Origin: Arcobacter sp. EP1
GTDB lineage: Bacteria; Campylobacterota; Campylobacteria; Campylobacterales; Arcobacteraceae
Direction: 5' to 3'
Assembly: GCA_001655195.1 (NCBI GenBank)
Contig: LPNY01000042.1
Location: 1 to 37,527 of the forward strand
DNA length: 37,527 nucleotides
The stretch's first letter is position 1; each line of letters starts with the position of its first letter. A program made the position numbers and the translations under genes. The notes under the pieces are model-generated. The model made no database searches. It was not told the DNA's origin and worked only from the letters and a program-made list of their open reading frames with translations. Shown here piece after piece: positions 1 to 37,527 of the stretch.

Positions 1-49
1 TTGGTACACTTAGTGCCCCTGCTAATGCTACTGCTGTTAATTTTCTCAT
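1..49 (-). CDS. N-terminus of an exported protein (cut by window edge)
   Basis: Only the first 16 codons are present. They read MRKLTAVALAGALSVP, a basic N-terminus followed by a small hydrophobic stretch, typical of a Sec signal peptide. AAGGAG lies 5 nt before the ATG at 49, so the start is well supported. The mature protein lies outside the window and its function cannot be told. The gene is divergent from the winged-helix gene that starts at 212. Confidence 0.6.
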   Translation of the reverse strand, partial: MRKLTAVALAGALSVP

Positions 50-104
50 CTTTTCTCCTTGGTTTGTGTTTGTTCATAAGCAGTATAAGCTACTAAAATG
101 AACT

Positions 105-150
105 CAAAAGGACTTTTCTGGTTATTTTTGGCACTTAAAAAGTCCTTTTG
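105..150. repeat. 13-bp inverted repeat between divergent genes
   Basis: The arms CAAAAGGACTTTT (105-117) and AAAAGTCCTTTTG (138-150) are perfect complements separated by 20 nt. They lie between the divergent starts at 49 and 212. Because both flanking genes start away from it, it is not an obvious terminator for either. It could be an operator, a cruciform, or the terminator of an unseen small transcript. Confidence 0.5.
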
Positions 151-211
151 ATTTCATTTCTTTATGTTAAAAATTAAGGATATTTTTAAAATTTTATACA
201 AAGGAATAAAT

Positions 212-679
212 ATGGTTGACTCTATTAAAATTGATATTACAGGAATAGAATCAAACGTTATTCAAACACTAAAAAACTCATATACTAAAGATATCCGAGT
301 AACTGATAATCAACTTCAGTTAGAGATACCTAAATCATTTCATAATGATATGATAGTTAAAGCACTTGATAAATTTTTGAGTAGTTTCAAAACGAAAACG
401 ATTCATGAATTAACACCTTCTTGGACATTTGATGAAAAAAACTCAGTGGTTAAAGGTCCAACGCGAAAATTCTTTTTAACCCAAAAAGAGACTGTTTTTC
501 TAAAGATGTTATTAAAACAAGAGAAAGTTGTGACGTATGAAGAGATGATGATAACAATTTGGGAAGAACAAGAAGTGTCTGCAAATGCAATGCGACTCTT
601 TGCACGAAATATTAGAAAGAAACTTCCATCAAAAGTTCTAAAAAATTTCCAAGGTATTGGATATAAATTAGTTTTGTAA
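212..679 (+). CDS. Receiver-less OmpR/PhoB-type winged-helix protein
   Basis: The 155-residue protein has a C-terminal transcriptional-regulator domain (about residues 75-155) with the usual ending: an RNIRKKLP recognition helix and a GIGYKLV wing. Its first 65 or so residues are not a receiver: no acidic pocket, phosphorylatable Asp or KP motif is visible, and I do not recognise that domain. The C-terminal part resembles that of the response regulator at 2922-3578 (RLRKKLP and GLGYTLS). I chose the ATG at 212 because AAAGGA sits 6 nt ahead; an in-frame ATG at 164 has no such site. It lies just upstream of a kinase and regulator on the same strand, so it may be a phosphorylation-independent partner of that system. 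This role is an inference. Confidence 0.72.
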   Translation: MVDSIKIDITGIESNVIQTLKNSYTKDIRVTDNQLQLEIPKSFHNDMIVKALDKFLSSFKTKTIHELTPSWTFDEKNSVVKGPTRKFFLTQKETVFLKMLLKQEKVVTYEEMMITIWEEQEVSANAMRLFARNIRKKLPSKVLKNFQGIGYKLVL

Positions 680-725
680 ATTCTAAATAGGGTAAAATAT
701 AGAATTTATTAAACGAAGGTCTTAT

Positions 726-2921
726 ATGCGATGGATTTTAATTCTTTTTTTACTCTTTTTTTCTACCTCGCTTTTTGCACAATCTAATAAAAATGTTCTT
801 ATTTTAAACTCTTATCATAAAGGGTTTGAATTAACGGACACTATTATTAATAATATTGAAAAAGTTTTTTATCCTTATGAAGATATTAATATCAACATAT
901 TATATATGGACTCAAAACAGATACACTCCCGTGCTTATGTGGATAGTTTGAGAGACTTATACTCCATTCAACTTAAAAATAGAAAATATGACTTGATTAT
1001 TACTATTGACCGATTTGCTTATCACTTTGCAGTTAAAAGTTATAAGGGACTATTTCACGGAGAGCCCCCTATTTTATTTACAGGAGTTGAAGAGGTTTCG
1101 CAAGAGTTGACAAAAGTGTATGGCGTTGAAGCAAAAATTAATGGAATTATTCGAGATCTTTCCATTGAAGATAATATTAAACTTATACAAAAAGTGATGC
1201 CACGATTAAAAAAACTCTATATTTTAAATGACCGAAGTGAAAATGGAAATGAGAGTAGCCCTTTTATTCGAAAGGCCATTTTAAATGTAAAAGATAAAAT
1301 TGAAATAGAGTATTTACGTGATGATACATTAGAAGAGTTCAAAGAGTATTTTTCAACATTTAAAAAAGATGAAGCCATACTTTTTGTACGATATACCAAT
1401 GATAGAAGTGGCGAATTTTATAAAACCAATGAAATCTCCTTTGCTATTAATAGTTTTAAACTTCCAGTATTTGTAACCGACACTCTTTTTATGGATAAGG
1501 GTGCAATTGGAGGAAAAGTTATCTCTATTGAAAAGATGGGTTTAAAAACAGGACGAAAAGCACTTAAAATTTTATATGATCGTATAGCCTTGCCTGATGT
1601 GGAAACCAATGAGGCTTTTGAGTATATCTTTGATGCTAAAAAACTCAAAGATTTTAATATCATACTTCCTGCAAATTTACAAAATATTAAACTCATCAAT
1701 GCCCCTATTGGTTTCTTTGATAAATACCGAACCCTGATTAACTCGGTGTTTTTAATCAGTCCCTTTCTTATTGTGATTATTTTTGGTTTGGTGCAAGCGT
1801 TATATAGTAAACAGCAAACAGCTCGACAATTACAAGAGAGAATCGAGTTTGATAAGGCATTATTGAATGCTATCAACTCTCCCATTTTTTGGCAAGATAA
1901 AAATGGGGTGATTTTAGATACCAATGTGAAGTTTTGTCAGTTAGTTGAACTTCCATGTGGAGCACTACAAGGGCATACCTTAAATAAGTTTTTCCACAAC
2001 TATCCCCAAGTGCGGCGTATTATTAACTATCTTGAGCAGTTTAATGCAGGGAATTTAGAGGATTCTCAAATCACAATTCGAAACCGAAAGGGTGAAAAAC
2101 GTATTTATTTTATTCACCAAGCTTCTTATCAATCATCCCCTTCTATGAGTGGTGTGGTGACAATTTTTACGGATATCACTAAAGAAAAAGAGGCTGCAGT
2201 TGAAAAAGCAAAACAGACTCAATATATGATACAACAAACAAAGTTAGCTGAAATTGGCGAAGTATTCTCTTCCATTGCACATCAGTGGAAATCCCCTTTA
2301 GTTGCCATAACAGCATTAGCTCAAGATCTCTTTTATTCCCAAGAGCGAAGTGAAAAAGAGGAAGAGAGTTATCATATTAATAATATCATGACGCAAGTGC
2401 AGTATATGACCAATACTATTAATGATTTTCAAGATTTTATTATTCCTTCAAAAGAAAAAACTAATTTTGATGTGCATAATATGATAAAATCTATGTTGAA
2501 TATTGTCAGACACAATATGAAGTACAATTATGTGGATGTACAAATCAATGTCACCCCTGAGACTAATCTCATGGTATATGGTTATGAAAATGAGTTTATG
2601 CAAGCTATTTTAAATATTGTGCATAATGCCAAAGATGCACTGCTTCAAAACAGTGAGAAGAATCGACATATTACGATTAACTTATATAATAAACATGATT
2701 CGCTTCTTATTGATATTATTGATAATGGACCAGGGATCTCTAAAGAAGCTGTAGACAAAATTTTTGTACAATACTTCTCAACAAAAGAACAAGGTCACGG
2801 AATAGGTCTTTATATGACGAAGTTGATTATTGAAGATAAAATGGGTGGAAAGATAAAATTTAAACACCTGCATGATGGTTCATGTTTTAGAATAAAATTA
2901 AAGAGCGTACAAGGTAAATAG
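726..2921 (+). CDS. Sensor histidine kinase with periplasmic ABC-substrate-binding-like domain and PAS
   Basis: The protein is 731 residues. A signal peptide (about 1-19, ending LFAQS) is followed by a long periplasmic region with the look of the ABC substrate-binding sensor family (NVLILNSYHKG start; FVTDTLFMDKGAIGG later). One membrane segment spans about 340-362, then come a PAS domain (about 375-490), a HisKA region and an HATPase. The phospho-acceptor is His519 in IAHQWKSPL. The N-box lies around Asn634 (HNAKDAL), with DNGPGIS at about 666 and GHGIGLYMTK near 690. GAAGGT precedes the start. The stop abuts the response regulator's ATG directly, so the two are a cotranscribed pair. The ligand is unknown; a small organic solute is plausible. 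Confidence 0.9.
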   Translation: MRWILILFLLFFSTSLFAQSNKNVLILNSYHKGFELTDTIINNIEKVFYPYEDININILYMDSKQIHSRAYVDSLRDLYSIQLKNRKYDLIITIDRFAYHFAVKSYKGLFHGEPPILFTGVEEVSQELTKVYGVEAKINGIIRDLSIEDNIKLIQKVMPRLKKLYILNDRSENGNESSPFIRKAILNVKDKIEIEYLRDDTLEEFKEYFSTFKKDEAILFVRYTNDRSGEFYKTNEISFAINSFKLPVFVTDTLFMDKGAIGGKVISIEKMGLKTGRKALKILYDRIALPDVETNEAFEYIFDAKKLKDFNIILPANLQNIKLINAPIGFFDKYRTLINSVFLISPFLIVIIFGLVQALYSKQQTARQLQERIEFDKALLNAINSPIFWQDKNGVILDTNVKFCQLVELPCGALQGHTLNKFFHNYPQVRRIINYLEQFNAGNLEDSQITIRNRKGEKRIYFIHQASYQSSPSMSGVVTIFTDITKEKEAAVEKAKQTQYMIQQTKLAEIGEVFSSIAHQWKSPLVAITALAQDLFYSQERSEKEEESYHINNIMTQVQYMTNTINDFQDFIIPSKEKTNFDVHNMIKSMLNIVRHNMKYNYVDVQINVTPETNLMVYGYENEFMQAILNIVHNAKDALLQNSEKNRHITINLYNKHDSLLIDIIDNGPGISKEAVDKIFVQYFSTKEQGHGIGLYMTKLIIEDKMGGKIKFKHLHDGSCFRIKLKSVQGK

Positions 2922-3578
2922 ATGAAAGTATTAGTTTTAGAAGATAACGAAGCACTACAAAATGTGATTAAAAAGGGGCTTGAAAAAGAGCACTTTAAAG
3001 TGGATACTTTTAATGACGGCGACGAGGCTTTAGATGCTATCAATAATGGTTACAGTTGTTTTATTCTAGATATTAACGTGCCTTCAATTGATGGAATTTC
3101 TGTTTTACAACATGTGCGAGACTATTTTAGTGATGTACCTGTGCTTATTATTAGTTCAAATCACGAGTTAGAAAAAATCAAAACCTCTTATGAAAAGGGG
3201 TGTAACGACTATATCAAAAAACCTTTCTTTATTTATGAGTTGGTTCAAAAAGTTAAAACCTTATGTCGTCAAGAGAGTAAGTTCATTCAATTTAGTGATG
3301 ACTGTCAATACAGTTTTATTGACCATATTTTATATGAAAAAGGTGAAAAGGTGATTTTGGCTAAAAAAGAGATTCTTTTTTTAGAACTCTTTATTCAAAA
3401 TATTCACCGTGTAGTTAGTTATGAAGAGTTAGAAGCTTATGTTTGGGAAGGTGAGATTACCAACCTAGATAACATTCGAGCCTTGATTAAACGACTGCGT
3501 AAAAAATTGCCCGATGATAGTATTAAAATTGTAACAGGTCTTGGTTATACTCTTAGTAATGATGTAAAAATTATTTAG
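2922..3578 (+). CDS. OmpR-family response regulator
   Basis: The 218-residue protein has a receiver domain (1-115) with the acidic pair Glu7/Asp8, the phosphorylation site Asp50 (FILDINVPS), Ser79 and Lys100 in KKPF. A winged-helix DNA-binding domain occupies about 125-218 (RALIKRLRKKLP, then VTGLGYTLS). All residues needed for phosphotransfer are present. It starts at the nucleotide after the stop of the kinase gene, so it is the cognate regulator of that kinase. Its targets are unknown; the operon itself and the divergent exported protein at the left edge are candidates. Confidence 0.92.
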   Translation: MKVLVLEDNEALQNVIKKGLEKEHFKVDTFNDGDEALDAINNGYSCFILDINVPSIDGISVLQHVRDYFSDVPVLIISSNHELEKIKTSYEKGCNDYIKKPFFIYELVQKVKTLCRQESKFIQFSDDCQYSFIDHILYEKGEKVILAKKEILFLELFIQNIHRVVSYEELEAYVWEGEITNLDNIRALIKRLRKKLPDDSIKIVTGLGYTLSNDVKII

Positions 3579-3586
3579 GAATTACT

Positions 3587-3973
3587 ATGCTAACTGTAAA
3601 AAGCCTTGACCACTTAGTATTAACAGTAAAAGATATTGAGAAAACGGTTACTTTTTATACCAAAGTGTTAGGTATGAAAAAAGAGGTCTTTAAAAATAAT
3701 CGAATTGGGCTTGTTTATGGTGAGCAGAAGATAAATCTTCATGAATTAGGTAAAGAATTTGAGCCCAAAGCGTTTCAGGTTCAATCAGGCAGTGCTGATT
3801 TGTGCTTTATCACTGAAAATAATTTGTATGAAGTTATAGAGTTTCTCAATAGTATCAAAATAGATATTGAAGAGGGGCCAGTACAAAGAACAGGTGCTTT
3901 AGGAGCTATCCTATCCATATACTTACGTGACCCTGATAGAAATCTCATAGAAGTATCAAACTACATAAAATAA
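3587..3973 (+). CDS. VOC (glyoxalase/bleomycin-resistance) family protein
   Basis: The 128-residue single-domain protein begins with a strand and helix, LDHLVLTVKDIEKTVTFYTK, and ends with DPDRNLIEVSNY, both hallmarks of the vicinal oxygen chelate fold. Candidate metal ligands are His9, His52 (INLHELGK) and the Glu of LIEVSNY. It resembles GLOD5-like small VOC proteins more than true lactoylglutathione lyases, so its substrate is open. It starts only 8 nt after the response-regulator gene and may be cotranscribed with it. Confidence 0.85.
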   Translation: MLTVKSLDHLVLTVKDIEKTVTFYTKVLGMKKEVFKNNRIGLVYGEQKINLHELGKEFEPKAFQVQSGSADLCFITENNLYEVIEFLNSIKIDIEEGPVQRTGALGAILSIYLRDPDRNLIEVSNYIK

Positions 3974-4056
3974 AATATTCTTATAATAATCACAAAAAAT
4001 AACAAAAAAATTATAAAATTAAGTCTTTTTTTTGTCACAAAATGTAAATCTCATGA

Positions 4057-4062
4057 TATAAT
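4057..4062 (+). promoter_or_regulatory. -10 box TATAAT for the gene at 4098
   Basis: A perfect TATAAT follows a T-rich stretch and a weak TTGTCA at about 19 nt spacing. It lies 35 nt before the start codon. Strong -10 and weak -35 boxes are the usual form in Campylobacterota. Confidence 0.6.
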
Positions 4063-4097
4063 AGACAAAACTTTTTTACTTTTAATAGGAGTGTAAG

Positions 4098-4418
4098 ATG
4101 AATTTAGCAGGAAAAACTGTTGAAGAGCTTGTTGAAGTTGCATTAACAACGAATTGTATGAAACAGATTGAAACCCTTGTTGAGTACCCTGCCATGTTAG
4201 TAAGACGTGCTTTAGCAAAAAATATTAACGTAACAGCAGAGATTTTAAACAGATTGGTTCATGATCCGGTGTTAAATGTGAGTTATATAGCAGCAACGAA
4301 TCCACGAAGTACAATTCAAAGAGAGTTTGGGCATCTACCTGTATGTGTTACGTGTGGTGTTGATGAACGAAAAATGAATTGTGAGCAGTGTTCTGCAAAA
4401 GATGACCATAAATTTTAA
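4098..4418 (+). CDS. Small HEAT/LRV-like protein with C-terminal Cys pairs
   Basis: The 106-residue protein is not one I can name. Residues 1-75 are helical and repeat-like (VEYPAMLVRRALAKN, then VHDPVLNVSYIAATNP), in the manner of leucine-rich-repeat-variant or HEAT units. The tail has two CxxC pairs (CVTC and CEQC, 13 residues apart), a likely zinc or iron-sulfur site. The Azotobacter LRV protein also pairs such repeats with a cysteine cluster, so a redox or assembly role is possible but unproven. AGGAG precedes the ATG and a good -10 box lies upstream. Its last 4 nt overlap the convergent transporter gene. Confidence 0.7.
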   Translation: MNLAGKTVEELVEVALTTNCMKQIETLVEYPAMLVRRALAKNINVTAEILNRLVHDPVLNVSYIAATNPRSTIQREFGHLPVCVTCGVDERKMNCEQCSAKDDHKF

Positions 4419-5266
4419 GCCTTTTTTGTAATACATAACAAAATACCACTCAAAATAATAACCGTAGAAATAATAAGTGTAAGGCTAATCTCTTCTTGTA
4501 AAAAAAGCAAACCTAAAAAGATAGCAATAACGGGAACAATGAGCTGAACAACACTTGCTGTAATGATAGTAATTTTAGGTAATAAGAAATACCATAAAGC
4601 ATAACCTATTCCTGAAGTAATTGCTCCTGAAATTAAAGCAAGAATAAGACCCTCTAAACTAACAAACCAGCTTTCAATAAAAATAAAACTAATAGCAACA
4701 TAAACCAATGATTTTAAAAAGTTATCAGCAGTATGTTTAAGTGGTTGCACACTCTTCTTTCCAAGAAGTGTGTAAACAGCCCATGCTAATCCTGAAAGCA
4801 TCATGAGTAATACATGAATATAAGAGAGCTCAATATCTCCTTTTGGAAAGAGTAAAAACCCTAACCCCATAAAGGCAACTGCTAACCCAATAATCTTTTG
4901 GAAAGGTAGTACTTCTTTTAAAAAAAGTGCACTCAGCACCATACTCAGCTGTACAATTGCAAAAAGTATGAGTGCTCCCAATCCTGTATCAATATCAATA
5001 TAAGCATAAGAGAGGCTAATGGCATAACAAAAAAGCATAAAAGAACTCAACCAATTTTTCTTCATATCAAAGCTAAGGGATCTATTTTTATAATAAAGAA
5101 TTAGCTGTAAAGCTAATGCTCCTGAAAGAAGTCGTAAAAAGGTAAAACTATAAGCATCGATGGTATGTTCAGCCATTGCCCATCGGCATAATAAAGAGTT
5201 TGAGGCAAAGAAAAAAAGTGTAAGGGTGATACCAAGAAAGAGTTTAGTTGGTGTAAACTCTTTCAT
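4415..5266 (-). CDS. EamA/DMT-family inner-membrane transporter
   Basis: The 283-residue protein has about ten hydrophobic helices arranged as two EamA repeats (LFLGITLTLFFFASNSLL at the start; VVQLIVPVIAIFLGLLFLQE in the second half). The ALFLKE and LFLQEE helix ends are typical of the drug/metabolite transporter superfamily. The substrate cannot be read from sequence. It starts 8 nt after the flavin reductase-like gene, so the two are probably one transcript, and it overlaps the convergent gene at 4098-4418 by 4 nt. Confidence 0.9.
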   Translation of the reverse strand: MKEFTPTKLFLGITLTLFFFASNSLLCRWAMAEHTIDAYSFTFLRLLSGALALQLILYYKNRSLSFDMKKNWLSSFMLFCYAISLSYAYIDIDTGLGALILFAIVQLSMVLSALFLKEVLPFQKIIGLAVAFMGLGFLLFPKGDIELSYIHVLLMMLSGLAWAVYTLLGKKSVQPLKHTADNFLKSLVYVAISFIFIESWFVSLEGLILALISGAITSGIGYALWYFLLPKITIITASVVQLIVPVIAIFLGLLFLQEEISLTLIISTVIILSGILLCITKKA

Positions 5267-5274
5267 AAATATCT

Positions 5275-6306
5275 TTAGTGTCTAAAGGTTGGATTGTTAG
5301 TCATAAACTCTTCAATTTTATCAGTATGGGCGTATATTTTCCCACTTCGACGCATAAATGAATTTACAATATGATATCCATGATTTAAAGCTGCTGCAAT
5401 TGAACCACCTGTATTAAAGGCAATATCTCCTGCAACATATAAACAGTGTACATTTGTTCTGTAGTGTTCGTCATAGATAGGTTTCCCATCATTATCGGTT
5501 TCAATACCAACTTTTTTCAAGAAATCAACCGGAGCTGTTCCTCCAATGGCATAGATGACTCGGTCATATATGGTGTAATAACCATCATTGAAATTAACTT
5601 TTACTTTACCATGTTCATTTTCCACTGATTCAACATCGGTGTTCATTCGTAAACGAAGTTTTTCTTGACCATTGTATTGATATAAAATATCCTCGTTTTC
5701 AGGATTGAGACGGTTAAATTCATCTCTTCTGTAAACTAAGGTCACGGTGTTATTTTCATCGGCTAATTCATAAGCATATTCAGCCGCTGAGTTTCCACCA
5801 CCTACAACTAAAATCTTCTCCCCTTCGTTACATTTATCAAGATTGTAGTTAACATATTCTTTGATTGATGGTGGAATTTTATAGCTTGGTTTGTTTGGTT
5901 TTCCCATTTTCCCTATGGTTACAACAACAGCAATGGCTTTAAAACTTTGTGTTGCAGTTGTGATTAAAAAACAGTCATTCTCTTCGTCTCGAACAACATT
6001 TTCAACTTCGGTGTTAAATGCAGTGTCGATTTTTTCTTCATCTAGAAGTTGGTCGAAAAAGTCCAGTGTTGTCTCTTTAGTTCCGTCCATAAAAGGGATA
6101 TTCCCTTCAATATCCATTTTCTGACCTTTCCAGTCTTTGTCAACACGTTTGTTGTCTTTATAGAATTTTCGAATAGTACTGGAGTGATTGTCTGCTTTGT
6201 CAATGAGCAGAATATTTTCAATACCGTGAACGGCAGCTTCAATCGCAGTACCAATACCACCAGGACCCCCACCAATAATGGCGATATCATATATATTTGT
6301 CATCAT
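5275..6306 (-). CDS. NAD(P)/FAD-dependent thioredoxin-reductase-like oxidoreductase
   Basis: The 343-residue protein has an N-terminal FAD-binding Rossmann motif GGGPGGIGTAIEAA (about residues 12-25), a second dinucleotide motif VVGGGNSAAEYAYEL (about 168-182) for NAD(P)H, and a C-terminal FAD segment LYVAGDIAFNTGGSIAAALNHG. No CxxC redox pair of classical thioredoxin reductase is visible. That places it with YpdA-like or ferredoxin-NADP reductase-like members. Two adjacent ATG codons (6306 and 6303) are possible starts behind AGAGAGA. Its partner protein is unknown. Confidence 0.85.
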   Translation of the reverse strand: MMTNIYDIAIIGGGPGGIGTAIEAAVHGIENILLIDKADNHSSTIRKFYKDNKRVDKDWKGQKMDIEGNIPFMDGTKETTLDFFDQLLDEEKIDTAFNTEVENVVRDEENDCFLITTATQSFKAIAVVVTIGKMGKPNKPSYKIPPSIKEYVNYNLDKCNEGEKILVVGGGNSAAEYAYELADENNTVTLVYRRDEFNRLNPENEDILYQYNGQEKLRLRMNTDVESVENEHGKVKVNFNDGYYTIYDRVIYAIGGTAPVDFLKKVGIETDNDGKPIYDEHYRTNVHCLYVAGDIAFNTGGSIAAALNHGYHIVNSFMRRSGKIYAHTDKIEEFMTNNPTFRH

Positions 6307-6412
6307 TCTCTCTTTTCTGTGAAATTTTGAAACATATTATACAATAATAACTTTAGATTATAGTTTGAGAAGTTATTTTAAAGTTATTGACAACAGCTAT
6401 AAGTAAAATTTT

Positions 6413-6420
6413 GATAAAAT
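6413..6420 (+). promoter_or_regulatory. Extended -10 promoter of queF
   Basis: The sequence TTGATAAAAT is an extended -10 (TG-N-TAAAAT). It lies 54 nt before the queF start. A TTGACA at 6387-6392 is too far away (22 nt) to be a normal -35. I looked for a preQ1 riboswitch in the leader and saw none. Confidence 0.45.
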
Positions 6421-6474
6421 GGCAATTTTAAGCACTATTAAAAAATATGAATAGAAAATAAAAGGTAAATACAA

Positions 6475-6852
6475 ATGAAATATGGTGAACAAGAGATTGT
6501 TAATTTTGACATTAATAAAGATGAAAATTTTTGGCCAAACGAAAATGAAAAGAACTACACAATAAATATTGAACTTCCAGAGTTCATGGCAAAGTGTCCA
6601 CGAAGTGGATATCCTGATTTTGCAACAATCAAATTAGAGTATGTTCCAAATAAATGGGTGATTGAATTAAAGGCGTTAAAACTTTATATTAACTCATTTA
6701 TGCATCGAGAAATTTCTCATGAAAACACAGCCAATGAGATTTTCGATACACTTAATGAAAAACTTCAGCCTCGTTACTTAAAAGTAATTGCTGATTTTAA
6801 ACCACGTGGAAATGTCCATACGGTTATTGAAGTCGACAGCGAAAAGATGTAA
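6475..6852 (+). CDS. queF: NADPH-dependent 7-cyano-7-deazaguanine reductase QueF
   Basis: QueF reduces preQ0 to preQ1 in queuosine biosynthesis, in the cytosol. At 125 residues this is the short, unimodal form. The catalytic Cys41 and Asp48 lie in KCPRSGYPDFATI. The family's ELKSLKLY motif reads ELKALKLYINSF from Glu64, with His82/Glu83 (SHEN) and the RGNVH segment near the C-terminus also present. The next gene's ribosome-binding site overlaps the queF stop, so the two are translated from one message. Confidence 0.95.
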   Translation: MKYGEQEIVNFDINKDENFWPNENEKNYTINIELPEFMAKCPRSGYPDFATIKLEYVPNKWVIELKALKLYINSFMHREISHENTANEIFDTLNEKLQPRYLKVIADFKPRGNVHTVIEVDSEKM

Positions 6853-6861
6853 GGAGAAATC

Positions 6862-7551
6862 TTGGAGAGACTAGTTACCACTGCACAAGCGGCTGAAATC
6901 TTAGGTATATCTCTTCAAGGTGTTCACTACCGAATTCGTAACAAAAAACTTAAATCTATCAAACAATCAGGAAAAACCTATGTTTATATCTCTGATGAAT
7001 ATGAAGAACCTGCTTTAAAACCTACAACTAAACTTGAGCAAAAAGAGACAGCTACAAAAAAGAAAACAACTCAATCCCAAGAAGATTATAGATTATATAA
7101 AAAACTTCAAGATGAACATACTCAAAAGATTGTGGCATTAAAAGATGAACAAATCACGATGATGAAAAAGTCAATAAAATGGCTTCGTGCACAACACAAA
7201 TCAGAGGTAAAACGATTGGAGACCAATCAAAAAAATATTATCGAAGTTTTTAATTCTGAAATCAAACTCCTGCAAAGTGCTTTTAATGAGATGCGTTCAA
7301 TCTATAAACCAATGTTAGAAACAACAAAAGAACAAAAAACCACCCCAAACCCTAAACAAAATGAAAATAAAAAAGAGCGTTTTATTAGTATTGAAAATTT
7401 TACGCTTTATTTAAAAAAACACCATAAAGATTCTAAAGAGATCAAAATGATTATCTTAAAAGCGGTACACCGTAAAGATAAACGGTTTTTATATAATAAA
7501 AAGACCAAAAAGATTTTGATTTTAAACAGTGATTTTTCAGATTTAGTATAA
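6862..7551 (+). CDS. Helix-turn-helix, coiled-coil DNA-binding protein
   Basis: The 229-residue protein begins with a MerR/excisionase-type helix-turn-helix (residues 3-45: VTTAQAAEILGISLQGVHYR) and a short wing. A long Lys/Glu/Gln-rich coiled coil runs from about 70 to 155, and a basic C-terminal segment of about 60 residues follows. The start is TTG at 6862, supported by AAGGAG 5 nt before it and by the helix-turn-helix beginning at once; no ATG fits. I cannot name the family. Being coupled to queF suggests only shared transcription. It could be a regulator or a DNA-organising protein. Confidence 0.7.
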   Translation: MERLVTTAQAAEILGISLQGVHYRIRNKKLKSIKQSGKTYVYISDEYEEPALKPTTKLEQKETATKKKTTQSQEDYRLYKKLQDEHTQKIVALKDEQITMMKKSIKWLRAQHKSEVKRLETNQKNIIEVFNSEIKLLQSAFNEMRSIYKPMLETTKEQKTTPNPKQNENKKERFISIENFTLYLKKHHKDSKEIKMIILKAVHRKDKRFLYNKKTKKILILNSDFSDLV

Positions 7552-7570
7552 AAAACAGAATTTTTGAGCA

Positions 7571-7606
7571 AAAAAAAAGAGCGCTTGAGATAATCTCAGC
7601 ACTCTC
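7571..7606 (-). terminator. Rho-independent terminator of the SRP RNA
   Basis: On the minus strand an imperfect hairpin (AGAGUGCUGAGA with UCUCAAGCGCUCU, loop UUA) is followed at once by a run of nine U. It overlaps the 3' strand of the SRP RNA, so the mature end must lie close to or inside the hairpin. Confidence 0.75.
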
Positions 7607-7707
7607 CTCCAGATACCCAAACACACCATAAAAAAAGGTGCCTTGCTATGTTCCCATCCTGGGGCGTTGTCTTTAAGTATAATTGTAAGGGTCTAAAGAA
7701 GAGCATC
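7600..7707 (-). ncRNA. ffs: Signal recognition particle RNA (4.5S, bacterial small type)
   Basis: Read on the minus strand, the apical domain IV is intact. A 5' CAGG is followed by the stem AUG, a GGAA tetraloop, CAU and then AGCAAGG, which matches the universal Ffh-binding layout (CAGG-stem-GGAA-stem-AGCA). A GCC/GGC pair closes it. The ends pair over 12 bp (CUCUUCUUUAGA at 7691-7702 region with UCUGGAGGAGAG at 7602-7613), plus CCC/GGG, giving one long hairpin of about 108 nt. The RNA binds Ffh and FtsY for cotranslational targeting. Ends are estimated to within a few bases. Confidence 0.85.
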
Positions 7708-7873
7708 AAAAATACCACTGTATTCTTGGTGCTTCTCTTTTAGGGATGTAATAGTATCTGAATAAAACTTAAACTTCTTATAAATAGTGTGAATTTATAC
7801 TACGAAATAACTCCTTGACAAGTCATTTTAAAAGAGTATAATACCGCCCTTATTTTAAAAGAAGAGTCTAAGA

Positions 7874-8788
7874 ATGTCAAAAAATCTTAATATAATTGGG
7901 TTAGTTTCTATTGTTTTTGCCATGTTTATTTGGGGTAGTTCTTTTATTGCCTTGAAATCTGCTATGGCTGACTTAGGGGAGTTTACCGTTATCTTTTTTA
8001 GAATGCTTATTGCATCATGCTGTTTTGTATATTTTATTAAAGGGTTTTTGAAATATGACTTTACCAAAAGAGATATTAAATTTATTCTTCTTTTAGCAGT
8101 TTTTGAACCCTGTTTATATTTTATTTTTGAAGCTAAAGCTCTGCTGTATACGTCTGCTTCGCAAGCGGGAATGATTACTTCACTTATGCCTTTGATTACT
8201 GCAATGGCAGCGGGATACTTCCTAAAAGAGATAATTTCAAAAAAACTTATCTTTGGTTCACTTATTGCAATGATAGGTGCGGTGTGGTTAAGTGTTCAAG
8301 CAACAACAACAGTTAGTGCTCCTGATCCAATGTTAGGGAACTTTTTAGAGTTATGTGCTATGTTTTGTGGTGCAGGTTATACCATTGTAGCACGCTATTT
8401 AGTGGATAAATTCTCAGCACTATTTATTACGGCTATTCAGGCATTTATTGGGGCAATCTTTTTCTTTCCATTTTTTATTTATGAGTATTTGACTGTTCCT
8501 ATGAACTTTACAACTGAAGCATTCTCTTGGCTGTTATACTTAGGGGTTGTAGTTACCTTGGGAGGATACGGGCTATATAATTTTGCATTGACAAAAATCG
8601 ATGCGTCAAAAGCAGCAATGTTTGTTAATCTGATTCCTGTATTTACACTGATTTTAGCTTTTTTGATTTTAGGAGAAAAACTCACAACTCAAGGTTTAAT
8701 TGCAAGTGCAACTATTTTAGTGGGAGTGATTATTTCTCAATCTCGGGTTCCAAAACGTTTAAAACGAAAAACTAAACAACCCGAATAG
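7874..8788 (+). CDS. EamA/DMT-family inner-membrane transporter
   Basis: The 304-residue protein has two EamA repeats of five helices each. The first opens with IVFAMFIWGSSFIALKSAM, and the second contains LGGYGLYNFALTKIDASKAAMFVNL, ending near FLILGEKL. This is the RhaT/YdcZ-like exporter pattern. The tail is strongly basic (KRLKRKTKQ). The substrate is unknown. AGAAGAG precedes the ATG. Its last 17 nt overlap the convergent AraC-type gene. It is not especially close in sequence to the EamA gene at 4415-5266. Confidence 0.9.
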   Translation: MSKNLNIIGLVSIVFAMFIWGSSFIALKSAMADLGEFTVIFFRMLIASCCFVYFIKGFLKYDFTKRDIKFILLLAVFEPCLYFIFEAKALLYTSASQAGMITSLMPLITAMAAGYFLKEIISKKLIFGSLIAMIGAVWLSVQATTTVSAPDPMLGNFLELCAMFCGAGYTIVARYLVDKFSALFITAIQAFIGAIFFFPFFIYEYLTVPMNFTTEAFSWLLYLGVVVTLGGYGLYNFALTKIDASKAAMFVNLIPVFTLILAFLILGEKLTTQGLIASATILVGVIISQSRVPKRLKRKTKQPE

Positions 8789-9638
8789 GAATATGAAAGT
8801 CAACAATAAAACTTTTGTTATTATCTAAAAAGTGGTTTTTATGGTAAATGGCATAAGGTGGTAAGGTTTTTGCTTCATAACCACTACTGGGTAACCAAAT
8901 ATGGTAAATATAAACCATCAGTTTCACCACATCGCCATAAACACCTTCGTAGTGAAAAATAGCACACAAAGACTCTTGAATATCTATTTTACTAATTGAG
9001 TTTGTTGGCTCAAAATCTTTACTAACTTCAAAAGCAGCAACATATTGACATGTGTTATAGGGTGTAATAACTGGGTTATCATGAAAACCACCAATTTGAA
9101 CACTGCTGTCTAACTCCCTTTCATAAGCAAATGCCATAAGTCGTTGCCAAGTTTTAGCAACTGATGGGTCATAACCTTTATGACGTATATAAGCACACGT
9201 TCGTTTGGGAACAACTTTAATTGTGGGTTCAACTTGAAAAAAGTCATCATTGATTTGTTCTTCTAGGGTCACATTTTTTTTTGAAAAACTTAGGTAGGCT
9301 CCTTTTTTCCACTGGGTTGGGGTATATGAAAATCGTTGTTTAAAAGCTTTGATAAATGATGAGTGGGAACTGTATCCACACATCTGTGCAATCTCGCTGA
9401 TGGTTGAATAACGGTTAGTTATAAGTAGATTTGCTGCTTTTTGTAGACGTATGGAACTAATACGGTCAAAGAGATTCTCCCCTGTCTCTTCTTTAAAGAT
9501 ACGATGAAAGTGGTATTTGCTCACACTATTAAGCTTGGCTAACTCTTCAAGAGTAATATTCGTATCAATATAACTATAGATGTAGGCTAAGGATTGGTTA
9601 ACAATATCTGCTCGTAGGTGTTTTGTATCTTTTTTCAT
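8772..9638 (-). CDS. AraC-family regulator with GyrI-like effector domain
   Basis: The 288-residue protein has two helix-turn-helix motifs at the N-terminus (LEELAKLNSVSKYHFHRIFK about 30-49, and ISEIAQMCGYSSHSSFIKAFK about 80-100). A GyrI-like small-molecule-binding domain fills about 125-288 (TCAYIRHKGYDPS, then YHIWLPSSGYE). This is the Rob/BmrR-like arrangement, in which a bound amphipathic compound alters activity. It is divergent from the aminotransferase gene, with 119 nt between starts, and may control it or the transporter it overlaps. Confidence 0.9.
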   Translation of the reverse strand: MKKDTKHLRADIVNQSLAYIYSYIDTNITLEELAKLNSVSKYHFHRIFKEETGENLFDRISSIRLQKAANLLITNRYSTISEIAQMCGYSSHSSFIKAFKQRFSYTPTQWKKGAYLSFSKKNVTLEEQINDDFFQVEPTIKVVPKRTCAYIRHKGYDPSVAKTWQRLMAFAYERELDSSVQIGGFHDNPVITPYNTCQYVAAFEVSKDFEPTNSISKIDIQESLCAIFHYEGVYGDVVKLMVYIYHIWLPSSGYEAKTLPPYAIYHKNHFLDNNKSFIVDFHIPIRVV

Positions 9639-9725
9639 GCTTTATTTTATCACAAGACAATAATAAAAGCAATATGAGACAAATAAAATGAAATATAAGA
9701 TAAAGATAAACTCTTTTAAATCATT

Positions 9726-9731
9726 TATAAT
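9726..9731 (+). promoter_or_regulatory. -10 box TATAAT for the aminotransferase gene
   Basis: A perfect TATAAT lies 27 nt before the ATG at 9758, and the AAGGAG ribosome-binding site lies between them. No clear -35 is visible, so activation by a regulator such as the divergent AraC protein is possible. Confidence 0.5.
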
Positions 9732-9757
9732 GTGTGAAATTTAAAAGGAGAGCTAAG

Positions 9758-10930
9758 ATGAAACGATCATACATACGAGAAATACTTGATGCTATTGATA
9801 AAGAGACAATCTCATTTGCAGGTGGGTTACCAAATGAAAAACTATTTCCCATGAAGAAGATTCAAAAGGTCGCATCGAAAGTTCTAAAAGATGCAAACTC
9901 TTTGCAGTATTCCCAGTCTCAAGGGTTAAAAAGTTTACGAAAAAAAATTGCCAATATCTATACGGATACTTTTGGTTTTGAAACAGATGAAGATGAGATT
10001 TTAATCACTACAGGAAGCCAACAAGCTTTTGATATTATTTTAAAAGTATTTGGCAAAGATGAAGTGTTAGTGCAAAACCCTTCATATGTTGGAGCGTTAA
10101 GTGCTTTTTCTAATATGGGGTTAGATGTAAAAGGGTTTGATAATATTGAACAGTTAGAGGAGAGACTACACTGCTCAAATGACCTTTATTTGATGAGTGA
10201 TTTTAGTAATCCAACTTCTAAAAGTTATTCATTAAAGGAGCGAGAAACAATTGCGAACATTTTGAATAAAACGGGAAATCTACTTATTGAAGATGGAGCT
10301 TATTCTTTATTGGCATTTGATGGAAGCATTCAAAAACCAATTAGTAGTATGGTTGAAAACTCCTTTCACTTAGGGTCATTTTCAAAAATCATTGCACCAG
10401 GACTTCGGGTTGGTTGGATACGAGCCAATAAACAGTTGATAGATAAGTTATTGGCATCAAAAGAGTCCATTGATTTACATACACCAACGTTAAATCAAAT
10501 GATTATTGATACCTTTATGGAAAAGTACTCTTTAGAAGAACACTTAAAAAAGGTGCGTCGTGATTATTTTGAACGTATGCAATACATGAACTACTGTTTT
10601 CGAAGATACTTGCCAAGTTTTCAGTTTAGCATTCCAAAAGGGGGAATGTTTATCTATGGCTGCTTTGATGATTTAGACAGCATGGAGTTTGCCAAAAAAG
10701 CGATGGAAAAAAAAGTTGCTTTTGTGCCTTCCCAAGCTCTGTATCATAAAGAACAAACTAGCAGTTATGCTCGCTTTAATTTCACTAATTGTAGTTTTGA
10801 TGATATTGAAAAAGGGGTGATGGTTTTGAGCAAAATGTTAGATGAAAAACAGCCGTTATCAGGTTCTATGTGGTTTACAATTTTTCAAGATATGAGTAAA
10901 AAATCCAAGTACCGAACCATGTATCTATAA
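9758..10930 (+). CDS. PLP-dependent aminotransferase (class I/II, LysN/2-aminoadipate-like)
   Basis: The 390-residue protein has the fold-type I signature. Early there is ISFAGGLPNEKLFP, then YSQSQGLKSLRKKIA, then ITTGSQQAFDIILKVF. The PLP-binding Lys is in GSFSKIIAPGLRVGWI, and the carboxylate-binding Arg is likely in ARFNFTNCS. The opening GGLP and YSxSxG motifs match the LysN/MocR aminotransferase group, without MocR's helix-turn-helix. The start is the ATG at 9758 with AAGGAG 7 nt before it; an in-frame GTG at 9734 would put the ribosome-binding site inside the gene. Likely substrates are branched, aromatic or aminoadipate-type amino acids. Confidence 0.88.
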   Translation: MKRSYIREILDAIDKETISFAGGLPNEKLFPMKKIQKVASKVLKDANSLQYSQSQGLKSLRKKIANIYTDTFGFETDEDEILITTGSQQAFDIILKVFGKDEVLVQNPSYVGALSAFSNMGLDVKGFDNIEQLEERLHCSNDLYLMSDFSNPTSKSYSLKERETIANILNKTGNLLIEDGAYSLLAFDGSIQKPISSMVENSFHLGSFSKIIAPGLRVGWIRANKQLIDKLLASKESIDLHTPTLNQMIIDTFMEKYSLEEHLKKVRRDYFERMQYMNYCFRRYLPSFQFSIPKGGMFIYGCFDDLDSMEFAKKAMEKKVAFVPSQALYHKEQTSSYARFNFTNCSFDDIEKGVMVLSKMLDEKQPLSGSMWFTIFQDMSKKSKYRTMYL

Positions 10931-10944
10931 CTCAACAGTCTGTA

Positions 10945-11010
10945 AGCAAAAAGGGAATAAACTAAAAAATTACTATTTTATAAATAGTACAGCTTAGCAA
11001 CCTTTTTGCT
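10945..11010 (+). terminator. Nested inverted repeats between aminotransferase and kinase genes
   Basis: Outer arms AGCAAAAAGG (10945-10954) and CCTTTTTGCT (11001-11010) are perfect complements. Inside lies TACTATTT-TAT-AAATAGTA (10971-10989), a perfect 8-bp hairpin. The outer repeat ends in a short T-rich run, so it may terminate the aminotransferase message. It also ends only 15 nt before the kinase ATG. Confidence 0.5.
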
Positions 11011-11025
11011 TTTATTGAGAATGAA

Positions 11026-12804
11026 ATGTCCTTTAAATATAGATTTATTATATCTTTTGTTAGCCTTGAAGCCTTTTTTATTATTCTAATTGTAACAATG
11101 AATTTTATTGTTATTGAAAAAACTTCTAAAGAATCCGTTGAGCAAAAAATTGATACAACTACAACTTTAATGTCTGAACTTATCAAATCACCGTTGAGTG
11201 TTTATGATTTAGCGACACTTGATAATATTTTAGAAAACTCAAAAAGTATTAAAAACCTAATGTACGTGATTATTTCAGATGCAAGTGATCGTATTGTCTC
11301 TACAAATTATGAGAATCAAATTTTAGACCTAGATGCTGTGAATGCAATCAATGAAAATCACTTTGAAAAGGTCAATAATAGGGATGTTGCATTTACATTT
11401 ACCCAAATTACAAATGAAGATGTTCATATTGGGCATATGCATATCGCTTTTGATATTACGTCCCAGTTAGAATTGATACGTGAAAATAGAAAAAATACCT
11501 ATTTAATCATTTTAATTGAAATTTTACTTTCATGTGTTTTAGCGTATTTTATTGGTAAAAAACTCACCTCTAAGTTACTGATGTTAACCCAAGTCGCAAC
11601 AAAAATTGGTAAAGATATTCCCACTGACGTGCCACATTTAGATACCAAAAATGAGGTGGGTATTTTAGCCAATGCTATGGATAAAATGCAACACGATATC
11701 AGTAATCGAAATGAAGAACTTAAGCTGTTTGAACGGCTATTTGAATCAACTCAAGAAGCTATTGCTATTACGAATAAAGATGGGACAATTCGAAGTGTCA
11801 ATAAAGCATTTAGAGAAATAACCGGCTATGAAAATATTGAACTCTTAGGTGCAAAAACCAGTGTTTTGAAGTCTGGAAAACATAATAATGAATTTTATAG
11901 ATTAATGTGGCAAGATATTTTGAATGAAGGTTCTTGGCATGGAGAAATTATCAACAAAAAAAAGAATCAAGAAGAGTTTATCTCTATTTTACATATTAAT
12001 TCAATTAAAGACCATGAGGATAATATCTCTCATTTTGTTGGAATATGGACTGATATCACTGCAACAAAAAAGCGCGAGCATATTATGCGTTTACAATCAA
12101 AAATGGCAACAATGGGTGAAATGATTAGTAATATTGCACATCAATGGAGGCAACCTTTAAGTGCTATATCCATGTTGTCTTCTTCTATTTTAGTGCAAAA
12201 AGAGTTGGGTTTAGATTCTGACGAGGAAACAAAAGCTTCTTTAGAAAAGATTATTGACTCTTCCCAATACTTATCTAATACGATTGATGATTTTAGAAAT
12301 TTCTTTCAACAAGATAAAAAAATCACAAAATTAAATATCAAAAGTTTAATTCATGATGATATGAGTATTCTAAGTACAGCATTAAAAGATAGTCAAATTG
12401 AGTTGATTTTGGATATCAAAGAAGATATTATTATTGAAACGTATCAAAATGAACTACTCCAAGCCATTTTAAATATTCTAAATAATGCAAAAGATGCTTT
12501 ACAAAATAAAACCAATAAACGTTATGTTTTTATTGAAGCAAAACAACAAAAACAAAATTTTCTCTTAACAATACGCGATAATGCAGGAGGAATTAATCCT
12601 GCAATAATTGAGCGTATTTATGAACCTTATTTTACTACAAAACACCAATCATTAGGTACAGGTATTGGTTTATATATGACACACTCAATTATTGTTGATC
12701 ATATGCATGGAGAAATTAGAACTAAGAATGTAGAGTTTGAATATAACAATGAAATGTACAAAGGTGCCCAATTTGTTATTAGTTTGCCCTTGAGTTTAGC
12801 CTAG
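11026..12804 (+). CDS. Orphan sensor histidine kinase (HAMP-PAS-HisKA-HATPase)
   Basis: The 592-residue membrane protein has helices at about 8-30 and 158-178 enclosing a short periplasmic domain. HAMP follows (about 178-230), then PAS/PAC (about 235-350; AIAITNKDGTIRSVNKAF, closing with GIWTDIT), HisKA with His372 in IAHQWRQPL, and HATPase (NNAKDAL, RDNAGGI, GTGIGLYMTH). No response-regulator gene is adjacent, so its partner is elsewhere. The stop overlaps the GTG start of the YqaA-like gene by one base, so the two are translationally coupled. Confidence 0.9.
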   Translation: MSFKYRFIISFVSLEAFFIILIVTMNFIVIEKTSKESVEQKIDTTTTLMSELIKSPLSVYDLATLDNILENSKSIKNLMYVIISDASDRIVSTNYENQILDLDAVNAINENHFEKVNNRDVAFTFTQITNEDVHIGHMHIAFDITSQLELIRENRKNTYLIILIEILLSCVLAYFIGKKLTSKLLMLTQVATKIGKDIPTDVPHLDTKNEVGILANAMDKMQHDISNRNEELKLFERLFESTQEAIAITNKDGTIRSVNKAFREITGYENIELLGAKTSVLKSGKHNNEFYRLMWQDILNEGSWHGEIINKKKNQEEFISILHINSIKDHEDNISHFVGIWTDITATKKREHIMRLQSKMATMGEMISNIAHQWRQPLSAISMLSSSILVQKELGLDSDEETKASLEKIIDSSQYLSNTIDDFRNFFQQDKKITKLNIKSLIHDDMSILSTALKDSQIELILDIKEDIIIETYQNELLQAILNILNNAKDALQNKTNKRYVFIEAKQQKQNFLLTIRDNAGGINPAIIERIYEPYFTTKHQSLGTGIGLYMTHSIIVDHMHGEIRTKNVEFEYNNEMYKGAQFVISLPLSLA

Positions 12805-13217
12805 TGGTTTATTTAACACTTTTTCTTACGGCTTTTATCTCTGCGACACTTTTTCCTATGGGAAGTGAAGCGGTATTGATTTATGATATTACCCAAGGTC
12901 ATAACATTATTTGGTTGCTCTTTTTTGCCACAATTGGTAATACATTAGGTTCCTGTGTTAACTACTATTTAGGGTTAAAAGGGGAAGTCTTTTTAGAAAA
13001 AAAAGGGTATCTCAACGCAAATAACGTTAAAAAATACAGTGCTTATTTTGATAAATATGGTGGGTTTGCTTTGCTTCTTGCATGGCTTCCAATTATTGGT
13101 GACCCCTTAACCTTTGTTGCAGGGGTGTTAAAATATGATTTTAAAAGATTCTTTGTATTAGTATTAATTTCAAAATTTTCAAGATATTCTTTTCTAACGT
13201 TGATTATGCAGATGTAA
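12804..13217 (+). CDS. YqaA-family (DedA/VTT-like) small membrane protein
   Basis: The 137-residue protein has several hydrophobic segments and the DedA-like central signature. GNTLGSCVNYYLGLKGE holds the G-N-x-x-G turn, and WLPIIGDPLTFVAGVLKYDFKRF follows, typical of YqaA proteins. The DedA superfamily acts in lipid scrambling and membrane homeostasis; this short branch is poorly characterised. It begins at GTG (12804), sharing a base with the stop of the kinase gene, so it needs ribosomes from that gene. Its 3' end overlaps a possible minus-strand small gene by 14 nt. Confidence 0.85.
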   Translation: MVYLTLFLTAFISATLFPMGSEAVLIYDITQGHNIIWLLFFATIGNTLGSCVNYYLGLKGEVFLEKKGYLNANNVKKYSAYFDKYGGFALLLAWLPIIGDPLTFVAGVLKYDFKRFFVLVLISKFSRYSFLTLIMQM

Positions 13218-13296
13218 AGAGTTTGTTCGCAATATAGTATGTGAGTGTTATTGTTGATACATATGTGACAATAATCAGCGTATAATAAATATCCAT
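13204..13296 (-). CDS. Candidate 30-residue membrane microprotein
   Basis: The frame reads MDIYYTLIIVTYVSTITLTY, then YIANKLFTSA. It is one hydrophobic helix with a single acidic residue at the N-terminus and one Lys near the C-terminus. GAAAGGA sits 5 nt before the ATG, a near-ideal ribosome-binding site. It is antisense to the 3' end of the YqaA-like gene. The shape matches single-helix accessory subunits of membrane complexes, such as KdpF, AcrZ or oxidase subunits. No family is recognised and expression is unproven. Confidence 0.45.
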   Translation of the reverse strand: MDIYYTLIIVTYVSTITLTYYIANKLFTSA

Positions 13297-13457
13297 GTTT
13301 TTCCTTTCTATAAGAATATTGTATCATTTGGGTATTACATTCGAGTGACAAAATTGAAAGTGGCAATTAAGGTATAGTTCTTTTTTAGAGAAACATGAAG
13401 TGATGAAGCCTGATATGGATGAATTAAATGCTATTGTATAAATAGTTAGGAAGGGTG

Positions 13458-14195
13458 ATGGAATTTGAATTTCTTATGCTTTTAAGTGGGATACTTTTTT
13501 TTGCAAGTCTGATTCATGGTAGTATCGGTTTTGGTTTTCCTATGATTGCCACGCCACTATTAGCTCTTGTTACAGACTTACAAACAGCTATTCTTTATAC
13601 GCTTATTCCGACACTTTTAGTTAATATTGTCAGCATTGCAACTGAAGGTAACTTCTTTGCTGCACTGAAACGTTTTTATCCTTTAGCTATATTTGCTATG
13701 CTTGGTACTGTTGTTGGTACACAGATTTTACTTAATAGTGACGCGGATCAGTTTAAATTACTTTTAGCAATAGCTATTTTATTTTATCTCCTTTTTGACT
13801 TTATTAAAATCAATATTCCATGGATACGAAACTGTCCAACTTGTTCCATGCGAGTCTTTGGATTACTTGCTGGAGTGTTAGCTGGACTTACTAATGCCAT
13901 GGCACCAGTGTTGATTATTTATACCTTAGAATCACGTTTTTCAAAGGCTGAGATTATTCAAGCTTCTAATATCTGTTTTTTCTTTGGTAAAGTCGTCCAA
14001 CTGATTCTTTTTTCTTTCGCAGGAGTATTTAGTATAGAGGTGGTAGGTGATTCTTTTATGGCACTTCTTGCTATTGCAGTGGCGCTATTTATTGGAGTTA
14101 AAATAAAAGGACATATCAACGCCAATGTTTATAAATATATTATTAAATTCGTCCTTTTACTTATTTCACTGATGCTTATTATTCAAAGCTATTAA
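13458..14195 (+). CDS. TauE/SafE-family permease (sulfite/sulfonate export type)
   Basis: The protein is about 245 residues, with roughly eight membrane helices in two related halves. The family motif HGSIGFGFPMIATPLLAL lies at the start, and a second copy, LAGVLAGLTNAMAPVLIIY, in the middle. TauE/SafE proteins move sulfur-containing anions across the inner membrane; the substrate here is unknown. I prefer ATG 13458 over the preceding GTG 13455 because AGGAA is then 5 nt away. The 3' end overlaps the convergent MarR gene by 17 nt. Confidence 0.88.
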   Translation: MEFEFLMLLSGILFFASLIHGSIGFGFPMIATPLLALVTDLQTAILYTLIPTLLVNIVSIATEGNFFAALKRFYPLAIFAMLGTVVGTQILLNSDADQFKLLLAIAILFYLLFDFIKINIPWIRNCPTCSMRVFGLLAGVLAGLTNAMAPVLIIYTLESRFSKAEIIQASNICFFFGKVVQLILFSFAGVFSIEVVGDSFMALLAIAVALFIGVKIKGHINANVYKYIIKFVLLLISLMLIIQSY

Positions 14196-14622
14196 AATTT
14201 GTTTTAACGCGCTCTAGGAGTGAACAGAGTAACTCTTTTTCATCGTCTGAAAATCCTGCATAGGTTTTGTCTAAAAGTCTCTTTGAAATTTTCTCAATAA
14301 TGATTGGTTTCGTTTCTAAGCCTTTTTGAGTTAATTTTACCATGGTACTGCGACTATCAGTTTCATGTTTGAATTTTTCGATGAGTTCCATTTTAACGAG
14401 TTTATTAATCAGCGCTGTCACGGTTGATTTGTCTTTGTTAATGGATGCAGTGATTTTATTCATTGGCACACCCTCTTCATTGTTATACAGAACAATCAGA
14501 ATATCACCGTGAGAGGGAGCAAGCCCCTCTAGGTTATAGTTTTTGAGTTCTTCAATGATAAGTTTGTTTGCACTGTTGTGAATATTTGCAATGGTTGCGA
14601 TAACTGCATTTGTATTTGCCAT
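14179..14622 (-). CDS. MarR-family transcriptional regulator
   Basis: The 147-residue protein is one winged-helix dimer unit. Helices lead to GDILIVLYNNEEGVPMNKIT, the recognition segment KDKSTVTALINKLVKMELIEK and the wing HETDSRSTMVKLTQKG. It has no obvious peroxide-sensing Cys, so a small-molecule ligand is more likely than oxidation. A near-copy of a 16-bp palindrome found twice before the lipoprotein gene lies 29-44 nt ahead of its start. This suggests that it represses both genes. RBS AAGGA is at the long end of normal spacing. Confidence 0.9.
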   Translation of the reverse strand: MANTNAVIATIANIHNSANKLIIEELKNYNLEGLAPSHGDILIVLYNNEEGVPMNKITASINKDKSTVTALINKLVKMELIEKFKHETDSRSTMVKLTQKGLETKPIIIEKISKRLLDKTYAGFSDDEKELLCSLLERVKTNFNSFE

Positions 14623-14650
14623 TAACTTTTAGTCCTTGTAAATTATTAAT

Positions 14651-14666
14651 AGTATGATAGCAAACT
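14651..14666 (-). promoter_or_regulatory. Putative MarR operator, site 3 (before the marR gene)
   Basis: AGTATGATAGCAAACT matches the palindrome AGTTTGATATCAAACT at 14 of 16 positions. It sits in the 48-nt gap between the lipoprotein gene and the MarR gene, 29 nt before the MarR start, where it would allow autoregulation. Confidence 0.6.
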
Positions 14667-14670
14667 ATAA

Positions 14671-15531
14671 TTAAAACTTACCGTTACTATTTGCATGTTT
14701 TTCTTGACTTGGAATCTCTTCAATAGTATCCCAGTGCTCTACAATTTTGCTATTTTCTACTCTGAACAGGTCATAAAATGCATGTGGTTTTCCATGCCAT
14801 GAACCTTCACTAACCGTTAAAATAAAGTTACCTTCACCTAAAACTTTGTGAGTTTTTTGGTAAATAAACATATCATTTTGGCTTGATAAGTATTCGATTG
14901 CTTCACCAAGACCTTGTAAACCATCTTTTACATAAGGATTATGTTGGTCATATTGTTCTGTTGAGATATATTCAGTGATTTTGTTTGGAGCTTTACCAAA
15001 AAGTACATCATTCACAAAGTTTTGTACCAAGGCTTTATTTGATTGAGTTTTATCTAAATCGTTAACTTTAGTTGGCCCATCAATTTGACTTCGCCCACTT
15101 GATGTTTTTTCTACGATTGTCTGTAAGTTATCCCAATGCTCTACGATTTTCCCTTCTTCAAATCTAAAAATATCAAATCCAATTTTTGGTCCGAAGAAGT
15201 CATATTCAGTATGGGTAAAGACATACTCACCATCTTGGAATGCTCTTACGACTTTTGCTTTTGCACTCCCTTCTGGCAATTGTGCCATCACTTCTGCAAA
15301 TCCTGCTAAACCATCTTTAACGGCTAAGTTATGTTGAATGTATTTGTTTGGGTTGATATACCCTACTGGTTTTGGGTCACCTGTTTCAATTGAAGTTAAT
15401 AATTGTACGGCTTTTTCTTTGTTGCTAATCATTGCTGTTTCCTTTGGAGTTGATTGGTTAAATGCACATCCTGCAAAAACGGTTGCTGCTAATAGTGAAG
15501 CTAATACGGATTTTGTATTAAGAAGTTTCAT
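14671..15531 (-). CDS. Lipoprotein with two tandem NTF2/SnoaL-like domains
   Basis: The protein is about 286 residues. A signal peptide ends in the lipobox TVFAGC, so the mature Cys22 or so is lipidated and the protein is membrane-anchored in the periplasm. Two related SnoaL-like domains follow, each with the same landmarks: YIQHNLAVKDGLAGF ... FDIFRFEEGKIVEHWDNLQ, and YDQHNPYVKDGLQGL ... YDLFRVENSKIVEHWDTIE. The repeated His-rich and IVEHWD motifs point to an internal duplication. NTF2-like SnoaL proteins bind or isomerise small hydrophobic molecules; the ligand here is unknown. ATG 15531 fits AAGGA better than the adjacent 15534. Two palindromic operators overlap its promoter. Confidence 0.85.
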   Translation of the reverse strand: MKLLNTKSVLASLLAATVFAGCAFNQSTPKETAMISNKEKAVQLLTSIETGDPKPVGYINPNKYIQHNLAVKDGLAGFAEVMAQLPEGSAKAKVVRAFQDGEYVFTHTEYDFFGPKIGFDIFRFEEGKIVEHWDNLQTIVEKTSSGRSQIDGPTKVNDLDKTQSNKALVQNFVNDVLFGKAPNKITEYISTEQYDQHNPYVKDGLQGLGEAIEYLSSQNDMFIYQKTHKVLGEGNFILTVSEGSWHGKPHAFYDLFRVENSKIVEHWDTIEEIPSQEKHANSNGKF

Positions 15532-15555
15532 CATTTTCCTTCGTTTTGGTCTTTT

Positions 15556-15571
15556 AGTTTGACATCAAACT
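15556..15571 (-). promoter_or_regulatory. Putative MarR operator, site 1
   Basis: AGTTTGACATCAAACT is a 16-bp palindrome with one central mismatch. It is identical at 15 of 16 positions to site 2, whose start lies 35 bp away. It lies downstream of the promoter, between the -10 box and the start codon. Confidence 0.7.
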
Positions 15572-15585
15572 AAATATATGTTGGA

Positions 15586-15614
15586 ATTATAGTTTGATAT
15601 CAAACTAATGTCAA
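15586..15614 (-). promoter_or_regulatory. Consensus sigma-70 promoter of the lipoprotein gene
   Basis: On the minus strand TTGACA (15609-15614) and TATAAT (15586-15591) are both perfect and stand exactly 17 nt apart. The spacer is filled by the palindrome at 15591-15606, so a bound repressor would block polymerase directly. Confidence 0.85.
15591..15606 (-). promoter_or_regulatory. Putative MarR operator, site 2 (in the promoter spacer)
   Basis: AGTTTGATATCAAACT is a perfect 16-bp palindrome. It lies between the -35 and -10 boxes of the lipoprotein promoter and shares its last base with the -10 box. It is the best of three copies in this region. Confidence 0.75.
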
Positions 15615-15700
15615 GGCTTTTTTCTTTATGAGAAAAATAAATGAAAAAATAGAACTCTTAAAAGAGCCTATTTGTAGTATTTTTGAAGCTTTTAAAAAAT

Positions 15701-16288
15701 TTATAAATTTTGAATATCGGGAAAGTTTCCTACCATTTTTTCATAGGTATCATTTGTTTTTAATGCAGTAATAACACAATTGAGTGGCTCTTGATGAATC
15801 ATTTCTAAATCAAATTCTCCCTCTCCTACTAAAAAAGCTAGTTGTTCAAGTGGTGGATTAAATTGTGCGTTAACACCCTCTTTGTTTCCCCGTGGGTCAA
15901 CTCTGTACCAACCAAACTCTTTTAAATAAATAGCATTGAGTCCATGCAGACAAAAGCTACCATCTTCGTACTCATTGCAGTGTAAACGTTGATAACAAAA
16001 TCCTGTAGGAATACTGTTTGCGCGTAATAGTGCCGCAAGGAGATGAGCCTTTGCATAACACCAACCTGTTTTGTGTTCTAAGACTTCACTAGCACTGCAT
16101 GTGCCTATTTGGCTTTTAAAATCACCAGCATGTTTAATCTCATCGCGTACATAATGAAAACAGTTCTTTGCTATGGCTTTATCACTATTACAATTATCAC
16201 TTAATCGTTTTGCCAATACTTGAATAGATGGATGGTTAAAATCGATAATATCACTTGCTTTTAAAAAGTTATTTGGATTTGTTTTCAT
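15701..16288 (-). CDS. Transglutaminase-like (cysteine protease fold) protein
   Basis: The 195-residue cytosolic protein has a transglutaminase-like catalytic triad: Cys77 in TGWCYAKAHLLAALLRA, His115 in CLHGLNAIYL and Asp131 in WYRVDPRGN. The region IAKNCFHYVRDEIKH before it is also typical of the family. Bacterial members are peptidases or amidases of varied substrate; this one cannot be assigned. The ATG at 16288 is taken as start; an in-frame TTG at 16315 would add nine residues and neither has a strong ribosome-binding site. Confidence 0.82.
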   Translation of the reverse strand: MKTNPNNFLKASDIIDFNHPSIQVLAKRLSDNCNSDKAIAKNCFHYVRDEIKHAGDFKSQIGTCSASEVLEHKTGWCYAKAHLLAALLRANSIPTGFCYQRLHCNEYEDGSFCLHGLNAIYLKEFGWYRVDPRGNKEGVNAQFNPPLEQLAFLVGEGEFDLEMIHQEPLNCVITALKTNDTYEKMVGNFPDIQNL

Positions 16289-16376
16289 AAAAATATTGTA
16301 GTGAAATTTACACAAAAAGTCACTCTTTACATTTAAAGATGGGAATGATTGTAATGTTCCCCAAAATAGATTAGTT

Positions 16377-17015
16377 TTAATTCATTTGATAATGGAGAAG
16401 CGTTTCTTGAGAATCTTTATTTTGAATACGTAAGCTTACAGGATAACTTTTTCTCTGTTTGCATTCTCGAAAAAGTTCACCGTGGGTATGCAAAGCAATT
16501 TTACTACTTTTTTCAAAGAGCCCTGCAATATGTCCTTCTAGAATAATTGTCAGTTCATATTGTGAAAACTTTTTAAAAACTTTTGGTGGTATATTATAGA
16601 GGATAATAGAACCTATCTCATTATTTGTATTAGGTAAAACAGTGGATGAAATGGTTTGAAAAAGATTGTTATTAAACTCTACTAAGTTAAATTTTCTTGC
16701 TCCTAAAGACGTTTTATTAACCATGTTATTTTCATTAAATATGCCTAAGAGTTTTGCAAAGGTGCGTTTAAAGTGTAGTGTTATCGTTTGATGTTTTTTG
16801 TTATAGTTTATAGTAATACCACGGCTTAATTTTGCAGAGACTTTTTTGTTACAAGGGCTACTAAAACTGTCAAGTTCTGTGACATTCCAACGGTTGAGTA
16901 TTTTGTACAGAAGTAGTCTAGTATCATTGATATAATATTCAGTATTAAAGCTTTTGTAGTATTGTGCAGAATAAAGTAATGTTGAAAAGAATAAAATTAA
17001 AAACAGTTTTTTCAT
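16377..17015 (-). CDS. Exported protein of unknown function
   Basis: The 212-residue protein has a clear signal peptide (MKKLFLILFFSTLLYSA). The mature part is rich in Asn, Lys and aromatic residues and in predicted strands, with two Cys residues that could form a disulfide (SSPCNKK and FRECKQR). I recognise no domain. It lies 49 nt after the GNAT gene on the same strand; the spacing to the next gene (88 nt) leaves its operon membership open. Confidence 0.6.
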   Translation of the reverse strand: MKKLFLILFFSTLLYSAQYYKSFNTEYYINDTRLLLYKILNRWNVTELDSFSSPCNKKVSAKLSRGITINYNKKHQTITLHFKRTFAKLLGIFNENNMVNKTSLGARKFNLVEFNNNLFQTISSTVLPNTNNEIGSIILYNIPPKVFKKFSQYELTIILEGHIAGLFEKSSKIALHTHGELFRECKQRKSYPVSLRIQNKDSQETLLHYQMN

Positions 17016-17064
17016 AGGTTATTATAGACTCTTCTGAAAAAAAATATTAAAAAGAAAGTACATT

Positions 17065-17520
17065 TTATCTACTCCAGTACCACGCGCTTAGATTGCTTGG
17101 GTTAAAACCTTTTTTTGTATAAAACTTTTTGGCATTGGTATTGTCATTATCACAAACCAGTTGCAGTCGTGCTAGATGATGTTGTTTGGCATAGGTTGTT
17201 AGTGCTTCAAAGAGTTGGCTTCCTATTGTTTGATTATGAAAGGCTTCGTTGATTACAAAGTCTTCAATAAGACCTACTTTTTCTCCAACTGCAGTTGAAA
17301 CAAGAGTTTGCAAGGTTACCATTCCTACTATTTTTTTGTTAACTCTTGCCGTGAGTATTACTGAATTGGGTGTTTCTAACAGCAGTTCTAATCCCCTTTG
17401 GTGTTTTTTTTCATCAAAGATAAAATCTTTTTCGATGGAAAAAAGATGTTGTAATAAACCAATGAGCTGAGGGATGTCTTTTTTACTAGCTGGTATGATT
17501 TCAACACTATTATTTGTCAT
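17065..17520 (-). CDS. GNAT-family N-acetyltransferase
   Basis: The 151-residue protein has the GNAT core. GMVTLQTLVS and LIEDFVINEAFHNQTIGSQLF hold the acetyl-CoA pyrophosphate-binding loop (Q-x-x-x-G-x-x-L in place of the commoner R/Q-G-x-G-x-G/A). RLQLVCDNDNTNAKKFYTKKGF is the C-terminal motif. The acceptor is unknown. It starts 12 nt after modC and is probably the last gene of the mod transcript, though nothing ties it to molybdate. Confidence 0.85.
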   Translation of the reverse strand: MTNNSVEIIPASKKDIPQLIGLLQHLFSIEKDFIFDEKKHQRGLELLLETPNSVILTARVNKKIVGMVTLQTLVSTAVGEKVGLIEDFVINEAFHNQTIGSQLFEALTTYAKQHHLARLQLVCDNDNTNAKKFYTKKGFNPSNLSAWYWSR

Positions 17521-17532
17521 GGGTTTTCCTCG

Positions 17533-18393
17533 TTATTCTCTCGTTTGGTGAATCATAGGGGCATAGGCTTTGGTGCTCACATTTACTTTATGCCCTACTT
17601 CTAAATTTGCCGCTTCATCACTACTAATAACCACTTCGACTAACTGTTGACCAATAGCTACAATAGCAATATGAATAACATCCGCTTTTATAATTTCTAA
17701 TAGCTCACCCTCAAAAGAGAATTTAGCACTTCCTTGGGTTTTGAGTAAGACCTCTTTTGCTTTGCCATCGTTGATAACTTTACCCTGTTCTAATACAATC
17801 ACTCGATTAGAAAGTCGGTAGATTTCACTGGGGTCATGACTCACCATAATAGTTGTGGTATTAAACTCTTTGTGCAGGGTCAAAATCTCATTTTGAAGTT
17901 TGGTTCGCATGATTGGATCAAGGGCACTTAAGGGCTCATCCATAAGTAACAGTTTAGGACGGTTCATCATGGCTCGACACAGACTTACTCTCTGTTGTTG
18001 ACCACCACTAAGCGTGCTAGGCATTCTATCTTTTAACTCATCTAGTTCAGTTAGCTGTAGTAGATGCAGAGCAAGTTTTTTATCATTGTTCACATATAAA
18101 AGGTTTTGTAAAACACTCATATTGGTAAAGAGGGCATAATCTTGAAAAACAAATCCAATTTGCCGTTGTTGTACAGGAAGATTGACTTTTTTATCTAGCC
18201 AGATTTGTCCCCCTACACTGATTTCACCTTTGGTTTTTTCTAAACCTGCTAAGATTCTAAGAAGGGTCGTTTTACCACTCCCACTTTTCCCACTAAGGGC
18301 GACAAAATCACCTTGTCTGATGTGTAAATCTACGTCTAAGTGCATCACTCCATGCACACCATGTAAGGGTTTTTTTATATCAATGTTTATCAT
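17533..18393 (-). CDS. modC: Molybdate ABC transporter ATP-binding protein ModC
   Basis: The 286-residue ATPase energises molybdate (or tungstate) import with ModB and ModA. Walker A is GKSGSGKTT (about 35-43), the Q-loop is Gln84, the signature is LSGGQQQR (128-135), Walker B ends in LLLMDEP with Glu153, and the H-loop is His186. A C-terminal Mop/TOBE domain (about 225-286) binds oxyanion. The ATG at 18393 shares one base with the stop of nth (TAATG), so modC translation depends on nth. An upstream TTG or other start inside nth is less likely. Confidence 0.93.
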   Translation of the reverse strand: MINIDIKKPLHGVHGVMHLDVDLHIRQGDFVALSGKSGSGKTTLLRILAGLEKTKGEISVGGQIWLDKKVNLPVQQRQIGFVFQDYALFTNMSVLQNLLYVNNDKKLALHLLQLTELDELKDRMPSTLSGGQQQRVSLCRAMMNRPKLLLMDEPLSALDPIMRTKLQNEILTLHKEFNTTTIMVSHDPSEIYRLSNRVIVLEQGKVINDGKAKEVLLKTQGSAKFSFEGELLEIIKADVIHIAIVAIGQQLVEVVISSDEAANLEVGHKVNVSTKAYAPMIHQTRE

Positions 18394-19040
18394 TATCGGT
18401 CTTCTTTTTTTACTGGACAATATTGGCTAATAGTACAGAGTCCACACTTGGGGTTTTTAGGTAAACAGATAGTTTGCCCAAAACTTACAAGGGTAAAATT
18501 TAAACTGTTCCAAAACTCTTTGGGTACTTTTTCACATAGGGCTTTAAAAGTCTCTTTTTCAGTTTTTGTAGTGATAAATCCCCACAAATTTGGCAAACGA
18601 TGCACATGGGTATCCACTGCAATAGTTGGAATAGAAAAAGCATTGTTTAACACAATATTAGCAGTTTTTTCACCCACTCCTTTTAGACTTAATAGTTCTT
18701 CTTTTGTATTGGGAACGCTAGCTTCAAATTTTTCAATTAGATTTTGTGAAACCTCTCTTATAACTTGCGCTTTTTTACGGTACATTCCTGTGGGTCGAAC
18801 AGTTTGTTCTAACTGCTCAATTGGTATTTCAAGCAGTTGTTGGGGTGTAATTGCTGGGTTAAAAAGTTTGTTACACACTTGGGCAGTATTTTCATCTTTT
18901 GTTCGCAGACTCAATAGTGTTGCCATCAAAATAGTATAAGGGTTTCTTTCAAAAGAGTTTTTCAAAATATTACTGGGGCTATCTTTATCAATACTGTTTT
19001 GAACTGTTTTTAGTACTTTTAAAAATGTTCTTTTATTCAT
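18393..19040 (-). CDS. nth: Endonuclease III (Nth), inserted in the mod operon
   Basis: Endonuclease III removes oxidised pyrimidines and nicks the abasic site. The 215-residue protein has the helix-hairpin-helix LLSLKGVGEKTANIVL with catalytic Lys125, the catalytic Asp143 in AVDTHVHRL, and a C-terminal 4Fe-4S motif Cys-x6-Cys-x2-Cys-x5-Cys (CLPKNPKCGLCTISQYC). All needed residues are present. The ATG at 19040 is 1 nt after the modB stop (TAAGATG). The modC start overlaps its stop, so it is embedded between the two transporter subunits. Confidence 0.93.
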   Translation of the reverse strand: MNKRTFLKVLKTVQNSIDKDSPSNILKNSFERNPYTILMATLLSLRTKDENTAQVCNKLFNPAITPQQLLEIPIEQLEQTVRPTGMYRKKAQVIREVSQNLIEKFEASVPNTKEELLSLKGVGEKTANIVLNNAFSIPTIAVDTHVHRLPNLWGFITTKTEKETFKALCEKVPKEFWNSLNFTLVSFGQTICLPKNPKCGLCTISQYCPVKKEDR

Positions 19041-19041
19041 C

Positions 19042-19734
19042 TTAGATTCCAAACTTTTTATTGAGTCTGCCATTGGTGATATAAACGCTTAGCAATACTA
19101 CAAAACTAATGAGTATCATAATAGCACTGTAAATATGGGCACTACTGTAGTCTAGAATTTCAACCATTTCATAAATAGCAACAGAGGCTACTTTTGTCTC
19201 ACCTGGAATACTTCCCCCTACCATTAATACAACACCAAATTCACCAACGGTATGTGCAAAGGTGATAATCAGTGCCGTAATAAGCGAGGGTTTAATATTT
19301 GGCAAGGCTACTTTAAATAGAGTAACAAGCTTGCTTTTCCCACTAATATAACTGGCTTCTAACATGTTTTTATTGATATTTTCAAAACCACTCTGTAAGG
19401 GTTGTACCATAAAAGGTAAACTATAAAAACAACTAGCAATTACAAGCCCTGTGAAACTAAAAACCAGTTTTACTCCAAAAACTTCTTCAAAAAAAGCACC
19501 AACTGGCGAGTTATAGGATAGTGCCCACAGAAGATAAAATCCTAAAACAGAAGGGGGCAAAACAATCGGCAGTGCCGTGATAGCTTCAAGAACAGGTTTC
19601 ATTTTTGAGCGTGTTTGAGACAAATACCAAGCTAGGGGTAGACTCAAAATAAACAATATAACCGTTGTAACAAAGGCTAATTTAAAGGAGAGTAAAAAGG
19701 GAGTAAACTCCATATTAGTAAGCATTTCAATCAT
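19042..19734 (-). CDS. modB: Molybdate ABC transporter permease ModB
   Basis: The 230-residue inner-membrane protein has about five helices and the ModB/CysTW binding-protein-dependent permease signature. [26 protein letters not shown] is the EAA loop that docks on ModC, followed by [20 protein letters not shown], which is typical of ModB. It starts with an 8-nt overlap with the Mop-protein gene. Function is molybdate import. Confidence 0.94.
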
Positions 19735-20134
19735 GAGTTACCTCCAAAATCGAGATGTCACTTGATTTTATAAATACTGATAAATCATCCCCTTTTTTTA
19801 ACTGCATGTGGTTAAAAGACTCCAGAGTAATAATACTCTCCAATACCGTCTCCTTCGAGTTTTGCATGGTGATTTTTAAATTACACAACAATTTACCGCA
19901 CTCTGTATTTGTAAGGGTTCCTTGTAAGGTATTGGAAAAGCTAGTTAATCCTTGAAACTCTTTGGCAATAGAGACATGGGTAGGTTTAACTACGAGATTT
20001 ACATTGGTGCCTATTTGAATATTATTAAGTTCTAGACTCATCATTTTGATTGGCGTAGTGTTAAAATCAAAACTTACAATATGTAGACTATCAACATTTT
20101 CTATTTGTTTAACGGTTGCAGGAATTTTATTCAT
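19727..20134 (-). CDS. Di-Mop/TOBE protein of the mod operon
   Basis: The 135-residue protein consists of two Mop-like (TOBE) domains and nothing else. The first begins [12 protein letters not shown] and runs to about 65; the second runs from NTLQGTLTN to SDISILEV. Mop domains bind molybdate or tungstate in oligomers, so storage, buffering or homeostasis is likely. Campylobacter jejuni has a similar extra gene between modA and modB (recalled, not checked). I chose ATG 20134, which overlaps the modA stop by 8 nt; earlier GTG and ATG codons exist further inside modA. Confidence 0.82.
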
Positions 20135-20876
20135 AACTTTGGTACCCATATGTTTTAAAAATTGCTTGGGCTTCGTCACTTAAGATAAAATCATAAAAGT
20201 CTTGAACCTCTGGTTTGTTTTGTCCGTGTTTGAGTTTGACCATTCCTTGTTGAATGGGAGTATAAAATTGAGTGTCAATAGTTGCCCAGTGAATGTTCTC
20301 TTTAAAGTTTTTCATCTTAGAACTATATAGGGATGATTTGGCAATGATACCAATATCTGCTGCAATCAAAGCGTAACTCACCGTTTGAGAAATAGATTCC
20401 CCATAGACAAATTTACGAATAAGTGTATCTAAAATTTTTGCTTTTGCTAACGCTTCAAAAGCAGCCACTCCATAGGGAGCTGTTTTAGGATTGGCAACGG
20501 CAATCTTTTTGATATCATCTTTTAATAATATCGCCATACTAGAAGAAAAGTTTCGCGGCTTTTTGCTCAAAAATGCCAAAGACCCTTTCGCATAAACGAT
20601 AGGTTCATTTAATGCAAGTCTCTTTTTATACAGTGTATTTGGGTATTTCATATTGGCACTAAGAAAAAGATCATAGGGTGCCCCATTACTTATTTTGGCA
20701 AAGAGTTTTCCACTGCTTCCTAAAACCACACGTACTTTTGTATTTGGATAGTGGTTATTAAACGCTTTTTTTAAATCTTCAAAAGCATAACTTACATTTG
20801 CAGCAGCTGCTATAGTGATAGTATTAGCAAAAAGACTTAGGGGTAAAAGGCTTAGTAGTAAAATAGGTTTTATCAT
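20127..20876 (-). CDS. modA: Molybdate-binding periplasmic protein ModA
   Basis: The 249-residue protein has a signal peptide (MIKPILLLSLLPLSLFA) and the ModA fold. ITIAAAANVSYAFEDLKKAF comes first, then the oxyanion-binding LGSSGKLFAKISNGAPYDLFLSA. AVANPKTAPYGVAAFEAL follows, and finally DFYDFILSDEAQAIFKTYGY. The SSGKL and APYG segments are the family's ligand-contact regions. It starts 8 nt after modE and is cotranscribed with it. Confidence 0.95.
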   Translation of the reverse strand: MIKPILLLSLLPLSLFANTITIAAAANVSYAFEDLKKAFNNHYPNTKVRVVLGSSGKLFAKISNGAPYDLFLSANMKYPNTLYKKRLALNEPIVYAKGSLAFLSKKPRNFSSSMAILLKDDIKKIAVANPKTAPYGVAAFEALAKAKILDTLIRKFVYGESISQTVSYALIAADIGIIAKSSLYSSKMKNFKENIHWATIDTQFYTPIQQGMVKLKHGQNKPEVQDFYDFILSDEAQAIFKTYGYQSYE

Positions 20877-20884
20877 CTTTTGTC

Positions 20885-21664
20885 CTAAATAATATTGATA
20901 TTGTATGCTTTAAAAGAGGCATAGATAGTATCGTTGGATTTGAGTTGTAGTTTTTGACAACTCGCCGTTGTGATTTTTGCGTGGATTTGGTCTTGGTCAC
21001 AATTGATGGTGATATTACTATTAATCCCATCATCATGAATGCTCTCGATAACTCCCAATAATAAGTTTCGTGCACTGTTTGTTGAAACATCACAAGTTAG
21101 TACGATATTACTGGTCTCAATTAAAAATTGTACCTCATCATCACAGGTTAACTCTTTTGCTTGTACAAAGGTTTCACTCTCAATACAAGTGAGTTCTTGC
21201 CCACACTGTAACGCTATGGTAATCTCATAATTGCTGTTGATTTGATTCATCTTTGTGATAGTTCCACTGAGTCTACTAAAAACGGGCTCTTCACTATGGT
21301 CATCAATAATTTGTTCATTAAATGCATTTTGAAGTGTTTGAAAGTAGTTTTTATGCAGACTCTCAATTTCACCAAAGGCTTGAATAATCTCTTTGGCATG
21401 GGCAGTTATGACCGTACCCCCGCCACCTTTTCCTCCTGTTACTTTTGTAACGAGAGGTTTATTGGAGAGTTTATTCATGATATCAACACTGTCCCATGCT
21501 GCTTTATAACTCATCTTCATAGCTTTTGCTGCTTTTGTGATAGAACCATGCAGTTGGATATTTTGTAAAAGTTCAATGCGACCTCGTCCTATGAAGTTGC
21601 GATTCTCTTTTTTTATCCAAATGTTTCCATCCACATCAAAAATAGTGTTTGTTAATTTATTCAT
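20885..21664 (-). CDS. modE: Molybdate-responsive transcriptional regulator ModE
   Basis: The 259-residue protein has an N-terminal winged helix. RIELLQNIQLHGSITKAAKA is followed by MSYKAAWDSVDIMNKLSNKP and the family motif TGGKGGGGTVIT. The C-terminal half is two Mop domains (about 130-259) that bind molybdate. Length and order match E. coli ModE. As first gene of the operon it is probably repressed by itself through the palindrome at 21666-21693. No ribosome-binding site precedes the ATG; see the leaderless finding. Confidence 0.93.
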   Translation of the reverse strand: MNKLTNTIFDVDGNIWIKKENRNFIGRGRIELLQNIQLHGSITKAAKAMKMSYKAAWDSVDIMNKLSNKPLVTKVTGGKGGGGTVITAHAKEIIQAFGEIESLHKNYFQTLQNAFNEQIIDDHSEEPVFSRLSGTITKMNQINSNYEITIALQCGQELTCIESETFVQAKELTCDDEVQFLIETSNIVLTCDVSTNSARNLLLGVIESIHDDGINSNITINCDQDQIHAKITTASCQKLQLKSNDTIYASFKAYNINII

Positions 21665-21665
21665 A

Positions 21666-21693
21666 AGCGTAATATATCAAAATATATAACGCT
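21666..21693 (-). promoter_or_regulatory. ModE operator (28-bp palindrome)
   Basis: The arms AGCGTAATATAT and ATATATAACGCT are complementary at 11 of 12 positions, around a 4-nt centre. The core reads CG-N-ATATA, six bases, TATATAACG, close to the described ModE consensus CGNTATATA-N6-TATATNNCG. It starts 2 nt upstream of the modE ATG and covers the -10 box, so molybdate-bound ModE would block transcription. Confidence 0.85.
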
Positions 21694-21700
21694 TTGTCAA
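21671..21700 (-). promoter_or_regulatory. Promoter of the mod operon
   Basis: On the minus strand TTGACA (21695-21700) and TATATT (21671-21676) stand 18 nt apart. Transcription would begin about 7 nt after the -10 box, at or next to the modE ATG (21664). The ModE palindrome fills the spacer and -10 region. Confidence 0.65.
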
Positions 21701-21722
21701 ACTGCCATTGTGTGATTGTTTT

Positions 21723-21730
21723 GCTATAAT
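21723..21730 (+). promoter_or_regulatory. Extended -10 promoter of the Crp/Fnr-type gene
   Basis: TTTTGCTATAAT is an extended -10 (TG-N-TATAAT) with a perfect TATAAT at 21725-21730, 31 nt before the ATG. It diverges from the mod promoter. Confidence 0.6.
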
Positions 21731-21761
21731 TTTAAAAATAAATAGGCTAGAGTGAGTCATC

Positions 21762-22352
21762 ATGAATAAAGAAGAAAAAAGTTTTGAATTTTTAAAAAGT
21801 GTGTTGGATGGATATTATCCTCTCTGTTTAAATACTTGGCAAGCATTTATGAAAATATGCACACCTCTATGTATTGATAAACATGATTACATTTGCAGAG
21901 CCAATGAATTGCAAAAACATTTTTTCTTTGTAACAGCAGGGCTTTTACGTGTATATACTATTGATGAAAAGGGTGTAGAATACAACAAAACATTTTTTGA
22001 AGAAGGCACCTTTCCGGGTTCTATGGTCGCTTTATTAAAAGATGAACCCTCCTCTTTTGAGATACAAGCGTTAGAAAAGTGTGAACTTATATGTATTGAT
22101 TTTAAACAGTATCGTGAACTACTTTTAGCATATGATGATTTAAAACTATTTCACATAAATTATTTAGAACGAAATTGGCTCATGAAAACTGAAGCCAAAG
22201 AGATTGCTATGATTCAAGAAGATGCAAGCAGTCGTTACGATAGGTTTTTAGAAGATTACCCAACCTTAGGAAATCGATTAGCTCAGTACCATATCGCTTC
22301 GCACTTAGGTATTACCCCAACTCAATTAAGCAGAATTCGAAAAAACAGATAA
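21762..22352 (+). CDS. Crp/Fnr-family transcriptional regulator
   Basis: The 196-residue protein has a cyclic-nucleotide-binding-like beta barrel (about 30-120; HFFFVTAGLLRVYTIDEKG and FEEGTFPGSMVALL). A coiled dimer helix and a short C-terminal helix-turn-helix follow (HIASHLGITPTQLSRIRKN). It lacks the Cys cluster of Fnr and the full cAMP pocket, so the signal is unknown. It may control the transporter and acetyltransferase genes that follow on the same strand. Confidence 0.88.
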   Translation: MNKEEKSFEFLKSVLDGYYPLCLNTWQAFMKICTPLCIDKHDYICRANELQKHFFFVTAGLLRVYTIDEKGVEYNKTFFEEGTFPGSMVALLKDEPSSFEIQALEKCELICIDFKQYRELLLAYDDLKLFHINYLERNWLMKTEAKEIAMIQEDASSRYDRFLEDYPTLGNRLAQYHIASHLGITPTQLSRIRKNR

Positions 22353-22424
22353 AAAATCAACCTATGTAAATGACACTGCTTTTAGAATCCATTACAATGT
22401 GATATGATTTTAAAGGATTAAAAG

Positions 22425-22865
22425 ATGGTATATTTTATACTTCTTTCACTGTTAGCAGGTATGGCAGTTGTTACACAAGCCAATATCAATGCTTATGTTG
22501 GCACACTGCTTTCTAGTTCTGTTGTAGCAACCCTAATTGCGCTGATTTTGAGTACCTCTGTTGTTTTTATTGCTTCACTGCTGTATGTAAAACAACTACC
22601 CAGTTTTGAGACGATTAAAATTATACCCTTGTATTTATGGCTGAGTATTGGATTGTTAGGTGCTTTTGCTTTAGGCACTTTCTATTATGTGATACCCAAG
22701 ATTGGAATACTTTCGATGATTTCATACAGTTTGTGTGGACAGTTGATAATCTCCATGGTTTTTAGTCATTTTGGATGGTTAAATATGCCAGTTTCAACGA
22801 TAACTCTTAGTAAAATTCTAGGCATTATATCCATGATGATAGGTATTTTTCTAATCAATAAATAA
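22425..22865 (+). CDS. DUF606/YdcZ-type DMT transporter, single-repeat
   Basis: The 146-residue protein has about five helices (YFILLSLLAGMAVVTQANIN, then GLLGAFALGTFYYVIPKIG). This half-size form is typical of DUF606 members of the drug/metabolite transporter superfamily, which work as dimers. The substrate is unknown. It is 16 nt ahead of the arylamine N-acetyltransferase gene and probably cotranscribed with it, which hints at handling of aromatic amines. Confidence 0.82.
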   Translation: MVYFILLSLLAGMAVVTQANINAYVGTLLSSSVVATLIALILSTSVVFIASLLYVKQLPSFETIKIIPLYLWLSIGLLGAFALGTFYYVIPKIGILSMISYSLCGQLIISMVFSHFGWLNMPVSTITLSKILGIISMMIGIFLINK

Positions 22866-22881
22866 GAAGAAAGGATAATGT

Positions 22882-23688
22882 ATGAACCAACTAATAAAAA
22901 ACTATTTAAATGAATTAGGCTTTGACACAATAAGAACCCTAGAAGATATCACAAAACTTATTCGAGCCCATGAAAGAGCTTTTGCATTTTCTAGTTTGAA
23001 AGTGCTACTTAAAGAAGATATCTCTTTAGAACTGGAATCTATTTATGAAAATATAGTGGCAAAGAAAAGAGGCGGTTACTGTTTTGAACACAATAAATTA
23101 ATGTATGAAGTTTTAAAAGCCCTTGGTTTTGATGTACAATTCTTCCTAGCTCGAGTGATAAACAATACAACAGCAGATGTTCCTCAAACCCACCGTTTTA
23201 CACTATTAAATTTTAAAGGGGAACGCTATCTCATTGATGTGGGTATTGGCTTTCGTTCACCCAATGTTCCCGTAAAATTTGGCTCTTTTGATGATGAATC
23301 AACCTACAGTCACTTAGGTATTTCATATAAGATCATCACCAATGAAGATGGTACGTATAACTTAGCTCTTTTAGAAAAAGGAGAGTGGTTTAAAGCCACC
23401 AAATTTGATTTAAACCCCTGTGTTGAGGCAGACTTTGAACTGGGACATTTTTATAGTCATAAAAACCCCTGTGCAGTTTTTGTGAATAACTTAGTTATCT
23501 CACGTATTGATAAAGAGTGTATCTATTCCTTACGAAATGCAGACTATATTAAAATTGATGAAAATGAGTTTGTTAAAATTCCTATTGATAGTGTGGAAAA
23601 ACTTACTGAAGTTTTAACAAAAGATTTTAATACCAAGTTTAGTTCCCAAGAGATTTTGTTTTTCTATAACACTTATGTAAAGAAGTGA
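22882..23688 (+). CDS. Arylamine N-acetyltransferase
   Basis: The 268-residue enzyme transfers acetyl from acetyl-CoA to aromatic amines or hydrazines. The triad is complete: Cys67 in RGGYCFEHN, His104 in THRFTLL and Asp119 in LIDVGIG. FAFSSLKVLL before the Cys matches the family's FEN(L) region, though the usual PFEN is altered. It starts 16 nt after the DUF606 gene. Confidence 0.93.
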   Translation: MNQLIKNYLNELGFDTIRTLEDITKLIRAHERAFAFSSLKVLLKEDISLELESIYENIVAKKRGGYCFEHNKLMYEVLKALGFDVQFFLARVINNTTADVPQTHRFTLLNFKGERYLIDVGIGFRSPNVPVKFGSFDDESTYSHLGISYKIITNEDGTYNLALLEKGEWFKATKFDLNPCVEADFELGHFYSHKNPCAVFVNNLVISRIDKECIYSLRNADYIKIDENEFVKIPIDSVEKLTEVLTKDFNTKFSSQEILFFYNTYVKK

Positions 23689-23690
23689 GG

Positions 23691-24893
23691 TTAATTCACT
23701 TCTTCTAGTGGTTGAGGTTCGGCTAGATAAAACCCTTGTAAAAAATCGGCACCTAAGTTTGAAACAATAGTATAGACCTCTTTATTATGAATATACTCTG
23801 CTACAGTTTTTGCTTTTAACTCTTTTGCCATATTGATGATATTTTTAACAATGGTTTGAGACTCTTTTGAGGTGTGAATATCTTTGATAAGCGAGCCATC
23901 AATTTTAATAATCTCTGGGTTTAGTTTCAAAATATTCTCCATACTTGAAAACCCACTACCAAAATCATCAATGGCAATTTTACAGCCAAGCTCTCGCACC
24001 TTTTTTACAAAACGAATGACAATAGAGAAGTCTTCAATAAAATCTGTCTCTAAAATCTCAAAGATAATATTTTGTGCCTTAGGAAAGGTCTCTATGTTTT
24101 TATAAAGATTTTCTCTAAAGTTTTCATTGGCAATATCTTCATAGGATAGATTGATACTAAACTCACTGTTTTTATCTTTAAAATAATTAAATGATTTTTT
24201 GACCATGAGTTGCATCATCTCTTCATAAAGGTTAATTTTTTTAGCAATATCAAGATAACCAAAAATAGATACAGCATTGGAAGTTTTAGGGTCAATTAAA
24301 CGCATCAGGCACTCATGTTTTTCGATTTTTTTTGTTTTTGTATTATAAATGGGTTGCACATAGGGTTCAATTCCATCGTTTTCAAGAACATTTTTTAAAA
24401 ACATGACCTCATCAATGAGTTTTGATTGTTCCCCTTGTTTGTAGGAGATGGTTAGAATATCTAAATTGATATCCAAAATTTTATCCACTGCACTTAGGAT
24501 TTGACACTGTTGATGGGAGATAAGTTTATCTTTGATAAAACGTCGTACAAAACTAAATGCCGCATTAACGTAGTGTGTGGGCAGACCAATACTAACATGC
24601 ACTTCACTAATGATATTGAGTTTATAAAAGTAGTTACTATCGTATTTCCCACAAAAAAGGTTTCGAAACCAGTTTCGTATCCCTTCTTTGTGCCGTTGTA
24701 CAATCTCTTTATTATGTAAAAAACTCTTGGCATGATTAAACTCAAAAATAAAGTCATAAAAGCCTTGGAGCAGTTCCTCTTCATATTTGAAAATCTTACT
24801 TTGAATCTTTTTGAGTGCATAGGCATCATCATTTGTAAAGTTATAGTTTGCAAGTACGGCTTTAAAATCTTTTTCTTCAATATTTGATTTCAT
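23691..24893 (-). CDS. Globin-coupled EAL phosphodiesterase (heme oxygen sensor)
   Basis: The 400-residue cytosolic protein joins a globin-coupled sensor domain (about 1-155) to an EAL domain (about 170-400). His99 in SEVHVSIGLPTHYV is the likely proximal heme ligand, near the His98 of E. coli YddV. EAL residues needed for cyclic-di-GMP hydrolysis are present: Glu194 (ECLMRL), Asn248 (INLS), Glu279 (FEILE), Asp309-Asp310 (IAIDDFGSGF), Lys330 (IKIDG), Glu366 (VAEYI) and Gln386 (LQGF). There is no GGDEF domain. It follows a chemoreceptor gene by 23 nt on the same strand. It should degrade c-di-GMP in response to O2 or NO. Confidence 0.9.
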   Translation of the reverse strand: MKSNIEEKDFKAVLANYNFTNDDAYALKKIQSKIFKYEEELLQGFYDFIFEFNHAKSFLHNKEIVQRHKEGIRNWFRNLFCGKYDSNYFYKLNIISEVHVSIGLPTHYVNAAFSFVRRFIKDKLISHQQCQILSAVDKILDINLDILTISYKQGEQSKLIDEVMFLKNVLENDGIEPYVQPIYNTKTKKIEKHECLMRLIDPKTSNAVSIFGYLDIAKKINLYEEMMQLMVKKSFNYFKDKNSEFSINLSYEDIANENFRENLYKNIETFPKAQNIIFEILETDFIEDFSIVIRFVKKVRELGCKIAIDDFGSGFSSMENILKLNPEIIKIDGSLIKDIHTSKESQTIVKNIINMAKELKAKTVAEYIHNKEVYTIVSNLGADFLQGFYLAEPQPLEEVN

Positions 24894-24916
24894 TTATGAC
24901 TCCTTTAATCTTCTTA

Positions 24917-26326
24917 TTATGCGCATCTGCTACACGAGATGCTATCTTTTCCTTCAAACTCTTTTTTATTGGCTTCATCCACAATAGTATTAGCAATATC
25001 TGAGGTTGTATTGGCAATACTATTTGATTGTAGTGCAACTTCAGAGTTTGCTTCAATTTGGTTTTCTAAAGTATTAACAGCATTATTAATTTTAATGACA
25101 CCCTCTTTTTGCTCTTTTGATGTAAGGGCTACTTCATTGATAAGTCCAATGGTTTTATCAATATTTGAATTGAGTGTGTTGTAGCCTTCTATCATATTAT
25201 TGGCGATGGTTTTCCCTTCATCGGCTTTATTATTTGCAGACTCTACGAGATTTTTTATCTCTTTTGCAGCTTCTGTACTACGGTTTGCTAGGTTACGTAC
25301 TTCTTGAGCAACAACGGCGAACCCTTTACCTGCTTCACCTGCAGTTGCTGCTTCAACAGCGGCATTTAGGGATAGAATATTGGTTTGAAATGCAATTTGA
25401 TCAATAATCGTAATGGCCTCATTGATTGAACTAACCTTTTCATTGATTTCATCCATTGAAGAGTTTGTTTTATTGGCTAAATGTTGTCCCTCTTGTGCTG
25501 AGGTGATAACCATGTTGGCAATTTGTGACATCTCATTGGTTTTTTGAGAGGTTTTTGAAACATTATTAGTGATATGTTTTAACACCTCGGTGGTCTGTTT
25601 TAAACTATTTGATGCTTCATTTGATGAGTGATTGAGTTTAAATACATTATCAAGTAATACTTCTGATGAACTTTGTAGGCTTACTCCGTTGCTTTTATTC
25701 TCTAATAACATGGTTGTTATGGCATCTTTTAGTTGGTTTACCGAGGTTGAAAGTTTCATAAACTCACCCTCTTGGGAAATGTTTTCTAGTTTTAATTCTC
25801 TTCGGTAATCATAATGTGTATATTGATTTAAAATTTCATTGATAATTTCAAAATGCTTTTTTGTATCAATAATCATCTCATTAACAACTGTTTTAAAGGC
25901 TTCAAGGGCGTTATTTGAGGTACTTTTTTGAATCGTATAATCATATGAACCATTTTTAACATGCTGTAAAACAGTTTTTGCTTCATCAATAAACGTTAGC
26001 TCTTCTTTGGCTTTTATTTGTTGTTGCTGTTCTCTTTGGTCAATAACCTCTTTAATAGCAGAGTATTCACTTGCCATTGAAGTATTGATTGAAAGTTTTG
26101 CATCATCTTTATCCATGTTTTTTAAAAACTCAATCAATGATTTTGAGAGTTGTTTTCCATTTTTTCTTTCATCAAGCTCGTGAAAAATTAATGCAACTGC
26201 AATAACAACTTGTATTATTTGTGCAACAAGATTTTGTGTAAATAAAAATGCATTAATAGGTAATAATACCATTCCTAAGTAGTGAATAATTGTCATTCGA
26301 AAGTAGAGTGATTTTAAGTCAAACAT
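24917..26326 (-). CDS. Methyl-accepting chemotaxis protein without a periplasmic domain
   Basis: The 469-residue protein has two closely spaced N-terminal membrane segments (about 8-48) with no sizeable extracellular loop. A cytosolic helical linker (50-200) follows, then the MCP signalling domain with the hairpin tip [33 protein letters not shown] region. The C-terminus ends in SCSRCA, an unusual CxxC tail rather than a CheR-binding pentapeptide. With no ligand domain outside, it probably senses a cytosolic or membrane state, or a partner such as the downstream heme protein. Confidence 0.9.
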
Positions 26327-26494
26327 CTTTAATCCTTTGTTTTTTTCGAACTTTACCTAAATAGGACAAAAATTGTCTTGATTAGAATCAAAACTAAAAA
26401 TGTTATTATTTTTTCTTATATAAAATTTTAAAATGAACTACTTTATTTGTAGAAATTTATAAAATACAAATAATGAACTCCATTAAAATTTAAG

Positions 26495-26520
26495 TCTTTT
26501 ATTCCAAGACTAAAGTGTGA
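26495..26520 (-). terminator. Weak terminator after the gene at 26540
   Basis: A short inverted repeat (arms AGTCTT and AAGACT, loop of about 6) lies just past the 26540 stop on the minus strand, followed by an A/T-rich run. The rest of the 213-nt gap to the chemoreceptor is A/T-rich and I see no other feature in it. Confidence 0.3.
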
Positions 26521-26539
26521 ATAGAGATACAACTCCTTT

Positions 26540-27079
26540 TTATTTTAAAAGAAATGGTAGCTCTTTTTTTACGAATGATAGTTGTACTTCATCTAAAAAG
26601 AGTGATGTAAAACCTAACTCTTTATTCATGTGACAAAATGCACAAATATAATTGTTTTTTTTCAATAGGTTGATAATACCATCTAAGGTGTTTTTTAATT
26701 TGTCATCAGCATTTTGATAGTAATCATAAATGGCTTTTAGTGAACTTTTATAGTTGGTATCTTTAAAAAATAGAATACTCTCTTCTTGAACTTCTATGAC
26801 ATTTTCACCAATAGTTGTGATATTTAAAAAGGCAAACTCTATATCTTCCATCGTCACATCAAATTTGTAACCTAAAGAGGAAAGCTTTTTAAAGTTATCC
26901 ATATCATTATTATGAAAATAGTGTTTAAGTAAGATAGTAAGGTAGTGATCTCGTATGATGCTATCGTACTTTTCGACGTAGTTTAGTGCATAGGTTAAGT
27001 CATCTATTTTTTCGTTATTCTGTAAGTGCTCATGTATTTCAGTTATTTTTGAAGTTATTACATTTAGTGTAGTGCTCAT
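26540..27079 (-). CDS. Unknown cytosolic protein with a CAFCH motif
   Basis: The 179-residue, mostly helical acidic protein matches no family I know. There is no signal peptide. Near the C-terminus is ICAFCHMNKELG, which has the CxxCH form of cytochrome c. Without export it is more likely a metal or redox site. The gene is divergent from the ABM-domain gene at 27232 and upstream of the chemoreceptor on the same strand, so it could belong to the same sensory unit. Confidence 0.6.
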   Translation of the reverse strand: MSTTLNVITSKITEIHEHLQNNEKIDDLTYALNYVEKYDSIIRDHYLTILLKHYFHNNDMDNFKKLSSLGYKFDVTMEDIEFAFLNITTIGENVIEVQEESILFFKDTNYKSSLKAIYDYYQNADDKLKNTLDGIINLLKKNNYICAFCHMNKELGFTSLFLDEVQLSFVKKELPFLLK

Positions 27080-27148
27080 GGTTAATCCTTTACTACTAAG
27101 TTAAATAAAGTATATGAAAAAAGTGTCAAGTATCAAAGGTACTATTTC

Positions 27149-27201
27149 TTGACATTTTCTTGACAATTGGATTTAAAAATGAAGTCTGTTTTAGGTATAG
27201 T
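27149..27201 (+). promoter_or_regulatory. Promoter region of the ABM-domain gene
   Basis: Two TTGACA boxes (27149-27154 and 27160-27165) lie 11 nt apart, and TATAGT (27196-27201) is the best -10, 31 nt before the ATG. The spacing to either -35 is too long for a normal promoter; an AT-rich TTTAAA (27172-27177) fits the first one at 17 nt. The actual start is unresolved. Confidence 0.35.
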
Positions 27202-27231
27202 TTCTTTTTTATTTTATAGATAGGATGAATA

Positions 27232-27567
27232 ATGAGTCAAGTAATATTAGTTGTTAATGTGAAAGTAAAACCAGAGTTTAGTGAAGATGTTTATACCTAT
27301 ATGAAAGCACTTCATCAACTCACTCACGATTTTGATAAAGGGTGCATTCAGTATGATTTACATCGAGTGGTCGATACTACAAATGAGTTTTGTTTTATTG
27401 AAACATGGGAAAACCAAGAAGCTTTAGATGAACATATGGCAAAAGAGCACTATAAAAGTTTTAAAGCCTTTGTTGAAGATAAAGTAGAAGATGTACAGTT
27501 AACCTTTTTAAATAAACACGAAGCCATAACTCACTCTATGGATGAGTTAAAAGATATCGTCTCATAA
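27232..27567 (+). CDS. Antibiotic-biosynthesis-monooxygenase (ABM) domain protein
   Basis: The 111-residue protein has the dimeric alpha-beta barrel pattern. VNVKVKPEFSEDVYTYMKAL comes first, then GCIQYDLHRVVDTTNEFCFIETWENQEALDEHM, and finally the short HYKSF helix. Bacterial members include quinol monooxygenases and heme-degrading enzymes; no catalytic assignment can be made here. The gene stands alone on the plus strand. Confidence 0.88.
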   Translation: MSQVILVVNVKVKPEFSEDVYTYMKALHQLTHDFDKGCIQYDLHRVVDTTNEFCFIETWENQEALDEHMAKEHYKSFKAFVEDKVEDVQLTFLNKHEAITHSMDELKDIVS

Positions 27568-27641
27568 AAATTTTATGCTTCTTGAAAGTTCTAAAATTAT
27601 GTTACTATTGCATAAATACTTTAAAATTATGGATATGACAA

Positions 27642-28076
27642 ATGAAAAATGATGATGTTCAACTTGAACGTGTAGTAGAAAAACCTCTGACCATATTTGG
27701 GAAACCCGTTCGTGTTAAAAAACTAATACTTATTGCTTTTACGGGAATTTTTTTAGGTGTCTTAGGATACATGGAAATCAAAGCCATCGGTTGGGCGATT
27801 TTTGCTGTGCTTAATATCGCTTTACTTATCTTTGCTGTGATGTTAATCCAAAAGACGATTCTTTATTTTGGTGAGCACTCCATAGAAGCTAGCCCTTCTG
27901 GGGATATGTATTTAACTAAATTTCATGGTCACTGCACCAAATGTGATGGGCACTTAAAGTTAGTTCGAAAACGAAAAGGGCTTAATGAATATATCTCTTA
28001 TATTCAATGTGACAAAAATGAAAAACATGTTTGGAATGCCCATGCAAACTTTAAAGAGCAAGAGAAAAAATCTTAA
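27642..28076 (+). CDS. Two-helix membrane protein with zinc-ribbon-like tail
   Basis: The 144-residue protein has two membrane helices (about 30-50 and 53-75: LILIAFTGIFLGVLGYMEIK and WAIFAVLNIALLIFAVMLIQ). A cytosolic C-terminal domain follows with HCTKCDGHLKLVRKR and a later IQCDKNEKHVWNAH. The CxxC and the later Cys/His group could bind zinc. I recognise no named family. The 3' end overlaps the convergent pseudouridine synthase gene by 4 nt. Confidence 0.65.
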   Translation: MKNDDVQLERVVEKPLTIFGKPVRVKKLILIAFTGIFLGVLGYMEIKAIGWAIFAVLNIALLIFAVMLIQKTILYFGEHSIEASPSGDMYLTKFHGHCTKCDGHLKLVRKRKGLNEYISYIQCDKNEKHVWNAHANFKEQEKKS

Positions 28077-28969
28077 TCTTTAAAGGCGTGCATAATATCA
28101 CCGTTTTTTGAGAAGATTTTATAGGTTCTATTTTTATAACTAAACTCTAAATAGTTAGCATGTAACCAAAGCCTTTTAGCTCCAGTGACCTTTTCTCGCA
28201 CTTTTTCATCCAAAGTTTTATTTAAATACTCTTCGGCATAACTATCATCCACTCCATAAATAGGGTCACCCACAATACGATGCCCTATTGAGTAAAGATG
28301 CACACGAATTTGGTGTTGTCTTCCCGTAATTGGTATGGCTTCAACCAGTGTGATGTCTTTTTTTTCATTGTATTGCATAGGTTTGATAATTGTATGGGAC
28401 TCTTTCCCCGTATCCCCTGCTTTCATACGAACACCGATATTTTTCTTCTCTTTTTCGATGCGTGAATCAATAGAGATCTCACTATCAAGTTTGCCTTCAA
28501 CCAGTGCTAAATAGGATTTTTTGTACTCTTTGTTTTCAAACATTGCTCCCAAGGCGTTGATGGCTTTTTCATGAAGACCCACAAGAAGTAGTCCAGAAGT
28601 CTCTGCATCAATTCTATGGATTTGATTGGCATTTTCTCCAAAGTGATAACGTATTTCATCCAATAAACTATAGGCTGTTTTTTTAGAGTTTGGGTGAATC
28701 ATGAGGTTCGAAGGTTTATCAAACAGAGCAAAATCACCAAATGTAAGCATGGGTTTAAGTCCTCTGGTGTGTCCTTCAAATTGTGCAATAAAAAGTGAAT
28801 TCTCTCTAATAACATCACCATTTTTATAAGCTGTATGGTTGGAGTCAAAAATACGCCCACGGCTTAACATACGTTGTGAAAAACTAATGGATAAATTAAT
28901 ATCTTGTAACAGGGCAATTTGTATTTTTTTTCCAACAGTAACGGGGTATTCTTTTAAGACAAATGGCAA
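28073..28969 (-). CDS. RluA-family RNA pseudouridine synthase
   Basis: The 298-residue protein has an S4-like N-terminal region (about 25-65) and the RluA catalytic domain. The nucleophile Asp121 lies in HRIDAETSGLLLV, GRQHQIRVHLYSIGHRIVGD is the second family motif, and DKPSNLMIHP lies ahead. It modifies uridine in rRNA or tRNA, but which position cannot be told. The start is taken as TTG at 28969, since AAAGGA stands 6 nt before it and the sequence begins MPFVLKEYPV at once; no ATG is available. Confidence 0.9.
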   Translation of the reverse strand: MPFVLKEYPVTVGKKIQIALLQDINLSISFSQRMLSRGRIFDSNHTAYKNGDVIRENSLFIAQFEGHTRGLKPMLTFGDFALFDKPSNLMIHPNSKKTAYSLLDEIRYHFGENANQIHRIDAETSGLLLVGLHEKAINALGAMFENKEYKKSYLALVEGKLDSEISIDSRIEKEKKNIGVRMKAGDTGKESHTIIKPMQYNEKKDITLVEAIPITGRQHQIRVHLYSIGHRIVGDPIYGVDDSYAEEYLNKTLDEKVREKVTGAKRLWLHANYLEFSYKNRTYKIFSKNGDIMHAFKD

Positions 28970-29446
28970 ATAAATTTCCTTTATTATTTAGTGAACGAAT
29001 TCTAACAAAATCTAGCTTTCGTGGTGGAATTTCAGAGTTTTTTTCGATTATTTAGATCTTTTTTTAGGAAAAAAATGCTTCAAGAAGACAAGAGCTTTTC
29101 TCATGGATTTTTTCTCATAAACAAAGTATGAATCAGCATAGAGTTTGTGGGCATTTAGTAGTATGAAAATGCTCTTTTTTTCTAAGAGTATCATTTTAAA
29201 AACAAAAAAAGAAAAGTATCTTATAAAGCCCTTAAAATCGAAGGTTAATGAAATATTTAATTCTCAAATAATTGTAAAAATAATAAAAAAATATCAAAAA
29301 TAACAAAGCACTTTATTTACACAAAAATTATTAAAAAGAGACAAAAATTAATCAAAAATTTTGTCTGCATTAGATACTATATCAGACATAAATTTGAACA
29401 TATTTTTTTTAAAAGTTTATAAATATTGATAACAAGGGATACACAG
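28970..29446. other. 477-nt region between rluA-type gene and purB
   Basis: The left part contains the promoter of the minus-strand pseudouridine synthase gene. A tiny frame at 29075-29131 (+), MLQEDKSFSHGFFLINKV, has an AGGAAA site 5 nt before its ATG and is followed by the terminator at 29149-29181. The rest, to 29446, is A-rich and has a GACAAAA/TTTTGTC inverted repeat near 29339-29364. I see no tRNA or riboswitch in it. Confidence 0.5.
29149..29181 (+). terminator. Rho-independent terminator upstream of purB
   Basis: An 8-bp stem (GGGCATTT, 29149-29156, with AAATGCTC, 29167-29174, one G-U pair) is followed directly by seven T. No plus-strand gene of normal size ends here, so it may end a small RNA or act as an attenuator ahead of purB. 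Confidence 0.6.
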
Positions 29447-30775
29447 ATGGTTGAAAGATATGCCAGAGAAGAGATGACAAAGAACTGGACACAACATGCA
29501 AGATATGCAGCTTGGCTTGAAGTAGAAAAAGCAGCTGTAAAAGCATGGAATAAATTGGGGCTTATTCCTGATGAAGATTGTAGAAAAATTGTTGAAAATG
29601 CAACGTTCTCAGTTGAAAGAATTGAAGAGATTGAAGCAGTTACAAAACATGACTTAATTGCATTTAACACAAGTGTTTCTGAAAGTCTTGGTGAAGAGTC
29701 ACGATGGTTCCACTACGGTATGACTTCATCAGATGCAGTTGATACAGGTGTTGCTTTACAAATGAGAGATTCATTAAAGATTATCATCAAAGATACAAAA
29801 ATGTTAATGAAATCTATCAAAAAAAGAGCAAAAGAGCATAAATATACGCTTATGGTAGGACGAAGTCATGGTATTCATGGTGAGCCTATTACATTTGGTC
29901 TGACACTTGCAGTGTGGTATGATGAAATGGCACGACACCTTAAGAACTTAAAAGAGACGATGAAGGTTATCTCTGTTGGTCAAATTTCTGGTGCTATGGG
30001 TAACTTTGCACATGCTCCTTTAGAGCTTGAAGAGTACGCAATGAAAGAACTGGGACTTAAACCAGAGCCGTGTTCAAACCAAGTAGTTCATCGAGACAGA
30101 TACGCTCGTCTTGCAACTGCATTAGCAATGATGGCATCTTCAATTGAGAAGTTTGCAGTACAAGTGCGACACTTACAGCGAACAGAAGTTTATGAAGCAG
30201 AAGAGTATTTTGCAAAAGGTCAAAAAGGATCTTCAGCAATGCCGCATAAAAGAAACCCAATCTTAACAGAAAACATTACAGGACTTGCACGAATTATTCG
30301 AGGATACTGTATGCCAGCGATGGAAAACGTAGCTTTATGGCACGAAAGAGATATTTCTCATTCATCAACTGAAAGATTTTGGTTACCAGATGCATTTATC
30401 ACAACAAACTTTATGATGCACCGAATGAACAATGTTATTGCAAACTTAACAGTTATGCCAGAAAACATGATGAAAAACCTAAACCTAACGGGTGGATTAG
30501 TATTCTCTCAAAGAGTTTTACTTGAACTTCCAAAAGCAGGTGTTTCACGAGAAGACGCATACAAAATTGTTCAACGTAATGCTATGAAAGTATGGGCTGA
30601 GATTAAAGAAGGTAAGGCAACTGTTGATGCAAACGGTGAGTCACTTTACCTTGGACACTTACTAGCTGATGAAGAGTTAGGTAAGTCTTTATCTGAAGAG
30701 CAAATTAGAGAGTGTTTCAATTACGATTACTACACGAAAAACGTAAATGCAATTTTCAAACGAGTATTTAAATAA
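29447..30775 (+). CDS. purB: Adenylosuccinate lyase
   Basis: The 442-residue enzyme splits SAICAR and adenylosuccinate to fumarate in purine synthesis. KHDLIAFNTSVSE and WFHYGMTSSDAVDT come first, then GRSHGIHGEPITFGL with a catalytic His. The signature GSSAMPHKRNPILTENITGL holds the flexible catalytic loop Ser. The start is ATG 29447, which gives the usual MVERYAREEM; an in-frame codon at 29426 lacks support. nrdA follows 31 nt later, an order also known in Campylobacter jejuni. Confidence 0.97.
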   Translation: MVERYAREEMTKNWTQHARYAAWLEVEKAAVKAWNKLGLIPDEDCRKIVENATFSVERIEEIEAVTKHDLIAFNTSVSESLGEESRWFHYGMTSSDAVDTGVALQMRDSLKIIIKDTKMLMKSIKKRAKEHKYTLMVGRSHGIHGEPITFGLTLAVWYDEMARHLKNLKETMKVISVGQISGAMGNFAHAPLELEEYAMKELGLKPEPCSNQVVHRDRYARLATALAMMASSIEKFAVQVRHLQRTEVYEAEEYFAKGQKGSSAMPHKRNPILTENITGLARIIRGYCMPAMENVALWHERDISHSSTERFWLPDAFITTNFMMHRMNNVIANLTVMPENMMKNLNLTGGLVFSQRVLLELPKAGVSREDAYKIVQRNAMKVWAEIKEGKATVDANGESLYLGHLLADEELGKSLSEEQIRECFNYDYYTKNVNAIFKRVFK

Positions 30776-30806
30776 TTATATTAGATTTTAATAGAAGGCA
30801 ACAAAT

Positions 30807-33191
30807 ATGGCAATCATGATACAAAAAAGAAATGGTCGAAAAGAAGTTTTAGATATTACTAAAATCCAAAAGATGACAGTTGAGGCAACCGAAGGTTTGG
30901 ATGGAGTAAGTCAAAGTGAACTAGAGCTTGACGCACAAATTAAGTTTATTGATGGAATGAGTTCATCGGATATTCAAGATGCACTGATTAAAACAGCAGT
31001 GGAGAAGATTGATATCGATGTTCCAAATTGGACGTTTGTTGCCGCACGTCTATTCTTGTTTGACCTTTACCACAAAGTTGGACGAGCAACTGGTGGTATC
31101 AAGGGACAACCATATTGCCATATGAAAGAGTACATCAAAGCGTGTCAAGACGAAGGACGAATGATCCCAGGTCTTGAAAACGGATATGACTTAGATGATT
31201 TAGATGCACATCTTGACCCTTCAAGAGATTATCAGTTTAACTATCTTGGAATTAAAACGCTTTATGATAGATACCTAATCAAAAATAAACAAGCTAACCC
31301 AATGGAACTGCCTCAACATATGTTCATGGGAATTGCGATGTTCTTAGCACAACACGAAGAGAACAAACAGATGCGAGCAAAAGAGTTCTATGATGTTGTT
31401 TCTAAATTTGAAGTAATGCTTGCAACGCCAACGCTTTCAAATGCACGAACAAATCGACACCAATTATCATCGTGTTATATTGGTAGCTCACCTGATAACA
31501 TCGAAGGAATCTTTGATGGATACAAAGAGATGGCACTACTGTCTAAATTTGGTGGTGGTATTGGTTGGGACTGGAATCAAATTAGAGCATTAGGTGGAGT
31601 TATTGATGACCACAAAAGTGCTGCTGGTGGTACGGTACCATTTTTAAAAATCACCAATGATATTGCATTAGCTGTTGACCAATTAGGAACACGAAAAGGT
31701 GCAATTGCAGTATACGTTGAACCATGGCACATGGATATTGTTGACTTTATTGACCTAAAGAAAAACTCAGGTGAAGAGCGACGGCGTGCTCACGATTTAT
31801 TCCCATCACTTTGGATTACAGACCTATTTATGGAAAGAATTCAAGAAGACTCATACTGGACACTTTTTGACCCATATGAAGTGAAAGACTTAAGTGAACT
31901 TCATGGTGATGCTTTCAAAGAGCGATACATTGCTTATGAAAATGATGATTCAATCACAAAAGATAGAATGAAAGCAAAAGATTTATGGAAAAAGATTTTA
32001 ACATCATACTTTGAATCTGGTTCACCGTTCCTTTGTTTTAAAGATAGTGCTAACCGAGCCAACCCAAATGCTCATACAGGACATATCAGAAGTTCAAACT
32101 TATGTACAGAGATTTTCCAAAATACAAACCCAAATTCATATAAAATCAAATTTGAGTTTAACGATGGTAGTATAGAAACATACGAAGAAGAAGAATTAAT
32201 CACAGTTGATTCTGGAATTACAAAAAAAGCAAACAAAGTAACTGCATTAGACTCTATTGGTGGAAAACGAATTTTCATCGTTGAAAAAGAGAAAGAAGAT
32301 GGTGATACAGCTGTTTGTAACTTGGCTTCAGTGAACTTATCTCGAATTAATACCAAAGAAGACATCGAAAGAGTTGTTCCAACGGCAATTCGAATGTTAG
32401 ACAACGTTATTGATTTAAACTTCTACCCACTTAGAAAAGTAAAAGCAACAAACCTAAAATCACGAGCAATTGGACTTGGAGTTATGGGTGAGTCGCAAAT
32501 GGTAGCTGAGTCTCAACTGGTTTGGGGAAGTCAAGACCACCTTAAAAAGATTGATGCTCTGATGGAAGCAGTTTCATACAATGCCATCAAATCATCATCT
32601 GAGTTAGCTGTTGAAAAAGGAATCTATCCAACATTTGAAGGTTCAAACTGGAGTCAGGGTATCATGCCACATGACCATGCACCACAAGCAGTAAACGCGC
32701 TAGTTGATAAAGATCTTTTTGATACTTCTTACGATTGGGATGCATTGCGAGAGCAAGTGAAAAAAGATGGTATGCGAAACGGATACCTCATGGCAATTGC
32801 ACCAACATCATCTATCTCAATTCTTGTTGGAACAACACAAGCAATTGAGCCAGTATACAAAAGAAAATGGTTTGAAGAGAACTTATCAGGTCTAATTCCT
32901 GTAGTTGTTCCAAACCTATCTCCTGAGACATGGGCATACTATATACCAGCATATGACGTAGACCAACTAGATATTATCAAAGCTGCATCAGTTCGACAAA
33001 AATGGATTGACCAAGGGCAAAGTACAAATATCTTTATGAGTTTAGATAAAGCAAGTGGACGATACTTACATGAGATTTATTCATTAGCTTGGAAATTAGG
33101 ATTAAAATCAACATATTACTTACGAAGTCAATCACCAGAAGCAGCTAACGACGTGGAAGATAGAAGCTTAGAGTGTGCGGGTTGTCAGTAA
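30807..33191 (+). CDS. nrdA: Ribonucleoside-diphosphate reductase large subunit (class Ia)
   Basis: The 794-residue enzyme makes deoxynucleotides with NrdB. An N-terminal ATP-cone (about 1-90) is followed by the barrel. Redox Cys223 (LSSCYIGS), the thiyl-radical Cys433 (SSNLCTEIF) and Cys504 (TAVCNLASVNLS) are present, and the C-terminal CxxC tail (ECAGCQ) is intact. In E. coli the last two barrel Cys are 23 residues apart; here they are 71 apart, so about 48 extra residues lie between them (about 439-490). I believe Campylobacter NrdA has a similar insert. The gene follows purB closely and precedes nrdB. Confidence 0.96.
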   Translation: MAIMIQKRNGRKEVLDITKIQKMTVEATEGLDGVSQSELELDAQIKFIDGMSSSDIQDALIKTAVEKIDIDVPNWTFVAARLFLFDLYHKVGRATGGIKGQPYCHMKEYIKACQDEGRMIPGLENGYDLDDLDAHLDPSRDYQFNYLGIKTLYDRYLIKNKQANPMELPQHMFMGIAMFLAQHEENKQMRAKEFYDVVSKFEVMLATPTLSNARTNRHQLSSCYIGSSPDNIEGIFDGYKEMALLSKFGGGIGWDWNQIRALGGVIDDHKSAAGGTVPFLKITNDIALAVDQLGTRKGAIAVYVEPWHMDIVDFIDLKKNSGEERRRAHDLFPSLWITDLFMERIQEDSYWTLFDPYEVKDLSELHGDAFKERYIAYENDDSITKDRMKAKDLWKKILTSYFESGSPFLCFKDSANRANPNAHTGHIRSSNLCTEIFQNTNPNSYKIKFEFNDGSIETYEEEELITVDSGITKKANKVTALDSIGGKRIFIVEKEKEDGDTAVCNLASVNLSRINTKEDIERVVPTAIRMLDNVIDLNFYPLRKVKATNLKSRAIGLGVMGESQMVAESQLVWGSQDHLKKIDALMEAVSYNAIKSSSELAVEKGIYPTFEGSNWSQGIMPHDHAPQAVNALVDKDLFDTSYDWDALREQVKKDGMRNGYLMAIAPTSSISILVGTTQAIEPVYKRKWFEENLSGLIPVVVPNLSPETWAYYIPAYDVDQLDIIKAASVRQKWIDQGQSTNIFMSLDKASGRYLHEIYSLAWKLGLKSTYYLRSQSPEAANDVEDRSLECAGCQ

Positions 33192-33236
33192 GAATTAAAG
33201 AATAAATAAAAAGATAAAGAAGACAGAGAATATAGG

Positions 33237-33264
33237 GTCCCTTTTAAATGGGACATTTAAAAGG
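33237..33264 (+). promoter_or_regulatory. Hairpin over the nrdB ribosome-binding site
   Basis: CCTTTTAAAT (33240-33249) and ATTTAAAAGG (33255-33264) are perfect 10-bp complements around the loop GGGAC. The right arm contains AAAAGG, the ribosome-binding site of nrdB, 7 nt before its ATG. The loop can alternatively pair with GTCCC at 33237-33241, which would free the site. It may regulate nrdB translation. Confidence 0.6.
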
Positions 33265-33271
33265 TATAAAA

Positions 33272-34291
33272 ATGGCTAGAAAAACGATATATAACCCCGA
33301 TTCAACGGAATCACTAAACGATAGAAGAATCTTCGGGGGTGACCCTGATGGTATGATTAACTTTACACGAATGAAGTACCAATGGGCGCTAAATCTTTGG
33401 GATACAATGGAAGGTAATACTTGGTTCCCCAAAGAGGTACAAATGACAGGGGATGCAAAGGATTATAAATTCTTAACAAAACCCGAAAAACGAATGTATG
33501 ACTTAGTGTTATCACAACTTATTTTTATGGATTCACTCCAAACAAATAACTTGATGGACAATATCAACCCATACATTACAGTACCAGAAATCAACGCGTG
33601 TCTTTCACGGCAATCATACGAAGAGGCAAACCACTCTAAATCGTACGCTGTAATGGTAGAATCAATTTCAGATAATACTGATGAAATCTACGACATGTGG
33701 AAAAATGATACGCAACTTCGAGAAAAAAACAACTATATCGCTGCAGTTTATGATGATTTAGCAGGTGATATTACCGATGAGAAAATGGTTCTAGCAATGT
33801 TTGCAAACCAAATCTTAGAGGGGTTATATTTCTACGCAGGATTTGCCGCAATGTACGCACTAGGTAAATCAGGAAAAATGTTAGGTTCTTCACAAATGAT
33901 TCGATTCATTCAAAGAGATGAAGTAACACACCTATTACTTTTCCAAAACATGATTAACTCAACACGAAAAGAGCGACCAGAACTATTCACAAAAGAGTTA
34001 GAAGCTACAGTACGTGATATGTTCAGAAAAGCCGTAGACTTAGAAGCATCATGGGGAGCATACATCACCCAAGGTCAAATCCTAGGATTTACTGACGCCA
34101 TTATCAGACAATATATCGAATACCTAGCAGATAGAAGACTCGAAGCAGTAGGTTACGAGCCAATGTATCATGTGAAGCACCCTATTCCGTGGGTTGATGG
34201 GTATAGCTCGTTCAATGACCAAAGAACAAATTTCTTCGAAGGAAACGTAGTTAACTATAGTAAAGGTAGTATCGATTTCGACGATTTCTAA
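33272..34291 (+). CDS. nrdB: Ribonucleoside-diphosphate reductase small subunit (class Ia)
   Basis: The 339-residue di-iron protein generates the tyrosyl radical for NrdA. Iron ligands and radical site are visible: Asp87 (FMDSLQTNN), Glu118, His121 and Tyr125 in [17 protein letters not shown], then [11 protein letters not shown] and [12 protein letters not shown] for the second site. The C-terminus ends SIDFDDF, like the peptide that docks on NrdA. The start is ATG 33272 with AAAAGG 7 nt upstream; an in-frame ATG at 33248 lies inside the hairpin without a ribosome-binding site. Confidence 0.96.
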
Positions 34292-34321
34292 AAAAAAGAG
34301 TTTTATTCATAGCTCTTTTTT
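34292..34321 (+). terminator. Rho-independent terminator of nrdB
   Basis: AAAAAAGAG and CTCTTTTTT form a 9-bp stem around a 12-nt loop beginning right at the nrdB stop. The stem's own T-rich 3' arm acts as the U-run. Confidence 0.75.
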
Positions 34322-34371
34322 GAAATTTCTGCGTTATCGCGGAAATTTCGCCAGTCACCTACAATAGTAGG
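34322..34371. repeat. Two hairpins after nrdB (candidate dispersed repeat)
   Basis: GAAATTTCTGCG-TTAT-CGCGGAAATTTC (34322-34349) is a 12-bp stem with one G-U pair and a 4-nt loop. CCTAC-AATA-GTAGG (34358-34371) follows 8 nt later. Neither has a U-run. The compact, GC-richer sequence stands out from its surroundings and resembles a REP-like dispersed unit. This is an inference, since the rest of the genome cannot be seen. Confidence 0.5.
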
Positions 34372-34450
34372 CTCCCAACAAAATTCCCACTCTGCCTTGA
34401 ACTTCCTAAAAAATACCTAGAACTAAAACTCTTTTTTGAAAAACTTTTTT

Positions 34451-34485
34451 CTGTGACAGGAACTGTGACGATATATTAATATAAT
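34451..34485 (+). promoter_or_regulatory. Promoter of the nuclease-like gene with direct repeats
   Basis: TATAAT lies at 34480-34485. CTGTGAC occurs twice, at 34451-34457 and 34463-34469, 12 bp apart, bracketing where a -35 would be. The repeats may be binding sites for a regulator. Confidence 0.5.
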
Positions 34486-34501
34486 TATTCTAGGAGTTAA
34501 T

Positions 34502-35359
34502 ATGGAAGATGAATTACTGAATAGAATACGAAAAGATTTAGAAAAGTCTGGTTTAAGTTCAGAGTTAGAAGCATGTAGTATCTTTGAGGAAAATGGATGG
34601 AGGGTTACTTCTGGAGGTTCTTATTTTGATAAAGATGAGCAAAAATCAAGAGAAATAGATATTGTTGCATATAAAGCTAATTCAATAACATCCAAAGGAA
34701 ATGAAGATGAATATTTAGCTTTCAATGATTTTAATATTTTGGCAGAAGTGAAAAAAAGTGAGAAACCTTGGGTTGTGTTTAAAAAGAATGATAAGTACAA
34801 GAGAGTTTTAGATTGGATGGAAATTACAGATATGAATTTCTTAAATTCCCAAGGGTATTATTTATCACTTTTTTTAGAAAAGGAGTCAAACTTCTTTGAA
34901 AAGGAAGAACATATATCGGGGATTCATGAAGCATTTAAGAACCCTAATGACCATTCAAGATGGTATTCAGCTTGTATGAGTGCTCTTAAAGCATCATTAG
35001 ATAAATATGAAAGTCAAATTAATGAACTTGGTGAAGAGTTTCGAAAATCACATACAATGATAGATATTTATTACCCTTTAATAATTTTAAATGGCAAATT
35101 AGTTAGTGCAACATTGAATAAAAATAATGGAATAGATTTAGAGTACGTCAATAATGTAGTGATGAATTTTGAATATGGAACAAAATACTATGAACATTCC
35201 CCATATAAAGTTAGAATAGTAACATTAGAAGGTCTTGATTTATTTTTGAAAAGAATTCATAATCAACAAATTGATATAAATAAAGCAATAATTCATTTAG
35301 AAAATTTTAATAAAAATAATCTTGAAATGTATGATAATGAATATGTTGAGTTAAATTGA
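34502..35359 (+). CDS. Orphan PD-(D/E)XK-type nuclease-like protein
   Basis: The 285-residue protein has the layout of a restriction-endonuclease-like core in its first 95 residues: SSELEACSIFEENGWRV (Glu21/Glu23), REIDIVAYK (Asp53), and ILAEVKKSEKPWVVF (Glu82-x-Lys84). The Asp...Glu-x-Lys set is the catalytic signature of the PD-(D/E)XK fold. Residues 100-285 match no family I can name. There is no methylase beside it, so a classic restriction-modification pair is not present. The start is ATG 34502 with AGGAG 5 nt before it. It could be a defence or repair nuclease. Confidence in the fold is moderate. Confidence 0.6.
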   Translation: MEDELLNRIRKDLEKSGLSSELEACSIFEENGWRVTSGGSYFDKDEQKSREIDIVAYKANSITSKGNEDEYLAFNDFNILAEVKKSEKPWVVFKKNDKYKRVLDWMEITDMNFLNSQGYYLSLFLEKESNFFEKEEHISGIHEAFKNPNDHSRWYSACMSALKASLDKYESQINELGEEFRKSHTMIDIYYPLIILNGKLVSATLNKNNGIDLEYVNNVVMNFEYGTKYYEHSPYKVRIVTLEGLDLFLKRIHNQQIDINKAIIHLENFNKNNLEMYDNEYVELN

Positions 35360-35360
35360 T

Positions 35361-35396
35361 GCTTTGTCTTTTATATATTCCTTCCTTTGACAAAGC
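35361..35396. terminator. Inverted repeat after the nuclease-like gene
   Basis: GCTTTGTC and GACAAAGC are perfect 8-bp arms separated by 20 nt, beginning one base after the stop. No T-run follows, so it may be a structural hairpin or weak terminator. Confidence 0.4.
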
Positions 35397-35403
35397 CGAG
35401 TGT

Positions 35404-35520
35404 TTAGTTTTCTCTTTTCGAAACCCGCTCGAAACTTGTCTGAGCGTTAATAAACGGGAGCAGGGGAAAACTTATGCCAGAAGGCATAATGAAATTTCAC
35501 GAGTAAAGAGAAAACCTTTA
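35404..35520. repeat. Structured MITE-like element with terminal inverted repeats
   Basis: GTTTTCTCTTT (35407-35417) and AAAGAGAAAAC (35505-35515) are perfect 11-bp arms, 87 nt apart. Inside are CGCTC/GAGCG (35426-35446) and TTATGCC-AGAA-GGCATAA (35472-35489). TTTA occurs just outside each arm and could be a duplicated target. The element is clearly more GC-rich than its surroundings. It could be a small transposable unit or a folded RNA. A 61-codon frame over it is not treated as a gene. Confidence 0.5.
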
Positions 35521-35537
35521 GGTCTTTGCTACAAATC

Positions 35538-35559
35538 TTAAGGTGTCAATTTGGCACCT
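35538..35559 (+). repeat. Leader copy of a palindromic motif shared with the ORF6N gene
   Basis: AGGTGTCAATTTGGCACCT (35541-35559), with three more bases in front, matches 21 of 22 positions of the stretch at 35832-35853 inside the ORF6N gene. That inner copy, AGGTGCCAATTTGGCACCT, is a palindrome with an ATT centre. The leader copy lies 80 nt before the start codon. Confidence 0.7.
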
Positions 35560-35639
35560 CAAATTAAAACCTTACAATCTGCAATAAAATAATAATCCCA
35601 TCAATTATCAGACTATAATTCTATATCAAAGGAGTTAGT

Positions 35640-36173
35640 ATGCAAACCCTACCTATAGAAAATGTTCAATCAAAGATTTATACAATACGCGCTAAACAAG
35701 TGATGTTCGACAATGATATTGCACACTTATACAACGTTGAAACAAAGTATTTAAAGCGTCAAACTAAAAGACATATAGAAAGATTTGATGAAGATTTTAT
35801 GTTTCAGTTAACAAAAAATGAGTTTGAAAGTTTAAGGTGCCAATTTGGCACCTTTGATTGGACAAGAAGTAAGTATCGTCCATTTGTATTTACCGAACAA
35901 GGTGTCTATATGCTGGCTACAGTAATAAATAGTGATATTGCTATAGAGACTACAAAAGCTATTATGCGTACCTTTACAAAGATGAGAGAGTTTGCTCTCA
36001 ATTATGAATCTCTCATAAAAGAGATAAATAGCATCAAAGAGGATAATAGATTCCATAAAGAACAAACCAATGAAAATACTAAAAATATAAAACTAGCGTT
36101 AGAGTATTTACAACAAATCTTAGAAGATACAAAAAAGACTGAAGAAAAAGTCATGGGTTTTAGAGTAAAATAA
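35640..36173 (+). CDS. ORF6N (KilA-N-like) domain protein, phage type
   Basis: The 177-residue protein has an ORF6N domain (about 1-115): IYTIRAKQVMFDNDIAHLY, then FDEDFMFQLTKNEFESLRCQFG and FVFTEQGVYMLATVI. A C-terminal coiled coil (about 120-165) follows. ORF6N domains occur in phage antirepressors and mobile DNA, where they bind DNA. AAAGGAG precedes the ATG. There is no phage gene nearby, so it is probably a stray or domesticated element in the island after nrdB. Confidence 0.88.
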   Translation: MQTLPIENVQSKIYTIRAKQVMFDNDIAHLYNVETKYLKRQTKRHIERFDEDFMFQLTKNEFESLRCQFGTFDWTRSKYRPFVFTEQGVYMLATVINSDIAIETTKAIMRTFTKMREFALNYESLIKEINSIKEDNRFHKEQTNENTKNIKLALEYLQQILEDTKKTEEKVMGFRVK

Positions 36174-36190
36174 TTATAGAAAGGCAACAA

Positions 36191-36712
36191 ATGAAAAATA
36201 TTGTATACATAGCCACAAGTTTAGATGGTTACATAGCAGACAAAAATGATGGTTTAGACTGGCTTCCTAGTCCAGACAGTGCTGACTTTGGTTTTGAAGC
36301 GTTTATAGACTCAATAGATGCTTTAGTGATGGGTAAAAATACATTTCAAACAGTATTAGCATACGGTGGAGAGTGGTTTTATAGTAAACCAGTGTTTGTT
36401 GTAAGTAGTAGTTTGAAAGAAATCCCTAAACACTTGGAAGAAAAAGTATTTTTAATCCAAGGAACTCCTACTGAAATTACAAACTTATTACGTAAAGAAG
36501 GTTTTGAAAACTTATACATAGATGGTGGATTAACGGTTCAAAACTTTTTAAAAGAGGATGTAATAGATGAACTGATTATCACTACTATTCCAACCCTATT
36601 AGGTGATGGGAAACCTCTGTTTGGAAAACAAGAAAAGCAATTACAATTTAAATGTATTGAATCTAAAGTCATCAATAAAATGGTACAAAATCACTTTATT
36701 AAAGAGAGATAA
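36191..36712 (+). CDS. Dihydrofolate-reductase-like (RibD C-terminal) reductase
   Basis: The 173-residue protein has the DHFR/RibD-C fold: IVYIATSLDGYIADKNDGLDWL at the start, ALVMGKNTFQ, PVFVVSSSL, and NLYIDGGLTVQNFLKEDVIDELIITTIPTLLGDG. It lacks clear residues to make it a true folate enzyme, so it is an NADPH-dependent reductase of unknown substrate. It starts 17 nt after the ORF6N gene. Confidence 0.88.
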   Translation: MKNIVYIATSLDGYIADKNDGLDWLPSPDSADFGFEAFIDSIDALVMGKNTFQTVLAYGGEWFYSKPVFVVSSSLKEIPKHLEEKVFLIQGTPTEITNLLRKEGFENLYIDGGLTVQNFLKEDVIDELIITTIPTLLGDGKPLFGKQEKQLQFKCIESKVINKMVQNHFIKER

Positions 36713-36732
36713 TATAGGCTACCTCTCTTTAA
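36699..36732 (+). terminator. Terminator-like hairpin over the DHFR-like gene stop
   Basis: TTAAAGAGAG (36699-36708) and CTCTCTTTAA (36723-36732) are perfect 10-bp arms. The stop codon lies in the loop. There is no proper T-run, so the terminating strength is uncertain. Confidence 0.45.
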
Positions 36733-36779
36733 AACTTTAAACTAAAAAATAACCCCTCTTTCTTTTTTATTTCTTTTGT

Positions 36780-36787
36780 TATAAAAT
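36780..36787 (+). promoter_or_regulatory. -10 box of the metalloprotease gene
   Basis: TATAAAAT ends 7 nt before the ATG at 36795, so transcription would begin at or one base before the start codon. No ribosome-binding site is visible. Confidence 0.5.
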
Positions 36788-36794
36788 ATAGATT

Positions 36795-37415
36795 ATGGAA
36801 ATAGGAAACAACCCCTATAGCTACTATGTAGATTTTCATTCCAGAGCAAACGCTCAACACCGTACCGTGTCAAACCAACAAGGACACGAGCATGATTCAC
36901 GTGGTTTAGAAAAAAATGAATCCAGTGAAGAATCTAAAAACAATCCTCAACAACAAGATACAAAAAGTACCCAATTAACAGCAGATGAACGAGCCCAAGT
37001 TAACAAACTACAAGCAATCGATTCAAAAGTGCGAGCCCATGAAGCCGCCCACCAAAGTGGTGCCGCAGCTTCTGGTGGAGCATCGTTTACGTACACACGA
37101 GGCCCTGATGGAGTGATGTATGCAGTAGGTGGAGAAGTTCCTGTTAGAATTTCAACAGGTGGAACACCACAAGCTTCAATTGCTAATTTACAAGGAGTAA
37201 TTGCAACGGCACTAGCTCCTGCTGATCCAAGTCCTCAAGATATAGCTGTTGCTTCAAAGGCAAGAGTTTTGATGATGAAAGCCCAACAAGAATTTGCTCA
37301 AGAGATTCAAGAAAAAATATCTCAGTCAAATGAATATGAACAAAGAGCAATCGGAGCGTATGAAAAAAATAGTGAAGAAGAATCTAAAGAAATGAGTGAA
37401 AATATAATTGCGTAA
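36795..37415 (+). CDS. Putative metalloprotease, CJM1_0395/SprA-related family
   Basis: The 206-residue protein begins with a low-complexity, Gln/Ser/Asn-rich stretch (about 15-70). A conserved core follows with VRAHEAAHQSGAAASGGASF, which carries the zinc-metalloprotease motif His-Glu-Ala-Ala-His, and then YTRGPDGVMYAVGGEVPV. A helical C-terminal tail ends it. There is no signal peptide. The family is widely named as a metalloprotease on the HExxH motif, and I know of no tested activity. It lacks a ribosome-binding site. Confidence 0.85.
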   Translation: MEIGNNPYSYYVDFHSRANAQHRTVSNQQGHEHDSRGLEKNESSEESKNNPQQQDTKSTQLTADERAQVNKLQAIDSKVRAHEAAHQSGAAASGGASFTYTRGPDGVMYAVGGEVPVRISTGGTPQASIANLQGVIATALAPADPSPQDIAVASKARVLMMKAQQEFAQEIQEKISQSNEYEQRAIGAYEKNSEEESKEMSENIIA

Positions 37416-37483
37416 TTAAAATTTCACCAATTATCCACTTTTTTTTACTATAATAATTTTATACATATACTATAGGAGAACAG

Positions 37484-37527
37484 ATGAAAAAAATATTATT
37501 AGGATTAGCGAGTCTATTTGTGGTTGT
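37484..37527 (+). CDS. N-terminus of an exported protein (cut by window edge)
   Basis: Fourteen codons are visible, MKKILLGLASLFVV, a signal-peptide-like start. AGGAGA lies 5 nt before the ATG, and a TATAAT box lies about 35 nt upstream. The mature part is beyond the window. Confidence 0.6.
   Translation, partial: MKKILLGLASLFVV

Follow-up and report, generated by a model that had tools for sequence, protein, structure and literature searches.

The window analyzed here is a 37,527-nt stretch of the Arcobacter sp. EP1 genome (contig LPNY01000042.1, positions 1–37,527). It carries, on the minus strand, a molybdate-uptake operon with the gene order modE-modA-mop-modB-nth-modC.

The mod operon and the start region of modE

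The first gene, modE (20885–21664, minus strand), encodes a 259-aa protein with a ModE-type helix-turn-helix (HTH) and a C-terminal Mop/TOBE domain (TIGR00637, 100.7 bits, cut-off 98.5; TIGR00638, 56.8 bits, cut-off 55; Pfam TOBE). The ModE family is described as having two C-terminal molybdate-binding domains in tandem (PMC545781); in the product of the window gene one was found, at residues 197–258, and residues 115–195, roomy enough for another, gave no TOBE match. modA (20127–20876, minus strand; TIGR01256, 183.5 bits), coding for the molybdate-binding protein, is preceded by a Shine-Dalgarno (SD) sequence, AGGA, at 20883–20886, with a calculated anti-SD pairing energy of −3.9 kcal/mol. 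A mop-like gene with a TOBE domain (19727–20179, minus strand; Pfam TOBE; TIGR00638, 47.9 bits, below the cut-off of 55) and the permease gene modB (19042–19734, minus strand; TIGR02141, 230.1 bits), whose SD is strong (−10.6 kcal/mol), follow. The possibility that modC is missing was considered and rejected, as a gene for a modC-like ATPase was found below nth, at 17533–18420 (minus strand). It aligns with positions 9–238 of the 353 of TIGR02142 (199 bits, below the cut-off), lacks the C-terminal TOBE part and has matches of 60–78% identity at loci L003, L270, L273, and L274. The TOBE part that is included in the ModC model stands here as the separate mop-like gene at 19727–20179 (minus strand), and in L003, L270, L273, and L274 a mop-like match likewise separates modA from modB. 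The nth-like frame (endonuclease III; 18393–19073, minus strand; TIGR01083, 191.7 bits, below the cut-off of 211.7) lies inside the operon between modB and modC and overlaps both; an nth in this place was also seen in L270 (genome G058), and none was found in the stretches L003, L273, and L274.

Read on the minus strand from 21700 to 21662, the start region of modE is TTGACA-18 nt-TATATT-ACGCTT-ATG. Direct reading and a promoter scan agree on a promoter with 11 of 12 positions matched, composed of a −35 hexamer TTGACA (21695–21700) and a −10 hexamer TATATT (21671–21676) with an extended TG at 21679–21678; the complete extended −10 is TGATATATT, its hexamer running from 21676 to 21671. Transcription usually starts seven bases past the −10 hexamer. 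With 6 nt separating the hexamer from the modE ATG (21662–21664), the start is expected at the A of this ATG (21664), and the geometry put forward in a preliminary description of the locus is thus confirmed in the sequence. For leaderless mRNAs, PMC3847290 used the rule of a −10 located 5–9 nt from the ATG, and the 6 nt of modE lie within this range. The modE promoter ranks first among 13 promoter-like matches in 20800–22800; shuffled sequences yielded 8.7 (SD 3.1), so promoter-like matches as such are not rare in this interval. In the whole genome (3.0 Mb), TTGACA-N16–19-TATATT-N0–30-ATG occurs twice, as compared with three times for a reversed-pattern control, and the 6-nt distance is found in modE only.

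The start codon itself is all but forced, because of an upstream stop, the lack of an SD, and the position of the next ATG. Codons read back from the ATG are CTT, ACG, ATT, TAT, and TGA, with no start codon before the stop; the in-frame TGA (21677–21679), five codons 5′ of the ATG, excludes an upstream in-frame start. Downstream starts were rejected as well: the one early candidate, a GTG at codon 11, is not preceded by an SD, and the next ATG falls within the HTH. When the 20 nt 5′ of modE were paired with the anti-SD, an energy of +0.6 kcal/mol was obtained, tied for the weakest among 32 ATG-start genes hand-picked from the 48 open reading frames listed for the window. Consistent with the preliminary description, no ribosome-binding site was seen before modE.

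The same promoter is covered by a putative ModE operator. The near-palindrome AAGCGTTATATATTTTGATATATTACGCTT (21694–21665, 30 bp) has 12 of 15 arm positions matching, a value reached by none of 2,000 base shuffles, and extends from the end of the −35 hexamer to the base before the ATG, spanning spacer, −10, and discriminator. Its 28 bp at 21666–21693 match the published ModE consensus, ATCGNTATATA-N6-TATATANCGAT (PMC545781), with 3 mismatches in 20; this is the sole match in the window, and none was found in 100 shuffles. The earlier claim that a 28-bp ModE palindrome fills the spacer and the −10 therefore stands, with the addition that the discriminator is covered too, and the box match supports the proposal that ModE may control its own synthesis through an operator on its own start. 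A scan of the own genome with CGTTATAT-N8-ATATAACG returned the operator as the only site with fewer than three mismatches. As a search for a ModE regulon, it yielded a single clear site; 19 further places had 3 mismatches each, and weaker sites were fewer than in the reversed-pattern control (20 versus 34 per strand). On the plus strand, a Crp-family gene at 21762 is preceded by a divergent promoter-like site (21702–21730; CTGCCA-17-TATAAT, with a TG); as this site starts one base past the modE −35, ModE binding might affect both promoters.

Conservation of the modE start region in the Arcobacteraceae

A ModE match (E up to 1e-15) is present in 78 of 104 same-family genomes, the own genome included, at 80 places. 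Of these, 79 are outside the window, and the start region was examined at 69 of them. An SD was found at some candidate start in 58 of these loci, one had neither an SD nor the leaderless layout, and ten (L083–L092) had the leaderless layout. Their ModE proteins are 51%–68% identical, and they come from four genera other than that of the window. Two of the ten (L088 and L089) contain a 4-base SD-like run, AGGT, within the −10 region; anti-SD pairing (−3.1 kcal/mol in L087–L089 and −2.4 kcal/mol in L090) is less clear in these relatives than for the window gene.

In all 11 members of the window clade a −10-type hexamer lies exactly 6 nt from the ATG (TATATT in ten, TACACT in one), and positions −17, −14 (a G), −12, −11, −9, −7, −5, and −1 are identical throughout. 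The block from −12 to −7 is 97% conserved versus 46%–49% in three stretches 5′ of the −35 region; for the stretch −60 to −46 the value is 0.47. TTGACA is present 17–18 nt from the −10 in ten members, L087 being without a recognizable −35. Just past the ATG, the ModE N termini vary in length (MNKLTNTIFDVDG versus MNNLFDIDG) and the upstream spacing stays constant; the fixed spacing is therefore not carried along by protein conservation. Other genes of the same loci were leaderless-like in 14 of 140 cases (Fisher p = 3e-10, relatedness ignored), a comparison in which clade members are not independent, related loci are taken as if they were so that significance is overstated, and the background of 14/140 is not a low rate. 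The comparative record of leaderless-type modE is unusually clear, and leaderless translation, as the preliminary description had it, is well supported by comparison, given the 6-nt distance in 11 of 11 members, a start codon that is all but forced, and no SD.

The same alignment bears on whether a second TATATT, at 21686–21681, could be the real −10, in which case modE would have a short leader of about 10 nt, again without an SD. The scan does list this hexamer, with ATGGCA as its −35 (9 of 12 matches), and five of the 11 clade members have it, with TATTAT in L085; however, it lies within the palindrome and has not been retained in L087–L091, whereas all 11 members have the proximal hexamer and G−14, and ten have TTGACA at 17–18 nt. 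We consider a short leader improbable.

Most modE genes of the family (58 of 69 loci) are, in contrast to the window gene, SD-led, mostly with GTG or ATG and an AAGGA-type SD. They belong to the same ModE family at about 29%–36% identity and also have CGTTATATA-like half-sites upstream (by eye). At some SD-led loci, for example L153 and L163, a ModE-like box was seen by eye right next to the SD (TATATAAGGA), which places operator and ribosome site side by side. The own genome has a second, distant ModE-like HTH match (L002, G000:C96:97459-97785; 33% identity, E = 1.5e-12), whose ATG is preceded by an SD-like GAAAGGAAAGG. Within genus g9 (G053–G068), the leaderless-type modE occurs in three of 16 genomes (G058, G065, and G066) and the distant type in 13, in 12 of which the start region was examined; the presence of two types in one genus suggests replacement or transfer.

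Clade members differ in what follows modE. The gene heads a mod operon in the window and at L003/L084, L083/L270, L086/L274, L091/L273, and L092, and these loci keep the palindrome (9–12 of 15 positions) and a box with 1–3 mismatches. At L085, L087, and L088–L090 no modABC follows modE (the search at L087 and L089 covered a short stretch only). There the palindrome is degraded, with 8, 2, 5, 6, and 6 of 15 positions matching in L085, L087, L088, L089, and L090, respectively, and the box has 2 mismatches in L085, 5 in L087, and 6–7 in L088–L090. L088–L090 have thus lost the palindrome but kept TTGACA-N17-TATATT-N6-ATG. The palindrome being kept with the mod operon and degraded elsewhere, the leaderless state tracks modE and the box tracks the transporter operon. 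We conclude that the putative operator and the predicted leaderless layout are separable in the clade. Rapid feedback, which the preliminary description had offered as the benefit of leaderless translation, is not supported as stated: the comparison speaks against speed as the reason for the layout, because the layout stays in three modE genes that lack both the palindrome and a following modABC.

ModE boxes also occur away from modE. The five genomes in which modE stands apart from modABC (G084, G085, G032, G033, and G034) have 1-mismatch sites elsewhere, at least one in each being near the mod operon by coordinates; across all 11 genomes of the clade, the total of sites with up to 2 mismatches equals that of the reversed-pattern control (28 and 28), so that only position and 1-mismatch quality argue for the clade box sites. 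In G034, where one region was examined closely, the box is directly 5′ of an SD-led modA (L298). Between box and modA in L296 and L311 there is a frame that distantly matches ModE residues 131–258, the Mop part (30%–31%).

The fixed distance from −10 to ATG might in principle be a by-product of selection on the overlapping ModE operator and not on translation. The palindrome does reach the base before the ATG, with 9–12 of 15 positions, in six of the 11 members (the window, L083, L084, L086, L091, and L092), yet L088–L090 (5–6 of 15) and L087 (2 of 15) are without it and still have the hexamer and the 6 nt, and the 26 leaderless-like Thiobacillus-type loci described below have no box site with fewer than 6 mismatches in 150 nt upstream. 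We give this explanation slightly less credit still than the short leader. Least likely is that modE is transcribed with a leader from a more distant promoter, for which there is a TTGCCA-17-GATAAT match (minus strand, 21842–21814) inside the divergent gene: the gene immediately upstream of modE is divergent, and even a leadered mRNA would lack an SD ahead of modE (+0.6 kcal/mol).

Leaderless-type starts in the own genome and in other ModE lineages

To place modE among the genes of its own genome, 242 ATG-start genes with an upstream gap of at least 40 nt were taken from 437 kb (400 kb of stretches plus the window); 13 of them, with anti-SD energies of −3.5 to −3.0 kcal/mol, fell in neither class. 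Good −10s located 5–7 nt from the ATG were found in 8 of 73 SD-less genes versus 1 of 156 SD genes (Fisher p = 5e-4), with −10 weights and score cut-offs (6.0 here, 5.5 in the survey of relatives) that we set after inspecting the data. In SD genes, −10s were most often 24–32 nt upstream. The sample shows a small leaderless class. Spacing in its eight genes is 5 nt in five, 6 nt in two, and 7 nt in one, and modE alone has a −35 that matches at all 6 positions, as compared with 2–4 in the other seven. Of the 104 promoters predicted in the sample, two have a perfect TTGACA, and modE accounts for one of them. Promoters of Campylobacter jejuni are reported to combine an extended −10 with periodic AT-rich sequence instead of a clear −35 (PMC3656092), which makes the retention of TTGACA in ten of the 11 clade members notable. 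Two further SD-less starts were seen in the window, one at 9638 (minus strand; TGATAAAAT-N5-ATG, score 6.6) and one at 36795 (plus strand) with a weaker TAAAAT-N7-ATG (by eye).

A wider survey comprised 249 ModE rows (248 homologues and the window), of which 46 were scored as leaderless, 4 as leaderless with a 4-base SD-like run, 173 as SD, 25 as neither, and 1 as without a start; these counts include duplicates (L003 is the contig of L084, L047 and L048 share a start region, and others may repeat). The class SD stands for at least 4 SD bases at any candidate start, leaderless calls use the best-scoring ATG, and background genes were scored at the best ATG within the first 25 codons. For lineages outside the family, the rows represent part of the matches listed; many others, including those with internal stops or in second copies, were left out.

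Leaderless-like modE genes form three groups: the window clade, Thiobacillus and its kin, and part of a Sulfurimonadaceae/Hydrogenimonadaceae clade. Among Thiobacillus and kin, 26 of 28 loci are leaderless-like versus 3 of 225 other genes of the same loci; the best-scoring ATG is not the first ATG in 13 of the 26. Their spacing is 6 nt in 23 and 7 nt in 3, mostly with TGCTACACT. In the Sulfurimonadaceae/Hydrogenimonadaceae clade, 7 of 12 rows are leaderless-like, two of the seven with an SD-like run. When window proteins were used as queries on the available stretches, no modA, modB, or modC match was found beside the 28 Thiobacillus-type genes, except for a weak modC-like one at L058; L051, L062, and L189, of the Sulfurimonadaceae/Hydrogenimonadaceae group, have mod genes next to modE. 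In both of these groups, ModE boxes within 150 nt upstream have at least 5 mismatches. A Helicobacteraceae row outside the three groups (L012) combines a box with 2 mismatches and a TATACT 7 nt from the ATG and is perhaps a second case of an operator on a leaderless start. The single-row leaderless calls L005, L025, L030, and L039 are weak.

A tree was built from the 247 usable rows of the 249, thinned to 152, over 118 columns; its bootstrap is unsettled and 53 forks are open. On this tree, the leaderless label changes 11 times, at least 8 of the changes being forced by starred branches, versus a mean of 29.5 for shuffled labels. A tree this short does not permit firm conclusions about the deep branches. 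Its best reading is probably that leaderless modE arose separately in the three groups; the alternative is one ancestral gain followed by many losses. We tentatively suggest, at somewhat less than an even chance, that modE repeatedly became leaderless, that it is the repressor gene and not the operator that is selectively held in this state, and that leaderless initiation is a recurrent device that keeps a metal sensor scarce relative to its transporter.

Proposed expression of modE and comparison with known systems

Taken together, the best explanation of the locus, and in our judgment a highly probable one, is that modE heads the mod operon, is leaderless from the A of its own ATG, and would be repressed by molybdate-loaded ModE. 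A near-consensus σ70 promoter would transcribe modE as the first gene of the molybdate-uptake operon. By the spacing, transcription would start at the A of the modE ATG, giving an mRNA that begins 5′-AUG, and ribosomes would initiate on this 5′ AUG without an SD; modA, the second gene, would be translated from its own SD. Leaderless initiation, taken by itself, is also the best reading of the modE start, and one we hold with nearly the same confidence. Judging from the match and position of the site, molybdate-loaded ModE would bind the palindrome and block RNA polymerase. The cI gene of phage lambda, when expressed from PRM, likewise gives a leaderless mRNA for an autoregulated repressor, as proposed here for modE; it differs in being a phage gene and in its protein and logic.

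A closer parallel in layout is the acuR-acuI-dddL operon of Rhodobacter sphaeroides, where 5′RACE placed the mRNA start exactly at the acuR AUG, an inverted repeat in the acuR promoter is the operator, and the repressor shuts down its own operon (PMC3017554). There, as in the mod operon, the regulator gene comes first, an inverted repeat lies over the promoter, and only later genes have an SD. AcuR, however, is a TetR-family protein released by acrylate, whereas the window protein is of the ModE type and is expected to act with molybdate, and the leaderless start is proven for acuR and predicted for modE. A translational fusion of acuR reached about 7.5% of that of acuI (PMC3017554). By analogy, we conjecture that the leaderless start may keep ModE synthesis low relative to the SD-led transporter genes, and that this low repressor output, over speed of feedback, would be the most likely benefit. 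It would explain why the layout is kept in modE genes separated from the operon, which feedback speed would not.

Leaderless mRNAs are proven in the Epsilonproteobacteria C. jejuni and Helicobacter pylori (PMC3847290). Of 471 primary 5′ UTRs in C. jejuni, 12 begin at the start codon itself, and nth and mutY are among the leaderless genes; 'modE' and 'modA' are absent from the main text of that report, supplements aside. These mRNAs resemble modE in having a σ70 −10 located 5–9 nt from the ATG and no SD. Their conservation is described as poor (PMC3847290), whereas the layout is fixed in 11 of 11 members of the window clade. Judging by titles and the openings of abstracts, none of the matches listed in our literature search describes a leaderless modE. 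The window gene would extend the known leaderless, self-regulated operons to a repressor that responds to a metal. Its close relatives amount to a natural experiment: since operator and leaderless start are uncoupled in them, the roles of the two can be tested separately. In a group whose leaderless mRNAs have been described as poorly conserved (PMC3847290), the modE layout has been kept across genera.
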